Assembly: GCA_030615365.1 (NCBI GenBank)
Contig: JAUWZM010000003.1
Location: forward strand, 1 to 64,000
Direction: 5' to 3'
DNA: 64,000 nt
DNA from: Candidatus Aerophobota bacterium
GTDB lineage: Bacteria; Aerophobota; Aerophobia; Aerophobales; B3-G15
Below the pieces are notes generated by a model. It made no database searches and was not told where the DNA came from. It was given only the letters and a program-made list of their open reading frames with translations. Positions within the stretch are counted from its first letter, which is position 1. Every line of letters starts with the position of its first letter. Below are positions 1 to 64,000 of this stretch, one piece after another. The translations under genes and the position numbers were made by a program.

Positions 1-988
1 CCAGGGCTGCATCCTCTAACCTGACCTCTCCTTGCACTTTAAAAGGTAGGAGAGGATATACAGGCTCCTGATAACTTGCCTTAATCAGGGGAGTATAAAA
101 AACAGGCTCCAGTAAAATTTTATTAGAAGTAGATGGATAAAACTTTTCTTTATCCTCTTTTTGTGGAGTAAATGAAGCAAAGACTTGCACAGCTTTTTTG
201 TAAAGGAAGGGAAAATCTATATTTGCTTTAAATTCTCCATCTTTATCGGTAACTACTTTAAAAATTCTCTCTTTCTCAAGGAAAATATCTATCTCCCTGG
301 TAGCTAAAAATTTTTCGTCCTCTATTTTCAACCTTCCAGAGACTTCAAAGGAGCTTCCCACCACAACTTTCCTTTCACCAACAAAAATTTGCAGAAAAGT
401 AGATTCCAACCTCTTTCCCTCTTTTACCTGATGGTAAAGATTCTGTATTCTGTTTTTGTACCCTTCAGCCAATTTGCCCAAAGGAGCAATTTCTTTTCTC
501 AATCTCTCAGCAGCAGCACTTCCTATTCTCCTTTTGAGCTCATCTACAGAAGAGTTTAACCTATCTAAATCTCTCTCTGCTTTTAAAACAGTTTCCCAGG
601 CCTCTTCTAATTTCTTTCCAGCTTCCTCAACCTCTCCGTAATCTAAGAGAGCCTCAGCAGAATCTATATTTTCTTTCACTATTTTTAGCTTATCCCCCAT
701 AGCCTGAATAAGCTGGTTAAATCGAATGAAAATGTAGCGCACAGATTCAGGAATATAAGAAAGATAAGTTCTAATGAGTTCAGAGGATGCAGAACTCCAC
801 TCCTCGGAGATTTGTAGGTTAACAATTTTACCGTAAAGAGATATAAGCTGAACAGGAAAAAAAGCTTCCTCTTGAATTTGTGCAGGATTTTTGTGGCGAG
901 GAATACTAACTGCGTAGCTTGTAGAAAAGGATACTATAAATAGAATGCTCAACTCCACTAAAACTACCAAAACGAATAGTTTCTTCAT
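1..988 (-). CDS. Secreted coiled-coil / beta-sandwich protein (3' part outside window)
   Basis: The frame is open from an ATG at 988 down to base 1, giving 329 codons, so the C-terminus is outside the window. Residues 1-27 form a signal peptide: KK, a long hydrophobic run, then a possible cleavage site after TSYA. About residues 90-165 are rich in Lys, Glu and Leu and look like a coiled coil. About residues 200-275 resemble an Ig-like or transthyretin-like beta-sandwich with a DKDGEF turn, and a second such unit seems to begin before the edge. The exported product probably acts at the envelope. It lies downstream of two membrane-protein genes on the same strand, 101 bp after the second. I do not recognise a family with known function. 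Confidence 0.75.
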   Translation of the reverse strand, partial: MKKLFVLVVLVELSILFIVSFSTSYAVSIPRHKNPAQIQEEAFFPVQLISLYGKIVNLQISEEWSSASSELIRTYLSYIPESVRYIFIRFNQLIQAMGDKLKIVKENIDSAEALLDYGEVEEAGKKLEEAWETVLKAERDLDRLNSSVDELKRRIGSAAAERLRKEIAPLGKLAEGYKNRIQNLYHQVKEGKRLESTFLQIFVGERKVVVGSSFEVSGRLKIEDEKFLATREIDIFLEKERIFKVVTDKDGEFKANIDFPFLYKKAVQVFASFTPQKEDKEKFYPSTSNKILLEPVFYTPLIKASYQEPVYPLLPFKVQGEVRLEDAAL

Positions 989-1089
989 TTTTCACTAAGT
1001 TTATGTAGCTCAGGCCTTTAGGCCTGACCGATTTTCTTTCTTGTTTTTGGATCTTGAACTTGTTTTAACCGACTAACTGATCAACTGGT

Positions 1090-1347
1090 TTACCTGACCA
1101 AAATCTCCACCACTTTTTTGGTAACAATAAGACAGAAAATAATAAAAAGCCCAAGACCTACAGGATCAAGACCCAGGGAAGTCACAAATTTTCTTCTGGG
1201 GTGAAGTATTTCCACTAAAGCCAAATACTCTATGATAAATACTGATATATAAACACCAAGTCTCTCTTCCCCAACCCCCACAAAAATAGCCACCGTAAAT
1301 AAAAGAAAAGCTGTTAAAAGAATAATAAAAAGAATATGCCTATCCAT
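1090..1347 (-). CDS. Small membrane protein of unknown function
   Basis: The 85-residue product is mostly hydrophobic. Membrane segments are likely near residues 5-25, 30-46 and 60-80, with a short basic stretch (HPRRK) between the second and third. The start lies 3 bp after the stop of the upstream 253-residue membrane protein, so the two are almost certainly cotranscribed and coupled. No family was recognised. Its association with a larger membrane protein and a secreted coiled-coil protein suggests a joint envelope role, which is inference. Confidence 0.7.
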   Translation of the reverse strand: MDRHILFIILLTAFLLFTVAIFVGVGEERLGVYISVFIIEYLALVEILHPRRKFVTSLGLDPVGLGLFIIFCLIVTKKVVEILVR

Positions 1348-1350
1348 TTT

Positions 1351-2112
1351 TTACTCTCCTACCTCAAATACTACCCTTACCCACCTTCCTTCCTCTTTTT
1401 CCTCCACAATTTTTACTGGCATTTTAGTTATCGCTGCAATACAACAGGCAGCTAAGCTTGCTGGAACCGAGCCTAATACCTTAGTAAATCTTGGAGCTTC
1501 CACACGAAGTTTAACATTCCTCATCCGCAAAAATACCTTATTTTTCTCAAAGTTAACCTGAGCCCTGGAGGCAAATTCAGCAAAGTCAACTATACAGTAG
1601 CTTATAGCATTTTCCAGTTGGGACAAAAAATTCTCCAAAGAAAAGTCTTTATTCTCTTTAACTTCTTCTATAGTTTCCTCTTCAACAATTCCAGAAACTG
1701 CTATTACATCTGAACCTGGAGGATAAATAAAAAGACCCGCATGTCCATCTATATTAGAAATTACCCTTTTTGGTGCATCAATTATTTTGCTAACCTTAGG
1801 ATGAGAAGGATTTCCCGATAAGGGAACAAAGGCTAAGATTTTTCCATCTCTTGGTGGTAGATAAATAGCTCTGCGATCTGCCACAAACTCCTCTAATATA
1901 GCCTCAATATTAGCTACTGATCCAGAAATCATCCCTTTAACTACCTGGTGGGGAACAAGATACTCAGGGAAAATAAGCACTGCTGATCCTAAAATAGCAA
2001 AGGCAATCCCCAGGGAGGTTAAAGGAATGCTTGCTATTATAAAATAGGAAAAGGCAGCTAAAATAGCTCCAAATCCAACAAACCCTACTCCTACTGCGGT
2101 AAATCTATTCAT
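1351..2112 (-). CDS. Membrane-anchored protein, archaeal-like DUF
   Basis: The 253-residue product has two N-terminal membrane helices, about residues 5-27 and 30-50, followed by a soluble domain of about 200 residues. The soluble part contains a PPRDGK..AFVPL stretch and a conserved-looking segment near the C-terminus (SVPASLAACCIAAI). From memory the architecture resembles uncharacterised archaeal membrane proteins, but this could not be checked. It is the first gene of a three-gene minus-strand unit, with a promoter-like sequence at 2165-2193. Function is unknown. Confidence 0.7.
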   Translation of the reverse strand: MNRFTAVGVGFVGFGAILAAFSYFIIASIPLTSLGIAFAILGSAVLIFPEYLVPHQVVKGMISGSVANIEAILEEFVADRRAIYLPPRDGKILAFVPLSGNPSHPKVSKIIDAPKRVISNIDGHAGLFIYPPGSDVIAVSGIVEEETIEEVKENKDFSLENFLSQLENAISYCIVDFAEFASRAQVNFEKNKVFLRMRNVKLRVEAPRFTKVLGSVPASLAACCIAAITKMPVKIVEEKEEGRWVRVVFEVGE

Positions 2113-2164
2113 AGAAATGCTTCTTATTTTGACTAATTATGCTCAACAATATCCCTCTGTTCAT

Positions 2165-2193
2165 ATAGTAGGATAAATAATAATCACTGTCAA
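2165..2193 (-). promoter_or_regulatory. Sigma-70-type promoter for the minus-strand membrane-protein unit
   Basis: On the minus strand a consensus TTGACA (2193-2188) is followed after 17 bases by TACTAT (2170-2165). This lies about 50 bp upstream of the ATG at 2112 and diverges from the promoter of the toxin-antitoxin pair. Confidence 0.55.
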
Positions 2194-2249
2194 GGAAGTA
2201 TACGATAAATAAATCCTCTGACACCAACTAACCGACCAACCAATTTTTC

Positions 2250-2278
2250 TTGACATCTCTTTTATGTATTGCTATACT
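2250..2278 (+). promoter_or_regulatory. Strong sigma-70 promoter for the UPF0175/PIN toxin-antitoxin pair
   Basis: TTGACA at 2250-2255, a 17-base spacer, and TATACT at 2273-2278 form a near-consensus promoter. Transcription would start near 2285, about 105 bp before the antitoxin ATG. The leader contains a 33-codon open frame from an ATG at 2320 that runs into the antitoxin gene in another frame. I do not call it a gene. Confidence 0.65.
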
Positions 2279-2392
2279 CTTTTCTGGATCAAAATGAAAG
2301 AGAGTGAGAGGTAAAGTCATGGGGAAATTAAAAGAAGTCATGTTTTTTGTGGGGGAAGGTAATGTCAAAAGTTTTATTTTAAGGAGGGAAAG

Positions 2393-2656
2393 ATGCCTAC
2401 TTCTCAAGAGAACATATTAAAGATACCTTATTCCGATGATCTATTGCTTGCACTCAAGGAAGATAAGGAAGAATTTGAGAAAGAAGCAAAATTTCTTCTT
2501 GCTTTGAAGCTTTACGAGTTAGGCAAGATATCTTCGGGAAAAGCAGCGAAGATAGCAAAATTGGACAGAGTGGATTTCTTGTTAAAAATGGACAAATATA
2601 AAGTTTCTCCCTTTCAAGAAGATTTACAAGAAATCATAGAGGAAGCCAACGAATGA
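2393..2656 (+). CDS. UPF0175-family antitoxin
   Basis: This 87-residue protein has the UPF0175 layout: an N-terminal strand (ILKIPYSDDLL), an acidic helix, then a helix-turn-helix with LALKLYELGKISSGKAA. Proteins of this family typically sit immediately before a PIN-like toxin gene and are thought to act as DNA-binding antitoxins. A strong ribosome-binding site (AAGGAGGG) lies just upstream. The stop overlaps the toxin start by 4 bp, the usual coupling in toxin-antitoxin operons. A diverged second UPF0175-like gene is found at 40166-40420. Confidence 0.8.
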   Translation: MPTSQENILKIPYSDDLLLALKEDKEEFEKEAKFLLALKLYELGKISSGKAAKIAKLDRVDFLLKMDKYKVSPFQEDLQEIIEEANE

Positions 2657-3134
2657 GGAGAATTGTAATTAACACATCTCCCTGGATTGCATTATCTATA
2701 TGTGAGCAGACTAATATTCTAGAAAAACTCTATGATGAGGTATATATGCCTTCCGCTGTTAAGCAAGAAATTCTTGCTGGGAGAAAAAGAGTAGGGGTAA
2801 AGGAATTAAATGAAAGCCATTGGCTAAAAATAGAAAACATTATTAGCAGTGAAAAAGTAGAGTTTTTATACGAACTGGGGAGAGGGGAAGCGGAAGTAAT
2901 AACCTTAGCAAAAGAAAAGGGTATAAATTTGGTTCTAATTGATGAAAAAGTTGCAAGAATGCAGGCTAAGATATTGAACTCAAAGTAATTGGAACACTTG
3001 GACTTCTTTTAAGAGCAAAGAAAAAAGGAATTTTATATGCAATTAAACCATCGATAGATAAGATACTATCCAATGATATATGGATCAAAAGAGAAATTGT
3101 GGAAGGCATATTAAAAGAAGCCACTGAATTATGA
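2653..3134 (+). pseudogene. DUF3368 PIN-like toxin, broken by a one-base deletion
   Basis: The first 111 codons encode a PIN-like toxin of the DUF3368 type: INTSPWIAL at the start, GRGEAEVITLA in the middle and LVLIDEK. Translation then hits TAA at 2986-2988. The adjacent frame continues without interruption as ELKVIGTLGLLLRAKKKG... to a TGA at 3132-3134. This matches the KVIGTLGLIRVF segment and length (about 160 residues) of the intact paralogue at 40417-40896. One missing base near 2973-2978 explains the break. It could be a real inactivating mutation, a sequencing error or, less likely, programmed frameshifting. If real, the C-terminal third is lost and the toxin is probably dead. Confidence 0.75.
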
Positions 3135-3403
3135 GAAAAGAAATTTTGATTTCAGTTGTATTGGTTAAGTTTGACCTTATTTGTTGTAACAGGTAAGTTT
3201 CTCTAAAAAAATGTGCGACTCCTCGCTTCCCCTTCGCTTCGCTCTGGGCTTCTTTGTTATTGTAGCGCAGGTCTTCAGACCTGCCAAATCAAGCAGACCT
3301 AAAGGTCTGCACTACATCGTTAATACCCTTATTTTTTCCTGAAACTGGAGGAAAAAACTTGACAAAACTTCTATATTTGCTAAAAATACTACCATGGATA
3401 GAA
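3135..3403. repeat. Gene-free stretch with hairpin repeats before the trp region
   Basis: A possible left element end, GTAACAGGTAAGTTTCTC, occurs at 3186. A pair of related hairpins lies at about 3262-3316: one stem uses GCAGGTCT/AGACCTGC and the next GCAGACCT/AGGTCTGC. The same hairpin type recurs near 1010-1030, 11814-11872 and 40072-40097. A promoter-like TTGACA (3359-3364) with a 16-base spacer and TAAAAA (3381-3386) ends the stretch and could start the trp transcript. No coding region was recognised. Confidence 0.5.
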
Positions 3404-3661
3404 GTAACAGTTAAGATTTCTTAAAAAAATGTGCGACTTCTTACCTGCCATTGCGCAAAGCATGCGGTGGCACAGACATCTTGTCTGTGGAAGTCAAAGC
3501 AATCTCAGGGCAGGCTTGGAACAGGCTCTGAAAACCGCCCAATGAATTGGGCAACTACTGTAGCTTACCGATTTATCGGCGCATTAAAAAACCGCCCAAT
3601 GAATTGGGCAACTACTTCTTAATTGACAGAGAAAAGAGGAAAATTTTAGAAAAGTTATTAC
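3404..3661. repeat. Short inverted-repeat element (MITE-like) upstream of trpE
   Basis: The left end reads GTAACAGTTAAGATTTCTT and the right end, on the opposite strand, GTAATAACTTTTCTAAAA. The interior holds two copies of hairpin GCCCAAT-GA-ATTGGGC and one of type CCGAT-TT-ATCGG. Ends and interior match the elements at 6988-7245 and 31268-31435. No clear target duplication remains. A 63-codon open frame across the hairpins is a translation of repeat DNA. Confidence 0.6.
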
Positions 3662-3740
3662 GAAAAAGTAAAAATCGGGAAAGACTTAGCCTTAAGATTA
3701 AGAAAAGATTAGATTAGAAAAGAATAGATAAGATGAGACC

Positions 3741-3773
3741 AAAAAAATAGGCCCATCTTGGGTCTATTTTTTT
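3741..3773 (+). terminator. Intrinsic terminator / possible attenuator just before trpE
   Basis: A 14-bp stem (3741-3754 with 3760-3773, one G-T pair) closes a 5-base loop. It ends in seven T residues, and the opposite arm is A-rich, so it could terminate in either direction. It ends 18 bp before the trpE ATG. There is no short upstream frame with tandem Trp codons and no T-box motif. If it attenuates trp transcription, the sensor is not the classical leader peptide. Confidence 0.65.
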
Positions 3774-3791
3774 GGAAATAGAGGGAGTAAA

Positions 3792-5300
3792 ATGTATTAT
3801 CCTAAATTTAATGAATTTGAAAGGCTTTGCCGACAGGGTAATGTAATCCCTGTGTATCGAGAAATGCTTGCCGATTTAGAAACACCTGTTTCTGCTTTTA
3901 TAAAGCTTCATTCTGAAGGGATAGGAAAATCGGATAATTATACCTATCTTCTGGAAAGTGTGGAAAGAGGGGAGCGCCTGGGCAGATACTCTTTTTTAGG
4001 AATTGATCCATTTATGATTTTCCAGAGCAAAGCTAAAAAAGCCTATTTGTCTGATACAGCAGGAAAAGTAGAAACCTATGAACTTACAAATGACCCTCTG
4101 GATATCTTAAAAAAGATTATGCACCGATTTAAGGTGGTCAACCTCCCCTTTCTTCCCATCTTCTTTGGGGGTGCAGTTGGTTATATTGGATACGATGTGG
4201 TTAAGTTCTGGGAGAGGATTCCTTCTCTACATAAAGAAGATTCAGGTTTTCCTGATTGTCTTTTTATTTTTACCAGAAGTATGGTTATATTTGATCACCT
4301 GGCTCACAAGATAAAAATTATAAGTTTTGCCTTTTTAAATGGAGAATCTCCAAAAAAAATCTACCAAGAAACAAAGCAAAGAATTGAACAAATAATTGTC
4401 AGGCTAAGACGGAGATTACCGAGTTTGCAGAGTATCAGAAAAGTTAACCAAGAGAAAAATGAAGTGAAGTCTAACTTTTCTCAAGATGATTTCATAAAAG
4501 CTGTAAATCGGTCCAAGGAGTATATAAGGGATGGGGATATCTTTCAGGTTGTTTTATCCCAGAGGTTCAGTAAAAAGATTTACTCCTCGCCATTTGATAT
4601 CTATAGAGTTTTGAGGTCTTTAAATCCCTCCCCTTATATGTACTTTTTAAAATTCGGGGATTTTTCTATCGTGGGATCTTCTCCAGAGATTCTGGTACGC
4701 AAGGAGGAAAAAAACATTATACTAAGACCAATTGCTGGAACAAGACCCAGGGGAGAATCTGAAAAAGATGATGCGAAATTAGCCGAGGAACTTTCCAAAG
4801 ATGCTAAGGAAAGAGCTGAACATATAATGTTGGTTGACCTTGGTCGAAATGATCTGGGAAGAGTCTGCGATTATGGAACAGTAAAGATCAAGGAGCTTCT
4901 CTCTCTTGAGAAATATTCCCATGTTATGCACCTTGTCTCCGAGGTTCGCGGACATTTACGTAAAGGGTTAGACCAGTTTGACCTTGTGCGAGCATGCTTT
5001 CCTGCAGGAACGGTCTCCGGGGCACCTAAAGTAAGAGCTATGCAGATAATTGAGGAACTTGAACCTTCCTCTCGGGGACCATACGCAGGAGCTCTTGGCT
5101 ATTTTAGTTTTTCGGGTAATACGGACACCTGTATAATTATTCGCACCATGATAATTCAAAATAATACAGCGTATATCCAGGCAGGAGCAGGAATTGTTGC
5201 TGATTCTATTCCAGAAAATGAATTTAAGGAAACTGTGAACAAAGCGAAAGCGTTAATCACTGCGATAGAGCTTACCGAAGGAGGAGTAGGATGGTTATAG
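3792..5300 (+). CDS. trpE: Anthranilate synthase component I
   Basis: This converts chorismate to anthranilate with TrpG, the first committed step to tryptophan. The 502-residue length is normal. The N-terminal domain carries the LLESVE segment that forms the tryptophan feedback site in the family. The C-terminal chorismate-binding domain shows [12 protein letters not shown], the IAGTRPRG motif and [16 protein letters not shown] ribosome-binding site precedes the ATG. It overlaps trpG by 10 bp, consistent with equimolar synthesis of the two subunits. It opens the trp operon behind a terminator-like hairpin. Confidence 0.96.
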
Positions 5301-5893
5301 TAATTGATAACTACGATTCCTTTGTGTATAATCTGGTTCAATACCTGGGTGAGCTGGGAGAGACGATAGAGGTCTATCGCAATGATAAAATATCACTGCA
5401 AAAAATAGAGGACAAAAGACCCCAGGCAATTGTCATATCTCCCGGACCGGGGCGACCACCTGATGCTGGTATATCTAATCAGGTGGTTAAACACTTTACC
5501 GGCCTTATTCCCATCCTCGGGGTATGTCTTGGCCATCAGTGCATCGGAGAAGTTTTTGGGGGAAAAATTGTCCGGGCTAAAAAACTAATGCATGGAAAAA
5601 CCTCTCCTATTTATCATTGTGGGCAGGGTGTATATCATAAGATGGAAAGTCCTTTTATAGCCACCCGTTATCATTCTTTGATAATTAAAGAGGGAACTCT
5701 TCCCTCCTGTCTGGTAATGACAGCCTGGACAGATGAGGGGGAGATAATGGGAATAAGGCACAAAAGCTATCCGGTATTTGGTATGCAATTTCATCCCGAA
5801 TCCATACTTACCAAAATGGGTATGAAATTGCTGGAAAATTTTTTAAATCTTAAAGAATGCATTCATCAAAAGATGTGGCGTATCCCGAGTTAA
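5291..5893 (+). CDS. trpG: Anthranilate synthase component II (glutamine amidotransferase)
   Basis: The class I glutamine amidotransferase subunit supplies ammonia to TrpE. The nucleophile is Cys79 in GVCLGHQ, and the other triad residues are His168 and Glu170 in FHPES. The oxyanion strand SPGPGRP is intact. At 200 residues it is a stand-alone TrpG, not fused to TrpD. In many bacteria this subunit also serves PabB in folate synthesis, and no separate pabA occurs in this window. The start ATG follows a GGAGGAG site inside the end of trpE. Confidence 0.95.
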   Translation: MVIVIDNYDSFVYNLVQYLGELGETIEVYRNDKISLQKIEDKRPQAIVISPGPGRPPDAGISNQVVKHFTGLIPILGVCLGHQCIGEVFGGKIVRAKKLMHGKTSPIYHCGQGVYHKMESPFIATRYHSLIIKEGTLPSCLVMTAWTDEGEIMGIRHKSYPVFGMQFHPESILTKMGMKLLENFLNLKECIHQKMWRIPS

Positions 5894-5939
5894 GAGTTTT
5901 TGAAAATTCTATGATTGTGAAAAGAGGGAATAAGAAAAA

Positions 5940-6959
5940 ATGATTAAAAAAGCACTGGCAATGCTGGTGGAAGGAAAGAACCTGAGTAAAGCTCAGGCAA
6001 GAGGAGTAATGTCTGAGATAATGCAGGGTAGAGCAACTTCTGCTCAAATTGCCGCCTTCTTAATCGCTCTTAAAATGAAAAAAGAGACCGTGGAGGAGAT
6101 AACGGGAATGGCCGAGGAGATGATGAGGAAAGTGGTAAGTTTTAGCTGGGATGGTGATATTCTTGTAGATACCTGTGGTACAGGAGGAGATAGCCTTGGA
6201 ACGTTCAATATATCAACAACCTGTGCTTTTGTGGTAGCAGCTGCAGGTGTACAAGTAGCGAAACACGGCAATCGGGCTCTATCAAGCCAGTGTGGCAGTG
6301 CTGATGTTTTAGAAGAGTTGGGAGTCAGGTTTGATTTATCTACCCACCTTGTGAAAAAGGCTTTAGAAGAGATAGGCATAGGTTTCTTATATGCTCCTTG
6401 TTTCCATCACGCTATGAAATACGCTTTGCCGCCTCGCAAAGAAATAGGAATAAGAACGGTATTTAATTTGCTGGGTCCTCTGACCAACCCCTTGAAGGCA
6501 AATGTCCGCCTCATGGGAGTGTATGATCCATCCCTCCTCTTCACTTTAGCTGAGGTTATATCTCACCTGGGAGCTAAAAGAGCCTTTATAATTTGTGGAG
6601 AGGATGGGCTGGATGAGGTGAGTGTAACCAGTAAAACCAGAGTAGCAGAGCTAAAAGAAGGAGAAATTATCAGTTACTGGGTGGAACCAGAAACTTTAGG
6701 TGTAAATAAATGGCCTTTAAAAGAGATTAGGGGGGGAGATAAAAAAGTAAATGCCCAAATAATTCGCCGAATTTTAAATGGTGAGGAGAAGGAAGCGAAA
6801 AGAGAGATAGTATTGATTAACTCAGCTTTCTGTTTAGTGGGAGCAGGGGTTGCTACCAACTTTAAAGAAGGGGTGAGGATTGCTGCAGAGTCTATTGATT
6901 CAGGAAAAGCACTGAAGAAGTTAAACCGTCTGATAGAGTTCACTAATAGTTTTGGTTAA
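5940..6959 (+). CDS. trpD: Anthranilate phosphoribosyltransferase
   Basis: This transfers the phosphoribosyl group of PRPP to anthranilate. The 339-residue protein has the PRPP and metal-binding loop GTGGDSLGTFNIST and the KHGNRALSSQCGSADVLE segment typical of TrpD. It follows trpG after 46 bp. After its stop a 258-bp inverted-repeat element separates it from trpC. The element may place extra RNA structure in the middle of the operon. Confidence 0.96.
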   Translation: MIKKALAMLVEGKNLSKAQARGVMSEIMQGRATSAQIAAFLIALKMKKETVEEITGMAEEMMRKVVSFSWDGDILVDTCGTGGDSLGTFNISTTCAFVVAAAGVQVAKHGNRALSSQCGSADVLEELGVRFDLSTHLVKKALEEIGIGFLYAPCFHHAMKYALPPRKEIGIRTVFNLLGPLTNPLKANVRLMGVYDPSLLFTLAEVISHLGAKRAFIICGEDGLDEVSVTSKTRVAELKEGEIISYWVEPETLGVNKWPLKEIRGGDKKVNAQIIRRILNGEEKEAKREIVLINSAFCLVGAGVATNFKEGVRIAAESIDSGKALKKLNRLIEFTNSFG

Positions 6960-6987
6960 ATCATTACAACTTTTATCCTGTGTCAAC

Positions 6988-7245
6988 GTAACAGGTAAGT
7001 TTCTCTAAAAAATGTGAGGTTCCTCACTTGCCATTACTGTAGCTTGCCGATTTATCGGCGAATTAAACCCACCCAACGAATTGGACAGCTACTGTAGCTT
7101 GCCGATTTATCGGCGAATTAAACCCACCCAATGAATTGGACAGCTACTGTAGCTTGCCGATTTATCGGCGCATTAAAATCGCCCAATGAATTGGGCAACT
7201 ACAATTGGCAGAGAAAACAAGGATTTTAGAAAAGCTAACTATTAC
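6988..7245. repeat. MITE-like element between trpD and trpC
   Basis: Both ends read inward as GTAA(C/T)AG: left GTAACAGGTAAGTTTCTC, right (opposite strand) GTAATAGTTAGCTTTTC. They are flanked by GTGTCAAC (6980-6987) and GTGTCAAT (7246-7253), an 8-bp target duplication with one mismatch. The interior holds three tandem 55-bp units (7038, 7093, 7148), each with two small perfect hairpins, GCCGAT-TT-ATCGGC and an AAT-GA-ATT type. Without it the trpD-trpC gap would be about 50 bp. It fills most of the 309-bp gene-free stretch. Confidence 0.8.
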
Positions 7246-7268
7246 GTGTCAATCGTACGAGGAGAGTA

Positions 7269-8063
7269 ATGTCCGCAGATATACTGAAACAAATAGTAGC
7301 TACCAAGAGAAAAGAGGTAGAAAGAAAAAGAAAAATACTACCGCTTGATACCTTGAAAGCACAATTGAAGGACGCTATGCCCCCTAAAGATTTTAGAAAA
7401 AGTGTTTTTCTTGGTGAAGGGATACGTATAATCGCTGAAATTAAGAGGTTTTCTCCTTCTGCGGGTAGCTTAAGAGAGAATTTAAACCCTTCTTATTTTG
7501 CTCGACTTTACGAGAAAAACGGTGCCTCAGCTATATCTGTGTTAATTGACCGAGAATTTTTTAAAGGGAGCTTGCAAGACCTGGATGAGGTGAAAAAAGC
7601 TGTTTCCTTGCCTGTTCTCGCGAAAGAATTTATACTGGATACATACCAGATCCTTGAAGCAAGGCTATGGGGAGCAGACGCTATCCTGCTCATCGCAAGA
7701 GTGCTGGATGAGAAAAGATTATTTAAATTTTATCATCTGGCAAAAGATCTGAAAATGTCCTGCGTGATAGAGATTCATTCCTCTGAAGACATTGAGAAAA
7801 TTTCACACCTTCCCCCTTCCCTGATAGTGGGAATTAATAACAGGGACTTAACAAAATTCCAGGTTAATTTAGATATAACAGGGCAAATTTTAAATCTTCT
7901 TCCCTCTTCCCATCTTATAATTAGTGAAAGTGGTATAAAAAATCCCGAAGATATAAAACTACTCAGGGAAAAGGGAGTAAGTGCTTTCCTGGTGGGAGAG
8001 GCTATCTTGCGAAGTAATGATCCTGCTAAAAAATTGAGGGAGCTCTGCCATGGTCAGGATTAA
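7269..8063 (+). CDS. trpC: Indole-3-glycerol phosphate synthase
   Basis: This closes the indole ring, decarboxylating carboxyphenylaminodeoxyribulose phosphate. The 264-residue TIM barrel has AEIKRFSPSAG with the substrate-binding lysine, VLAKEFI with the catalytic lysine, and ISESGI in the phosphate-binding C-terminal strands. A CGAGGAGAG site precedes the ATG. The end overlaps trpF by 14 bp. It is a separate protein, unlike the TrpC-TrpF fusion of enteric bacteria. Confidence 0.96.
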   Translation: MSADILKQIVATKRKEVERKRKILPLDTLKAQLKDAMPPKDFRKSVFLGEGIRIIAEIKRFSPSAGSLRENLNPSYFARLYEKNGASAISVLIDREFFKGSLQDLDEVKKAVSLPVLAKEFILDTYQILEARLWGADAILLIARVLDEKRLFKFYHLAKDLKMSCVIEIHSSEDIEKISHLPPSLIVGINNRDLTKFQVNLDITGQILNLLPSSHLIISESGIKNPEDIKLLREKGVSAFLVGEAILRSNDPAKKLRELCHGQD

Positions 8064-8670
8064 GATATGTGGAATTACCAATAAAGAAGATGCCTTTAGG
8101 GCAGTAGATCTGGGAGTAGATGCACTTGGTTTTATTTTTGCCCCCAGTCCACGAGGGATAACTCCTTTGGAGGCAAAAAGGATAATCCATAGCATACCCC
8201 CTTTTATTGATAGAGTAGGAGTTTTTGTGAATGAGACACTTTATAAGGTAAAGGAAATTTCCAGTTTTTGTTCTTTAACCACCCTCCAGTTCCATGGAGA
8301 TGAGTCTCCTTCTTACTGTGCCCAGTTTTCTTACAAGATAATAAAATCCTTTTCTATAAAGGATAGGATACCTGATACTATTTTAAACTACCAGGTAGAT
8401 GCCTATCTTCTGGATACCTTCTGTCAGGAAGGTAGGGGTGGAAGTGGTAAAGTATTCAACTGGGAAATTGCGAAAGAGGCGAGGAAATTAGATATCCCTT
8501 TAATTCTTTCCGGCGGACTTAGGCCTGATAACGTGAAAGAAGCTATCAGGAAAGTCAGACCTTATGCTGTAGATGCTGCCAGTGGCCTGGAGGAAAGTCC
8601 GGGGAAAAAATCAAAAAAGAAGTTAAAGAATTTTATCAGGAGAGTGAGGGAAGAGGATGAAATACTATAG
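8050..8670 (+). CDS. trpF: Phosphoribosylanthranilate isomerase
   Basis: This isomerises phosphoribosylanthranilate by an Amadori rearrangement. The 206-residue barrel begins with KICGITN, carrying the catalytic cysteine. It has GSGKVFNW and [10 protein letters not shown] phosphate-binding loops and ends with the usual PGKKS segment. It overlaps trpC at its start and trpB at its end, so translation of the three genes is coupled. Confidence 0.96.
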
Positions 8671-9862
8671 ATTGCCTGGCCATCAAGGGCATTTTGGTGA
8701 ATTTGGTGGAAAATTTGTCCCCGAGACATTGATGCCCGCCTTACAGGAACTTGATAGAACTTACCAGGAAGCTAAAAGAGATAAAAAAGGATTTCAAAAA
8801 GAACTTAACTGGTATCTTTCCTTCTATGCAGGAAGACCTACCCCTCTTTATCCTGCCCGTAGGTTAACAGGGTACCTGGGGGGAGCAAAGATCTACCTGA
8901 AAAGAGAAGATCTCGCACACACCGGCTCTCATAAGATCAATAACACTTTAGGGCAGGCGCTTCTGGCAAAAAAGATGGGAAAAAAGCGAATAATTGCTGA
9001 AACTGGAGCAGGTCAGCATGGTGTAGCCACAGCCACAGCTGCTAGCCTTTTTGGATTTCCCTGCCAGGTATATATGGGGGAGGAGGATATAAGAAGACAA
9101 AAAATTAACGTTTTCAGGATGAGGCTATTAGGAGCGAAGGTAATTCCGGTGAACTCGGGAAACAAAACTCTCAAAGATGCTATCAATGAAACAATCAGGG
9201 ATTGGGTTACCAATGTAAGCACTACTCACTATATTCTGGGATCAGTGGTAGGGCCCCATCCTTATCCTATGATAGTGAGAGACTTTCAGTCAGTCATCGG
9301 TAGAGAACTCAAACGACAGATCCTCACCCAGGAAAAAAGACTGCCTGACTTCTTAATTGCCTGTGTAGGGGGAGGAAGCAATTCCATCGGAATGTTCCAT
9401 CCTTTTTTAAAAGAAAATGTGAGATTAATTGGGGTAGAGGCGGGAGGCCTTGGTCTTTCTTCGTCTTATCACGGGGCAACGTTAGCCAAGGGCAGTATTG
9501 GAGTTTTGCACGGTAGTAAAAGTTTTCTTCTTCAGGACAAGGATGGACAGGTTCTTCCCACTCACTCCATAGCAGCAGGACTGGATTACCCGGGAGTAGG
9601 CCCCGAACACTCCTATTTAAAGCTCACAGGGAGAGTTAATTATACCACGGTTACTGACAGGGAAGCACTGAATGCTTTCAAACTGTTATCCCGGCTTGAG
9701 GGTATAATTCCCGCTCTGGAAAGCTCCCATGCTGTAGCCTATGCATGCAAGGTTGCTCCTTCTCTGGATAAAAAGAAACTATTAGTGATAAATCTCTCTG
9801 GCAGGGGAGATAAGGATGTGGAAGAAGTTGAAATGAGACTGCAAAATAAGGGAACAGTATGA
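8657..9862 (+). CDS. trpB: Tryptophan synthase beta subunit
   Basis: This PLP enzyme condenses indole with serine. Lys93 in HTGSHKINN is the Schiff-base lysine, followed by ETGAGQHG and the phosphate-binding GGGSNSIG loop. The 401-residue length and the HTGSHK motif fit the TrpB1 type that pairs with TrpA. Its start overlaps trpF by 14 bp and its stop overlaps trpA by 4 bp. Confidence 0.97.
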
Positions 9863-10671
9863 ATCGTATAACTGAAACATTCGAAAAATTAAAAAAGAAA
9901 GGCGAGAAAGCCTTCATACCCTTCATCACCCTGGGGTATCCTGACTTAAGGATCTGTGAGGATTTAATTTTTGAGCTGGAAAAAGAAGGTGCAGACATTA
10001 TTGAGTTGGGTATTCCTTTCTCCGACCCTTTAGCTGATGGTCCGGTTATTCAAACTGCTTCTTACAAGTCTTTGGAAGGTGGAATTACCCTGAAGAAAGC
10101 TATTGAATTTGTAGAGAGGGTACGAAGGAAAACCTCTTTGCCTCTTATCTTTATGGGCTACTATAATCCTATCTTTAAGTTTGGAGAGAGAGAATTTATC
10201 AATCGAGTTTCAGAAGCTGGGCTTGATGGAGTAATTGTAGCTGATTTACCCCCTGAGGAAGCTAAAAATATACAGCGATATGCGAGGAGAAGGGACTTAG
10301 CTCTGATTTTTCTTCTTACCCCGGTAAGTTCTGATGACAGGATAAAACTTGTCTGTGATATGAGTGAAGGATTCGTGTACTGTGTATCCTACACTGGAGT
10401 AACAGGGAAAGAAGAGAGAGAGGAAAAGATGCTGGGATATTTTATAAAGAAGGTTCAATCCCACACCCATACACCTGTAGCCATAGGATTTGGTATTTCC
10501 TCTCCCTCCGAGGCAAGAAAATTATCCCACCTTGCTGATGGAGTTATAATTGGCTCAGCTATTATTCGCAGGATGATGGAGAATAAAGATAAGAAAAATA
10601 TGGTGGAAAAAGTAGGCGAGTTTGTCCGTTCTCTATCCCAGGCTATCAAAAGTGCTCACTTTCCATCTTAA
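9859..10671 (+). CDS. trpA: Tryptophan synthase alpha subunit
   Basis: This releases indole from indole-3-glycerol phosphate and channels it to TrpB. The 270-residue barrel shows [16 protein letters not shown], containing the catalytic Glu and Asp, and the phosphate loop GFGISSP. The ATG overlaps the trpB stop. It is the last gene of the trp operon. No clear terminator follows, only AT-rich DNA and a hairpin repeat. Confidence 0.96.
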
Positions 10672-10751
10672 CTTCAAAGCTCAATATTCTTACCCAATTT
10701 CTTGATAAAAAATAAACTCTTGTCTTTTACTGCCAATTGGGTATAATAAAC

Positions 10752-10892
10752 ATAAGCTGCAGTTTGCCGATTTATCGGCGTATTAAAACCGCCTGATGAA
10801 TCAGGCAACTACAACTTCGCCCAATGAATTTGGCAGCTACAACTACAATTAACAGAGGAATGAGGAAAGTTTTAGAAAAGCTAAACTGGCAC
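10752..10892. repeat. Degenerate hairpin repeat between trpA and galU
   Basis: The stretch contains GCCGAT-TT-ATCGGC, GCCTGAT-GA-ATCAGGC and a GCCCAAT-GA-ATT hairpin. It ends with GTTTTAGAAAAGCTAAACT, resembling the right end of the MITE-like family. No matching left end or target duplication was found, so it is probably a decayed copy. Confidence 0.5.
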
Positions 10893-10927
10893 TAATAAAC
10901 TTGAAGACAAGTTTACAGGAGGTAGCC

Positions 10928-11803
10928 ATGGGAGTGATAAAAAAGGTAGTTATTACTGCGGCCGGATTTGGCACTCGTTTCCTGCCCATTACGAAAGCTC
11001 AGCCCAAGGAAATGTTACCTATAATTGATAAACCAGCCGTTCAGTATATCGTTGAGGAAGCTGTTGCCTCAGGAATGGAAACTGTAATTATAGTTACCTC
11101 TCGGGGTGAAAGATCCCTGGAGGAATATTTTAATTTTAACTTCGAACTGGAAAGTCATCTAAAGAAAACTCAGAAAAAAGAACTCCTCTCTCAGGTTCAT
11201 TGTATCAGCAATCTCGCCAATTTTGTATATATTCACCAAAAAGGACCCTATGGAAATGGTACGCCAATTTTAAATGCCAGAGCAGTGGTAGGAAATGAAC
11301 CTTTTGCTGTATTGTGGGGAGACGACCTTTTAGTAAGTGATACTACACCAAGGCTACAGCAGCTAATAGAAACTTTTCAACAATACCAATCTCCCATATT
11401 AACTGCGTATCCAGTGGACAGGGAAGGAACAAAAAAATACGGAATTATAAAGGGGAAAAAAATTAACTCAAAGGTAATCCAGGTAGAGGAAATTATAGAA
11501 AAACCCGGACCCCGAAGAGCACCTTCCAGAATAGCTGCCATGGGAGGTTACATTTTAACTCCTGACATATTTGATGCGTTAGAAAAAACCCAACTCGGTA
11601 AAAACAACGAGCTCTGGTTAGTTGACGCTATCTTTAAGCTTTCTCAAAAAAGACCTATCTATGCCTGCCTGGTTGAGGGTAAACATTACGATATAGGATC
11701 GAAAATCGGCTGGTTAAAGACAAATATTGAATTTGGGTTAAAACATCCTCAGATAAAAGAGGAGTTAAAAAAATACCTAAAGGTAATAGGTAAGTTTTCC
11801 TAA
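10928..11803 (+). CDS. galU: UTP-glucose-1-phosphate uridylyltransferase
   Basis: This makes UDP-glucose for surface polysaccharides. The nucleotide-binding N-terminus GFGTRFLPITKAQPKEMLP and the later EEIIEKPGP segment are diagnostic. A TTG lies upstream in frame at 10901, but AGGAGG at 10917-10922 sits 5 bases before the ATG at 10928, so that ATG is chosen, giving 291 residues. The last six codons (VIGKFS) and the stop lie in the left end of an inserted inverted-repeat element. Before insertion the frame would have ended at 11972-11974, overlapping the next gene. Confidence 0.93.
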   Translation: MGVIKKVVITAAGFGTRFLPITKAQPKEMLPIIDKPAVQYIVEEAVASGMETVIIVTSRGERSLEEYFNFNFELESHLKKTQKKELLSQVHCISNLANFVYIHQKGPYGNGTPILNARAVVGNEPFAVLWGDDLLVSDTTPRLQQLIETFQQYQSPILTAYPVDREGTKKYGIIKGKKINSKVIQVEEIIEKPGPRRAPSRIAAMGGYILTPDIFDALEKTQLGKNNELWLVDAIFKLSQKRPIYACLVEGKHYDIGSKIGWLKTNIEFGLKHPQIKEELKKYLKVIGKFS

Positions 11804-11942
11804 AAGCTAACAATGTAGTGCAGACCTTCAGGTCTGCCTAAATTCATCAGGCCTAAAGGCCTGAACTACATTTGAGGGATAAAGACGAGGTTGGCTATCC
11901 GCAGGGATTTGCCAAAATCCTTTTTGAAAACTAAACTATTAC
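11783..11942. repeat. MITE-like element that terminates galU
   Basis: Left end GTAATAGGTAAGTTTTCC; right end on the opposite strand GTAATAGTTTAGTTTTC. The flanks are a perfect 8-bp direct repeat, ACCTAAAG, at 11775-11782 and 11943-11950. The 160-bp interior has two hairpins of the GCAGACC..GGTCTGC and AGGCCT..AGGCCT types. This is the best-defined copy of the family in the window. Confidence 0.88.
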
Positions 11943-11966
11943 ACCTAAAGAGAACAGAGAATACCA

Positions 11967-13304
11967 ATGCCTAAAAAAACATTAAAAGAGCTGAGAAAGG
12001 ACAGTATGAAAATCTTCTATGCTGGTCTGAGTGCAGCAGATTCTTTTAAAGCGGTAAACAAATTTGTCCACAGGAAAGGGAACTTGCTTGAGATAGGCAA
12101 GGACTCCTATTTTTTAGATGACTTTAAACATATTTATATAGTAGGAGCAGGTAAGGCCAGTGCCCACATGGGTAAAGCCATGGAGGTCATCTTAAAGAAT
12201 AGGCTGAAAAAAGGATTTATTACTGTAAAGTATGGGTATGGAGAAAAACTAAAAAAAATAAAAATAAATCAAGCCGGCCATCCTATTCCAGACGAATCTG
12301 GAGTAAAGGGAGCAACAGAAATTATACGTTTGCTCCAAACCGCTGGAAAAGATGACCTGGTAATCTGTCTCATCTCAGGAGGAGGTTCAGCTCTTCTCCC
12401 TCTACCAGCAAAAGGGATAACTCTTCAAGAGAAGCAGCACACAACTCAGCTCCTTTTAAAATGTGGAGCCTGCATTGAAGAGATTAATACTTTGAGAAAG
12501 CATCTTTCCCGGATTAAAGGAGGGTGGTTAGCTAAAATAGCTTTTCCTGCTCAACTTATCAGCCTGATATTGTCCGATGTCATAGGAGATCCTTTAACCG
12601 CAATTGCCTCAGGACCAACTGTACCTGATACAACTACCTATGAGGAGTGCTGGAACATAGTGAGAAAATATAACCTAAAAGATAAGCTCCCCCCCTCAGT
12701 TCTTAATCATCTGGATAAAGGAAGAAAAGGAGAGATTCCCGAGACTCCCAAGGAAGGAAATCCAGTTTTTAAAAAGGTGAAAAATATAATTATAGGGAGT
12801 AACAATTTAGCTATTAAGGCAGCCCGAATCCAGGCTAAAAAATTAGGTTATCATACCCTTGTTCTATCATCTTTTATAGAGGGAGAAACAAGAGAAGTAG
12901 CCAAAGTGCATACAGCTATAGCCAAAGAAATACTCGCAACGGGAAATCCTGTTCCTGCCCCAGCTTGTGTACTTTCAGGAGGAGAAACTACCGTAACTAT
13001 TAAAGGAAAAGGAATGGGAGGAAGAAATCAGGAATTTGCCCTGGCGGCTGGGATAGAAATTAAAGGAATGGAGAATGTGGTAATTTTAAGTGCAGGCACC
13101 GATGGCAGTGATGGGCCAACTGATGCTGCTGGAGCAATTGTAGATGGAGCAACTCTATTAAAAGCAGAAAAAATTGGGATAAATGCCCAGGAATACCTTG
13201 AAGATAACAACTCCTATCACTTTTTCCAGAAAATAAAAGACCTTTTTATAACCGGACCCACCAGTACCAATGTTATGGACCTATACCTTATCCTGATTGG
13301 TTAA
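11967..13304 (+). CDS. gckA: Glycerate 2-kinase (MOFRL family)
   Basis: Members of this family phosphorylate glycerate to 2-phosphoglycerate. The N-terminal DUF4147 domain includes VGAGKASAHMG and CLISGGGSALLPLP. The C-terminal MOFRL domain has CVLSGGETTVT and LSAGTDGSDGPTDAAGA, ending with the usual TGPTSTNVMDL. The 445-residue length is typical. It lies directly after galU and was probably coupled to it before the 160-bp element inserted. The ATG at 11967 follows a poor ribosome-binding site, as expected for a coupled start. The symbol could equally be garK or ttuD. Confidence 0.88.
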   Translation: MPKKTLKELRKDSMKIFYAGLSAADSFKAVNKFVHRKGNLLEIGKDSYFLDDFKHIYIVGAGKASAHMGKAMEVILKNRLKKGFITVKYGYGEKLKKIKINQAGHPIPDESGVKGATEIIRLLQTAGKDDLVICLISGGGSALLPLPAKGITLQEKQHTTQLLLKCGACIEEINTLRKHLSRIKGGWLAKIAFPAQLISLILSDVIGDPLTAIASGPTVPDTTTYEECWNIVRKYNLKDKLPPSVLNHLDKGRKGEIPETPKEGNPVFKKVKNIIIGSNNLAIKAARIQAKKLGYHTLVLSSFIEGETREVAKVHTAIAKEILATGNPVPAPACVLSGGETTVTIKGKGMGGRNQEFALAAGIEIKGMENVVILSAGTDGSDGPTDAAGAIVDGATLLKAEKIGINAQEYLEDNNSYHFFQKIKDLFITGPTSTNVMDLYLILIG

Positions 13305-13346
13305 AACCAAAGATAAAGAGTTTGGTAATAGTCAAATGACTAATAG

Positions 13347-13564
13347 GAGAGCTCTGAAAAATCCTTTTTCTTTTTGCTGCTCGGCGAGGTGTTTCCATAA
13401 GGCAGCGGCGATCAAGGCGGGTCTATGCGTTCAAACTCTTAGTTATCCTGTAACCTGATACATCGCCCATAAGAGCTACAGTATGAAGATAAGAGTAGAA
13501 CTTAGCCGCAGGCGCCCGGAAAGCACCGAGCAAAGAGCAGCCTCAGACTTTTTTCAGAGCTCTC
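13347..13564 (+). ncRNA. Candidate structured RNA, about 218 nt, unknown class
   Basis: A perfect 15-bp stem joins 13347-13361 with 13550-13564 and encloses nested helices: 13376-13382 with 13535-13541; 13388-13396 with 13518-13527 (one bulge); 13401-13403 with 13514-13516; 13405-13409 with 13505-13509; and 13436-13441 with 13470-13475. An alternative 6-bp helix, 13379-13384 with 13526-13531, competes with the second. The segment is more GC-rich than its surroundings and has no credible frame. Signatures of RNase P RNA, tmRNA and SRP RNA are absent. A 6S-like long hairpin is possible. The orientation is assumed from the flanking genes. It fills most of the 373-bp gap. Confidence 0.55.
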
Positions 13565-13677
13565 AATAAGAAGCCTGTAGAACTTGTAAAATAGCTTGGC
13601 AAGGCTTAGGAATGTACTGTGGAATATGGCAGGATCGTTGAGTAACTCTATCATCTCGAGGGGAGGAGGAGAAAGTA

Positions 13678-14769
13678 ATGAGCAAAAACTTAATTGACAC
13701 TTTCTTTACGATGGTCCAAATAAATAGTGAATCAGGAGAGGAAAAAGAATTCATTGCCTACCTCAAAGACCTTTTCACAAAGGAGCTTAAAGCAACGTGC
13801 ACCACTGATAATTACGGTAACCTCATAGCAAAGATCCCTGCCAAAAATACTACTCGCACAGAATCTGTTCTCTTTGGCGCTCATGCCGATACAGTGAAAC
13901 CAGGCAAAAACATCGAACCTATCTTAAAAGATGGGATAATTCACTCTAAAGGAGAGACCATTTTAGGTGCAGATGATAAGGCAGGTATCGCGGAGCTCTT
14001 CGAAGCAATCAGAACAGCTGAGCAATATCCCCCTTTGGAAATCGTGATTTCAAGAGAAGAAGAGATCGGACTCAAAGGCTCTAAAAATACTGATGCTTCC
14101 CTACTTAAGTCAAAGATTGGGTTTTTGATCGATATGGATGCCCTGGAGAATATTGTCATTGGTGGACCATCTTATATGAGTATTAATGTAGATATTACAG
14201 GGAGGGCAGCTCATGCCGGGATGGAACCAGAGAAAGGTATATCATCAATCAAAGCTGCCTCACATGCAATTTCAATGTTGAGGGAAGGTTGGATCGATGA
14301 GGAAACAACTGTAAATGTTGGGATTATCAAAGGTGGCCAGGTACTCAATGCTGTTCCAGAGAAAACAAATGTCAAAATCGAATGTCGAAGCCAATCCCAT
14401 GAGAAGTGTATTCACCAGAGCAACTTAATTAAAAAAGTATTCCTCACCGCGGCTAAGGCTATGGGAGCTCAAACAAAGGTTAAAATGGAACTGAACATGA
14501 AAGCTTCCCCCATTTCAGAAGATGCCGAAGTGGTGGGGGTTGTCAAGAGGGCAGTGAGGAGTGTAGGCTTAAAACCAAATGTGCGGATTATCTGTGGTGG
14601 AACTGATGCTTCCAGCTATAATGAGAAAGGCATTGAGACAGTAGTTATAGGAATGGGAGCCAAAGCGGGACACACGAAAGAAGAGAACATAGCTGTAGCA
14701 GATATGGAGAAAGCAGTAGATATAATTAAGCACATTTTCAAGGAATTAAGCGAGAAGGGGCAGGAATGA
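13678..14769 (+). CDS. M20-family peptidase (peptidase T-like)
   Basis: A zinc aminopeptidase-type hydrolase of 363 residues. Metal ligands and catalytic residues are visible in GAHADTVKPG, GADDKAGIAELFEA, REEEIGLKGSK (with the catalytic Glu), MDALE and the final GHTKEE. The dimerisation domain lies about residues 175-275. The closest relatives are PepT-like proteins that act on small peptides in the cytoplasm, but the exact substrate cannot be read from sequence. A strong GAGGGGAGGAGGAG site precedes the ATG. It stands downstream of the possible structured RNA. Confidence 0.88.
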   Translation: MSKNLIDTFFTMVQINSESGEEKEFIAYLKDLFTKELKATCTTDNYGNLIAKIPAKNTTRTESVLFGAHADTVKPGKNIEPILKDGIIHSKGETILGADDKAGIAELFEAIRTAEQYPPLEIVISREEEIGLKGSKNTDASLLKSKIGFLIDMDALENIVIGGPSYMSINVDITGRAAHAGMEPEKGISSIKAASHAISMLREGWIDEETTVNVGIIKGGQVLNAVPEKTNVKIECRSQSHEKCIHQSNLIKKVFLTAAKAMGAQTKVKMELNMKASPISEDAEVVGVVKRAVRSVGLKPNVRIICGGTDASSYNEKGIETVVIGMGAKAGHTKEENIAVADMEKAVDIIKHIFKELSEKGQE

Positions 14770-14820
14770 GAATCTCTGAGGCAATTATAAGATGAATATG
14801 GTTGAATTAAAATATTTCAA

Positions 14821-15003
14821 GTTACTATTCAGCCACCAAGACACGAAGACACCAAGCAAACCCCGGTCTTAAAATTTTAGCGTATTCTGTGTTTTCTGTG
14901 GTTAATCTCTTTAGCAATGAATTCTTCTCTTTCCGATGGAGGTTTAAAATTCATATCACTTCTTTGTGCCTTGGTGACTTAGTGGTCTGAGCTGTTACTA
15001 TTC
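14821..15003. repeat. Inverted-repeat element bounded by a 10-bp direct repeat
   Basis: The ends read inward as AGCCACCAAGACACGAAG and, on the opposite strand, AGCTCAGACCACTAAGTC. They are flanked by GTTACTATTC at 14821-14830 and again at 14994-15003. The interior matches the element at about 20996-21162 closely. It contains no frame. Confidence 0.7.
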
Positions 15004-15024
15004 TAAAAAGGAAGAAGAAAAAGT

Positions 15025-15804
15025 ATGTCTGTAAAATTAATAGCCTGTGATTTGGACAATACTCTCACTGAGAATTCTTTTATCTTACCTGAAACAAAAG
15101 ATTTTTTGCAAGAAATAGTGAGCAGGGGAATTAAATTTGCGATAAACTCAGGGAGATGTTTAAAAACTTTAAGAGAGATTCTCCTTAAAAGCAAAATATA
15201 CCCTTCTTCAGGATTCCCTCAGATTATAATTTCCGGGCAAGGGGTAAACATCCATTATCTTGAAGGTGAGGATTACATAGCTGATGAGAAATGGAATGCA
15301 AAAAGAGAAAAAGAACTAAAGCTAATGCAGGAAGAGATAGGATGGGAGGGAATAAGATGGGGAAAGCTAATAAAGAAAATAGGGCTTTTCCCTCGGGAGA
15401 AAAAAATCTCTTATGGATCGTTTACTATGAGATTTGATGAAAAAAAAGAGGCAAAACTGGCAAGAGATATCCTTATCTGCAAAAATCACTTAAAATATGT
15501 CACTTTCCTAAGAAATACAAACTATCTCACCACATCCTTATCCACTGCTTTAAAAGGGAGGTCTCTGGTAAGGGTCACTCAGCACTTTCACATTCCCCCA
15601 TCTCAAGTTTTAGCTATAGGAGATTCTCAAAATGATGAGGATATGCTTGATGGAAAATTTGGATTCCTCACCGCTGCTCCCTCTAATGCTGATGAGGAAA
15701 TAAAAGAGATGATAGACAAAAATGGAGGATACATTGCCCTGCATCCGATAGAAAAGGGAACAGTGGAGGCAATAAACTCATTCCTCCTGAAAAATCAAAG
15801 GTAA
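15025..15804 (+). CDS. HAD-superfamily phosphatase (Cof / class IIB type)
   Basis: The 259-residue protein has HAD motif I as CDLDNTLTEN near the N-terminus, motif II as INSGR and motif IV as GDSQNDEDML. A cap of class IIB type lies between motifs II and III. Such enzymes dephosphorylate sugar phosphates, and the substrate here is unknown. The 3' end overlaps the convergent nadE gene by 27 bp, so no terminator separates them. An inverted-repeat element lies just upstream. Confidence 0.85.
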   Translation: MSVKLIACDLDNTLTENSFILPETKDFLQEIVSRGIKFAINSGRCLKTLREILLKSKIYPSSGFPQIIISGQGVNIHYLEGEDYIADEKWNAKREKELKLMQEEIGWEGIRWGKLIKKIGLFPREKKISYGSFTMRFDEKKEAKLARDILICKNHLKYVTFLRNTNYLTTSLSTALKGRSLVRVTQHFHIPPSQVLAIGDSQNDEDMLDGKFGFLTAAPSNADEEIKEMIDKNGGYIALHPIEKGTVEAINSFLLKNQR

Positions 15805-16500
15805 AGATCTCTTATGTTGAGAATTTTTTATAAGTTTTTCCACTCTTTCTAATTTTTTTAAAGAAAGTCCAGTTTCTTTGTGAGATTCTATAACCTCAAT
15901 AGCCTTATCTAACTCCTCATAGGTAAGACCAAGCTCTCCCTCATCGGTTTGTTCTTTCCACAAACCAGCACTGGGAACTCTTTTTCGTATTTCACTGGGA
16001 ATCCCTAAATCTTCAGCTAATTCTCTCACCTGCGTTTTCAAGAGGCCTCCCAGGGGAAGAATATCAACCCCGCCATCCCCGTATTTAGTAAAGTAACCTA
16101 CCATAAGCTCACTTTTATTACCAGTACCAACTACTAAGTAATTTAAATTGTTTGCAAAATAATAAAGAGTAATCATTCGAAGCCTGGGCTTTAAATTAGC
16201 CAAGCTCATCTTTCCTCCTATGGGAAGAACTTCTAAAAAGGTATCGTAAATTGAATCTAAAACTATCCTCCGGGTCTTTATATCAAACTTCTTCGCTACC
16301 CTGCAAGCGTACTCCTCATCAATGGGATCACTATGACAGGGCATTAACAGACCCATTACCCTTTCTCCCAAAGCCTTTTTTGCCAAACAAGCTACCACTG
16401 AAGAATCAAGTCCGCCACTTAATCCTAATACTGCTCCCCTGGTCCTGGTTTGCTCGACCTTTTCCCTTATCCAATCAACAATTACCTCGGTACGTTTCAT
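15778..16500 (-). CDS. nadE: NH3-dependent NAD+ synthetase
   Basis: This amidates nicotinic acid adenine dinucleotide to NAD+, the last step of NAD synthesis. The ATP pyrophosphatase P-loop LGLSGGLDSSV is present, followed by GTGNKSELMVGYFTKYGDGG, the family signature. There is no glutaminase domain, so free ammonia is the donor. The frame could begin at TTG 16503, but AAAGGA lies 7 bases before the ATG at 16500, which is chosen (240 residues). It follows the HIT gene by 11 bp. Confidence 0.94.
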   Translation of the reverse strand: MKRTEVIVDWIREKVEQTRTRGAVLGLSGGLDSSVVACLAKKALGERVMGLLMPCHSDPIDEEYACRVAKKFDIKTRRIVLDSIYDTFLEVLPIGGKMSLANLKPRLRMITLYYFANNLNYLVVGTGNKSELMVGYFTKYGDGGVDILPLGGLLKTQVRELAEDLGIPSEIRKRVPSAGLWKEQTDEGELGLTYEELDKAIEVIESHKETGLSLKKLERVEKLIKNSQHKRSLPLIFQEE

Positions 16501-16511
16501 CAAAATATCCT

Positions 16512-16997
16512 TTACTTCCAGCTAATTTTCTCTTTTAACTTATGGTAAGTTTCACTGAGGGCCTCTGAAATCACCTTAGTTCCAGAAAGAGATAACATAA
16601 AGTTAGAATCTCCCACCCAACGAGGAACTATATGTAAATGTAGATGATCAGCTATCCCAGCTCCACCTGCTTTCCCCAAATTCATTCCAATGTTGAACCC
16701 TTCGGGATGCATCACTTCTTTAATTACCTTAACCATTTTAGAAAGAACATCCATTATCTCTCCTATCTCCTCCTTCCTCAACTTCTCCACGGAGGCGATA
16801 TGACGATAGGGAGCTATCATTAAGTGCCCATTGTTATAAGGGTAAATATTAAGCATGACCATGCAGTGTCTGCCTCGAAAAAGGATATAGTTTTCCTTAT
16901 CTTTTCTTTCTTTGGACTTCTCACAAAATAAACATCCCTCTTGCCTGCAAATACCAGCAATATATTTACCCCGCCAGGGAGCCCATAACCTTTGCAT
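16512..16997 (-). CDS. HIT-family nucleotide hydrolase / phosphorylase
   Basis: The 161-residue protein carries the histidine triad HLHLHIVPRW near residue 120 and an N-terminal WAPWRGKYI segment typical of Ap4A-active HIT proteins. CLFC may contribute to a zinc site. The likely role is hydrolysis or phosphorolysis of dinucleoside polyphosphates or nucleoside phosphoramidates. It is cotranscribed with nadE and diverges from dnaA. Confidence 0.88.
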   Translation of the reverse strand: MQRLWAPWRGKYIAGICRQEGCLFCEKSKERKDKENYILFRGRHCMVMLNIYPYNNGHLMIAPYRHIASVEKLRKEEIGEIMDVLSKMVKVIKEVMHPEGFNIGMNLGKAGGAGIADHLHLHIVPRWVGDSNFMLSLSGTKVISEALSETYHKLKEKISWK

Positions 16998-17072
16998 AGA
17001 TTACCTCTCTTTAATCCACCCGTGCAGTGAATAGTTAGATTTATCTTAGATAATTTGACCATTTTGTCAATC

Positions 17073-17100
17073 TTGACAGGCTCATTTTACCTTGTAAAAT
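17073..17100 (+). promoter_or_regulatory. Possible dnaA promoter
   Basis: TTGACA at 17073-17078, a 16-base spacer and TAAAAT at 17095-17100 lie about 190 bp before the dnaA start. A second TTGACA at 17162 lacks a good -10 element. Confidence 0.45.
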
Positions 17101-17131
17101 TAAAAAGGTTAAATTTTATAGAGAAATTTTC

Positions 17132-17248
17132 TGTGCATAACTCATAGAATTGTTATTTGATTTGACAAAAAGAGCGAAGGTTAAAAAAGTAAAAATGCAG
17201 CTTTAGTTAATTTTCAAGCATTTCAGACTTATCCACAGGTGTGGATAA
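17132..17248. promoter_or_regulatory. DnaA boxes upstream of dnaA, including a palindromic pair
   Basis: A perfect TTATCCACA at 17229-17237 and its reverse complement at 17240-17248 are the core of a palindrome with 12-bp arms and a 4-base centre. A one-mismatch box, read as TTATGCACA on the minus strand, lies at 17132-17140. The palindrome ends 40 bp before the chosen dnaA start, a position suited to autorepression. Confidence 0.75.
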
Positions 17249-17288
17249 GTCTGTGACTAACTCTTTACAAGGATTAAAAGGAAAATTT

Positions 17289-18629
17289 ATGGAGAGAGAT
17301 GCAAAAGCCCTCTGGGAGAAGTTTCTGCTACAGATTAAAGATAAGACAGGGTTAGAAAGTTTTAATATTTGGTTCAAACCCTTGCGGCTTCATTCGCTTA
17401 CTTCAGAAAAACTAACCATTGGGGTTCCTAACCCTTTTTTTAAAAAAAGGCTAAGAGAAAAATATTTACCCCTTATTCAAAATAACTTAAACCAAATAAT
17501 GGGCAAAGAAATAAAAATTGATTTTCTCTGGAGTAAAAAAAATCCTTCTATGGAAAAATCATCTAAAAGTAAATCTTCTTCCTTTTCCAGAAATCCTTAT
17601 TTCTCTCGATTAAATTCTAAGTATGACTTTGGTAATTTTGTAGTAGGTAATAGCAATCGCTTAGCCCATGCGGCAGCATTAGCTGTAGCTCAATCTCCTT
17701 CAGTAGCCTATAATCCTCTTTTTATTTATGGTGATGTAGGCTTGGGAAAAACTCATCTTCTCCAGGCCATTACTCATTATATTTTAAAAAATAAACCACA
17801 ACTGAGCTTTACCTATCTTTCCTGCGAACAATTCACTAATGAATTAATCAATGCTATTAGAGATGATAAAACAGTTAAATTTAGAAAAAAATATAGGAAT
17901 GTTGGTGTCTTGTTAGTGGATGATATTCAATTTTTAGGTGGGAAAGAGCGCACTCAAGAAGAGTTCTTCCATACTTTTAATGCGTTATATGAAGCCCATC
18001 GTCAGATAGTTCTATCAAGCGATAAGGCCCCTACTGAGATACCTACTTTAGAAAAAAGATTAAGTTCCAGATTTGAATGGGGGCTAATCACCGATATTCA
18101 ATCTCCTGATTTAGAAACCAGAATTGCTATTCTGAGAAAAAAAGCTATATCTGAGAAAATTGAGCTTCCTAATGAGGTAGCGCTTTTTATTGCCGAACGA
18201 GTAAAAACTAACATCCGTAAGCTAGAAGGATGTCTCTTAAGATTATCTGCTCACTCATCTTTATATAAGGTGAAAATAGATAGAGATTCGGCCGAGGATG
18301 CTTTGAGGGATATAATTCCTCAAAAAGAACCAAAACCAATCAATATTAATTCAATTCAAAAATTAGTAAGTAAATACTATAATATTAAAGAATCAAGTTT
18401 GAAAGGAAAAAAAAGAATAAAATCTATTGTTTTACCCAGACAAATAGCAATGTTTCTTTCCCGGGAATTAACAAATCTCTCTTTTCCTGAAATAGGAGGA
18501 AAATTTGGTGGGAAAGACCACACTACAGTCATACATGCCTGGAGAAAAATAGCTGAACAGAAGAAAAAGGAAGAAAATTTAAAGCGAGAATTATTAGAGT
18601 TAGAGGATCTTTTAAAAAGGGAAGAATGA
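17289..18629 (+). CDS. dnaA: Chromosomal replication initiator DnaA
   Basis: DnaA binds boxes at oriC and melts the origin. Domain I spans about residues 1-75. The AAA+ domain has Walker A GDVGLGKTH (Lys154) and Walker B LLVDDIQFLGG (Asp211-Asp212). Domain IV carries the signature GGKDHTTVIHA. The frame opens at a GTG at 17241 inside the DnaA-box palindrome. The ATG at 17289 gives a start matching family length (446 residues) and keeps the palindrome outside the gene, so it is preferred. Confidence 0.95.
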   Translation: MERDAKALWEKFLLQIKDKTGLESFNIWFKPLRLHSLTSEKLTIGVPNPFFKKRLREKYLPLIQNNLNQIMGKEIKIDFLWSKKNPSMEKSSKSKSSSFSRNPYFSRLNSKYDFGNFVVGNSNRLAHAAALAVAQSPSVAYNPLFIYGDVGLGKTHLLQAITHYILKNKPQLSFTYLSCEQFTNELINAIRDDKTVKFRKKYRNVGVLLVDDIQFLGGKERTQEEFFHTFNALYEAHRQIVLSSDKAPTEIPTLEKRLSSRFEWGLITDIQSPDLETRIAILRKKAISEKIELPNEVALFIAERVKTNIRKLEGCLLRLSAHSSLYKVKIDRDSAEDALRDIIPQKEPKPININSIQKLVSKYYNIKESSLKGKKRIKSIVLPRQIAMFLSRELTNLSFPEIGGKFGGKDHTTVIHAWRKIAEQKKKEENLKRELLELEDLLKREE

Positions 18630-18738
18630 TAAGTGGAAAAACTCTTAATAATAAGTGGAAAAAGGGGGATAAAATTTTTATATTTTAAAATATAAAAGTA
18701 TAAAAATATAATCAAAATCACTAATAAAAGGTATTTTC
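18621..18738. other. Possible oriC / DNA-unwinding region
   Basis: Two direct copies of ATAAGTGGAAAAA (18629-18641, 18651-18663), spaced 22 bp, read on the other strand as TTTTTCCACTTAT and resemble weak DnaA boxes. They are followed by about 60 bp of almost pure A and T. Location directly after dnaA supports an origin role. No strong TTATCCACA cluster is present here, so the call is tentative. GC skew could decide it. Confidence 0.4.
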
Positions 18739-18782
18739 TAAAAATAAGCTTAAATTTATCAATAAATTTAAGCTTATTTTTA
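18739..18782. terminator. 20-bp perfect inverted repeat after dnaA
   Basis: Arms 18739-18758 and 18763-18782 are perfect complements around a TCAA loop. The 3' arm ends in a T run and the 5' arm begins with an A run, so it can act as a terminator in either direction. Confidence 0.7.
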
Positions 18783-18893
18783 TCCCCAGCTTTTTATTCA
18801 TTGAAGTTTATATAAATAAAAAACTTTAGAGGTTATACTCATCATTCACACCCCCTACTACTACTATCTTTATCTTATGTATAATATAAAACA

Positions 18894-20738
18894 ATGAAAA
18901 GAAAATCGGATAAAAAAATAAAGGTAAGTTTATTACCTTTCAAAAGAGTATTGATTTGCGAAAAAAATAGTTTACTAAAAGACGTGTTGGAAAAAACAAA
19001 TATAAAAATATCTTTCCCCTGTGGGGGAAAAGGTATTTGCGGAAAGTGTAGGGTGAAAATTAAAGGAGAGTTGTTTTCACCATCAGAAAAAGAAAAAGAG
19101 CTTCTCTCCTCCCTCTTGAAAGATGGACTTCGTTTAGCCTGTCAAACTAAGATAAAAGGAGATATAGAGGTTGAAATTCCTATATCATCTTTCACCCCTT
19201 CTCTTAGAATTTTAACTCAAGGTGAGGAAGAAAAATTACCAATAGATTCTTTTATTAAAAAAATTTATTTTAGTTTACCTCCTCCTTCTTTAAAAGACCA
19301 AGTTTCTGATATTACTCGTTTAAAAAAATCTCTATCAAAACAAGGTTTTACCTCTGTTAATTTTAGGTTTGATGTAATTAAAAAAATCCCCCAAATTATT
19401 CGTGAAGGTAAATTTAATATAACCACTGTGTTGGATGGTAAAAAAATAATAGACATAGAGAAAGGGGATACCCGAGGAAAGAAATTTGGTTTAGCTTTTG
19501 ATATAGGGACAACTTCTTTAGTTGGTATATTACTAGATCTTACTACAGGGGAAAAACTGGCTACAAGTTCTATCTTAAATCCTCAATTTTCTTTAGGAGG
19601 AGATGTGATTTCCAGGATAAGTTATATTCAATCTAATTCCAATGGACTTAAATTACTCCAAAGTCGAGTAGTGGGGGGAATAAACAAAATAATTGAGGAT
19701 ATTACTAAAACCACTAAAGTTAAAAAAGAAAACATATATAAGGCTTGTTTTGTGGGAAACACAGTTATGCAGCATTTGTTTTTAGGGATCAATCCTTTAA
19801 ATTTAGCCCTTTATCCTTATGTGCCTGTAGTTCAAGATTCAGTTGAAGTAAAAGCCTCTTGTTTGGGGATAAAAATAAACCCCCTGGCCAATCTTTATGT
19901 ATTCCCAAATATAGCTGCTTTTGTGGGAGGGGATACCGTTGGGGTGATTTTAGCTACGCAGGTTTATAAAAATAAGGACAATGAGATAATATTGGCTGTA
20001 GATATAGGAACTAATGGGGAGATTATTTTGGCTAAAAAAAAGCATTTAATTGCTGCCTCTACTGCTGCTGGTCCAGCTTTTGAAGGAGCGAGAATTTCTC
20101 ATGGAATGATGGCTCAACGGGGAGCAATTGAGAAAGTGAAATTGGAAAAAGGGAAGGTAATAATAGGAACAATTGGAGGAGAGAAACCCCAGGGGATATG
20201 TGGGAGTGGTCTGGTAGATTTAATTAGTGAATTATACAGTGAAGGTATTATTACCCCATCAGGGAGGATGGCGCCTCCAGAGAAAATCAACAAATTTTGG
20301 CGAAAGAGATTGATAAAAAAAGATACTATTACCAGGTTTACCTTAACTGAAGGGGATTCTCCTATTTATCTTTCCCAAAGAGATATCAGGGAGTTCCAGT
20401 TAGCGAAAGGGGCTATTTATGCTGGTATCAAGATACTTCTCAAAGAATTCAATGTAAAAGAAGAACAGGTTAGCCAGGTTTTGTTAGCTGGAGCTTTTGG
20501 AAATTACATTAATATAAAAAATGCGCAGAAGCTTCACCTAATTCCTGATTTCCCTAACGCTAAGGTTAAGAATATTGGAAATGCAGCTATTATGGGTAGT
20601 ATGAAAGCTTTATTATCCAAAAAATTTAGAGAAGAAGCTGAGGAAATTCCTAATTTAGTGGATTATGTAGAAATAGCTGCTGAGCCTGAATTTCAAAACA
20701 TTTTAGCTGAAGCTATGTTTTTAGGAGAAAAAAACTAA
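18894..20738 (+). CDS. RACo-like reductive activator of corrinoid proteins (2Fe-2S + ASKHA ATPase)
   Basis: The family reactivates Co(II) corrinoid proteins by ATP-driven reduction. The N-terminal domain has a plant-type 2Fe-2S set: Cys43, Cys49, Cys52 and Cys83. The rest (DUF4445) is an ASKHA fold with DIGTTSLVGI, VGNTVMQHLFLGI and DIGTNGEI. At 614 residues it is of usual size. Its presence implies a corrinoid methyltransferase or the corrinoid iron-sulfur protein of acetyl-CoA synthesis elsewhere in the genome. Its place next to dnaA, with no methyltransferase gene nearby, is unusual. Confidence 0.88.
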   Translation: MKRKSDKKIKVSLLPFKRVLICEKNSLLKDVLEKTNIKISFPCGGKGICGKCRVKIKGELFSPSEKEKELLSSLLKDGLRLACQTKIKGDIEVEIPISSFTPSLRILTQGEEEKLPIDSFIKKIYFSLPPPSLKDQVSDITRLKKSLSKQGFTSVNFRFDVIKKIPQIIREGKFNITTVLDGKKIIDIEKGDTRGKKFGLAFDIGTTSLVGILLDLTTGEKLATSSILNPQFSLGGDVISRISYIQSNSNGLKLLQSRVVGGINKIIEDITKTTKVKKENIYKACFVGNTVMQHLFLGINPLNLALYPYVPVVQDSVEVKASCLGIKINPLANLYVFPNIAAFVGGDTVGVILATQVYKNKDNEIILAVDIGTNGEIILAKKKHLIAASTAAGPAFEGARISHGMMAQRGAIEKVKLEKGKVIIGTIGGEKPQGICGSGLVDLISELYSEGIITPSGRMAPPEKINKFWRKRLIKKDTITRFTLTEGDSPIYLSQRDIREFQLAKGAIYAGIKILLKEFNVKEEQVSQVLLAGAFGNYINIKNAQKLHLIPDFPNAKVKNIGNAAIMGSMKALLSKKFREEAEEIPNLVDYVEIAAEPEFQNILAEAMFLGEKN

Positions 20739-20741
20739 CGT

Positions 20742-20975
20742 TTATTCTAATCCACCCTCCTTTTCTTGCTCAACTATTGGATCTATAAGTTTTACTTTCC
20801 CTTCAGCTAACTCTTGCATCACATACGTGAGTAATTTCTGTTCCGGATTTTCCAGAGCTCTTTTATTTTTTTCTTTTGCTAAATATTTTATCCTTTTAAT
20901 AGCTAAACGAGCAAGAGTATACTTATCAGAACTCCCAGATTTTTTTAATAATTCATTGATAGAGTATCTATTCAG
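20742..20975 (-). CDS. rpoZ: RNA polymerase omega subunit, apparent CTG start
   Basis: The 77-residue frame reads NRYSINELLKKSGSSDKYTL and then LARLAIKRIKYL, the core of omega. Omega binds the beta-prime C-terminus and aids RNA polymerase assembly. No ATG, GTG or TTG is available upstream because a TAA immediately precedes codon 1. A CTG at 20975-20973 lies 8 bases after a perfect AAGGAG (20989-20984), so CTG is taken as the start. It follows gmk in the common yicC-gmk-rpoZ order, with an inverted-repeat element between. Confidence 0.8.
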   Translation of the reverse strand: MNRYSINELLKKSGSSDKYTLARLAIKRIKYLAKEKNKRALENPEQKLLTYVMQELAEGKVKLIDPIVEQEKEGGLE

Positions 20976-20995
20976 TTAATTTTCTCCTTTTTTTA

Positions 20996-21162
20996 TTACT
21001 ATTCCGCCACCAAGACACGAAGACACCAAGTAAACCCGGTCTTAAAATTTTTAACATATTCTGTGTCTTCAGTGGTTAATTTTTTTAGCAATGGATTCTT
21101 CTCTTTCCGATAGAGGTTTAAAATTCATATCACTCCCTGGTGACTTAGTGGCTGAATAATTA
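20996..21162. repeat. Inverted-repeat element between gmk and rpoZ
   Basis: Ends read inward as TTACTATTCCGCCACCAAG and, on the opposite strand, TAATTATTCAGCCACTAAG. The interior closely matches the element at 14821-15003. The TAA of the right end coincides with the gmk stop codon. Confidence 0.7.
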
Positions 21163-21771
21163 CGTTATTTTTAATAACCGGGCTTTGGATATTCTGTTGA
21201 TCCGACAGCGCTCGGCGTTAATTATGGTTAGCAGGTCTTGTAGAGCCTTATTTATATCATCGTTAATTATAAAATAATCGTAAAAACAGAGTAATTTCAC
21301 CTCCTCCCTCGCTCGAATTAGTCTTTGTTTTGTCTTTTCATCGTTCTCAGTGGCTCTACCTTTTAGTCTTTTTGCCAATTCTTTCCAGGAAGGAGGGAGA
21401 ATAAAGATTAAAATAGCCTCAGGGTATCTTTCTTTAATTTTTTTACCTCCCTTTACATCTACTTCCAGAAATACATCTTTCTCTCCCTCTATGGCTCTAT
21501 CTATAAGCTTTGCCGAGGTTCCGTAGAACCGTCCATGAACTCCTTCCCATTCCAGAAAAATTCCCTCCTCTATCATTTTTTCAAACTCGTCTCGAGATAC
21601 AAAATAGTAATCTACCCCTTCAATTTCATTTTTTCGAGGAGGACGAGTAGTAAAAGACACTGAATAAGTAAAAGAAGGAAAAGCCTGGAGAAGTCTTTTA
21701 CAGAGAGTAGTTTTACCTGCACCAGCAGGGGCTGAGATAACCAGAATTAGTCCTTTTTTCTTTTTTAACAA
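21160..21771 (-). CDS. gmk: Guanylate kinase
   Basis: This phosphorylates GMP to GDP. The 203-residue protein has the P-loop SAPAGAGKTTLC and the GMP-binding region SFTTRPPRKNEIEGVDYYFV. Length is normal. It follows yicC by 15 bp. The final residues and TAA lie exactly at the edge of an inverted-repeat element, which may have supplied the stop. Confidence 0.95.
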   Translation of the reverse strand: MLKKKKGLILVISAPAGAGKTTLCKRLLQAFPSFTYSVSFTTRPPRKNEIEGVDYYFVSRDEFEKMIEEGIFLEWEGVHGRFYGTSAKLIDRAIEGEKDVFLEVDVKGGKKIKERYPEAILIFILPPSWKELAKRLKGRATENDEKTKQRLIRAREEVKLLCFYDYFIINDDINKALQDLLTIINAERCRINRISKARLLKIT

Positions 21772-21786
21772 TCTCCAATCCTCTCT

Positions 21787-22653
21787 TTACTCTAAGTTGT
21801 AAGCCTGCTCTCTAATTCTCTCCAAGTTGTCCTTGATTTCAACTACAAGCTTAGAAATCAGAAGAGAATTAGACTTTGCTCCCAGGGTATTAATCTCCCT
21901 GGTGAGTTCCTGCAAGATAAAGTTTATCTTTTTTCCCATTGGCTCTTTTTCTTGTAGGGTTTTCTTGAGTTGATCTAAAGAAGAGAGAAAACGAACTAAT
22001 TCTTCCTTAATATCTCCTCGGGTAATTAATATGGCTATTTGATTAGCTGTGGTTGAATTTATCTTTTCTCCTAAGATCTGTAATAGTTCTTCTTTTGTTT
22101 TTTCTCGATATAAATCCCGGAATAAAGGAGCCTCTCTTTCAATTTCCGGAATCCTGGAGTTAATTTCTTCAATACACTCCAGAATACTATCCAAATGTTT
22201 CCTCCCCTCTTCTTCCCTTGTTTTTACTACTTTCCTTAGACTTTCTTTTGCAGCTTGCTCGATTAACTTTTCTATTTTTTCCTGCCCATCCCCCTGTACT
22301 TCTATTACCCCGGGAAAAGTTGAGAGATGCGATAGACTTAAGCGATCTTTTAATTTTAGGTTTTTCGATAAACAAACTAACGCTTCATAGTATTTAGAAG
22401 CAAGCTCAAGATTTGGTTTAATTCTGAAAAAGGAAGCCCCTTTTTTATTTATCTTTAAGTTTAACTCCACCTGACCTCTTTTGATTTTATCTTTAACAAG
22501 GCTCTCTATTTTCTTTTCCCACCCGTAGGGAATGGCCTCAGAACAGGTCAGTTTTATTTGTAGGAATCTATGATTAAGAGTTTTTATCTGGAGAAAGACC
22601 GTCACGTTATCTTTCTGGATTATTTTTTCTCCGTAACCTGTCATACTCTTCAA
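21787..22653 (-). CDS. yicC: YicC-family endoribonuclease-like protein
   Basis: The 288-residue protein begins MKSMTGYG, the family's signature, and ends with the DUF1732 domain containing NTLGAKSNSLLIS. E. coli YicC has been linked to RNA degradation. The start overlaps the stop of the ABC ATPase gene by 4 bp, and gmk follows directly. The yicC-gmk-rpoZ order is common, although the remA gene often found between yicC and gmk is absent. Confidence 0.92.
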   Translation of the reverse strand: MKSMTGYGEKIIQKDNVTVFLQIKTLNHRFLQIKLTCSEAIPYGWEKKIESLVKDKIKRGQVELNLKINKKGASFFRIKPNLELASKYYEALVCLSKNLKLKDRLSLSHLSTFPGVIEVQGDGQEKIEKLIEQAAKESLRKVVKTREEEGRKHLDSILECIEEINSRIPEIEREAPLFRDLYREKTKEELLQILGEKINSTTANQIAILITRGDIKEELVRFLSSLDQLKKTLQEKEPMGKKINFILQELTREINTLGAKSNSLLISKLVVEIKDNLERIREQAYNLE

Positions 22654-23462
22654 TTTAATCTCTCCCTCGGTTGAGAATTTTCCCCTCCAGGGAATTTCAG
22701 GGGCCCTTCTTGATGCGTTTTTACTGTTTGAAGGAAGAACTCTTCCAGAGAAATTCCCTCGGTAGTGATTTCTTCCATATACCTGGAGTCTATAAGCTTT
22801 CCTTTATGGAGTATGCCTATTCTGTCACATATCTTTTCTACTTCAGCTAAAATATGAGAGGAAAAGAACACAGTTTTATTTTTTTCTTTAAGGTTTAAAA
22901 TAATATCCTTTACCCCTTTCCTTCCTAAGGGATCCAAACCACTTAAAGGTTCATCAAAAAAGATGAGCTCGGGATCATTTATTAAAGAAGAGGCAATACC
23001 TAAACGTTGAATCATTCCTTTAGAAAATTCTTTCACGGGGACCTTCTTCGCTGAGGTTAAGGATAATAGTTCCAATAGCCTCTCTGTTTTTATTTTTCTT
23101 TCCCTAAGCGAAAGACTAAAGAGTTTTCCACAGAAATCCAAAAACCTCTCTGCGCTAAGAAAATTGTAAAGATTGGGATCCTCGGGTAAAAATCCTATCT
23201 TTTTCTTTGCCTGATTATTTATGCCCTTTTCTCCCAAAAGCTCGAATTCTCCCCAACTTGGAGGAGTAAATCCTAACAGTATTTTAAGAACGGTAGTTTT
23301 GCCGGCTCCGTTTAGCCCTAAAAGTCCAAAAACCTCACCTTTTTCTATCTCTAAATTCAAGTCCTTTAAGGCCAAGACCTCTCTTTTTCTTAAAAATCCC
23401 CTATATCCTCGATAAGCCTTACCCAATCCTTTGGTTTTGATTGCTAACATTGGTTCCTTCAA
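22650..23462 (-). CDS. ABC transporter ATP-binding protein
   Basis: Walker A is GLNGAGKTTVLK, the signature FSKGMIQRLGIA, Walker B ELIFFDEPLSGLDP and the switch histidine is in SSHIL. This is the ABC-2 exporter type that pairs with a separate permease, but no permease gene is adjacent, so the partner and substrate are unknown. The TTG at 23462 has an AGGTGG site. An ATG at 23450, 4 bases after AAGGA, is an alternative start. The gene overlaps folK by 44 bp and yicC by 4 bp. Confidence 0.88.
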   Translation of the reverse strand: MKEPMLAIKTKGLGKAYRGYRGFLRKREVLALKDLNLEIEKGEVFGLLGLNGAGKTTVLKILLGFTPPSWGEFELLGEKGINNQAKKKIGFLPEDPNLYNFLSAERFLDFCGKLFSLSLRERKIKTERLLELLSLTSAKKVPVKEFSKGMIQRLGIASSLINDPELIFFDEPLSGLDPLGRKGVKDIILNLKEKNKTVFFSSHILAEVEKICDRIGILHKGKLIDSRYMEEITTEGISLEEFFLQTVKTHQEGPLKFPGGENSQPRERLN

Positions 23463-23931
23463 TTTTCACCACCTGGTGAGAGTTCTGGAGTTCTTTTAAA
23501 AGCTCATCAACAGTTTTGTTTAAAAGAGGATGATTTAATTGAGCATTTATCTCTAATAGAGGAGTTAAAACAAAACGTCGCTGATGCAAACGAGGATGAG
23601 GGATAGTAATGTCTTTCTCCTGGATTATCTCTTGTCCGTAAAACAAAATATCCAGATCAATTGATCTTTCCCCCTTCTCTTTTTTCCTCACCCTTCCCAT
23701 CTCTTTTTCTATTTGAAGCAGGCAGGTGAGGAGTTCTCGTGCAAGTTTATTAGTTTTCCCCTCAGCTACACAATTTACAAACCAGCCTCCTTTTATTTTT
23801 ACTGGTTCAGTGAGATAAAGAGAGCTTACTCTTTGAACATCGATCTCTTTTTTAAGTTTGCCCAGAGCCTCTTCTATGTTTTTAATTCTTCCCCCCCTGT
23901 TAGAACCAATACTAATATAGACTAAGATCAT
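23419..23931 (-). CDS. folK: 2-amino-4-hydroxy-6-hydroxymethyldihydropteridine pyrophosphokinase
   Basis: This transfers pyrophosphate from ATP to the pterin in folate synthesis. The 170-residue protein shows SIGSNRGGRIKNI, the ERSIDLDILFYG motif and IPHPRLHQRRFVL. It is slightly longer than usual because its end runs 44 bp into the ABC ATPase gene. No other folate gene is in the window. It lies downstream of dapA. Confidence 0.93.
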   Translation of the reverse strand: MILVYISIGSNRGGRIKNIEEALGKLKKEIDVQRVSSLYLTEPVKIKGGWFVNCVAEGKTNKLARELLTCLLQIEKEMGRVRKKEKGERSIDLDILFYGQEIIQEKDITIPHPRLHQRRFVLTPLLEINAQLNHPLLNKTVDELLKELQNSHQVVKIEGTNVSNQNQRIG

Positions 23932-24026
23932 TTTTTCTTTTTGATTAAGTACTTATGTAATAGTGCTGATATTTTTCTTATCATTATAACAAAGGCGTAA
24001 GGCCAAAGGTCGTCAGGTTCATTATA

Positions 24027-24902
24027 TTAAATTAATCCATACCGGGAGAGGACCTCCTCTAATTTTTCCTCATTTTCTCTTTTCATTTCTACTAAAGGAT
24101 ATCTCCATTCCCTTTCAATCATTTTTAGTTTTGCCATAGCTGTTTTTACGGGTATTGGATTTGTTTCAATGAACATCGCCTTACACAGAGGATAGAGCTT
24201 GTAATGAAGCTCCCTTGCTTTTTCATAGTTGCCCTCAAGCCAGGATCCTATCAGATTTTTCATTTCCTGGGGGAGAATATTAGCTAAAACCGATATTACC
24301 CCCACTCCCCCCAGGGCTAAAATAGGTAGAGCGTGAGAATCATCTCCCGAGAGAATAGCAAAATTAGATTTGCAGGAAGAAAAGATACTGGAAACCTGGT
24401 CCATGTCTCCGCTTGCCTCCTTTATTCCTACTATATTCCTCAGTTGAGATAGCTCTCCTACAACAGAGGGAGGTATATTTGTTCCTGTTCGAGAGGGGAC
24501 ATTGTAGATAATTAGGGGAAGTCCAATTTTTTCTAATATTTGATAATGGGCCTTCAAACCCCTTGGAGTTGGTTTGTTGTAATAAGGAGTTATAATTAAG
24601 GCTCCATTTGCACCCGCTTCTTTGGCATATTGAGTTAATTCCTCTGCCTCTCGAGTAGAGTTGGAACCTGTTCCTGCAATAACAGGAACCCTGTTTTTAA
24701 CTTCTTCCACTGTTATCTGGATGAGACGTTTGTGTTCCTCATGTGATAACGTGGGAGATTCTCCTGTGGTTCCGCAGGGAACTATTCCATCTGTCCCTCT
24801 TTGTAGCTGGAATTGAATGAGCTCTCTAAATTTATCCTCATCCACTTTCCCTTTTCTAAAAGGGGTAACAATAGCCACAAAACATCCTTTAAACATACTC
24901 AT
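24027..24902 (-). CDS. dapA: 4-hydroxy-tetrahydrodipicolinate synthase
   Basis: This condenses pyruvate with aspartate semialdehyde, the first lysine/diaminopimelate-specific step. Lys161 in GIKEASGD forms the Schiff base, Tyr133 lies in IIYNVPSRTG, and GTTGESPTL is intact. Length is 291 residues. The ATG lies within the last codons of the lysA-dapF fusion (14-bp overlap), so the two products of one pathway are coupled. Confidence 0.96.
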   Translation of the reverse strand: MSMFKGCFVAIVTPFRKGKVDEDKFRELIQFQLQRGTDGIVPCGTTGESPTLSHEEHKRLIQITVEEVKNRVPVIAGTGSNSTREAEELTQYAKEAGANGALIITPYYNKPTPRGLKAHYQILEKIGLPLIIYNVPSRTGTNIPPSVVGELSQLRNIVGIKEASGDMDQVSSIFSSCKSNFAILSGDDSHALPILALGGVGVISVLANILPQEMKNLIGSWLEGNYEKARELHYKLYPLCKAMFIETNPIPVKTAMAKLKMIEREWRYPLVEMKRENEEKLEEVLSRYGLI

Positions 24903-26988
24903 TCTCCTTTAAGCTTCCTTGATACACAAGATTTGCCTCTCCTTCTAAAAAAACATGGGTGAAACTCTCCCCACCCTGGTGTTCAAACCATACAGTAACC
25001 TCTCCCCCCTTCATTATTACTTTAAAAGGAGGTAAGAGCTGATAGTTTATAAAGGTTGCTATGGCTGAGGCAACTGCTCCTGTTCCACAACCCAGGGTTT
25101 CATCCTCTACCCCTCTTTCGTAAGTTCTTGTTTTGATTCTATCATCTTTTACTTCCACAAAGTCCACATTTGTCCCCTGGGGTTGAAATAACTGATGATA
25201 CCTTATCTTAGGAGCAAGGTCTTTTAGAGGGATTTTATCTACTTCAGAAGAGAATATGACCAGGTGAGGAACTCCTGTATTTACGTAATATCCTTGATAC
25301 TCTACCCCATCTAAAGTTAATTTTATGTTTACTTGCAAATCAAAGGGGTCCTTCATTGTTATTTTTACTGTATTTTCTTTAATTTGAGCTTTAATTGTAC
25401 CAGCCAGGGTTTTAAAAGTAGAATTGATGCCAGTGATTTCTTTAATGCAGGCAAATTTTGCGGCACATCTTGCTCCGTTACCACACATCTCAGCTTCTGA
25501 GCCGTCAGGATTAAAGGTACGCATAGTGAAATCACATTTCTTTGCCCTCTCAATTAAAATTAAGCCGTCTGCTCCAATTCCTTTTTTTCGCTTACATATC
25601 TTGCGAGCAAGGTCTTGAGGTTTTTGGATTATTTTCTGGTAATTATTTATAACTACAAAGTCATTACCGCTTCCCTCAAATTTAGCAAAAGGGATATCCT
25701 TGATTTTTGCAGGCCCAGCTTTCGTAAATAGTTCCTCGGGAATACACTCACCTTTTATTAAATCCTCATATCCCTCCCTTTGTCTTATCATCCACCATTT
25801 TTTGTCCTTTACCAGAATCTCAGCTATCCTTGGTCTGCCATTGTAAGTAGAACTCATAGAAAAACCGTAGGCTCCTGTATCCATAATAGCCAAGCATTCT
25901 CCCTCTTGAGTAAAGGGCATCTGTCTTTCCTGAGCAAAGAAGTCCCCTGACTCACATACCGGTCCTACCACATCTACTATTTCGAGACGTAATGCAGGAG
26001 CAGATCTTTCAATTTTTAATATTCTATGATAGGCTCCGTAAAGAGAAGGCCTGATAAGATCGTTCATGCCGGCATCTACTATTAGAAATGTTTTTTCCTC
26101 TCCTTTCTTTTTATAAAGAACCTGGGTAATTAAAGCTCCTGTTTTTCCTGTTAAATACCTTCCTGGTTCTAAGATAAGTTTAAATTTTCTTTTCTCTTGA
26201 AGAGAAAGTATTTTTTTGGCTAAGGGTTCAACCCTTAATCCTTCCTCATTTTCCCGGTAACTTATCCCAAACCCTCCTCCTATATCTACATACTTTAGGT
26301 TTATTCCTTTATCCTCTAAGATAGCCAGAAATTTTTCCAGTTTTTCCCAGGCTTTAAGATAAGGACCTAAAGTAGTTATTTGAGAGCCTATATGCATATG
26401 GATGCCAATAGGATTTAGCTCATCTTGTTTTCTTGCCTTTTCATAGAGTTTTTCAGCATCAAAAAAGGATAAGCCAAATTTGTTCTCCTTTTTTCCAGTC
26501 GTAATATATTGGTGAGTATGGGCATCTACGCCCGGGTTTATCCGCAAAGATACAGGGGCTACTTTCCCTAATTTTTTAGCCATACAGGAAATCTGATTAA
26601 GCTCCCCTTCGGATTCCACATTAAACATAAGGATATTTTTTTTAAGACCGTCCTTTATTTCCCCTGAGGTTTTTCCCACTCCAGCAAAGACTATTTTTTC
26701 TGGAGAAAATCCAGCTTTAAGAGCCTGGTATAGCTCCCCCCCAGATGCAACATCGCATCCTGCTCCTTGATGGGCAAGAATACGAGAAAGTGTAAGGTTA
26801 GAATTAGCCTTTAAGGAGTAACATATAAGGGGTGATGGAGAACCAAAAATTCTCTCCAATCGAGTGAAATTCTCTACAAGACAGCGGTAACTATAAATGT
26901 AAAAGGGAGTTTTCACTTTTTTGGCAATATCTAGAATGGAAAGATTTTCACAGGAAAGTTCATTATTAAGATAGTTGAATTGGCTCAT
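24889..26988 (-). CDS. lysA-dapF: Diaminopimelate decarboxylase / diaminopimelate epimerase fusion
   Basis: One 699-residue frame joins two consecutive enzymes. Residues 1 to about 425 are LysA: the PLP lysine Lys60 in YSLKANSN, HIGSQI, DIGGGFG and CESGDFF. Residues about 432-699 are DapF: the catalytic cysteines are Cys502 in CGNGARC and Cys634 in GCGTGAVAS. Both halves keep all key residues and full length, so both should be active. DapF makes meso-diaminopimelate from the LL form, and LysA decarboxylates it to lysine. Fusion may balance diaminopimelate for peptidoglycan against lysine. No clear ribosome-binding site precedes the ATG. Confidence 0.94.
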   Translation of the reverse strand: MSQFNYLNNELSCENLSILDIAKKVKTPFYIYSYRCLVENFTRLERIFGSPSPLICYSLKANSNLTLSRILAHQGAGCDVASGGELYQALKAGFSPEKIVFAGVGKTSGEIKDGLKKNILMFNVESEGELNQISCMAKKLGKVAPVSLRINPGVDAHTHQYITTGKKENKFGLSFFDAEKLYEKARKQDELNPIGIHMHIGSQITTLGPYLKAWEKLEKFLAILEDKGINLKYVDIGGGFGISYRENEEGLRVEPLAKKILSLQEKRKFKLILEPGRYLTGKTGALITQVLYKKKGEEKTFLIVDAGMNDLIRPSLYGAYHRILKIERSAPALRLEIVDVVGPVCESGDFFAQERQMPFTQEGECLAIMDTGAYGFSMSSTYNGRPRIAEILVKDKKWWMIRQREGYEDLIKGECIPEELFTKAGPAKIKDIPFAKFEGSGNDFVVINNYQKIIQKPQDLARKICKRKKGIGADGLILIERAKKCDFTMRTFNPDGSEAEMCGNGARCAAKFACIKEITGINSTFKTLAGTIKAQIKENTVKITMKDPFDLQVNIKLTLDGVEYQGYYVNTGVPHLVIFSSEVDKIPLKDLAPKIRYHQLFQPQGTNVDFVEVKDDRIKTRTYERGVEDETLGCGTGAVASAIATFINYQLLPPFKVIMKGGEVTVWFEHQGGESFTHVFLEGEANLVYQGSLKENEYV

Positions 26989-27000
26989 GTTTGTTTCTAT

Positions 27001-27177
27001 AATTATTCAGCCACAGATGAACGCTGATTTTTTTCTTTTATTATATAAAGGCGAAGGGCAAAAGGCATAAGGCCAAAGGTTGCCAAGTTCATTATAAGCT
27101 TCATAAAAATTTCTAAAATAAGATCTGCAATCTAGTATATTTAAAGTTATTTGTGTTCATCTGTGTGAATCTGTGGT
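27001..27177. repeat. Inverted-repeat element between argH and lysA-dapF
   Basis: Ends carry CCACAGATGAACGC on the left and, on the opposite strand, ACCACAGATTCACACAGATG on the right. The right end abuts the argH stop. An internal AAGGCATAAGGCCAAAGGTT recurs in similar form at about 23994-24010. Related elements lie at 31229-31515 and 33545-33698. Confidence 0.6.
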
Positions 27178-28548
27178 TTATTTTTTTAGGCTCTCCTTAG
27201 CAAGTTTTATTTGTTTTTCTACACTTTTTTTCCCCGTGCCTCCAGATGATTCTTTGTTCTCCACGCATCTTCTCAAGTTTATTCTCTGCGTAACCCCAGC
27301 TTCAAAAAGAGAGGAGAAATCTTGAAACTCTTTCATAGTTAAATCCTGGAATTTTTTTTCCTTTTCCAGGCAGTATCTAACTATTTTACCTACTATCTGG
27401 TGTGCTTCTCGAAAAGGAGTTCCTCTTTCTACCAAATACTCTACTAAATCTGTGGCAGCGAAAAACCCCTCTTTTGCTTTTTCCTCCATCTGTTCCTTGT
27501 TCATAGTTACGTTGTTTAATACGAGAGCACAGATCTTTAGACTTTTCTCAACCTCTTCTATAGATTGGAATAGGGCAAATTTATCTTCCTGCATATCTCG
27601 GTTATAGGAAAGAGGAAGTGCTTTCATTGTGGTAAGAAGGGACAAGAGAAATCCGTAAACCTTGCCCGCTTTCCCTCTGGTAAGCTCTAAAACATCAGGA
27701 TTTTTCTTTTGGGGCATAAGACTTGAACCTGTGGTAAAGGCATCGCTTATTTCTATAAAGGAAAAAGCAGGGGATGAGAAAAGGATCAGGTCCTCACAAA
27801 GCCGAGAAAGGTGCATCATTAAAAGACAAAGACAGGCTAAAAACTCGATTACATAATCTCGGTCACTTACTGTATCTACACTATTTTCAGTAATGCGAGG
27901 AAATTTCAAAAGCTCGGCTACATAATCTCGGTCAATAGGAAGAGATGTTCCAGCTAATGCCCCTGCTCCCAGGGGCATTACATTAACTCTTTTATAGCAG
28001 TCTTCGAGACGATCTCTATCGCGTTGTGCCATCCAGAAATAAGCTAAGATGTAGTGAGAGAAAAAAAGTGGTTGAGCGTACTGAAGGTGAGTATAGCCAG
28101 GAAGAATGACAGCTTTGTTTTCTTCGGCTAAATTTAGAAGAGTTTTCTGGAATTCTAAGACCAAATTTTTAATACTCTCTATTTTTTCTCTTAAGTAAAG
28201 CCTCTCATCAAGGGCTATCTGGTCATTTCTGGAACGGGCAGTATGAAGTTTTTCCCCTGTTTTTCCTTCTCTTTTAATCAGCTCCTCCTCTATTGCCATA
28301 TGGATGTCTTCTTTCTCATCAAGATCAAATTTCCCCTTCTTTATATCCCCATCTATGGAATTTAAAGCCGTAATAATTCTTTCAGCTTCATCCTCTGTTA
28401 CAATTTTACACTTAGCTAACATTTTTATATGGGCAATACTCCCTTGAATATCGTAGGAATGAAGCTTTTTATCTATAAAAATAGATGAAGTGAATTTCTT
28501 AACTAAACTGTTGGTAGCTTCTTTAAATCTTCCATCCCAAAGATTCAT
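27178..28548 (-). CDS. argH: Argininosuccinate lyase
   Basis: This cleaves argininosuccinate to arginine and fumarate. The 456-residue protein has the fumarase/aspartase-family signature GSSLMPQKKNPDV with the catalytic Ser loop, and the substrate segment HTARSRNDQ. A GGTGG site precedes the ATG. It is first of the minus-strand series argH, lysA-dapF, dapA, folK, ABC ATPase, yicC, gmk, rpoZ. No other arg gene is present in the window. Confidence 0.96.
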   Translation of the reverse strand: MNLWDGRFKEATNSLVKKFTSSIFIDKKLHSYDIQGSIAHIKMLAKCKIVTEDEAERIITALNSIDGDIKKGKFDLDEKEDIHMAIEEELIKREGKTGEKLHTARSRNDQIALDERLYLREKIESIKNLVLEFQKTLLNLAEENKAVILPGYTHLQYAQPLFFSHYILAYFWMAQRDRDRLEDCYKRVNVMPLGAGALAGTSLPIDRDYVAELLKFPRITENSVDTVSDRDYVIEFLACLCLLMMHLSRLCEDLILFSSPAFSFIEISDAFTTGSSLMPQKKNPDVLELTRGKAGKVYGFLLSLLTTMKALPLSYNRDMQEDKFALFQSIEEVEKSLKICALVLNNVTMNKEQMEEKAKEGFFAATDLVEYLVERGTPFREAHQIVGKIVRYCLEKEKKFQDLTMKEFQDFSSLFEAGVTQRINLRRCVENKESSGGTGKKSVEKQIKLAKESLKK

Positions 28549-28694
28549 TTCCCACCCTGTGATAATAGTTTTTCTAAAATTTTCTCTTTTGTGTATATAA
28601 TGAGCCTGCCAAAGGTAGGCGTGGTAGTCTCATGACTTTTCAAGGTCTTTAGCACTGTTTTATAAAATAGCAGAAAAGGGAATTAAGTCAAGAT

Positions 28695-28723
28695 TTGACA
28701 ATCGCTGAAAATTTACCTAAACT
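28695..28723 (+). promoter_or_regulatory. Possible promoter of the small conserved gene at 28833
   Basis: TTGACA at 28695-28700, a 17-base spacer and TAAACT at 28718-28723 lie about 110 bp before the start codon, inside the divergent argH upstream region. Confidence 0.45.
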
Positions 28724-28832
28724 TATTACCATCAGGATGTCGTCAAGGAGTATGACTATTTATATTGCTTGCAATGAACATAGAGTTGATATGTAACCTA
28801 TGATACACTATCTTACAAGGAGGTAATGTCCA

Positions 28833-29126
28833 ATGACTAATGGAGCTGTGGGGGCAGGCGCTGGAGGTGCTGCAGCTGCTGCAGCAATCGCCCAGGCAAT
28901 CAAGGCATCTGGTGCCATTGTTTGCATGGAGCCGTCCAATTTTATGGTGATACTATCGAAAAACAAAAATCCTCTTGTTGTAATGGCCGAAGGTGGAGTG
29001 ATTAAAAAAAATTATCAATATCTAACAGGGTATAAAGGCCTTATGTTTTTCACAAAATCTACTGTGCCATTACAACTAAAAAGCGGGATTGAACTGATCG
29101 CAGCTAAAAAAATTTGGATTCCCTAA
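28833..29126 (+). CDS. Small conserved-looking protein of unknown function
   Basis: The 97-residue product starts with a Gly/Ala-rich segment (GAGAGGAAAAAAIAQAIKAS). It continues with a compact basic domain containing PLVVMAEGG, YQYLTGYKGLMFFTKS and a terminal AAKKIWIP. A strong AAGGAGG site lies upstream. From memory, similar short proteins ending in AKKIWIP occur in many bacterial genomes without a function, but this could not be checked. The N-terminus resembles a weak membrane helix or nucleotide-binding turn. It stands alone, divergent from argH and just before aroE. Confidence 0.7.
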   Translation: MTNGAVGAGAGGAAAAAAIAQAIKASGAIVCMEPSNFMVILSKNKNPLVVMAEGGVIKKNYQYLTGYKGLMFFTKSTVPLQLKSGIELIAAKKIWIP

Positions 29127-29205
29127 TTAATAATAAACTTTGTAACAGTTCAGCCGCCAATTCGTCAGGGCACAAAAGGAGTGATATAAAATCTTTTAAA
29201 AACTA

Positions 29206-30069
29206 ATGAGAATTAAAGGAAATACCAAAATAGTGGGACTGTTTGGCTATCCAGTGAGTCATTCTTTATCTCCTCTTTTCCAGAATGCTGCTTTTGCTGA
29301 ACTGGGTCTAAATTTTGTTTATCTTTCTTTTTTGGTTCACCCGAAAGATTTAGCCCGAGCAATAGAGGCAATAAGGATTTTGAATTTTACAGGAGTAAAC
29401 GTTACCGTTCCTCATAAAGAAAAGATAGTGGATTATTTGGATGAGGTTTCTCTTGAGGCAGAGAAGATAGGAGCAGTAAATACTGTAGTGAATCAAGAGG
29501 GCAAATTAGTTGGTTATAACACAGATGGAAGAGGATTTATTAGTTCTTTAAAAGGGAGAAGGTTTAATCCCCGGGCTAAAAAGGTTCTTCTTTTAGGAGC
29601 TGGGGGAGCAGCGTTATCCATTGGATTTTCCCTGCTAAGAGAGAGAGCAGGGGAAGTTGTTTTGATTAATCGAACTCAAACTCGGGCTCTAGATTTGTCA
29701 AATCGCTTGAAGAGGTTATTTCCCTCCTCTTTTCTGCGGGTGATTAAATTTAAAGACAGGAACTCTTTCCCAGGAAGGGAAGATATGGAGCTTTTAATTA
29801 ATGCTACTTCAGTAGGAATGGAGGCAGGAGACCCTCTTTTAATTAACCTTGAAGGCTTCTCTCCTGAGATATTTGTGTATGATATAGTGTACAATCGGCC
29901 CACTCAGTTATTAAGGGAGGCTAAAAAGAGAAATCTTCCCTATTTGAATGGTTTGGGAATGCTTATTTCTCAGGGAGCTTTGTCTCTAGAGTTATGGACA
30001 GGGGAAAAGGCTCCCTTGGATAAGATGAGCGAGGCAGTGGAAAGGCAAAAGGTTGCTAAGAATGAGTAG
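29206..30069 (+). CDS. aroE: Shikimate dehydrogenase
   Basis: This reduces 3-dehydroshikimate with NADPH. The 287-residue protein has the substrate loop SHSLSP, the catalytic Lys in NVTVPHKE, NTDGRGF, and a nucleotide-binding GAGGAALSIG. It is the first gene of the long aro run. The aroC start overlaps its stop. The nearest GGAG is about 30 bp from the ATG, so initiation may be weak. Confidence 0.95.
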   Translation: MRIKGNTKIVGLFGYPVSHSLSPLFQNAAFAELGLNFVYLSFLVHPKDLARAIEAIRILNFTGVNVTVPHKEKIVDYLDEVSLEAEKIGAVNTVVNQEGKLVGYNTDGRGFISSLKGRRFNPRAKKVLLLGAGGAALSIGFSLLRERAGEVVLINRTQTRALDLSNRLKRLFPSSFLRVIKFKDRNSFPGREDMELLINATSVGMEAGDPLLINLEGFSPEIFVYDIVYNRPTQLLREAKKRNLPYLNGLGMLISQGALSLELWTGEKAPLDKMSEAVERQKVAKNE

Positions 30070-31228
30070 TTTAATTCGCTATATAACTGCCGGAGAATCT
30101 CATGGGCAATCTCTAACGGTGATTTTAGAGGGTATTCCCTCGGGACTAAAATTAATTCCAAACTATATCAATAGAGAACTTACACGCCGTCAGATGGGTT
30201 ATGGCCGGGGAGGCAGGATGCAAATCGAGAAGGATAAAGTAGAGATTCTTTCCGGAATTCGCCAGGGGGAAACTCTGGGAAGCCCCATTGCCCTTTTAAT
30301 ACCCAACCTTGATTGGAAAAACTGGGAAAAGGTTATGGCAGTGGAAAAACAAGAAGAGGAAATCTTGTCTTTTACCCATCCTCGGCCTGGCCATGCAGAT
30401 TTAACTGGGGGAATAAAGTATGGATTTTATGATTTAAGAAATGTTCTGGAAAGAGCAAGTGCCAGGGAAACAGCAGCTCGGGTGGCTGCAGGTGCGGTTT
30501 GCAAAAAACTCTTAGAGGAATTTAACATTCATCTCTATAGCAGAGTCACAGGGATTGGCAGGGAAAAAGATGAGAGTGAATGGAGTGTAATTTTTAACCG
30601 ATATCCTTTAATTGAGGACTCATCTCTTCGCTGCGGTGATAGAAAAGTGGAAGAGAGGATGAAGAGACTGATTGATGAGACTAAAAAAAGGGGCGATACT
30701 TTAGGAGGAGTTTTTGAGATTGTAGTTACAGGACTTCCTGTTGGTTTAGGAGACTATACTCAGTGGGACCTTAAGTTGGATGCTCGTTTCGCCATGGCTT
30801 TAATGAGTATCCAGGCTATAGTGGGGGTGGAGATAGGGCTTGGATTTGAGGTAGCAAAAAGATTTGGCAGTGAGGTTCAAGATGAGATATTTTATCAAAA
30901 AGAAAAGGGATTTTACCGAAGAACTAATAATTGTGGAGGAATAGAAGGAGGAATGAGTAATGGAGAGCCTTTGATAGCAAGGGCAGCGATGAAACCTCTT
31001 TCTACTTTGGCCAGGCCCCTTTCCTCGGTAGATATTGTAAGCAAGGAAAAAGTTAAGGCAGCTAAGGAAAGATCTGATGTATGTGCTGTTCCCGCTGCCT
31101 CAGTAATTGGGGAAGCTGTGGTGGGAATTGAGATTGCTCGAGCAATGAGGGAAAAGTTTGCCGGGGATAGCCTTGTAGAGATGAAACACAGCTACCTTAA
31201 TTATCAGGATTATGTAAGGAAAAGGTAA
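30062..31228 (+). CDS. aroC: Chorismate synthase
   Basis: This FMN-dependent enzyme makes chorismate from EPSP. Diagnostic segments are GESHGQSLTVILEG, RPGHADLTGG, the ERASARETAARVAAGA helix and GGIEGGMSNG. The frame can open at TTG 30053, but the ATG at 30062 overlaps the aroE stop with an AAAGG upstream and is preferred (388 residues). Chorismate feeds both the trp operon and pheA. Confidence 0.95.
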   Translation: MSSLIRYITAGESHGQSLTVILEGIPSGLKLIPNYINRELTRRQMGYGRGGRMQIEKDKVEILSGIRQGETLGSPIALLIPNLDWKNWEKVMAVEKQEEEILSFTHPRPGHADLTGGIKYGFYDLRNVLERASARETAARVAAGAVCKKLLEEFNIHLYSRVTGIGREKDESEWSVIFNRYPLIEDSSLRCGDRKVEERMKRLIDETKKRGDTLGGVFEIVVTGLPVGLGDYTQWDLKLDARFAMALMSIQAIVGVEIGLGFEVAKRFGSEVQDEIFYQKEKGFYRRTNNCGGIEGGMSNGEPLIARAAMKPLSTLARPLSSVDIVSKEKVKAAKERSDVCAVPAASVIGEAVVGIEIARAMREKFAGDSLVEMKHSYLNYQDYVRKR

Positions 31229-31538
31229 TTATTAAGCCACAGATGGACGCTGATGTTTTCTTTTATTGCAACAGGTAAGTTTCTCTAAAAAATGTGAGGC
31301 TCCTCGCTTGTCATTGCGAGCAAAGCGAAGAAGTAATCTCATGTAGCTTGCCGATTTATCGGCGCATTAAACTCGCCCAATGAATTGGGCAGCTACAATT
31401 GCCAGAGAAAACAAGAATTTTAGAAAAGGTATTACAAAATTTCTAAGAATAATATCTGCAGTTTCTCTATATTTAATTTAAATTTATCTGTGTAAATCTG
31501 CGGCTAAGTCATTATAGAGGAAAGAAGCTAGGCATTGA
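31229..31538. repeat. Two nested repeat elements between aroC and aroKB
   Basis: This 310-bp gene-free stretch begins and ends with halves of an outer repeat: AGCCACAGATGGACGC near 31235 and, on the opposite strand, AGCCGCAGATTTACACAG near 31507. The outer repeat matches the element at 27001-27177. The inner element is listed separately at 31268-31435. Nothing coding is seen. Confidence 0.6.
31268..31435. repeat. MITE-like element inserted in another repeat
   Basis: Left end GCAACAGGTAAGTTTCTC; right end on the opposite strand GTAATACCTTTTCTAAAA. The interior has GCCGAT-TT-ATCGGC and GCCCAAT-GA-ATTGGGC hairpins, as in the trp copies. No 8-bp duplication is evident, and the outer element seems to have lost bases at the junction. 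Confidence 0.65.
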
Positions 31539-33122
31539 ATGAATATAGTTTTAGTGGGATTTATGGGAACAGGGAAAAGCAGAATAGGGAAGTTGTTAGC
31601 CAAGAGATTGAGAATGGGATACCTGGATACTGATGAGATAATTGAGAAAAAAGAAGAAAAAAGTATCTCTCAGATTTTTAAAGAAAGAGGAGAGAATTAT
31701 TTTCGAAAAGTAGAGAGTGAAGCAGTAGAAAAGGTAGCAGGACTTAATGGGTATGTCATTGCTACAGGCGGTGGGGTAGTATTAAAACAGGTGAATGTAA
31801 ACTCTTTGAGAAAAAAAGGATTCATTGTCTGCCTTACAACTGATCCAGAGATAATCTGGCAAAGAGTTAAAGATAATAACCAACGCCCTCTTCTTTCCGG
31901 GTTTCCCAATCAAAGGGAAAAAATTAGGGAGCTTTTAAATGAAAGAGCTCCTTTCTATAGCAACGCAGACCTCACTCTCAATACTTCTCATTTTTCAGAT
32001 GAAGAGGTGGTTGACCAAATAATGAGCTCTTTACCTAAAAAAAAGATTCAGGTTCGCTTAGGGTCCAGGAGTTATCCAATCTTTATTGGTTCCAATATCG
32101 ATGAGGTGGGAAGTATAGCCAGAGATTTTAATCTGGGCAAAAGGATACTTATAGTAAGCGATACGAAAGTGTATCCTCTTTACGGAGCAAGGGTAAAGAG
32201 ATCACTAAAAAAGGCTAATTTTAAAGTGGAGTCTGTTCAAATCCCTCCCGGGGAAAGATATAAGTCCTTAGCTCAGGCTCACAAGCTGTACAGCTTGTGT
32301 CTTGATCATAAGCTTGAGCGTAGCTCCTCTCTGTTGGCTTTGGGGGGTGGAGTAGTGGGGGACTTAACTGGATTTGTGGCTGCTACGTATCTTAGAGGGA
32401 TAAATTTTCTTCTCGCTCCTACCACTCTGTTAGCTCAAGTTGATGCAAGCGTGGGAGGAAAAGTAGCTGTCAATCTTTCTCGGGGTAAGAATTTAATAGG
32501 TTCTTTTTATCAACCCAGGTTTGTGGTAATAGACCCTGAAGTGTTATCAACTCTTCCTCCTCGAAGAACAAGGGAAGGGTTAGCTGAAGTGATAAAATCT
32601 GCTCTCATTAAAGACAAGAGTTTTTTTTCTTATTTAGAGAGAAATTTGGATAAGACAAGGACCCTTGATTCTCATCTTTTGCAGTTCATTATCGGACAGT
32701 CCTTAAGGATAAAGGTAAGGGCGGTGGAAGAAGATGAACGAGAGGAGAAAGGGGTAAGGCAGATCCTTAATTTTGGCCATACTGTGGCTCACGCCCTGGA
32801 GACAGCCGCTATCTATAAAAGATACACTCATGGAGAAGCGGTAGCTATAGGAATGGTAGCCGCTGGCAGGATAGCTGTACAAATGGGGTATTTCCCATTA
32901 CCCTCTTGTTTAAGATTGGAAAAGCTATTAAGAGGGGTTGGTCTCCCCACTACATTTAAAGGAATTGATGAGGAAAAATTCTGGCGAGCTCTATTTTTAG
33001 ACAAGAAAGTAAGAGGGGGGAAGATAAATTTTGTTTTACTTAAGGATATTGGGGAGGTTTTTCTTACTCTCGATGTTCCCACATCTACTATAAAAGAGGT
33101 AATTGAAGGAATAGAAAAATGA
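31539..33122 (+). CDS. aroKB: Shikimate kinase / 3-dehydroquinate synthase fusion
   Basis: Residues 1 to about 165 are shikimate kinase, with P-loop GFMGTGKSRIG and the DTDEII shikimate-binding segment. Residues about 170-527 are dehydroquinate synthase, with an NAD-binding GGGVVGDLTGFVAATYLRG, PTTLLAQVDASVGGK and zinc ligands in GHTVAHALE and HGEAVAIGM. The enzymes catalyse non-consecutive steps (5 and 2) of the shikimate pathway. The same fusion order is known from Thermotoga. All key residues are present. aroQ follows with a 4-bp overlap. Confidence 0.95.
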   Translation: MNIVLVGFMGTGKSRIGKLLAKRLRMGYLDTDEIIEKKEEKSISQIFKERGENYFRKVESEAVEKVAGLNGYVIATGGGVVLKQVNVNSLRKKGFIVCLTTDPEIIWQRVKDNNQRPLLSGFPNQREKIRELLNERAPFYSNADLTLNTSHFSDEEVVDQIMSSLPKKKIQVRLGSRSYPIFIGSNIDEVGSIARDFNLGKRILIVSDTKVYPLYGARVKRSLKKANFKVESVQIPPGERYKSLAQAHKLYSLCLDHKLERSSSLLALGGGVVGDLTGFVAATYLRGINFLLAPTTLLAQVDASVGGKVAVNLSRGKNLIGSFYQPRFVVIDPEVLSTLPPRRTREGLAEVIKSALIKDKSFFSYLERNLDKTRTLDSHLLQFIIGQSLRIKVRAVEEDEREEKGVRQILNFGHTVAHALETAAIYKRYTHGEAVAIGMVAAGRIAVQMGYFPLPSCLRLEKLLRGVGLPTTFKGIDEEKFWRALFLDKKVRGGKINFVLLKDIGEVFLTLDVPTSTIKEVIEGIEK

Positions 33123-33565
33123 AAATACTTGTTATCAATGGTCCCAATCTTAACTTACTTGGAGAAAGAGAGCCTGAAATTTATGGAGAAATTTCTTTAG
33201 ATGAGATCAATCAGATGATTGAGAAAAGAGCAAAAAAGCTGAGGTGCGAGGTGAGAGTTACGCAGTCTAACTATGAGGGAGAAATTGTTTCTCTTATTGG
33301 AGAAGCCAGGGGTTGGGCTGATGGTCTAATAATAAATCCTGCTGCCTATACTCATACCAGCATTGCCATAAGAGATGCTATTATCTCTGTGAATCTGCCT
33401 ACAATAGAGGTGCATCTTAGTAATATATACAAAAGGGAAAAGTTCAGACAAAGATCCCTTATTGCCGGGGTATGCGTGGGGCAGATAACTGGTCTTGGTC
33501 CTCAAGGGTATCTTTTCGCTCTGGATGCTTTAATGAGTATTTTAACCGCGGATATACACAGATGA
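33119..33565 (+). CDS. aroQ: 3-dehydroquinate dehydratase, type II
   Basis: This dehydrates 3-dehydroquinate. The 148-residue protein shows NGPNLNLLGEREPEIYG, the INPAAYTHTS loop with the catalytic region, and VHLSNIYKRE. The last residues, TADIHR, and the TGA are read from the left end of an inverted-repeat element (ACCGCGGATATACACAG), so the natural C-terminus was altered by insertion. The catalytic core is intact. Confidence 0.94.
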   Translation: MKILVINGPNLNLLGEREPEIYGEISLDEINQMIEKRAKKLRCEVRVTQSNYEGEIVSLIGEARGWADGLIINPAAYTHTSIAIRDAIISVNLPTIEVHLSNIYKREKFRQRSLIAGVCVGQITGLGPQGYLFALDALMSILTADIHR

Positions 33566-33698
33566 ACACGGGTAGGTTTGGATGCAAAGAGATTACGATA
33601 TGATTTAAAAGTTTTTACGAAGTGTATGATGAACTTAGTAACGGATTCTTAGAGTCTGTTGAGGAAAACATCTGCGTAAATCCGTGGCTGAATAATTG
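33545..33698. repeat. Inverted-repeat element at the aroQ 3' end
   Basis: The left end, ACCGCGGATATACACAGATG, pairs imperfectly with the right end, which reads on the opposite strand as AGCCACGGATTTACGCAGAT. The outer right edge carries AATTATTC, as in the related elements at about 20996-21162 and 27001-27177. Confidence 0.6.
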
Positions 33699-33711
33699 AT
33701 AGAGGGGGAAA

Positions 33712-34773
33712 ATGAAACTAAAGGAAATTAGAGGACAAATTGATAAACTTGATTCCAGATTGTTAGATTTGTTAAATGAGAGAGTTGAAAAAGTCTTGAA
33801 AGTAGCTCAACTTAAAAGGAAAGAAGGAGAGGCCTACTACTCCCCTGGAAGAGAAAGGATAATAGTAGATAGGCTAATCAAGCAAAACAGGGGGCCTTTA
33901 CCCAATGATGTGATAAAGGAGATTATTCAGATTATCTTAAGGGCATCTTTATATCTGGAGAGAAAATTAAAGATAGCTTATTTTGGACCTCCGGCTACTT
34001 TCACCCACTTAGCAGCTCTTAAAAATTTTGGCAAACAGGCTGATTTTATTCCTGCAAGAAGCATTGGGGAAATATTTGCCCAGGTAGAAAAAAGAAAAGT
34101 TGATTATGGTGTTGTTCCTGTAGAAAATTCTACTGAGGGGGTTGTCTCTCATACCCTGGATATGTTTTTGGACTCAGAGTTAAAGATATGCGCTGAGATA
34201 ATTTTGGAGATATTTCATCATCTGTTGGGTAAGGGGAAGTTGAAAGATGTAAAAAAAGTTTACTCTCATCCCCAGGCTTTGGCTCAGTGTAGGGTGTGGC
34301 TGGAGGGAAATCTCCCTACAGCTAAGATTCGCGAGGCGGAAAGTACAGCTAAAGCTGCTCAGTTAGCCGCTGAGGAAGATGACGTGGCAGCCATTGCCTC
34401 AGAAGTAGCAGCTTCTCTGTATGGGTTGGGTGTGCTCAGTGCCCACATAGAGGATAGATCTCAAAACTACACCAGATTTTTGGTTATTGGCAGGGAATAT
34501 ACCGAGAAAAGCGGACAGGATAAAACCTCCATTCTTTTTTCCATTAAGGATAGAGTGGGAGCTCTTTACGATATACTTTTGCCCTTTCGTAAATACAAGC
34601 TAAATTTAACCAAAATTGAATCTCGACCCACTAAGCGCAAAGCCTGGGAATATGTTTTCTTTGTTGATTTTATGGGACACAAGGATGATGAAATGGTTAA
34701 AAAAGCCTTGGCTGAACTGGAAGAAGGATGTTTCTTCTTAAAGGTCTTAGGCTCATATCCTAAAGCAGATTAA
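33712..34773 (+). CDS. pheA: Chorismate mutase / prephenate dehydratase
   Basis: This bifunctional enzyme converts chorismate through prephenate to phenylpyruvate. Residues 1-80 are an AroQ-class chorismate mutase (IRGQIDKLDSRLLDLLNER). Residues about 85-260 are prephenate dehydratase (FGPPATFTHLAA, PVENSTEGVV and the catalytic NYTRFLVIG). Residues about 270-350 are an ACT domain with ESRPTKRKAWEYVFF, the phenylalanine-binding motif, so feedback inhibition is expected. No tyrA is in the window. Confidence 0.95.
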   Translation: MKLKEIRGQIDKLDSRLLDLLNERVEKVLKVAQLKRKEGEAYYSPGRERIIVDRLIKQNRGPLPNDVIKEIIQIILRASLYLERKLKIAYFGPPATFTHLAALKNFGKQADFIPARSIGEIFAQVEKRKVDYGVVPVENSTEGVVSHTLDMFLDSELKICAEIILEIFHHLLGKGKLKDVKKVYSHPQALAQCRVWLEGNLPTAKIREAESTAKAAQLAAEEDDVAAIASEVAASLYGLGVLSAHIEDRSQNYTRFLVIGREYTEKSGQDKTSILFSIKDRVGALYDILLPFRKYKLNLTKIESRPTKRKAWEYVFFVDFMGHKDDEMVKKALAELEEGCFFLKVLGSYPKAD

Positions 34774-34784
34774 AAGAGGGGAAA

Positions 34785-35798
34785 ATGATTATTACTTTAA
34801 AACCTGGAACTACAGAAAAGGGGATTCAACATATAGTTGATAAAATTGAAGAGCTTGGGTTCACCCCCCATATTTCTCGTGGAGAGGAGAGAACAATAAT
34901 AGGGGTAATTGGGGAAAATCCCATTCGTACCCGACATCTATTTGAGGCTATGTTTATTGTAGAATCCATTACTCCTATTTCAAAGCCTTACAAACTGGTA
35001 AGTCGGGAGTTTAAAACAGAGGAAACTCATGTGAAGATAGGAGATGTGGAAGTGGGCGGGAAGAAAGTTGTAATCATGGCTGGTCCCTGTGCTGTGGAAA
35101 GTAAAGCTCTTCTGTTGGGTATAGCTCAAACTGTAAAAAGGGCAGGGGCAAGGATAATAAGAGGAGGAGCTTTTAAGCCCCGCACCTCTCCTTATTCCTT
35201 TCAGGGATTGGGTGAGAAGGGTTTAAAGTATTTAGCTGAGGTCAAAGAAATTACTGGTTTGCCTGTAGTTACAGAGGCTATGGATGTTCGTCAGGTAGAG
35301 ATGGTTTCTCGATATGCTGATATTATCCAAATTGGGGCAAGAAATATGCAGAATTTTGACCTTTTAAAGGAAGTGGGGAGAGGGGAAAAGCCTGTCTTGC
35401 TTAAGCGAGGAATGGCTTCCACTTTAAAAGAGTTTTTAATGTCAGCAGAGTATATTTTATCCCGGGGTAATTATCAGGTTATTCTCTGCGAGAGAGGGAT
35501 AAGAACATTTGAGGATTCTACCCGTTTTACCTTAGATTTATCCTCGGTAGCTTTAATAAAAATTTTATCGCATCTTCCCGTAATAGTGGACCCAAGTCAT
35601 GGTACTGGCCAAAGAGACCTTATTACTCCTCTTTCCCGTGCAGCTGTGGCTGCTGGAGCAGATGGTCTTTTAATTGAGGTTCATTCCAAACCAGAGGAGG
35701 CTTTATCTGATGGTCTTCAATCCATCCTTCCTTCTCATTTTGAAAATCTGGTAAAAGAGGTGGAGGGAATAGCTCAAAGTATGGGGAGAGAGATTTGA
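34785..35798 (+). CDS. aroF: 3-deoxy-7-phosphoheptulonate synthase, type I-beta
   Basis: This makes DAHP, the entry step of the shikimate pathway. The 337-residue protein has an N-terminal ferredoxin-like regulatory domain (about residues 1-70), as in the Thermotoga enzyme, then a barrel with AGPCAVES, RGGAFKPRTSPYSFQG and VDPSHGTGQR. The extra domain suggests feedback control by an aromatic amino acid. It lies 11 bp after pheA and overlaps aroA by 4 bp. Confidence 0.95.
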   Translation: MIITLKPGTTEKGIQHIVDKIEELGFTPHISRGEERTIIGVIGENPIRTRHLFEAMFIVESITPISKPYKLVSREFKTEETHVKIGDVEVGGKKVVIMAGPCAVESKALLLGIAQTVKRAGARIIRGGAFKPRTSPYSFQGLGEKGLKYLAEVKEITGLPVVTEAMDVRQVEMVSRYADIIQIGARNMQNFDLLKEVGRGEKPVLLKRGMASTLKEFLMSAEYILSRGNYQVILCERGIRTFEDSTRFTLDLSSVALIKILSHLPVIVDPSHGTGQRDLITPLSRAAVAAGADGLLIEVHSKPEEALSDGLQSILPSHFENLVKEVEGIAQSMGREI

Positions 35799-37099
35799 AA
35801 AATTGCAGAGTTTCAATCGCGCCAGCTAAGTGCGTAAGAGGAGAAATTACCCTACCTGGGGATAAGTCTATTACTCATAGGGCTATGATTTTTTCCTCTA
35901 TTGCTGAGGGTAAATCTGAGCTTAAGGGAGCACAAAAGGGAAGAGATTGCCTGGCTACTTTAAAGTGTATGAGGGATGTAGGTGTTCTTGTAAAAGAGGA
36001 GGGAAAAGAGATAATTGTTGAAGGGAAAGGATTAGAAGGATTGAGAGAGCCTGAAGATGTGCTTAACTGCGATAATTCAGGAACAACTATGAGGCTTTTA
36101 GCTGGTCTGTTAGCCGGTCAGGAGTTTTATTCTGTTCTCTCAGGCGATACGTATTTAAGAAAAAGACCAATGGGAAGAATCGTGAAACCCTTGCAAGAAA
36201 TGGGAGCAAGAATAGAGGGAAGAGAAAAAGGGAATCTTCCCCCCTTAACTATTGTAGGTGGAAAGCTTAAAGGTATCAGTTATCCATCTCCTCTTGCATC
36301 AGCCCAGGTAAAATCCTGCCTGCTTTTAGCTGGTATGTATGCCGAAGGAGAAACCTCAGTGAAAGAGCCTTACAGATCTCGTGATCATACTGAAAGAATA
36401 ATGAGGTATCTGGAGATTCCTCTTAAGGTAAGGGGTTTAGAAGTGCAAGTTGAGGGCAGGAAGAACAGGAGAAATTTTAAAGGGAAATCTTTTTATATTC
36501 CTGGAGATATCTCTGCCGGTGCTTTTTTTATGGGGGCAGCCGTATCTTTACCAGGTTCAAAAATTAAATTATCCAACGTGGGATTAAATCCAACCCGGAG
36601 AGGATTTCTCGATGTTCTCATTGCAATGGGTGCAGAGATTAAAATTAGCCATGTAAAAACAATATGCGAAGAGGAAGTGGGGGATATAGAAATAAGGGGA
36701 GGAAATAACTTAAGAGGAGTCGTGGTTCAAGGGGAAATGATTCCCCGGCTCATTGATGAGATTCCTATATTAGTAGTAGTGAGCTGTTTTTTACGAGGGG
36801 ATACTTTAATTAAAGGTGCCCGAGAGTTAAGAGTTAAGGAGACAGATCGGATAAGAGCAATAGTATCTGAGTTGAAGAAGATGGGGGCAGGCATAGAGGA
36901 AAGAGAAGATGGGATGTATATCAGGGGAGGAAAAAGATTAAGGGGGGCAAGAGTAAAAAGCTGGGGAGATCATCGAATAGCTATGGCTTTAACAATAGCT
37001 GGCTTATGCTGTGAAGGAGAAACTACCATCACTGATACCCAGTGCATTGATATCTCTTTTCCCGATTTTCAGAGGACCTTAAGGGAGATCGTAGTGTGA
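35795..37099 (+). CDS. aroA: 3-phosphoshikimate 1-carboxyvinyltransferase (EPSP synthase)
   Basis: This adds enolpyruvate to shikimate 3-phosphate. The 434-residue protein has LPGDKSITHRA, NSGTTMRLLAG, RDHTERIM, KETDRIRAI and GDHRIAMAL, all catalytic or substrate segments. The start is a TTG overlapping the aroF stop, with GGGGAGAG at a proper distance. The sequence NSGTT before the inhibitor-contact region does not by itself show class I or II behaviour. Confidence 0.95.
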   Translation: MKNCRVSIAPAKCVRGEITLPGDKSITHRAMIFSSIAEGKSELKGAQKGRDCLATLKCMRDVGVLVKEEGKEIIVEGKGLEGLREPEDVLNCDNSGTTMRLLAGLLAGQEFYSVLSGDTYLRKRPMGRIVKPLQEMGARIEGREKGNLPPLTIVGGKLKGISYPSPLASAQVKSCLLLAGMYAEGETSVKEPYRSRDHTERIMRYLEIPLKVRGLEVQVEGRKNRRNFKGKSFYIPGDISAGAFFMGAAVSLPGSKIKLSNVGLNPTRRGFLDVLIAMGAEIKISHVKTICEEEVGDIEIRGGNNLRGVVVQGEMIPRLIDEIPILVVVSCFLRGDTLIKGARELRVKETDRIRAIVSELKKMGAGIEEREDGMYIRGGKRLRGARVKSWGDHRIAMALTIAGLCCEGETTITDTQCIDISFPDFQRTLREIVV

Positions 37100-37821
37100 G
37101 ATATGCGATGAAAAAATGGCAGGTGGGACTGTTTTTTCTTTTATTATTGGGTCTTTTTTCCCTTAAGATAGGCCTGGAAACTAAAATAGAGAAATGGAAG
37201 ATAACAGGGGAGCCTTTTGGAGAAGTGGTGGGGTATTTATCAAAGGGTTATCCTGAAGAAGCAGCACTCGCAGGAATAGCGATTGGGTTAGGTTTTAAGG
37301 AAGTTCTATCTGATTTTCTCTTTTTGCAATCAATCCAATATTTTGGAGAATGGGGTACAAAAGAGGAGAAATTTCTCAAAGCTTACCCTGTTCTTAAAGC
37401 TATGGGTAAACTCTCCCCACATTTTGTTCCCGGTTACTCTTTTGGGGCTTTAGCTATGAGTGAATTAGGACATTTAGATGAGGCAATTGATTTTCTCAAT
37501 GAAGGAATAGCTAATAATCCTTATGCTTTTGAGCTGTGGTTGTATAGAGATTTTATGATTAGATTATTCAGAACTTATGAGTTCAAAAAGGCTATTGAAG
37601 GATTAAAAAAGGCAATTCAGCTAAAAGGGCATCCTCCCATTTTGGAAAGAATATTAGCTTTTGCTTATGAGAAGAATGGAGAAATACGCTTAGCAATCCT
37701 TCAGTGGGAAAAAGTGAAGGAGTCAACTCAGGATCCTCATATTGAAGAGATCTGCGAGCGAAACATAAAACGCCTTTTGCTAAAATCAAGAGGGGAAGAT
37801 GCAGGTAATAAAAAAAATTGA
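37096..37821 (+). CDS. Membrane-anchored TPR-repeat protein
   Basis: The 241-residue product starts with a basic stretch and one hydrophobic helix (about residues 8-24), a signal anchor or uncleaved signal. The rest is helical, with TPR-like pairs around residues 105-220 (SFGALAMSELGHLDEAIDFL, FKKAIEGLKKAI). The GTG start overlaps the aroA stop and has AGGGAG 8 bases upstream. An ATG at 37108 is an alternative. It overlaps panC by 23 bp. The function is unknown; scaffold or envelope roles are possible. Confidence 0.75.
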   Translation: MRYAMKKWQVGLFFLLLLGLFSLKIGLETKIEKWKITGEPFGEVVGYLSKGYPEEAALAGIAIGLGFKEVLSDFLFLQSIQYFGEWGTKEEKFLKAYPVLKAMGKLSPHFVPGYSFGALAMSELGHLDEAIDFLNEGIANNPYAFELWLYRDFMIRLFRTYEFKKAIEGLKKAIQLKGHPPILERILAFAYEKNGEIRLAILQWEKVKESTQDPHIEEICERNIKRLLLKSRGEDAGNKKN

Positions 37822-38665
37822 GGAGATGAAGAACTACCGCCAAAGGGCTAAGAGCAAAGGGAAAAGTACTGGTTTTGTTCCTACTCTTGGCTATCTTCAC
37901 CAGGGGCATCTTTCTTTAATCAGGAAAGCGAGAAGGGAATGTGATAAGGTAGTGGTGAGTATATTTGTTAATCCCCTTCAGTTCGGACCCAAAGAGGACT
38001 ATGAGTGTTATCCCCGTGATTTTTCTCGAGATATCGAGCTTTGTCAAAAAGAGGGAGTGGATGTTATTTTTTTTCCTTCTCCAGAGGAGATGTATCCTCA
38101 AGGATACTCTACTTTTATACAGATCCAGGGGAATCTTACCCGGGCCCTGGAAGGAAAGTGTCGACCAGAACATTTCAAAGGAGTAACTACAGTTCTTCTC
38201 AAACTCTTCCACATAGTGTATCCTGATTTAAGTTTCTTTGGCGAAAAAGATTACCAGCAGGCTTTAATAGTTAAAAAAATGGTGGAGGATTTAAATCTGG
38301 ATACTGAAATTGTTCTTCTTCCCACAGTTAGAGAAGAAGATGGTCTTGCGTTAAGCTCTCGCAATTCTTATCTTACTCCTGAGCAAAGAAAAGCGGCTCC
38401 TATTCTTTATAAATCTTTAATTAAAGCCAAAGAGGTAATAAAAGAGGGAGAGAAAGACTCCGGGAGGATTATCTCTTTAATAAAGGATTTAATTGCCAAA
38501 GAGCCTTTAGTTAAAGTAGATTACGTTGCTCTGGTTGATCCTGTAACTCTTGGATTGGTGTCTCAAATAAAAGGAGATGTGTTGGTAGTTTTAGCGGTGA
38601 AAATGGGGAAGGTAAGATTAATTGATAATATGAGAATAAAGGGGACGTATCTGTGCCAAGATTAA
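37799..38665 (+). CDS. panC: Pantothenate synthetase
   Basis: This joins pantoate and beta-alanine with ATP. The 288-residue protein shows the adenylylate-binding VPTLGYLHQGHLSLI, FVNPLQFGPKEDYECYPR, FFGEKDYQQ and LALSSRNSYLT. No panB or panD gene is adjacent. It overlaps the TPR gene before it and lpxB after it, so it belongs to the aro-lpxB transcript. Confidence 0.95.
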   Translation: MQVIKKIEEMKNYRQRAKSKGKSTGFVPTLGYLHQGHLSLIRKARRECDKVVVSIFVNPLQFGPKEDYECYPRDFSRDIELCQKEGVDVIFFPSPEEMYPQGYSTFIQIQGNLTRALEGKCRPEHFKGVTTVLLKLFHIVYPDLSFFGEKDYQQALIVKKMVEDLNLDTEIVLLPTVREEDGLALSSRNSYLTPEQRKAAPILYKSLIKAKEVIKEGEKDSGRIISLIKDLIAKEPLVKVDYVALVDPVTLGLVSQIKGDVLVVLAVKMGKVRLIDNMRIKGTYLCQD

Positions 38666-39801
38666 AAATTATGTTATCGGTAACAGAGGTTTCAGGAGAT
38701 CTACAGGGAGCCAGCTTAGTCAGGGCTATAAAGAGAATTTGCCCCTCAGTTGAATTCATTGGAATTGGTGGGGAGAAAATGAAGGAAGCTGGTGTAGATA
38801 TAAGGGCTTTTACCACTCATATGGGGACAATAGGTCTGATAGAAGCATTAAAGTATTACCCCTCTTTTTTGAAAATAAGATCAAATATCGAAAAAATGTT
38901 GCAGGATGAACATCCCGATCTTGTAATTCTTATAGATAGTCGAGATTTTAATTTAAAGCTCATTGAGTTGACAGGTAAATTACAGATTCCCACTGTGTAT
39001 TATATTGCTCCTCCAATATGGGCCTGGTCTGATTGGAAGATGAAAAGGATGTCCAGGAAAGTGGGCAGAATTATTGCTATTTTCCCCTTTGGGGCAGAGG
39101 CGTATAAACAGGCGGGGGCAAATGTTATATGGGTGGGGCACCCTTTACTTGATATAGTTAAACTCACAATGAGCAAGGAAGAGGTTTGTAGAAAATTTGG
39201 TCTTAACCCTTATCGGCCTATAGTTGGTCTTCTACCGGGAAGCCGAGAATATGAGATTAATAGTCTTTTGCCGGTGATGTTAAGCGTAGCACAGAAATTA
39301 AGTAAAAGGATACAAGGCATTCAGTATCTTCTTCCAGTTGCCGCTTCCACCTTTCAGGAGCAAATCACGAAGATAGTGGAGAGAAATGAAGTTGAGGTAA
39401 AAATCTTAAATGGCAACATTTATAATCTGATGAATATCTCCACCTTGCTCCTCACTGCCTCTGGTACAGCTACTCTTGAGGCAGCTTGCCTGGGTATTCC
39501 TATGGTTATTATGTATAAAGCGCATATTACCACGTATCTTTTGGGACAGATTTTGTTACGTGTTCCCTATATTGGGCTTCCCAATATTTTAGCCGGCAAA
39601 GAAATAGTCCCGGAACTTTTACAGTTCAAAGTGAGAGAAGGCACTATTGTGAATACAACTTTGGATTTGCTTATCAACTCTGAGAAGTTGAGTAAGATGA
39701 AGGGTGAATTAAAGGAAGTGGTGAAAAAATTAGGCTCACCCGGAGCTGTAGATCGAGCTGCCAGGGTCGTGGTAGAAATGGTGGACAGCACAAGGAGTTA
39801 A
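38653..39801 (+). CDS. lpxB: Lipid-A-disaccharide synthase
   Basis: This GT19 enzyme joins lipid X and UDP-diacylglucosamine in lipid A synthesis at the inner membrane. The 382-residue protein has the N-terminal TEVSGDLQGASLV and the nucleotide-binding TASGTATLEAACLGIPMV. The GTG start overlaps panC by 13 bp and aligns with family N-termini. Its last 78 bases, including the stop, are repeated at 41054-41131 as part of a 108-bp direct repeat. Confidence 0.94.
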   Translation: MPRLKIMLSVTEVSGDLQGASLVRAIKRICPSVEFIGIGGEKMKEAGVDIRAFTTHMGTIGLIEALKYYPSFLKIRSNIEKMLQDEHPDLVILIDSRDFNLKLIELTGKLQIPTVYYIAPPIWAWSDWKMKRMSRKVGRIIAIFPFGAEAYKQAGANVIWVGHPLLDIVKLTMSKEEVCRKFGLNPYRPIVGLLPGSREYEINSLLPVMLSVAQKLSKRIQGIQYLLPVAASTFQEQITKIVERNEVEVKILNGNIYNLMNISTLLLTASGTATLEAACLGIPMVIMYKAHITTYLLGQILLRVPYIGLPNILAGKEIVPELLQFKVREGTIVNTTLDLLINSEKLSKMKGELKEVVKKLGSPGAVDRAARVVVEMVDSTRS

Positions 39802-39831
39802 AAATTGAGTGGAGTTTCCCTGATAAAATGT
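39724..39831. repeat. 108-bp direct repeat, left copy
   Basis: Identical to 41054-41161 except one base (G at 39751, T at 41081). It covers the last 26 codons of lpxB, the ribosome-binding site and the first nine codons of the DUF362 gene. Confidence 0.97.
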
Positions 39832-39873
39832 AGGGGCATCTATCATTTCTTTTTTCCCCTCGGAGAGGTGTGA
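39805..39873 (+). pseudogene. 5' stub of the DUF362-ferredoxin gene
   Basis: From the TTG at 39805 the first nine codons equal those of the intact gene at 41135. The frame then leaves homology at 39832 and stops at 39871-39873. It is the left remnant of a duplication around the inserted toxin-antitoxin segment. Its ribosome-binding site is intact, so a 22-residue peptide could be made. Confidence 0.8.
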
Positions 39874-40165
39874 AAAACCTAAATATTGTAGCGGTCCGAT
39901 TTATCGGACCCGTTAATGAAACGGGCTTCATAAGTGAAGCCTCTACAAAAAATTTTTGTAAGAATAAAGGCAATATTTGACTTTTATCTTTGTCTTATTA
40001 TAGCCTGGATTCGGCAATCTGAACAATAATCATCAAGGCTTATCCTAAGATATAGCCTTCAAGCAGAAATGTAGTGCAGACCTTTAGGTCTGCCCAGGTG
40101 AAAAGTTTTATCAGTTTACCGAATCCGGGATTAAGTAAAAGAATAAAAATAGGGAGGTATTATAA
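39832..40165. repeat. Hairpin-rich DNA before the second toxin-antitoxin pair
   Basis: Three hairpins follow one another at about 39894-39948: GGTCCGAT-TT-ATCGGACC, CCCGTT/AACGGG and GGCTTCA-TAAG-TGAAGCC. A TTGACT (39977-39982) with TATAGC 16 bases on may be a weak promoter. CCGGATTCGG-type inverted sequences occur near 40004 and 40118, the latter repeated near 43210-43232. A GCAGACCTTTAGGTCTGC hairpin lies near 40078. No gene is seen. Confidence 0.5.
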
Positions 40166-40420
40166 ATGGATATAGATGGGACAATCGTAAGATTTCCTTT
40201 ATTTAAAGATTATAAAAGGAAAGAAAGATTTTTTACAGTGTTGGGGATGCTTTATTCAAGACAGATAACACTTTCAAAGGCAGCAGAGTCGCTAAATATG
40301 GACAGAGATGAGTTCTCTGCGATATTAAAAAATATGAATCTCGAATACAGCTATTTAACTGAGGATGAGGCGATAAAAGAGCTAAAGTCTGCAGAAGAAT
40401 TGACAAAGAAGTTAAAATGA
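40166..40420 (+). CDS. UPF0175-like antitoxin
   Basis: The 84-residue product has the family's helix-turn-helix core (LYSRQITLSKAAESLNMDRDEFSAIL) but a shorter, less typical N-terminus than the copy at 2393. A GGGAGGT site precedes the ATG by 8 bases. It overlaps the PIN-like toxin gene by 4 bp, supporting a working pair. The pair lies on the segment bounded by the 108-bp direct repeat. Confidence 0.75.
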   Translation: MDIDGTIVRFPLFKDYKRKERFFTVLGMLYSRQITLSKAAESLNMDRDEFSAILKNMNLEYSYLTEDEAIKELKSAEELTKKLK

Positions 40421-40896
40421 TCGCAGTCTCAAATACCTCTCCTTTGATTGTCCTGGCAAAGAGTGGTTATTTGGAAAATCTTCCGAAGATTTTTAAGTGT
40501 GTAATCATTCCAAATGCGGTCTTCAATGAGATATTTCGAAAAGAAGATGTTGCAACCCGCAAGATCAGGGACTTAATTAATTTTGGGTTTATCCAGACAG
40601 AGAAAGTCAAAAATAAAGAATTAGTAGATTTCATTAATACTGATATAGGCTTAGGTGAAGCAGAAACTATTGTTTTGTCTTTACAGTTAAAGCCAGATTA
40701 TTTACTGATAGACGATTATGAGGCAAGAATCTATGCCAAAGAAATATCTATAAAAGTTATTGGAACATTAGGTTTAATCAGGGTTTTTCGAGAGAATAAT
40801 CTTATCAGGAAGGAGGTTGAAACTATTTATAAGCAATTAATATCTGCAAATTTTTGGATCAATAAAGACTTATTCTTTAAGGTGATGGGGAGATAA
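40417..40896 (+). CDS. DUF3368 PIN-like toxin
   Basis: The 159-residue protein is an intact relative of the broken toxin at 2653. It has SNTSPLIVLA, GLGEAETIVLSL, LLIDDYEAR and KVIGTLGLI, in the order found in PIN-like nucleases, with the acidic residues Glu and Asp kept. It presumably acts as an RNase restrained by the product of the upstream gene. The ATG overlaps the antitoxin stop. Confidence 0.8.
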   Translation: MIAVSNTSPLIVLAKSGYLENLPKIFKCVIIPNAVFNEIFRKEDVATRKIRDLINFGFIQTEKVKNKELVDFINTDIGLGEAETIVLSLQLKPDYLLIDDYEARIYAKEISIKVIGTLGLIRVFRENNLIRKEVETIYKQLISANFWINKDLFFKVMGR

Positions 40897-40948
40897 AAGC
40901 GTGGGCTTATCCAAACTAAGATGGGATTTCTATGTAAGAAACAGAAAA

Positions 40949-41029
40949 GTAACAGTTAAGTTTTTGCAAAGGGCTTAGGGATGCCCAAAGCCACTCCGAT
41001 TTTATTTTTTAGGAAAGCTTACCTATTAC
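40949..41029. repeat. Very short (81 bp) MITE-like element
   Basis: Left end GTAACAGTTAAGTTTTTGC; right end on the opposite strand GTAATAGGTAAGCTTTCC. The flanks ACAGAAAA (40941-40948) and ATAGAAAT (41030-41037) agree at six of eight positions, a possible decayed target duplication. A wider TTTCTATGTAA inverted pair surrounds it (40927-40937 and 41027-41037). Confidence 0.6.
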
Positions 41030-41053
41030 ATAGAAATACACAGGTTCTTAATT

Positions 41054-41161
41054 AAAAAATTAGGCTCACCCGGAGCTGTATATCGAGCTGCCAGGGTCGT
41101 GGTAGAAATGGTGGACAGCACAAGGAGTTAAAAATTGAGTGGAGTTTCCCTGATAAAATGT
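41054..41161. repeat. 108-bp direct repeat, right copy
   Basis: The partner of 39724-39831, exactly 1330 bp downstream. It carries a dead copy of the lpxB 3' end and the real start of the DUF362 gene. Confidence 0.97.
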
Positions 41162-42280
41162 GATAGCTACCAGCAGAAAAAAGTAGATAGCGCGGTAAGA
41201 GAGAGTGTTGAGTTAATAGGCGGTTTAAGTAAAATTATTCATCCTGAGGATAAGGTTCTTCTTAAAGTAAGTATGCTAAACGCTAATCCTCCTGAAAAAG
41301 CGGTAACTACGCATCCGGCTATTGTAAAGGCGGCAATTAAATTAGTTAAAGAGGTTGGTGGAAAGCCATTTATTGGAGACTCACCCGGAGTTGCCTATGA
41401 AGAGATAGAGGAAGCCTGGCAAAAAACAGGCCTTAGGAAAGCAGTCGAGGAGGAGGGCGCAAAAGTCGTTAATTTCCGACAGATAAAAAAATTTGATAAT
41501 TCCAGGAACAAAAAAGTGCCGGTTTTGTATATAGCCAAAGAGGTTATGGATGCTGATGTGGTAATATCACTGCCCAAGCTAAAAACTCATAGTCTTACTC
41601 TTTTCACAGGTGCAATTAAAAATTTATATGGAACTATTCCTGGATTCAGAAAAAAAGAAATTCATGCCTTAACTGTCAAGCCTCAGGATTTTGCCGAAGT
41701 AATTGTAGATATTCTCGCTGCAGTTAAACCCAAATTGGCTATTATGGATGGAATTGTAGGCATGGAAGGAAACGGTCCAGCGGCAGGTACCCCACGCAAA
41801 ATAGGAGTAGTCTTGGCCAGTAAGGATTTTGTGGCTATCGATGCAGTAGCTTCAAATATAATTGGCTATAATCCTTTAGATATCGATATTATAAGAATAG
41901 CCAATGAGAGAAAACTGGGAGTGGGAGAGCTTGATGAAATAGAAATCAAGGGCAAGAATTTGGATGAGGTGAAAGTAAGGGATTTTGAGCTGGCCTCTAA
42001 CGCAAGCGCCCTTTTAAATAAAATGCCATCTTTTGTCATCTCTATGGGTAGATTATTAATTCCTTATCTTTTAAAAGTAGAACCTGAAATTGAGCAGGAT
42101 AAATGCACTGGGTGTGAAGTATGTATCATGCATTGCCCTATAGGGGCAATAAGAATGACAGGTGATTTTCCCATAATTGATAGAAAGAAATGCATTAAGT
42201 GTTTTTGCTGCCAGGAATTTTGTCCTCAAAAGGCAGTGAAAATTAAATATAGCTGGCTGGCAAAGAAACTGCATACCTAA
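41135..42280 (+). CDS. DUF362 protein with C-terminal 2[4Fe-4S] ferredoxin
   Basis: Residues 1 to about 300 are a DUF362 domain. The C-terminus has two CxxCxxCxxxCP clusters, CTGCEVCIMHCP and CIKCFCCQEFCP, forming a bacterial-type ferredoxin. Such proteins are thought to serve as electron carriers or cluster-handling factors, but their reaction is not established. The TTG start follows AAGGAG with an 8-base spacer. The first nine codons are in the 108-bp repeat, showing the gene once lay 3 bp after lpxB. Confidence 0.88.
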   Translation: MSGVSLIKCDSYQQKKVDSAVRESVELIGGLSKIIHPEDKVLLKVSMLNANPPEKAVTTHPAIVKAAIKLVKEVGGKPFIGDSPGVAYEEIEEAWQKTGLRKAVEEEGAKVVNFRQIKKFDNSRNKKVPVLYIAKEVMDADVVISLPKLKTHSLTLFTGAIKNLYGTIPGFRKKEIHALTVKPQDFAEVIVDILAAVKPKLAIMDGIVGMEGNGPAAGTPRKIGVVLASKDFVAIDAVASNIIGYNPLDIDIIRIANERKLGVGELDEIEIKGKNLDEVKVRDFELASNASALLNKMPSFVISMGRLLIPYLLKVEPEIEQDKCTGCEVCIMHCPIGAIRMTGDFPIIDRKKCIKCFCCQEFCPQKAVKIKYSWLAKKLHT

Positions 42281-42587
42281 AAGGCTCTGATGAATGTTTT
42301 ATTACAGCAACTCAGGAGATAAGTGAGGGGGCAATGAGATAAGAATGGTACAACTGATAAGGCAATAGATGTTATTCTTCATTTCCTCTCCCCTTGCGGG
42401 GAGAATTGAGGTGAGTGGGGAGTGTAAGCTGGAATTTAATGGTGACTTTGCTGAATGCAGGGTTTGTGGAAAGAGATATAGAATGATGGGCGAAAATAAA
42501 GCGACGAGGTGAGATGTAAAGATGGAGTAGTAAAGAAAACTTTCACCTTTCTCTTTTTGTCCTTTTCAGCGCTTAAATTTAAGGAAA
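42281..42587. other. Gene-free stretch before hicA
   Basis: The 307 bases hold a TCTCCCC-TTGC-GGGGAGA hairpin near 42390-42412, a sequence type common as dispersed repeat DNA. A short frame around 42430-42512 reads ECRVCGKRYRMMGENKATR. Its CxxC could be a zinc-finger remnant, but it lacks a start and a partner. I see no supported gene. Confidence 0.4.
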
Positions 42588-42848
42588 ATGATTAAAAATA
42601 TCTTAGAAAAAATTCTATCGGGTCTTTCTGATAAAAACATAAAATTTAGTGACTTAAGAAAGCTTGTTTTGGATTTAGGATTTAGCGAAAGAATCAAAGG
42701 AAGTCATCATATCTTTTTCAAAGAAGGCATTGCAGAGATTATAAACTTGCAACCCATTAAGGAGGGAAAAGCCAAATCATACCAGGTTAAACAAGTAAGA
42801 AATATAATCTTAAAATATAGGCTTCACGAGGAGATAAAAGATGTATAA
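42588..42848 (+). CDS. hicA: HicA-family mRNA interferase toxin
   Basis: The 86-residue protein has the HicA fold signature: FSDLRKLVLDLGF, then RIKGSHHIFFKEG with the catalytic His, and a basic end. HicA cleaves mRNA and is held by HicB. The N-terminus is about 20 residues longer than usual, so the true start may be internal. It overlaps hicB by 8 bp. Confidence 0.85.
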   Translation: MIKNILEKILSGLSDKNIKFSDLRKLVLDLGFSERIKGSHHIFFKEGIAEIINLQPIKEGKAKSYQVKQVRNIILKYRLHEEIKDV

Positions 42849-43050
42849 ATATGAAGTGGTCGTCTGGTGGAATGAAGAAGACAGGGCATATATAGCTGAG
42901 GTACCTGAATTGCCAGGATGCATGGCTGATGGAACAAGTTATGAAGAAGCTCTAAAGAATGTTCAAGTAATCATCTCTGAATGGATAGAAACAGCAAAAA
43001 AGTTAGGGAGAGAAATTCCCAAACCTAAGGGTAAGCTTGTGTATGCATAA
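42841..43050 (+). CDS. hicB: HicB-family antitoxin
   Basis: The 69-residue protein begins YEVVVWWNEEDRAYIAEVPE and continues LPGCMADGTSYEEAL, the degenerate RNase H-like HicB core. It lacks a C-terminal DNA-binding domain, so autoregulation may need another factor. Gene order toxin-antitoxin is the normal one for hicAB. Confidence 0.88.
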   Translation: MYKYEVVVWWNEEDRAYIAEVPELPGCMADGTSYEEALKNVQVIISEWIETAKKLGREIPKPKGKLVYA

Positions 43051-43348
43051 AATATTTTGGTATCGATGGAAGTGTTTGGCCAGTCAAAGGGTATATATGT
43101 TAAGATTTTAGAGGGATTGAATAGCGCAGACATCCTGCCTGTGTGGGATCTGCGGCTACCAAATTATAATTGGGAAGCGAAATACCCCTTATCCATGCGA
43201 AGAGTTTTACCAGTTTACCGAATCCGGGATTAAATCTCCCAAATTTGGATGTGAAAAATGAGCCCAGAACTGGAAGAGGTCATTATCCTGGTAAAAAAAC
43301 TCGAGAAAAGGTTCTAAAGGGTTTTTTCATCTCCTCATAGGTGACGTT
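43051..43348. other. Intergenic region between hicAB and the polysaccharide locus
   Basis: About 300 bases with a decayed CAGACATCCTGCCTGTG hairpin and a copy of CAGTTTACCGAATCCGGGAT, also present near 40114. A 19-codon frame at 43258 (MSPELEEVI...) is too short to call. No gene is supported. Confidence 0.4.
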
Positions 43349-44392
43349 ATGAAAAAAGCATTAATTACTGGTATCACCGGACAGGATGGCTCTTATCTTG
43401 CGGAATTTCTGCTTTCTAAAAACTATGAAGTTCACGGGATAATTCGCCGGGCAAGCACTTTTAATACTTCCCGTATCGATCATATTTATGTCGACCCTCA
43501 CAAACCAGGTGTAAGGCTCTTTCTTCACTATGGTGACCTTTCTGATTCAGAACAGATTTCTAATATCATCTATAATATAAAACCCGATGAAATTTACCAT
43601 TTAGGTGCACAGAGTCAGGTACGAGTAAGTTTTGATATCCCTGAATATACGGGTAATGTTACTGCTTTGGGGACTACTCGAATATTGGAGGCTATGAGAA
43701 GAAGTGGAAATGACATAAGATTTTATCAGGCCTCAAGTAGTGAGATGTTTGGTGCATCCAAGCCACCTCAAAGCGAAGATACACCCTTTAAACCTCGTAG
43801 TCCCTATGCCTGTGCTAAAGTCTATGCTTATTGGATGGTTGTAAATTATCGCCAGGGCTACGATATTTTTGCCTCTAATGGTATTCTTTTTAACCATGAA
43901 AGTCCTCGTCGTGGAGAAACCTTTGTTTCTCGCAAGATTACCCGGGCTGTTGCTGCAATCCTTACCAGAAAGCAGGATTATCTTTATTTAGGCAATCTGG
44001 AAGCAAGAAGAGATTGGGGATACGCTCCTGAATATGTGGAGTCCATGTATAAGATGCTTCAGAATTATACACCCGAAGATTTTGTTATAGGTACAGGTGA
44101 GACTCATTCTGTAAAAGAATTTGTCCAGGAAGCCTTCTCTTATGTTGGCCTTGACTGGGAAGAATATGTAAAGATCGACCCACGATATTTTAGGCCTACC
44201 GAAGTAGAGGAACTGATTGCTGATTTTACCAAGTCGAAAGAAAATTTAGGTTGGCAGCCAAAGATAAAATTTAAAGAATTAATAAGGATAATGGTAGATG
44301 CAGATATGCGAAAGGTGGGATTAAAACCAATAGGAGAAGGTGATGAAATCTTAAAAGAGAAGTTTTCCTCTAGATGGTGGAAGGTCGATTAA
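43349..44392 (+). CDS. gmd: GDP-mannose 4,6-dehydratase
   Basis: This makes GDP-4-keto-6-deoxymannose, precursor of GDP-fucose, GDP-rhamnose and GDP-perosamine. The extended SDR protein (347 residues) has [15 protein letters not shown] at the NADP site and [10 protein letters not shown] carrying the YxxxK pair. Arg-rich [10 protein letters not shown] is typical of Gmd. It opens the surface-polysaccharide locus, with AGGTGA before the ATG. Confidence 0.95.
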
Positions 44393-44397
44393 GATGA

Positions 44398-45348
<951 letters not shown>

Positions 45349-45367
45349 GGTTTGATTGGTAAGTAAA

Positions 45368-46042
45368 ATGATTAGAAAGACTTTTGCAGTTATTAATGAC
45401 TTAATAAGGTTATTTATCGTCTATGCGCCGGGGGCTTTAGGTAGAAAACTGAGATACCGGTATTACAAAAGAAAATTTAAAAAGTGTGGAAAAAATGTAA
45501 TCATAGATGAAGGAGTTATAATTCAAAATCCTGAAAGTGTAAGCATAGGAGACAATGTCTGGATTGACAAGTACTCTTTTTTAATTGCTGGAAAGCCGAA
45601 TCTTGAAGAGAATATAGTAAAGAGAAGAGAAAATAACAATTTTGAATGGAAACCGGGAGAACTGATTATTAAAGATAATATTCATATAGGAGTTTTCAAT
45701 ATATTACAGGCTCACGGTGGTTTGTATATAGGGAATAATGTTACTATTTCTGCAGGTGTAAAGATCTATTCGCTATCAAATTATCCTTATGATGAAGATA
45801 ATAGAGAGGTTATTACTTTTGCTAACTGTATGGTTGAGGAAAAGGATAAAGTTTCATATATTATTTCACCAATAGTTATAGAAGATGGAGTTTGGATTGC
45901 TTTAGATTGTCTTATTTTGGGTGGAACAATAGGTAAAAGCTCTTTTATATCTTCTCAATCAGTTGTTTTTAAAGACATCCCAGAAAATTCCTATGCTGTA
46001 GGTAATCCAGCAAAAAGAATCAAGGAAAGATTCAAACTGTGA
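45368..46042 (+). CDS. Left-handed beta-helix acyltransferase
   Basis: The protein has hexapeptide repeats (VIIDEGVIIQNPESVSIGD, VWIDKYSFLIAG, IYIGNNVTISAG-like turns) and ends VGNPAKRIKERF, as in sugar O- or N-acetyltransferases. An N-terminal hydrophobic stretch may touch the membrane. Its position between fcl and the aminotransferase suggests acetylation of a deoxy or amino sugar. A TTG at 45356 would add four residues; the ATG is preferred, without strong support. Confidence 0.82.
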   Translation: MIRKTFAVINDLIRLFIVYAPGALGRKLRYRYYKRKFKKCGKNVIIDEGVIIQNPESVSIGDNVWIDKYSFLIAGKPNLEENIVKRRENNNFEWKPGELIIKDNIHIGVFNILQAHGGLYIGNNVTISAGVKIYSLSNYPYDEDNREVITFANCMVEEKDKVSYIISPIVIEDGVWIALDCLILGGTIGKSSFISSQSVVFKDIPENSYAVGNPAKRIKERFKL

Positions 46043-46049
46043 GCAAAGA

Positions 46050-47156
46050 ATGAATAAGTTTATTCCTGTTTCAGAACCCTCTATAACTCAAAAAGAAATA
46101 GATTATGTGCTTAAAGCTATTAAATCTGGATGGGTTTCATCCATTGGGGAATTCATAAATAAATTTGAGATAGAGTTTGCTGAATATTTAGGAGTAAACT
46201 ATGCTCTTACAACAACTAACGGAACAGCTGCTCTTCACCTTGCTTTAGTAAGCCTTGGTATAAAAGAAGGGGATGAAGTTATAATCCCAGATTTAACCTT
46301 TATCGCTACAGCTAACGCAGTAGTATATACAGGAGCAAAACCTATTCCTGTGGATATAGATGCAGAAACATGGTGTATAGATCCGGAGGCCATAAGGAAG
46401 GCAACGACTTCAAAAGGAAAGGCTATAATACCCGTACACTTGTACGGACATCCAGCAGAAATGGAAAAAATAAATAAGATAGCTAAAGAGTATGGCTTGT
46501 ATGTTATTGAAGATGCAGCTGAAGCTCATGGAGCAGAGTATAAAGGTAGAAAGGTTGGCAGTATAGGAGATTGTGGAATTTTTAGCTTTTACGGGAATAA
46601 GATAATAACCACAGGTGAAGGCGGCATGATTACGACCAACGATGAAAAAATTTATGAGAGAGCAAGATACTTAAGAGATCACGCGATGAGCAGGGAGAAG
46701 AGATATTGGCATACAGAGGTCGGCTTTAACTATAGGATGACCAACATTCAAGCGACGCTAGGATTGGCACAACTTGAGAGGATTGGAGATCTTATAAATA
46801 AGAAGAGACAGATATTTAGGTGGTATAAAGAATTCTTAAGAGATTTGGATGGTATAAGGCTAAACCCAGAAAAAGAGTGGGCTAAGAATGTTTTTTGGAT
46901 GATTTGCTTGGTACTTGATAAGGACTATGGAATATCAAGGGATGAATTGATGGCAAAATTAAAGGAAAAAGGAATAGATACAAGACCATTTTTTTATCCT
47001 GTGAGTCAGATGCCAATGTTTAAAAGCAGTAAAGTAAGTCCCGTGGCTTATGAAATTTCCCAAAAAGGGTTAAATCTGCCAAGTAGTGTAAATTTAGATG
47101 AGGAGGAGGTTGAATGGATAGTGGGGAGTTTAAAGAAGATTATAGACAGTTTATAA
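46050..47156 (+). CDS. DegT/DnrJ/EryC1 aminotransferase, probably GDP-perosamine synthase
   Basis: A PLP sugar aminotransferase of 368 residues. Lys184 in FSFYGNKIITTGEGG is the Schiff-base lysine, and VIEDAAEAHGAEY precedes it. Overall sequence resembles GDP-perosamine synthases (Per/RfbE), which aminate GDP-4-keto-6-deoxymannose, the product of the gmd gene in the same cluster. The specific substrate is inference. It overlaps the next gene by 43 bp. Confidence 0.88.
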   Translation: MNKFIPVSEPSITQKEIDYVLKAIKSGWVSSIGEFINKFEIEFAEYLGVNYALTTTNGTAALHLALVSLGIKEGDEVIIPDLTFIATANAVVYTGAKPIPVDIDAETWCIDPEAIRKATTSKGKAIIPVHLYGHPAEMEKINKIAKEYGLYVIEDAAEAHGAEYKGRKVGSIGDCGIFSFYGNKIITTGEGGMITTNDEKIYERARYLRDHAMSREKRYWHTEVGFNYRMTNIQATLGLAQLERIGDLINKKRQIFRWYKEFLRDLDGIRLNPEKEWAKNVFWMICLVLDKDYGISRDELMAKLKEKGIDTRPFFYPVSQMPMFKSSKVSPVAYEISQKGLNLPSSVNLDEEEVEWIVGSLKKIIDSL

Positions 47157-47854
47157 TTTCTAAGTGGGTAACCCAAGAGATTAAGAGCTTTAAACAACCA
47201 TCTTTGTTAGATCTTCAAAATCAAAGCAAATATTATAAGTATTTGATAGAAAAGTTCATTCCCAATCGAAAAGACATTGATATTTTAGAACTTGGATCCG
47301 GATGGGGCGGGTTCATCTATACCCTTAAGAAACTGGGTTATTCTAATATTGATGCTGTTGATAAAATTCCTGAGTGCTGCGCATTTGTAGAAAATGAAAT
47401 TGGAATAAAAGTCATTTGCATCGATGCCTTCGATTTTTTCCCCAAAAGAGATACAAATAGAAAATACGATGTAATAGCTGCTTTTGATGTATTAGAACAT
47501 CTCAATAAAAATGAAATTGTTCAACTAATGCAATCAATTTATGAGGCGTTGAGTGATAACGGTGTTTTTATAATGAGAACTCCCAATGGAGGGAGCCTGT
47601 CTGGTCTATATATAAGATATTCGGGATTTACACATGAAATTGCCTTTACCCCCCTTAGCGTAGATGAGCTTTTTAAGGCTATTGGGTTTAAAAAAGTTTA
47701 TTGCCTACCCGACCCGAAAATAAATTTTAATCTACTAAAAGATTTGGTGAAAAAGTTAGCAGCAAGATTTTTGGCTAAGTTACTTTCTCTCGATCCAAAT
47801 TTCATTAATAGCACAAATATTATAGGAGTTGGCGTTAAGTCCGATGAAGAATAA
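47114..47854 (+). CDS. Class I SAM-dependent methyltransferase
   Basis: The 246-residue protein has motif I as ILELGSGWGGFIYTLKKLG and a later VIAAFDVLEHL. It is likely a sugar or polymer methyltransferase. The 43-bp overlap with the aminotransferase frame is long. An internal start cannot be excluded, but no later ATG comes before the fold begins. Confidence 0.82.
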   Translation: MDSGEFKEDYRQFIISKWVTQEIKSFKQPSLLDLQNQSKYYKYLIEKFIPNRKDIDILELGSGWGGFIYTLKKLGYSNIDAVDKIPECCAFVENEIGIKVICIDAFDFFPKRDTNRKYDVIAAFDVLEHLNKNEIVQLMQSIYEALSDNGVFIMRTPNGGSLSGLYIRYSGFTHEIAFTPLSVDELFKAIGFKKVYCLPDPKINFNLLKDLVKKLAARFLAKLLSLDPNFINSTNIIGVGVKSDEE

Positions 47855-48659
47855 CTTCAAAAATGCTTTAGCAATGGAAGACTATTTTGATAAATACTTA
47901 GAGTACTTTCCTGACGCACCATCCTTAGTCCTTGTAAGAAGCGTTGAGCTCAAAAATTTTCCAAAGGAATTCATAAGAGAACCTATCCTTGACCTATGCT
48001 GCGGTGATGGCTTCTTTTCCAAGTGCCTTGGATTAAGTGAAATTTATGGGTGCGATATAGACAAATCTGCTATTAAGAAGGCAGAAGATACAAATATATA
48101 TAAAGAGATTAGAGTTTGTGATGTTAGAGACTTAACTGTGTATTCAGATGCATATTTTCAGACCATAATAAGTAATTGTGCCTTAGAACATGTGAATGAA
48201 ATAGACAGAACCTTGACAAATATAGCAAGAATTTTAAAAACTAGAGGGTGTTTAATTATGAGCGTACCAGGCAACAACCTTAATGATTGGTACCTACCTA
48301 AGATAATTTTTGAAAGGTTGGGATTACATAAATATGGAAAGTATCTATTGGGAGAATTTAATAAAAGGCAAACTATTATAAATTTATATTCTTTAAATAA
48401 GTGGAGGAAAAAATTAGATGATGCAGGATTTAAAATTGTGAAACACTTTTTCTTATTTAACGAAAGATATTATAAGGTGGCTACATTTCTAGATTCTCTT
48501 GGAGGTCATTTTCTCGGTAAGTTTCACTTAATTTTCAGAAGGATAACGCCACTTACTTTCCGTAAGTTCTTATGGTGGAGAATGTTAAAACCAATATATT
48601 TAAAATCTGAACCCATTGATTTCGGCGGAGAATTAGTAATAGTGGCTGAGAAAAAATGA
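47844..48659 (+). CDS. Class I SAM-dependent methyltransferase
   Basis: Motif I is PILDLCCGDGFFSKCLGL and a later segment reads SNCALEHVNEI. The frame can open at TTG 47829, directly against an AGGAG, so the ATG at 47844 is preferred, giving 271 residues. It overlaps its neighbours on both sides (11 and 4 bp). The second methyltransferase in a row suggests a methylated or methyl-capped repeat unit. Confidence 0.8.
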   Translation: MKNNFKNALAMEDYFDKYLEYFPDAPSLVLVRSVELKNFPKEFIREPILDLCCGDGFFSKCLGLSEIYGCDIDKSAIKKAEDTNIYKEIRVCDVRDLTVYSDAYFQTIISNCALEHVNEIDRTLTNIARILKTRGCLIMSVPGNNLNDWYLPKIIFERLGLHKYGKYLLGEFNKRQTIINLYSLNKWRKKLDDAGFKIVKHFFLFNERYYKVATFLDSLGGHFLGKFHLIFRRITPLTFRKFLWWRMLKPIYLKSEPIDFGGELVIVAEKK

Positions 48660-50152
48660 AGAATAGCTTCAAAAATGTTTTATATAATGCCTTTGGGTTT
48701 GTTTTTCCTGTAATAGTATCTCTACTTACAGTCCCGTATATTGTGCATAAACTTACTCTTGAAGTTTATGGCATATATGTTCTGGCTATCTCAGTTATGG
48801 GTTTGATGTCATTTCTAGATTTGGGATTTGGACAGGGTATTATAAAGTTTGTCTCTCAATATGAAGCAAAAAGAGACTATGATAGAATCAACAAAATAAT
48901 AGGAGTCTCTCTGTCAATCTACCTAGTGATGGGTCTGTTGGGCTGTGTCCTAATATTCTCTCTTTCAGACTTTTTGGCAAGAGATGTGTTTAAAGTATCA
49001 GAGAGATATGTTCAAACTGCCTCCCTAGCTTTTAACATAGTTGCTTTCGGTTTTCTGGTTAATTTTATCAATGGGGTTTTTTCAAACATACCGAGGGCAC
49101 TTCAACGGTATGATGTATCCGTTAAAATTCAAAGTGCAGTCTGGTTTTGTTCTGTCATCTCAGTGGTTATTCTGTTATATCTTGGAAGAGGCTTAATTTC
49201 AATTCTTGTTGCACATATTTTTTTTCAGTTGGTAGGGGTAGTTATTTTTTATAAAACTTCAAAAATGATATTACCAACTTTAAAAGTAAAATTGAAATTC
49301 AGTAAAGATATTTTTAGAGAGATATTTGGGTTTAGTATCTTTACTGCTATAAATGGTATTACTGGAAATATTGTTTTTAGAGTTGATAAGATGATAATTG
49401 GAGCATTCTTGGGTACAGAAGCCGTTGCTCTTTATAATATTCCATTTATGATCGTTCAAATGGCAAATGGGTTTATAAATTCTGTTTCACAGTTTTTATT
49501 CCCGGCGGTAAGCTATATACATTCATTAGGTGATAAAGAGAGACTTGGGCAAGTTTATGCCAAATCTATGAGATATGCCGTCACTTTAGCACTAATAAGT
49601 GTCGCAAGTTTGATTTTACTTGGCGAGACCTTCCTTTCTATATGGATGGGAAAAGAATTTGCTGAAAAATCAGCATTTATCATTCCAATAATTTCTGTAG
49701 TTTTCTTTTTTATATCTATCTCAGTTGTGGGGTTTTGGTTTTACTATGGGTTGGGACGAGCAAAGATTAACATGATTTCATCTTTTGTTGCTACTTCCTG
49801 TTACCTTATATTATCCCTTATCTTAATTCCAAAATTAGGGTTGATGGGCGCTGCTGTAGCTTTAACTTTCGTACTGATACCATTTCCTATATATTTTTAT
49901 ATCCTGAACCGCCTAATCGGAGGTGATATTAAATGGCTTCTTGGCACTACAGCTAAGGCAATGCTTATATTAGCATCAGTCTTTGGTTTAAAATATGTCA
50001 TTTCAATTCCGATTGAGATAGGATGGTTCATATTTGTTGGATTATTAGTTATAACATACTCTATGTTAATGTCATATCTTCTGAAAATAATCCATTTGGA
50101 AGATCTATTAGAACTCAAGAGTAAATTAAAATTCAGAGGTGTAAAAGTATGA
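48656..50152 (+). CDS. Polysaccharide flippase (Wzx-like, MATE/MOP superfamily)
   Basis: The 498-residue protein is highly hydrophobic with about 12-14 membrane segments. It has the typical N-terminal NAFGFVFPVIVSLLTVPYIV and LDLGFGQGIIKFVSQYEA. It probably moves lipid-linked oligosaccharide across the inner membrane. ATGA overlaps join it to both neighbours. Confidence 0.9.
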   Translation: MKNSFKNVLYNAFGFVFPVIVSLLTVPYIVHKLTLEVYGIYVLAISVMGLMSFLDLGFGQGIIKFVSQYEAKRDYDRINKIIGVSLSIYLVMGLLGCVLIFSLSDFLARDVFKVSERYVQTASLAFNIVAFGFLVNFINGVFSNIPRALQRYDVSVKIQSAVWFCSVISVVILLYLGRGLISILVAHIFFQLVGVVIFYKTSKMILPTLKVKLKFSKDIFREIFGFSIFTAINGITGNIVFRVDKMIIGAFLGTEAVALYNIPFMIVQMANGFINSVSQFLFPAVSYIHSLGDKERLGQVYAKSMRYAVTLALISVASLILLGETFLSIWMGKEFAEKSAFIIPIISVVFFFISISVVGFWFYYGLGRAKINMISSFVATSCYLILSLILIPKLGLMGAAVALTFVLIPFPIYFYILNRLIGGDIKWLLGTTAKAMLILASVFGLKYVISIPIEIGWFIFVGLLVITYSMLMSYLLKIIHLEDLLELKSKLKFRGVKV

Positions 50153-51324
50153 GGATAGGTATATTGGCTATCACTTCAAAAATAAGTGGCGGTGTTTATC
50201 CATATACACAATCATTGGTGGAAAGTCTTACGCAGTTCACAAGTTATGATTATTTAATTATAAAAAGTAATGAGTTTACAATGCCAGAATTAGCAAATAC
50301 CAATTATCGTTTAGTTGAGATTAAAACAAACCCTTCAACCCTTCTAATAAAGATTAAAAAGGTGGTTTATGTGAGTTTCCCAATAATGAGGAACTTCTTT
50401 AATGTCTCATCTAACTATAAGGATATCAAAAAATACAAGCTTGACATAATAATAAATCCTCTGATAAGCCTTATTCCTCTTTATATAGATAGCAAATACA
50501 TTGTGACAATTCATGACTTGCAGCATAGGCATTATCCTAAATTCTTCACTCTTAAGGAGGGGCTTTCAAGGAATTACATCTATAAAAATGCTGCTAAGAA
50601 TGCATTATTGGTTATTTGTGAATCTAATTTCGTAAAGCGGGATGTAGTGAGGTTTTTAAACATACCAGAAGAAAAAATCCGAGTTATATCATCTCCTCCT
50701 CCAGAAGATCGGATAGCAAATAATATAAATCTTGAAAAATTAGAAGAGATAAAAAATAAATATAATCTAATGAATAAATTTCTTTTCTATCCTGCTCACT
50801 TCTGGTATCACAAAAACCATTTGAATCTCATTAGAGCTATGCATCACATAAAAGAAACTTTGAAAGAAAAAATCTCAGTTATACTTGTAGGTTCTAAAAA
50901 GAATGATTTTGAGAATACTATGAACGAAATAAACAGATTAAAACTTGACAAACAAATAAGATATCTTGGCTACGTTCCAGAAGAAGATATGCCTTATTTA
51001 TACAAACTTTCCACAGCTCTGGTTATGCCAACCCTTTTTGAGTCGCTCAGCATGCCAATCTGGGAGGCTTTTCACCTTGGATGCCCTGTGGTTTCTTCCA
51101 ATGTCCGTGCTTTACCAGAACAAGTTGGAAATGCAGGATTATTATTTGATCCGAATGATATAAAAAATATGGCGGAGAAGATTTACAGAATCTGGATTGA
51201 TGAAAACCTAAGAAAAGAACTCATACAAAAAGGCTATGAAAGGGTAAAAGATATGACACTTGAGAATTATGCCAGACAGTGGGAACGAGTTATAGAAGAA
51301 GCACTTGATATGAGGAAGACATGA
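50149..51324 (+). CDS. Glycosyltransferase family 4
   Basis: A GT-B fold protein of 391 residues. The C-terminal donor-binding part has FESLSMPIWEAFHLGCPVV and SSNVRALPEQVGNAG, including the EX7E-type acidic residues. The donor is unknown; GDP-linked sugars made by the upstream genes are candidates. The ATG overlaps the flippase stop. Confidence 0.9.
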   Translation: MRIGILAITSKISGGVYPYTQSLVESLTQFTSYDYLIIKSNEFTMPELANTNYRLVEIKTNPSTLLIKIKKVVYVSFPIMRNFFNVSSNYKDIKKYKLDIIINPLISLIPLYIDSKYIVTIHDLQHRHYPKFFTLKEGLSRNYIYKNAAKNALLVICESNFVKRDVVRFLNIPEEKIRVISSPPPEDRIANNINLEKLEEIKNKYNLMNKFLFYPAHFWYHKNHLNLIRAMHHIKETLKEKISVILVGSKKNDFENTMNEINRLKLDKQIRYLGYVPEEDMPYLYKLSTALVMPTLFESLSMPIWEAFHLGCPVVSSNVRALPEQVGNAGLLFDPNDIKNMAEKIYRIWIDENLRKELIQKGYERVKDMTLENYARQWERVIEEALDMRKT

Positions 51325-52289
51325 GTATCGAGTTGGAGTCCATCAGCTGTGACCTTTGCTGTAGCAACAATAGCACTCTGTTGCTTCAAACCCGAGATTA
51401 CCGTTACGGTCACCCCGAAAAGTTTAATATCGTAAAATGTGATCGCTGTGGACTGATATACATAAATCCACGTCCAAGCAGTAAATCTATATCAAAACTC
51501 TATGAAGCTGATTATACACCAGAAGATAAATCCCTCATTTTACCTCAAATAGAAACCCAGAAGATAAAAAGGATTTTAAGGAAAATTTGGCACCGAATTA
51601 ACGGCCAATACTACGATGAGGTGATAGCAAAAGCAGAAGGTAGAATATTGGATATTGGCTGTGGGAATGGTCATCTGTTATTATCATTAAAACAGAAGTG
51701 TTGCGAAGTTTATGGAGTAGAAACAAATCCTAAATCAGTAAAGGTCTGTAATGAATTGGGGTTGAGTGTATTTTGCGGGACACTTGAGGAAGCAAATTTT
51801 ACTGATGAGTTTTTTGATATGATCATAATGTCCCAGGTTATAGAGCATTTGTCTTCCCCCAGAAACTCTCTAAAAGAGATCAGGAGAATCTTAAAGCCTG
51901 GTGGAAGGCTCTATATATTCTGCCCGAATGCTGGAAGTTACCTGACAAAATTTTTTGGTAAATACTGGCATGGGTGGCACATACCATTTCATTTTTATGC
52001 TTTTACCGAAGATACAATAAGGAACCTTGCACATAAAGTTGGTTTTAGAGTGGAAAAGATGAGTGCAATCACTCCAGATCACTTTTTTACTGTCTCGCTA
52101 AAGTCTTACCTCTGGGGAGATAAAGAAAAAGACACAAGACCCATAGAAAGGGGTAAATTCCTTGATAGTTTATTTTTTAGGGTTTGCATTTCTCTCTTTT
52201 TCAGATTGTTTGATTTTGTTTTAAGGAGAGAGGGGGATTGTTTGAAGGTTGAAGTTTCAAAAATGGTGATGTTGGATGATGAGATTTAA
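51321..52289 (+). CDS. SAM-dependent methyltransferase with N-terminal zinc-ribbon
   Basis: Residues 8-45 contain two CxxC pairs (CDLC and CDRC), a probable zinc ribbon. Motif I follows as ILDIGCGNGHLLLSL, with a later SQVIEHLSSPRNSL. The 322-residue layout fits methyltransferases found in polysaccharide loci. It overlaps the previous glycosyltransferase by 4 bp. A degraded stretch follows. Confidence 0.85.
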   Translation: MSIELESISCDLCCSNNSTLLLQTRDYRYGHPEKFNIVKCDRCGLIYINPRPSSKSISKLYEADYTPEDKSLILPQIETQKIKRILRKIWHRINGQYYDEVIAKAEGRILDIGCGNGHLLLSLKQKCCEVYGVETNPKSVKVCNELGLSVFCGTLEEANFTDEFFDMIIMSQVIEHLSSPRNSLKEIRRILKPGGRLYIFCPNAGSYLTKFFGKYWHGWHIPFHFYAFTEDTIRNLAHKVGFRVEKMSAITPDHFFTVSLKSYLWGDKEKDTRPIERGKFLDSLFFRVCISLFFRLFDFVLRREGDCLKVEVSKMVMLDDEI

Positions 52290-52367
52290 ACATGTTCTAA
52301 AACCACAAATTGGATTAATTATTGTATTTATTGGCACTAAAATGAATAGTGAAACTCTTTGGCGTGA

Positions 52368-52571
52368 ATTAAGATAAATGAAATTGTTCAGAACCAAAAA
52401 ACCGGCATGCTAACTTCACCTAAGATAGATGAAGTTATTAGAGCGGTTAAAGAATTGTTGAACAATCCGTCTTTAGCAAAGGATATAGGGAAAACAGCTA
52501 AAAATGTTGTTCAATCAGAATGGAACTGGGAAAAATATGAACAAAGATTGTTAAACGTATATGAAGACTAA
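52368..52571 (+). pseudogene. C-terminal remnant of a family 4 glycosyltransferase
   Basis: An open frame without a proper start reads NEIVQNQKTGMLTSPKIDE, then VIRAVKELLNNPSLAKDIG and ends WNWEKYEQRLLNVYED. This is the usual last 65 residues of a GT4 enzyme, where ..EIV..G.TG.L.. follows the donor site. The N-terminal 300 residues are missing. It fills much of the 490-bp gap before the next gene. The remaining gap DNA shows no recognisable feature. Confidence 0.75.
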
Positions 52572-52779
52572 ATAAAAAGGTCTGGGTAGAATTAAATTTA
52601 AGATGAAATTGAAAAAATACTTAAAAGGTTAGTAAAATGAAAAACGCATTGATGAAAGAATTATTTTAAGCAAAGGCAAGGATTATGCAAGATTTCGCTG
52701 CTACAATATAATCATCTCTTAGGAAGAGGTCTGAAGCTTTGGAAGCCGGTAGCGGAAGCTCGTCAACTGAAAAAGGAAA

Positions 52780-53724
52780 ATGTCTTACATGTTTGTAAAG
52801 TTTTTGAAATACATGCGTTCTGAACAAGGGCGAAAAAACATCAAATTTGCGATAGCAAGGAAGATTTTTAATCCATTTGCTAGAAAACTCGGATATACAA
52901 TTGTTGCAGATCATTTCTACCAACCCATACCTAATGATAGAGAACTTTTAATTTATGATAGTAAAGAGCGACCATTAAGATCAATTGAATGGAAAATTGA
53001 TCGTCAGATTGAGTTTGTAAGCGAGATTCTGAAAAAATATTGTGATGAATTTAATGATAAAAGCATTATTTCTTCCTGTGGTTATGCAGAAGAGAAGGGT
53101 TTGGCAAGTGGCGATGCTGAATTCCTATACTCAATTGTTAGGCATGTGAAACCTAGAAAAATAGTCGAAATCGGTGCTGGGGGTAGTACGCAGATTATAG
53201 CCTCGGCATTGAGAATGAATTTTTTTGAAAATGCAGAAAAAACAAGATTTATTTCTGTTGAGCCTTATCCGCAGCATTCTCTTAAAAATCTCGAGGATAG
53301 CTTTCATGGTTTCGTGGAATTCTATTTAGTTGAAAAGCCAGTGCAAATTGTTGGTTTATCAATATTTGAATCTCTGGAGGAGAACGATATTCTATTTGTG
53401 GATTCAAGTCATGTTTTCAAGCAAGGTAGTGACGTCGAAGTTGAATTTTTAAAAATATATCCCATACTAAAAAAAGGGGTCATTGTTCACCTCCATGATA
53501 TATTTTTTCCTTTTGATTATCCAATAGAGTGGAACATGAAAAGATATTGGTTTTGGAATGAGCAATATTTTCTTGAGGCATTCTTGCAGTTCAACAGTAA
53601 ATTTGAGGTATTAGCATCATTGTCGATGGTTGCATATCATGATAACTCAATATTCATAGATGCCATAAGTGCTTACCATGAGACAAGAAATCCAGGTTCT
53701 TTCTGGATGAAGGCAGTTTTATAG
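52780..53724 (+). CDS. Class I SAM methyltransferase (Methyltransf_24 type)
   Basis: The 314-residue protein has motif I as KIVEIGAGGSTQIIASAL and DILFVDSSHVFKQGSDVEVEF, the acidic loop and His pair of the Methyltransf_24 group. An AAAAAGGA site precedes the ATG. It is the fourth methyltransferase of the locus. The substrate is unknown. Confidence 0.8.
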   Translation: MSYMFVKFLKYMRSEQGRKNIKFAIARKIFNPFARKLGYTIVADHFYQPIPNDRELLIYDSKERPLRSIEWKIDRQIEFVSEILKKYCDEFNDKSIISSCGYAEEKGLASGDAEFLYSIVRHVKPRKIVEIGAGGSTQIIASALRMNFFENAEKTRFISVEPYPQHSLKNLEDSFHGFVEFYLVEKPVQIVGLSIFESLEENDILFVDSSHVFKQGSDVEVEFLKIYPILKKGVIVHLHDIFFPFDYPIEWNMKRYWFWNEQYFLEAFLQFNSKFEVLASLSMVAYHDNSIFIDAISAYHETRNPGSFWMKAVL

Positions 53725-53774
53725 ACTAACAGGTCAATTGTGAAAACATCGGCTGAAAAATAGGACGGCGTGAT

Positions 53775-54635
53775 TTGGGTTTTGTAACCTGGGTGTTCGC
53801 CGATGGCGAGAACATAAGGAGGAGACAACAAATTTCAAATCAGAAGTACCCAAAGGTCTCGATAGTGACGCCTTCTTACAATCAGACTCAGTTTTTAGAA
53901 AAGACAATTCTTTCGGTGTTAGATCAGAACTATCCGGATCTCGAATATATCATAATAGATGGTGATTCTACTGATGGAAGTGTTGAGATAATTAAGAAAT
54001 ACCAGAAATACTTAGCTTATTGGGTAAGTGAAAAAGATAAAGGGATGTATGATGCAATCAATAAAGGGTTAAAAATTGCTTCCGGAAGTATTTTTGCTTA
54101 TCTTAACTCAGACGATCTTTACCTTCCAAATACAGTTCAAACTGCAGTAGATTACTTTCAAGGTCATCCCGATGCAAGTCTTATTTACGGAGATTGTGAT
54201 TTCATCGATTCAAAGGGGCGTTTTTTGTATAGCTATCACTATCCTGGATTTAAATGGAATCGGTTCATAGTGCTAAATTGGAGCAGCATACCCCAACAAA
54301 CAACTTTTTGGCGTCAAGATATCCATAAAAAAATAGGATATTTCAATCCAGAATTTAATATGGCGGGAGATTTTGAGTTTTATGCCAGAGTTGGCAAGCA
54401 TTTTCAGATTGACCATTTGAAAAAAGTGCTTGCTGTTTATAGACTTCATAAAAAATCGTTGAGCTCAACCTGGCAGGATAAAAATCAGGAAGAAGTGGAG
54501 AGAATTCATCGACGTTACGGTGTATCAAATGGATTCGGCATCGTTTATTCACGGTTTTTAGCTGAATTACAAATTAAGTTATTGAATTGGCCGCTTATGA
54601 TAAGAAAATTGTTAAAATTTCAGAGATACTCTTGA
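53775..54635 (+). CDS. Glycosyltransferase family 2, start uncertain (TTG or ATT)
   Basis: The GT-A domain begins KVSIVTPSYNQTQFLEKTI and has the DXD-type NSDDLYLPN near residue 110, so it is a GT2 transferase. The frame opens at TTG 53775 with no clear ribosome-binding site. A strong AAGGAGG (53816-53822) sits 9 bases before an in-frame ATT at 53832. Starting there gives SNQKYPKVSIV, the usual family N-terminus, so ATT initiation is plausible. Confidence 0.85.
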   Translation: MGFVTWVFADGENIRRRQQISNQKYPKVSIVTPSYNQTQFLEKTILSVLDQNYPDLEYIIIDGDSTDGSVEIIKKYQKYLAYWVSEKDKGMYDAINKGLKIASGSIFAYLNSDDLYLPNTVQTAVDYFQGHPDASLIYGDCDFIDSKGRFLYSYHYPGFKWNRFIVLNWSSIPQQTTFWRQDIHKKIGYFNPEFNMAGDFEFYARVGKHFQIDHLKKVLAVYRLHKKSLSSTWQDKNQEEVERIHRRYGVSNGFGIVYSRFLAELQIKLLNWPLMIRKLLKFQRYS

Positions 54636-54648
54636 AGATTTCAAACAT

Positions 54649-55944
54649 TTGGATAACAAGGCGAAATTAACATTGCGCAAGTTGATTAATTATATTGCTA
54701 TTTTTATTGTCTTTAGTGGTAGTTTGACTTTTCGGGATATTTTGCCAATAGATTTAAGAATGAGCTATTTTATAATATTGCCCTTGTTATTTTTATTTGG
54801 TTTTGTACTCAAAAATTTATATCTCAATGTAGGTTTTCTTTTTGTTTTTATCATTATTATAATATCCTCTTTTTGGAATGTTTATTTAGGAAGAGATACT
54901 ATGATCTTATTAACTAAGCAAATTGTGGGAATAGGACTGACGTCATTGATATTTTATCTTTTGATGAAAATAAATAAATATGATATCAAAGAGCTGTTTA
55001 GAATTTATTTAAATTTCGCAGTTTTAGTTGGGTTGATAGGATTATTTCAAGAGGTAAGTTATTTATTAGGTTTTAAGATGGGTTATGATTTTAGTTACAT
55101 ATTACCATCGTGGAGATTGCATTTAAGCACAACTGGTTTTTTGAGGGTTAATTCTATTATGCCCGAACCATCTGTTTTCTGTTGTTCTATGATGCCGGCT
55201 TTTTTTGTATCTATTAGTTCTTTTTCAAAAAATAATTTTAGATTTCTAAAAAAATGGAAGAGTTTGATTATTATTTCCTCAGTTTTTTTTTCTTTTTCTT
55301 TAGTAGGGTATATTGGGATAATTCTTTCATTGGCATTGCTATTCTATAATTATGCGAAAATACGGCATTTAGTTATAGGTACTATAATTATCTTCGCACT
55401 TATTTTTTTTAGTTATAACACTATAGGTGATCTTAAGATGAGAGCTGATGACACAATTAATGTGCTTACCGGAAAGATGGATTTATATTCAGCAAATCTA
55501 AGTACTTTTACTTTATTTAGCAACGCTTTAGTTGCCTATGAAAGTTTTAAGAATAATCCGGTGTTTGGTTCTGGATTGGGCTCTCATGAAATATCCTATA
55601 ATAGATATATTGGAAAGGTTGTAGACGTTGATAGAGTTATTATGTTTTTAAATACACAGGATGCAAACTCATTGTTTTTAAGACTTTTATCTGAGACCGG
55701 TTTATTTGGATTATTATTAATTTTTTATTTGATTTTTAGGTTTCACGTCTTAAAGAAAAATGACCGAAATGGCTATCTATGGCTTATTAGTAATGCAATT
55801 TTAGTTATGTTCTTGGTTAGGTTACTGCGGTATGGGCATTATTTTGCGGGAGGTTTTTTCTTTTTCTTTTGGTTGTATTATTTTGCGGGGAGGTCTAGCG
55901 CATTGGTAAAAGTTGAATCAAGAAAAGGAATAGCAATAAAATGA
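54649..55944 (+). CDS. O-antigen polymerase / ligase-like membrane protein (Wzy candidate)
   Basis: The 431-residue protein has about 11 membrane helices and a large periplasmic loop (around residues 265-320) containing a FGSGLGSHEISYN stretch typical of the Wzy/O-antigen ligase family. It would polymerise repeat units outside the inner membrane. The TTG start lacks a good ribosome-binding site. It overlaps the next glycosyltransferase gene by 4 bp. Confidence 0.8.
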   Translation: MDNKAKLTLRKLINYIAIFIVFSGSLTFRDILPIDLRMSYFIILPLLFLFGFVLKNLYLNVGFLFVFIIIIISSFWNVYLGRDTMILLTKQIVGIGLTSLIFYLLMKINKYDIKELFRIYLNFAVLVGLIGLFQEVSYLLGFKMGYDFSYILPSWRLHLSTTGFLRVNSIMPEPSVFCCSMMPAFFVSISSFSKNNFRFLKKWKSLIIISSVFFSFSLVGYIGIILSLALLFYNYAKIRHLVIGTIIIFALIFFSYNTIGDLKMRADDTINVLTGKMDLYSANLSTFTLFSNALVAYESFKNNPVFGSGLGSHEISYNRYIGKVVDVDRVIMFLNTQDANSLFLRLLSETGLFGLLLIFYLIFRFHVLKKNDRNGYLWLISNAILVMFLVRLLRYGHYFAGGFFFFFWLYYFAGRSSALVKVESRKGIAIK

Positions 55945-57080
55945 GAATATTGCATATTACGCCCAATATTGACGCAAAAAAAGGGGGCTCAGTTTCAGCC
56001 ATAAAAAATATCATTTCCATTGAGAGAAAAATAGGCTTTGATAGTACGGTTTTAGGTCTAGATTTTGATGGGGTAAGGCCTACCTTATTCGATAATGCGG
56101 ATTTAATGGCGTTTAGCCCTTCTTTTCCAAAAAGGTTTTCGCGTTCAAAAAAAGCAAATAACTGGCTAAGGGGGAATGCAAACAACTGCGATCTTGTTCA
56201 GGTGCATACTATATGGGGATTCTTACAAATTGAAACCCCGGGTATTTTAAATAAGCTCGGTGTGCCATACGTCATGTGGCCGCATGGTTCATTGGATCCA
56301 TTTGACCTTCGCAAGAAACGGCATCTAAAAAAAATTATTGGCCCAATTATTATACGGAAAGTACTGGAAAGGAGCGCTGCGGTTATCTGCACCACAAAAT
56401 TAGAGGCAGATTTGCTCGAAAAGTATGGGGCAAAATGTAGAACTAAAGTTCTTCCGTTGTCGGTAAATCCCAGCAAAGGACATGGTAATCGTGAGGAATT
56501 TAGAAATAAATACGGGATTTCAAGCAGTGATTTTGTATTATTGTTTTTATCATTAATATGTTATAAAAAAGGTATTAACCTGCTCATCCTTGCTGTAAAG
56601 AATATAGCTAATAAATATTCAAATATTAAGCTGGTGATAGCAGGGTCTGATTTAAATGGTTACGAAAGACAAGTTAAAGAATGGATAAAAAAATATCAAG
56701 TTGAAGATAGAGTAATTATGACAGGATTTTTGTCGGGACAGGATAAAATTAATGCATTTGCAGGTTCTGATTGTTTTGTATTACCCTCAATGAATGAGAA
56801 TTTTGGAATTGCGGTTGTCGAATCATTAAGCAATGGCCTGCCTGTATTGATATCAAACAATGTCTATATTTGGAAGGAGATAATTCAAAGTAACAGCGGA
56901 TGGGTTTGTGAATATTCACATAATTCTTTAATGAAGCAAATTATGAATATTTTGGGAAACCCAAAAGATATTTTAGAGAAAAAAAATAATGCGTCAAAAG
57001 CAGCAGAACAGTTTTACCCTGACAACTTGAAAAACCTGTATAAAAATGTTTACAGGGATTTGCTAACTAATAATGGATAA
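55941..57080 (+). CDS. Glycosyltransferase family 4
   Basis: A GT-B protein of 379 residues. The N-terminus has ITPNIDAKKGGSVSAIKNI and the donor site LPSMNENFGIAVVESLSNG. It resembles capsular or LPS glycosyltransferases that use nucleotide hexoses. The ATG overlaps the previous stop and the end overlaps the radical SAM gene by 8 bp. Confidence 0.88.
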   Translation: MRILHITPNIDAKKGGSVSAIKNIISIERKIGFDSTVLGLDFDGVRPTLFDNADLMAFSPSFPKRFSRSKKANNWLRGNANNCDLVQVHTIWGFLQIETPGILNKLGVPYVMWPHGSLDPFDLRKKRHLKKIIGPIIIRKVLERSAAVICTTKLEADLLEKYGAKCRTKVLPLSVNPSKGHGNREEFRNKYGISSSDFVLLFLSLICYKKGINLLILAVKNIANKYSNIKLVIAGSDLNGYERQVKEWIKKYQVEDRVIMTGFLSGQDKINAFAGSDCFVLPSMNENFGIAVVESLSNGLPVLISNNVYIWKEIIQSNSGWVCEYSHNSLMKQIMNILGNPKDILEKKNNASKAAEQFYPDNLKNLYKNVYRDLLTNNG

Positions 57081-58467
57081 AAATATGAAAGTTTTACTTA
57101 TCAGCCAGCCTGATAGATACCGCAAGTTACCTGACTTTCCTCCTCTAGGAATCGGGTATTTAGGTGCTGTAGCTCATAAAGCAGGTCATAAAGTATTGCT
57201 AATAGACGGCGGTTTGCATTCAATTGCCCAAATTGTTGCTGAAGCGGAAAAATTTGAACCGGATATTATTGGAATTACATGCTGGACTATTGACCGCAGT
57301 ACTATCTGGGAGTTGTGTGATTCACTTAAAAAAGTTTTACCCGCAACTTTTCTTGTAATAGGGGGGCCACATGCCAGTATATATCCGGAACATATCTTCA
57401 AGAAGACTCATGCTTCGGCTGTAGCCTTGGGCGAAGGGGATGAAACTTTCATTGAGCTTCTAAATGCTTTGAGTAATGGTATAGATTTGAAGAATGTCCC
57501 AGGAATGGTCTTGAGGAAGAAAGATAACAGCCCATTATTTACAACACAACGGCCTTTACTAAAGGACATTAGTTTAATACCTTTTCCATATTATGATGGG
57601 TTTAAGAATTTCAGCTTTCTTAATTATGGCGGGTTTCCGGCTCTACCCCGGTCGACTGCTTCAATTATTTCATCACGCGGTTGTATATTTAATTGTAGTT
57701 TTTGTGCTTCAGTAAGTTATTGGGGACGAGAATGGCGGTTCCGGTCAGCTGAAAATGTTTTGGCTGAAATAAAATGGTTAATTGAAAAATACGCCATTAA
57801 TTCCCTATTCTTCTATGATGATAACTTTCTTGTAGATAAGAAAAGGGCTAAAGCAATATGCCAGGGAATCATTGATAGCAAATGGGATCTGGATTGGGGT
57901 TGTTGCGCTCATATAAAGATGATGAATAGTGAATTGTTAAGCGTTATGAAAGAAAGCGGATGTGTTACTATTGATTTCGGAGTTGAAAGCGGAAGCGATA
58001 AAATCCTTGCAAATATTAACAAAAAGCAGACCAAGAAAGATATTATAGATGCTTTTTCTTTTGTACACGAAGCAGATATCTCACCTCAGGCTTATTTGAT
58101 GGTTGGGTGCCCGGGTGAAGACGAATCGACTGTCGACGAAACAATTGAATTAATGGATATGATAAAGCCAAGGTCGTCAATAGGAGCAAATATTCTTTGG
58201 CTGTTGCCTGGAACTAAAGTATATAAAGATGCTGTTGAAAAAGGTATTATTAATGATTCTTATTGGCTTGATTCCGATGATGTCCCTTATAATACAATGG
58301 AACATCCCATAAAGAAACTTAAAAAATTTAGAAGACGTTTATTAAAAGGTATGGCATGGAAAAGGGGCGGAATTAAATCGAGGATAACTTATTATTTGAA
58401 AGAAACATATTACGAGTATCCTTTTCTTTCAATATTTAGGTCATTTTTTCGAAGAAGATTCAGGTGA
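57073..58467 (+). CDS. B12-binding-domain radical SAM protein
   Basis: Residues 5-130 form a cobalamin-binding-type Rossmann domain (FPPLGIGYLGAVAHKAGH, VIGGPHASIYPE). Residues about 195-400 form a radical SAM barrel with Cys204, Cys208 and Cys211 in CIFNCSFC. The 464-residue layout is that of class B radical SAM enzymes, which often methylate inactive carbon centres. In a polysaccharide locus it may modify a sugar or lipid. The function is unknown. The start could be the second Met at 57085. Confidence 0.85.
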   Translation: MDKNMKVLLISQPDRYRKLPDFPPLGIGYLGAVAHKAGHKVLLIDGGLHSIAQIVAEAEKFEPDIIGITCWTIDRSTIWELCDSLKKVLPATFLVIGGPHASIYPEHIFKKTHASAVALGEGDETFIELLNALSNGIDLKNVPGMVLRKKDNSPLFTTQRPLLKDISLIPFPYYDGFKNFSFLNYGGFPALPRSTASIISSRGCIFNCSFCASVSYWGREWRFRSAENVLAEIKWLIEKYAINSLFFYDDNFLVDKKRAKAICQGIIDSKWDLDWGCCAHIKMMNSELLSVMKESGCVTIDFGVESGSDKILANINKKQTKKDIIDAFSFVHEADISPQAYLMVGCPGEDESTVDETIELMDMIKPRSSIGANILWLLPGTKVYKDAVEKGIINDSYWLDSDDVPYNTMEHPIKKLKKFRRRLLKGMAWKRGGIKSRITYYLKETYYEYPFLSIFRSFFRRRFR

Positions 58468-58530
58468 CCGGTATATAATATTGATAATTCTCTAAATTCG
58501 CTGCAATTTATTATAATGAAGCCATAAATT

Positions 58531-59265
58531 ATGCATTTTAAAAAAAATAATAATACGAATAATGAATTTGAAATAGATCGTCCGCATGGTTCAGGATGTT
58601 TATATAATTTCTTACTCAACCATAAATTTCAGAATGCAGTAGAGTTATTGCCATTCCCGATTAAAGCTCTGACGGTGCTCGATATTTGCTGTGGCTCGGG
58701 GATGATTTCAGAATATTATGCAAAAGAAGGAGCAATAGTTACAGGAACAGATATTTCTCCTGAATGCATAAAAAGGGCAAAAATACGTTCTCGAAGATAT
58801 GGATTTTTAGCAAAATTTCAAGTGGCCGATAGTGAAAATTTACCTTTTTCAGATAGTAGTTTTGATATTGTCTCTGTTCATGATGGTTTGCATCACCTAA
58901 ATGACCCACGAAGGGCAGTTAAAGAAATGGGAAGGGTGGCTAAAAAAGGAGTTATTATAATCGAACCGGCTAAAGCACTAATAACAAGAATTTCTGTTCT
59001 TTTGGGAATTTCTAAAGATTATGAAGAAGCAGGTAATTTTGTATACCGCTTTAAAAAAGATGAACTTAAATCCTGGCTTAAGGAAGCTGGGATTAGAAAA
59101 GTTATCTCCAAACGATATATAATGTACTACCCTCATAAACCAGGTAGGTTATTTAGAATTTTTGACAATAGGATACTTTTTTATATTGCCCAAAAACTAT
59201 TTCAAGTATTAAACATATTATTTGGAAAGTTTGGAAATAAGATTCAGGTAATTGGATTGAAGTAA
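58531..59265 (+). CDS. Class I SAM-dependent methyltransferase
   Basis: Motif I is VLDICCGSGMISEYYAKEG and a later segment is FDIVSVHDGLHHLNDPRR. The 244-residue protein resembles ubiquinone/menaquinone-type methyltransferases widely recruited for sugar methylation. It follows the radical SAM gene after 63 bp and directly precedes a glycosyltransferase. Confidence 0.82.
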   Translation: MHFKKNNNTNNEFEIDRPHGSGCLYNFLLNHKFQNAVELLPFPIKALTVLDICCGSGMISEYYAKEGAIVTGTDISPECIKRAKIRSRRYGFLAKFQVADSENLPFSDSSFDIVSVHDGLHHLNDPRRAVKEMGRVAKKGVIIIEPAKALITRISVLLGISKDYEEAGNFVYRFKKDELKSWLKEAGIRKVISKRYIMYYPHKPGRLFRIFDNRILFYIAQKLFQVLNILFGKFGNKIQVIGLK

Positions 59266-60558
59266 ATGAAATTATTAGTTTTAGGTATAAATTATTATCC
59301 GGAGTTGACTGGAATCGCAGTTTATAATACAGAGATGTGCGAATATTTGGCCAAAAAAGGGCATGATATCCAAATGCTTACCAGTTTTCCATATTATCCT
59401 TTTGGTGTGGATTTTTCATCCTGGTACAAGGAAAAACAAGCTCGCTTTTCTCTTTTTTTAACTGAAAATATAAATAATGTAAATGTAAAACGTGTTAATT
59501 TGTATAAGTCCAGGAAGATGAGCACTATAAAACGTATTATTCATGAATTAAGTTTTCTTTTTTGGGCGATGGTTAGATTACTATTTTCTTTTAAGAAATA
59601 TGCTTTGATTATATGCATTGCACCTCCTCTTTTGCTTGGTTTAGTTGCTTATATTGTATCAAAATGCAAAGGGGTGCCTTTTGTTTTCCATGTGCAGGAT
59701 TTGCAGCCTGATGCTGCGGTGGAGTTAGGTATGCTTAAAAAAGGATTATTTACATCCTTTTTGTATTCTATTGAACATTTTATTTATAACAAAGCTGATT
59801 ATATTTCTACTATTAGCGAAGGGATGCAAAACAAAATAATAAGTAAAGGTTTTGCTAAAGATAAAGTGAAGTTATTTTATAACTGGGCAAATATAGAAAC
59901 ACTTAAGCCAATGACTAAGAATAATTCTTTTGCCAGGAAACACAGCTTGGATAAAAAATTCGTTGTTCTTCATGCAGGTAACATGGGTGAGAAACAGGAT
60001 ATGCGTATTATTCTTGAAGCAGCCAGGAAAATGAAATTAAATAATTCGATTTGCTTTCTATTAGTAGGCAGGGGCACTAAAAGATCTTTTGTGGAAGAGT
60101 ATATAAAAAAAAATGCTCTATCAAATGTTCTGTTATTAGAGGTTCAGCCTAAATCTGTAGTTAACCAAATGTTTTCTTGTGCTGATGTAGCATTAATTAC
60201 CCAAATCAAAGAGGTTAAAAATACTGTAATGCCTTCAAAAATATTCGGTCCTGCCTTAGTGGAGAAACCTTTGATCGTTGCTGCTGCAGGTGATTGTGAG
60301 ATATCTAAGGTAGTAAAAAAATATAATTTTGGTATAGTAATAACTCCTGAAGATCCTAACAGATTAGTTGCGGCCATTAATAGACTGAAAAAAGATAGGA
60401 AATGGGCTGAATTGATGGGGAAGAACGGGCGTTTATTTATGATAAAAGAACGTAAAATGGAAAGAATAATCGATCAATTTGAAGAAAGTATTTTAAGGAA
60501 TTATGATGCGAAAAGATTACACCGACAGAATATTAAAAACCAGGGAGACATCCATTGA
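59266..60558 (+). CDS. Glycosyltransferase family 4, WcaI-like
   Basis: The 430-residue protein starts LLVLGINYYPELTGIAVYNT, a WcaI-type N-terminus, and has FVFHVQDLQPDAAVELG and HAGNMGEKQDM. In E. coli WcaI transfers fucose in colanic acid synthesis. With fcl in the locus, a fucosyl donor is plausible but unproven. It begins 1 bp after the methyltransferase stop. The 135 bp after it hold only a short start-less frame. Confidence 0.85.
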   Translation: MKLLVLGINYYPELTGIAVYNTEMCEYLAKKGHDIQMLTSFPYYPFGVDFSSWYKEKQARFSLFLTENINNVNVKRVNLYKSRKMSTIKRIIHELSFLFWAMVRLLFSFKKYALIICIAPPLLLGLVAYIVSKCKGVPFVFHVQDLQPDAAVELGMLKKGLFTSFLYSIEHFIYNKADYISTISEGMQNKIISKGFAKDKVKLFYNWANIETLKPMTKNNSFARKHSLDKKFVVLHAGNMGEKQDMRIILEAARKMKLNNSICFLLVGRGTKRSFVEEYIKKNALSNVLLLEVQPKSVVNQMFSCADVALITQIKEVKNTVMPSKIFGPALVEKPLIVAAAGDCEISKVVKKYNFGIVITPEDPNRLVAAINRLKKDRKWAELMGKNGRLFMIKERKMERIIDQFEESILRNYDAKRLHRQNIKNQGDIH

Positions 60559-60693
60559 TCCAAATATCAGGGTGTTGAGATTGTAAGAGTAAAAGATTTC
60601 TTTAGTTTTATTGAGATAGATGAGAAGCGGTGGACTTTTAGATTTGCTTCTGGAAGTAGTACCCTGTGTTGAAGAGTTGAAGGGAGGTCCTGA

Positions 60694-62109
60694 ATGCTAA
60701 AGCGGCAGAGATATATCTTTTCTAAGGTAACAATTGTTCTTGATTTGGCTATTACGGTGCTTTCTTTTGTTGCCGCCTACTACATTAGAGCTGGAATTTC
60801 GACTCTTCCTGGACTTTATTCTTTTAGTTACTATGCCTGGATGCTGGTGATTATTCTTTTTCTCTGGGGTTTTCTCTTTTTTTCTTTCGGAGTCTATGAT
60901 TTTCTGAAAACCAGGTCATTGGGGAGTGCCTCTCTAGCAATTTTGAAAGGTATCGTTGTAGGACTTAGTGGTATTGTCGTTATTTTGTTTTTGCTGCACG
61001 AGCAGACAATTAGTCGAACTTTTCTTTTGGGTTTTGGTCTTTTGAACTTTATTCTTCTTACTCTGGAGAAGGCATTTTTAACCTATTTTTTGAAAGTTAC
61101 TGTGAGGGATAAAGAATATCCCTGGACTCAGGTATTGGTCGTAGGAGGTGGAAGGGGAGCTGAAGAGTTAACCAGAATGATTGAAAAAAATAAATATTGG
61201 GGATTGAAGATTATGGGTTATCTGGATTTTGAGCCTTCCAGGGTGGGTAAAAAGATAAGGGAGACAAAGATTTTAGGAGTAGCTTCAGAGCTCTCAAAAT
61301 TTTTGCACAATTATGTAGTTGACCATGTTGTATTTACTTTGCCCCTCAGTCTCTGGAATCATCTTCCAAAGCTTCTCAGTATTTGCGAGGAAGTAGGTGT
61401 TTCCTCCCATGTAGTACCTGAATTTAACCATCTCCATATTGCTAAAATGAAGCCGGAGGAGTTTTTCGGTATCCCTATGCTAAGTTTCTCTACTACTCCG
61501 GAGTGGGGCTGGACACTTTTTTTAAAAGAGATATTTGATAAAGTTTCTGCTTACCTCCTTTTATCTATTCTCTCTCCTATTTTTCTTGCTGTAGCTCTTG
61601 GTGTAAAAATTTCCTCACCTGGCCCTATTTTTTTCAAACAGGAGCGGTCTGGCTTAAATGGGAGAAAGTTCATTTTTTATAAGTTTCGCTCCATGATGGA
61701 GAATGCAGAAGAGATGCAGGAAGAGCTTAAGCATTTGGATAAAACTGTCGGTCCTGTCTTCAAAATTCAGGATGATCCTCGTCTGACTAAATTTGGCAAA
61801 TTTCTTCGAAGGAGCACCCTTGATGAGCTTCCTCAGCTCATCAATGTTCTTAAGGGAGAGATGAGTCTGGTGGGTCCTCGCCCACCCATACCTTCAGAAG
61901 TTGAAAAATACAGCTCCTGGCAAAGAAGAAGACTTTCTATGAAGCCGGGAATGACCTGCATCTGGCAGATAAGTGGCAGAAGTGAAATTCCTTTTGATAA
62001 GTGGATGGAGATGGACCGGGAGTATATTGATAATTGGTCTCTCTGGCTTGATTTTAAGATTCTCATAAAGACAATTCCCGCCATATTGAGTAGAAAAGGG
62101 GCATGGTAG
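60694..62109 (+). CDS. Undecaprenyl-phosphate glycosyl-1-phosphate transferase (polyprenyl glycosylphosphotransferase)
   Basis: This starts a repeat unit by placing a sugar phosphate on undecaprenyl phosphate. The 471-residue WcaJ/WbaP-type protein has four to five N-terminal helices, a CoA-binding-like central domain (VVGGGRGAEEL), and a catalytic domain with FKQERSGLNGRKFIFYKFRS and LDELPQLINVLKGEMSLVGP. A GGGAGG site precedes the ATG. With GalU in the window, glucose or galactose phosphate is a reasonable substrate. Confidence 0.93.
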   Translation: MLKRQRYIFSKVTIVLDLAITVLSFVAAYYIRAGISTLPGLYSFSYYAWMLVIILFLWGFLFFSFGVYDFLKTRSLGSASLAILKGIVVGLSGIVVILFLLHEQTISRTFLLGFGLLNFILLTLEKAFLTYFLKVTVRDKEYPWTQVLVVGGGRGAEELTRMIEKNKYWGLKIMGYLDFEPSRVGKKIRETKILGVASELSKFLHNYVVDHVVFTLPLSLWNHLPKLLSICEEVGVSSHVVPEFNHLHIAKMKPEEFFGIPMLSFSTTPEWGWTLFLKEIFDKVSAYLLLSILSPIFLAVALGVKISSPGPIFFKQERSGLNGRKFIFYKFRSMMENAEEMQEELKHLDKTVGPVFKIQDDPRLTKFGKFLRRSTLDELPQLINVLKGEMSLVGPRPPIPSEVEKYSSWQRRRLSMKPGMTCIWQISGRSEIPFDKWMEMDREYIDNWSLWLDFKILIKTIPAILSRKGAW

Positions 62110-62187
62110 TTAGATATACCTCCATTTCCCATAATATACTTTTACTGTAATAACAAAGGGAGGAATGTCGAGCGACCACCTGATTTT

Positions 62188-62216
62188 TTGGGGATAAATA
62201 GTATTATACATATAAT
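62188..62216 (+). promoter_or_regulatory. Promoter with overlapping palindrome before the RHH gene
   Basis: A consensus TATAAT at 62211-62216 lies 17 bases after a weak TTGGGG (62188-62193). The -10 forms half of a perfect ATTATA-CA-TATAAT palindrome (62203-62216), a possible operator for the protein encoded 40 bp downstream. Confidence 0.5.
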
Positions 62217-62256
62217 GATGTGCGTGTGTATATAAGATTAAGCGGAGGTGATGAGA

Positions 62257-62478
62257 ATGTCTGTTCTGACAAGAAGGGCACAAGTCTTATTTTCTCCTGA
62301 GGAATACGAGCTATTGAGGAAGCTGGCCATTTCAACAAAGTCCTCTGTTGGAGAGTTGGTGCGAAGAGCAGTAAAGAAACAATATCAGATAGTAGGAAAA
62401 TTAGATGAATCATTTTGTGTATTTAAAGCACTTAGTCTTTCTGGTTTAATAACTGCAGCTTTGGTTTTTGCCTTTTAA
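62257..62478 (+). CDS. Ribbon-helix-helix protein, orphan antitoxin-like
   Basis: Residues 3-45 (LTRRAQVLFSPEEYELLRKL, then SSVGELVRRAVKKQ) fit a ribbon-helix-helix DNA-binding domain found in antitoxins. The frame opens at GTG 62248, but GGAGGT (62244-62249) sits 7 bases before the ATG at 62257, so that start is used (73 residues). The C-terminus is hydrophobic (LSGLITAALVFAF), unusual for an antitoxin, and may mark a frame disruption. No toxin gene follows; the next gene is convergent. Confidence 0.65.
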   Translation: MSVLTRRAQVLFSPEEYELLRKLAISTKSSVGELVRRAVKKQYQIVGKLDESFCVFKALSLSGLITAALVFAF

Positions 62479-62495
62479 ACCAAGTTTATCTCCCG

Positions 62496-63821
62496 TTAGG
62501 TATTCCTGGAAACATGGTTTTTCTCTTTAATTTTTTTATCATTATTCTCCTCATCTTTTCCCCGACTCCACCATTCCACACCAAAGGCAGCAACAATCCC
62601 TATTAGTAAACCTAATACCCCACTCACAGCTATATTTTGTTTTTTGTTTGGTTTGACAGATTTTTTAGCTGCTCTTGCCAGGCTGGCTATTCCTACATCT
62701 TCTCCTTGAATAAATTCAGCTCCTTTTATCTGTTCCAACTGATAGGATGATTTATTGTACGTATCTTCAGCTAATTTAAATCCCCGATTTATTCTTTGCT
62801 CAGTTATCACCTCTTTAGATAACTCTTTCTTTAACTTCTCAATTTTCGCGGGAAGGTCTTGTGCCTCTTCTTTTAGTTGAGTTAATTCTTGTTGATAAAT
62901 AGCTAAATTGACCTTAGAGCTACCAAGCTGTGTTTTTATATTTTGGTATATAGGATTTATATATTCGGATTCTACCTGTAGGTTACTCAGTGCGTCCCTG
63001 GCTATTTGATTAGTTACCCTATCCAAAAGGGGGTGTTTAGCAATAGATTCTGTAAGAACAATCACTTCTTTTTCCTCTTTAAGCTGGCGTTGAAGCTCTT
63101 TTATTTTAGCCCTCTCAACTCCTATTGAACTTTGCAGTTCTAAAATCTTAGATTTTGCTTCTATAAGATGTGATGATTTTTCTTCGCTCTCTTTTTTCAA
63201 CAGTGCAGATTTACCTTTCTCATCGAATTCTCTTTTTTCCTTTTCTACGTTGTTTAGCTGCCGCTTGGCTGCACTTAATTTAGATTCAAAATTATTCTTT
63301 AATATAGAGTATATTTTTAATTTTTCCTGCTTATTTTCCTCAACAAATAACCTCGCCCAGGCATTAGCTATATCTTTTGCTAAAGTTGCCTCGTTACTCT
63401 CCACGTTTATCTCAATCACCTGACTTACTATCTGGATGGAGCTTATCTTTTCCAGATCCTCTAAAGAAAATTCTTTTTGTATTTTATCTTTAAGGTTTAA
63501 TGTTTCGATAACCTTTTCCTCTAAGGAAGGGTTTTTTAATAGTTGAACATATGTCTCGGGTGAATAAACTACAGGATTAAGGGCTTGAAAATTCATAAAG
63601 TCCTCATATGATTTAAATTCTGTAATTTTCCTCAGAGAAGGTTGGGTAATTATAATTCTGGCGGTAGATTGATAAACTGGTTTTAGAATGAAAAAACTAA
63701 CTATGACGGTAGATATTACACAGATTAAAAATATTCCTAAAATAATACCTTTTCGTCTAAATAGTACTTCAAGGTAATCTCTTAGATTTATCTCTTCAAA
63801 TTCAGGTTGCTCTTTTGCCAT
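62496..63821 (-). CDS. Polysaccharide chain-length regulator (Wzz/GumC-like)
   Basis: The 441-residue protein has a first membrane helix at about residues 27-48, a periplasmic region with a long coiled coil (about 180-350), and a second helix near residues 405-425 preceded by a Pro-containing motif. It lacks a tyrosine-kinase domain. Such proteins control modal chain length and work with Wzy. A GGAGG site lies in the end of the upstream gene, which it overlaps by 20 bp. Confidence 0.9.
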   Translation of the reverse strand: MAKEQPEFEEINLRDYLEVLFRRKGIILGIFLICVISTVIVSFFILKPVYQSTARIIITQPSLRKITEFKSYEDFMNFQALNPVVYSPETYVQLLKNPSLEEKVIETLNLKDKIQKEFSLEDLEKISSIQIVSQVIEINVESNEATLAKDIANAWARLFVEENKQEKLKIYSILKNNFESKLSAAKRQLNNVEKEKREFDEKGKSALLKKESEEKSSHLIEAKSKILELQSSIGVERAKIKELQRQLKEEKEVIVLTESIAKHPLLDRVTNQIARDALSNLQVESEYINPIYQNIKTQLGSSKVNLAIYQQELTQLKEEAQDLPAKIEKLKKELSKEVITEQRINRGFKLAEDTYNKSSYQLEQIKGAEFIQGEDVGIASLARAAKKSVKPNKKQNIAVSGVLGLLIGIVAAFGVEWWSRGKDEENNDKKIKEKNHVSRNT

Positions 63822-64000
63822 TTTTTCCTCCTGATAAATTAGCTACCCTGTCTCGTGAGTAAATTCCAAGGCCTATCCCTGTTAAACTCCAGATTAGAAG
63901 ACCCAGTTGAAAACCGTCCATTACCGTCTCTATTATACAAAATATTAATATACTTGCAATGGATAGGGCAAGTCCAAAAGATAGATTCTGGTAGGGAGAA
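63802..64000 (-). CDS. O-antigen ligase / polymerase-like protein, C-terminal part
   Basis: The minus-strand frame is open from the window end to a TGA at 63804-63802. It reads SPYQNLSFGLALSIASIL, then two hydrophobic helices and GIYSRDRVANLSGGKNGKRA. The PYQNL...GLALSI stretch and terminal helices resemble the end of O-antigen ligase family proteins. The N-terminus is outside the window. The stop overlaps the start of the Wzz-like gene, so the two are coupled. Confidence 0.7.
   Translation of the reverse strand, partial: SPYQNLSFGLALSIASILIFCIIETVMDGFQLGLLIWSLTGIGLGIYSRDRVANLSGGKNGKRAT

What the first reader, a model, noticed from the sequence alone, without database searches (positions are those of the whole stretch)
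11783..11942. An inserted MITE-like element rewrote the end of galU, and the pre-insertion operon can be reconstructed
The element is flanked by a perfect 8-bp duplication (ACCTAAAG) and supplies the codons VIGKFS plus stop of galU. Deleting the element and one duplicate restores the frame: galU would continue AGA ACA GAG AAT ACC AAT GCC TAA. That stop overlaps the ATG CCT start of gckA, the coupling used elsewhere in this genome. The agreement supports both element borders and a formerly coupled galU-gckA pair.
Basis: seen in the sequence. Interest (0 to 1): 0.75.

Follow-up and report, generated by a model that had tools for sequence, protein, structure and literature searches.

The report
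Small transposon tail rewrote galU's end
A 160-base non-coding mobile element that resembles the IS66 transposon family has landed in the last codons of a sugar-metabolism gene and supplies its new stop codon, leaving the enzyme core intact and separating it from a gene it probably once overlapped; it is a clean example of a known kind of event.

Summary
Window 11783-11942 is a 160-bp element with imperfect terminal inverted repeats (18 of 22) and a perfect 8-bp target duplication, ACCTAAAG. Its left end supplies galU's last six codons and stop. Without the element and one duplicate, galU would end YLKRTENTNA-stop, overlapping the gckA start by 8 nt.

Two more two-ended copies lie at 6988-7245 and 40949-41029, flanks matching 7/8 and 6/8. 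The ends (GTAAYAGKTAAG) and 8-bp duplication point to the IS66 family: not its canonical GTAAGCG ends but the single-ORF, ISBst12-like branch, whose fetched members end near GTAAYnGTTCA, 7 of 12 loci with perfect 8-bp duplications. I read it as an IS66-related MITE. Its interior is an inverted pair of GTAG-headed, REP-like hairpins.

No empty site could be fetched. Of the best 120 GalU hits, only the window's own ends VIGKFS; none has a tail like RTENTNA; the nearest relative (84%) ends DIRI. Insertion and borders are well supported; the ancestral C-terminus and the coupling are inferred. New member of a known kind.

The parts
10928..11803 (+). galU (UTP-glucose-1-phosphate uridylyltransferase), 291 aa; its last six codons and stop come from the element
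   Evidence: best NCBIfam match TIGR01099 (320.7 bits, just under its cut-off of 326.8), residues 4-265; nearest relative 84%
11775..11782 (.). target duplication, left copy ACCTAAAG
11783..11942 (.). 160-bp IS66-type MITE; apart from the end of galU no ORF of 60 aa touches it
11783..11804 (+). left terminal inverted repeat GTAATAGGTAAGTTTTCCTAAA; gives VIGKFS-stop; stops in all three forward frames within 30 nt
11921..11942 (-). right terminal inverted repeat, read inward GTAATAGTTTAGTTTTCAAAAA (18/22 to the left one)
11815..11837 (+). REP-like hairpin, GTAG plus palindrome, first of an inverted pair
11847..11869 (-). REP-like hairpin, GTAG plus palindrome, second of the inverted pair
11943..11950 (.). 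target duplication, right copy ACCTAAAG
11967..13304 (+). gckA-like glycerate 2-kinase, 445 aa; now begins 163 bp after galU's stop
   Evidence: NCBIfam matches NF041176 and NF040791, both below their cut-offs; relatives; gap
6988..7245 (.). second two-ended copy of the same end family, between trpD-like and trpC-like genes; flanks GTGTCAAC / GTGTCAAT
40949..41029 (.). third two-ended copy, 81 bp; flanks ACAGAAAA / ATAGAAAT
3186..3207 (+). single left end of a related copy, upstream of the trpE-like gene
   Evidence: 20 of 22 to the end consensus
3404..3425 (+). single left end of a related copy, upstream of the trpE-like gene
   Evidence: 21 of 22 to the end consensus
31268..31289 (+). left end of a decayed copy; no target duplication seen by eye
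   Evidence: 19 of 22 to the end consensus
10871..10892 (-). possible decayed right end just upstream of galU; weak
   Evidence: 17 of 22 to the end consensus, a score that shuffles reach 0.6 times per strand

Best explanation
A non-autonomous element (MITE) with IS66-type ends transposed into the last codons of galU, which probably overlapped the start of gckA. The transposase of an autonomous single-ORF IS66 (ISBst12-like) element elsewhere in the genome would have recognised the GTAAYAG... ends and joined them to target DNA with an 8-bp stagger; gap filling made the two ACCTAAAG copies. Because the site lies behind the part of GalU that the family model covers, the element only replaced a free C-terminal tail with VIGKFS and a stop, and the galU-gckA overlap became a 163-bp spacer with strong hairpins. 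Shown: element, ends, duplication, further copies, frame arithmetic. Inferred: the transposase, the event itself (no empty site seen), the former coupling, that GalU still works, and that gckA is now translated from its own start site (a GAG seven bases upstream, read by eye).
For: Perfect 8-bp duplication flanking 18/22 inverted repeats. Two further two-ended copies with 7/8 and 6/8 flanks. Single-ORF IS66 loci fetched here: paired ends found in 9 of 12, perfect 8-bp duplications in 7 of 12 (L099, L101, L102, L103, L105, L107, L108; L101 and L108 share one transposase); 9 of the 16 ends used match GTAAYnGTTCA exactly, the rest differ at one to three places (typed list). A matrix of those 16 ends ranks the six ends of the three window copies 3rd to 93rd of 127,976 positions. 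The element's RNA folds better than 200 of 200 shuffles, z -5.8. GalU tails after the aligned YLK column vary from 0 to 15 residues among the 120 listed hits, and VIGKFS is unique to the window.
Against: No DNA of a relative across the junction was obtained, so no empty site is shown. No listed relative's tail resembles RTENTNA; the 84% relative ends DIRI. One paper gives the IS66 ends as starting GTAAGCG (PMC11946415 passages), and the window's ends do not; the fit is to the ISBst12-like form. Two of the six window ends score slightly higher on a matrix of canonical ends (5.4 against 5.1 bits), so the branch is favoured, not proven. No IS66 transposase was recognised in the window, but only 12 of its proteins were searched and no whole genome is held.
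Confidence: 0.8

Rival explanations
1. The insertion is real, but galU's ancestral end was not RTENTNA: the frame downstream of the element has drifted, and the agreement of the restored stop with the gckA start is partly luck. (This rival disputes only the coupling step and does not exclude the rest of the best explanation.)
For: The nearest GalU relative (84%) ends DIRI, four residues after YLK, and no listed relative has a tail like RTENTNA. A stop within the next few codons of AT-rich DNA is not rare (inference).
Against: The duplication is still perfect, which argues for a recent event; GalU tails differ widely among relatives.
Confidence: 0.3
2. The element belongs to another transposon family that also makes 8-bp duplications, and its GTAA ends are coincidental.
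For: Several insertion-sequence families make 8-bp duplications (recalled). No autonomous partner was found. The ends are not the canonical GTAAGCG.
Against: ISDge4 of the IS66/ISBst12 group has an end GTAACTGCTCAGCA (the other GTGACTACTCAGCA) and an 8-bp duplication (PMC12898284 passages); fetched single-ORF IS66 loci show the same kind of ends with 8-bp duplications; the window's ends rank high on their matrix.
Confidence: 0.12
3. The interior hairpin pair (REP-like) is the mobile unit, and the surrounding inverted repeats and duplication are chance.
For: GTAG-headed hairpins occur 14 times in the window, some outside any recognised element.
Against: The outer ends recur with other interiors at 6988-7245 and 40949-41029, and the duplication abuts the outer ends exactly.
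Confidence: 0.03

Closest known systems
IS66 family, ISBst12 subgroup (single-ORF IS66 insertion sequences)
   Same: Ends of the GTAAC.G.T.AG kind and 8-bp target duplication; ISDge4 has GTAACTGCTCAGCA / GTGACTACTCAGCA and an 8-bp duplication (passages of PMC12898284); 9 of 16 ends of loci fetched here match GTAAYnGTTCA
   Different: The window element has no transposase, and its ends read GTAAYAGKTAAG, departing at the tenth position from GTAAYnGTTCA
Canonical IS66 (ends GTAAGCG)
   Same: GTAA start and 8-bp duplication; one fetched copy has GTAAGCG ends with a perfect duplication (L085)
   Different: The window's ends are GTAAYAG, not GTAAGCG; canonical copies are larger and coding
Chunjie MITE of Geobacter uraniireducens
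   Same: Short element with terminal repeats and duplications, one copy in an operon, size variants and partial copies (section 6 and passages of review PMC10969869)
   Different: Its original paper was not held; ends and family were not compared
Rickettsia palindromic elements
   Same: Short elements that add residues to host proteins (passages of PMC10969869)
   Different: Those make in-frame fusions in genes; this one ends the protein with its own stop
REP sequences (GTAG plus hairpin)
   Same: The interior holds two GTAG-headed hairpins in inverted orientation; the link of GTAG to REP is recalled
   Different: No REP-associated transposase was sought

Membership tests
MITE | short, non-coding, with terminal inverted repeats | tested here: met
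   160 bp, 18/22 inverted repeats, no ORF of 60 aa touching it other than galU's end
MITE | flanking target duplication | tested here: met
   perfect 8 bp
MITE | several copies in one genome | tested here: met
   three two-ended copies plus three clear single ends (3186, 3404, 31268) in 64 kb; whole genome not held
IS66 family | 8-bp target duplication | tested here: met
   8/8, 7/8, 6/8 at the three two-ended copies
IS66 family | ends begin GTAAGCG (canonical form, as PMC11946415 gives it) | tested here: not met
   ends begin GTAATAG or GTAACAG. The family also holds the ISBst12 group, whose ISDge4 does not meet it either; hence 'IS66-related' rather than canonical IS66
ISBst12 subgroup | ends of the GTAAYnGTTCA kind | tested here: inconclusive
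   six ends rank 3-93 of 127,976 on the ISBst12-like matrix and 193-1288 on the canonical one, but two of the six score 5.1 against 5.4 bits; the tenth base differs in all six
ISBst12 subgroup | mobilised by a single-ORF IS66 transposase in the same genome | not testable with these tools
   no whole genome held for the window

The most novel reading that the evidence does not exclude
In this lineage an ISBst12-type MITE family with conserved ends but exchangeable interiors made of REP-like hairpins works as a portable stop-plus-hairpin cassette at gene ends: its left end carries stops in all three frames (shown for the left ends at 11783, 6988 and 40949), so an insertion near a 3' end trims or extends a protein and turns an overlapping gene pair into a spaced one.
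Probability: 0.25. Interest if true: 0.45.

Novelty: new member of a known kind. Interest (0 to 1): 0.3.

Why it matters
It borders an insertion cleanly and shows how a small mobile element can split a probably overlapping operon pair while sparing the conserved part of the enzyme. It also ties a family of short repeats in an uncultivated bacterium to a named transposon family, which tells annotators where protein tails are transposon-derived.

Tried and rejected
Whole-genome copy count: no genome is held for the window. Empty site: the one genome-contig scan with GalU gave relatives of at most 63% (best 80 of 581 kept). gckA was then sought in 1 genome (no match), 379 genomes of the phylum of G001 (1 match, 47%) and 35 genomes behind other loci (2 matches, 45% and 47%): no useful relative. 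Viral contigs were scanned twice for the ends (none) and once with GalU relative P0002 (2 loci, 45% and 42%). Plasmids: the element gave no match and window 10900-12300 only partial galU matches in 7 records, at most 14% of the query in the 5 listed. The end pattern in 301 genomes of the phylum of G396 gave 6 matches in 5 genomes against 11 control matches of the reversed pattern, so chance. The single-ORF IS66 query found 0 of 199 genomes in the phylum of G395.

Terminator in the element: none found; the one terminator-like site is on the minus strand inside galU. One promoter-like site, 11909-11937, shuffles giving 0.8 on average. Rfam at gathering scores, 10600-12300 only: no match. Pairs and ends dropped: the fourth pair (56908-57053) does not share the ends; four 16-of-22 end matches were treated as chance.

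Papers: searches were run; I read passages of PMC11946415, PMC12898284 and PMC10969869 and section 6 of the last, nothing else. ISBst12 is named in 3 held papers, none with MITE in its title. Of 258 papers holding at least three of the terms IS66, MITE, miniature inverted-repeat, target site duplication, 20 were listed; two of these hold both IS66 and MITE (PMC12888890, PMC6807381) and were not opened. One paper held all terms on in-frame ends and stop codons (PMC3119063) and was not opened. One search was too unspecific to use. Aerophobetes with transposable: 0. These searches do not show that IS66-related MITEs are unpublished.

Equal contig lengths and sources suggest that galU and gckA lie on one contig in some relatives (30021 bp: P0006/P0138; 3909 bp: P0008/P0134; 5000 bp: P0007/P0137; 16852 bp: P0051/P0216), but contig names are not given and some length matches must be chance, so this is only a hint.

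Changed on checking: confidence lowered from 0.85 to 0.8 and the other-family rival raised from 0.10 to 0.12, because one search gives the IS66 ends as GTAAGCG, not GTAA; the end at 10892 was marked weak because shuffles reach its score.

Full report
What is there. Window 11783-11942 is bounded by ACCTAAAG on both sides and has imperfect terminal inverted repeats, 18 of 22. The galU frame runs into the left repeat and stops at 11803; gckA starts at 11967. Removing 168 bases, the element plus one duplicate, makes galU 292 aa ending YLKRTENTNA, with its stop in the overlap ATGCCTAA.

More than chance. A systematic pair scan of the window gave four pairs, of which three share one end sequence: 11783-11942 (duplication 8/8), 6988-7245 (7/8) and 40949-41029 (6/8); 30 mononucleotide shuffles gave 0.5 pairs on average, at most 2. 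The fourth pair (56908-57053) does not share the ends; I treat it as chance. Clear single ends lie at 3186, 3404 and 31268 (20, 21 and 19 of 22 to the consensus); a weaker one at 10892 (17 of 22) is at a score that shuffles reach 0.6 times per strand. The two-ended copies differ in length (160, 258, 81 bp) and interior. The other two lie between ORFs, one of them between genes with trpD-like and trpC-like Pfam domains.

Which family. One paper gives IS66 ends as starting GTAAGCG with 8-bp duplications (passages of PMC11946415); the window's ends start GTAATAG or GTAACAG, so they are not canonical. The single-ORF ISBst12 group differs: its member ISDge4 has ends GTAACTGCTCAGCA and GTGACTACTCAGCA and an 8-bp duplication (passages of PMC12898284). 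I checked both forms on DNA. PF03050 was found in 6 of 30 genomes. Of the six loci L084-L089, three gave paired GTAAGCG ends, one of them with a perfect 8-bp duplication (L085), and three gave none. With a wider stretch, the sixth (487 aa, one ORF) proved to be bounded by GTAACCGTTCAG ends, 1564 bp, without a duplication (L090). Its protein found 4 of 201 genomes of its phylum, its own included; of the other three loci one had paired ends and a perfect duplication (L099) and two had no pair found (L098, L100). It found 39 plasmid records, of which I fetched 8: six had paired ends with perfect 8-bp duplications (L101 and L108 share one transposase), one paired ends without a duplication (L106), one none (L104). 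Altogether 9 of 12 single-ORF loci gave paired ends and 7 of 12 a perfect duplication.

A matrix of 16 ends from eight of these loci (L108 left out as a repeat of L101) ranks the six ends of the window copies 3, 9, 38, 69, 93 and 93 of 127,976 positions; a matrix of six canonical ends from three loci ranks them 193 to 1288. Ranks on two matrices are only roughly comparable, and two of the six ends score 5.4 bits on the canonical matrix against 5.1 on the other. So an IS66-type element is well supported, and the ISBst12-like branch is the better fit, not proven.

The interior. It folds into two GTAG-headed hairpins facing each other; the whole element folds better than all 200 shuffles, z -5.8. 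GTAG hairpins occur 14 times in the window against 0.65 per mononucleotide shuffle (maximum 4 in 40). GTAG is the top tetramer of 256 by this count, but AAAA (13), TGTA (12, which overlaps GTAG) and TTTT (12) come close, so base composition plays a part. Several GTAG hairpins lie outside any recognised element. The element is thus layered: transposon ends outside, REP-like repeats inside. That GTAG heads REP sequences is recalled.

The protein. GalU's model match ends at residue 265 of 291, before the insertion behind residue 285. Among the best 120 of 7775 GalU hits, tails after this point are 0 to 15 residues long; three have none, two of which I saw to stop short of the region (P0003, P0032). 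Only the window's own ends VIGKFS, and no tail contains TEN or NTN. The nearest relative ends DIRI. The enzyme is therefore probably unharmed, and the tail is a free part, but the ancestral tail is not confirmed. On the gckA side, five of the eight relatives of 82-84% are annotated from a start five codons upstream, MKKIT or MKKII before MSKK (P0123-P0127); the window reads EQRIP before MPKK in that frame (read), one residue of five identical. That is at most a weak sign that the DNA just right of the duplication is old gckA-linked sequence.

Host. The best named relatives are Candidatus Aerophobetes (GalU 67%, gckA 60%) and one record labelled Patescibacteria group bacterium (gckA 84%). The host is an uncultivated bacterium that I cannot name.

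Verdict. Insertion of an IS66-related MITE at galU's 3' end: well supported. Former overlap of galU and gckA: likely, not shown. Ordinary in kind, clean in detail.

Noticed in passing
14821-14998: A second kind of IS66-like two-ended repeat: GTTACTATTCAGCCACCA... / GTAACAGCTCAGACCACT..., flanks TATTTCAA / TATTCTAA (6/8), ends matching 10 of 18. The CACCAAGACACGAAGACACCAAG motif inside is, from recall, a repeat common in environmental genomes, so that repeat may itself be an ISBst12-type MITE (no match in phages).
   Followed up: partly
29142: The best ISBst12-like end in the window (GTAACAGTTCAGCCGC), a single end upstream of an ORF at 29206; no convincing partner end found within 4 kb downstream.
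   Followed up: partly
6988-7245: A MITE copy inside the trp gene cluster whose interior holds three tandem units of about 55 bp (TGTAGCTTGCCGATTTATCGGCG..., counted by eye).
   Followed up: no
1005, 3262, 3315, 3558, 3615, 7202, 10812, 11815, 11869, 31396, 38112, 39888, 39946, 40071: Fourteen GTAG-headed exact hairpins (first base of GTAG given), above shuffles (0.65 on average, at most 4 in 40); REP-like; no REP-associated transposase looked for.
   Followed up: partly
1351-2112 and 2653-2988: ORFs of 253 and 111 aa without a Pfam match at 1e-5.
   Followed up: no
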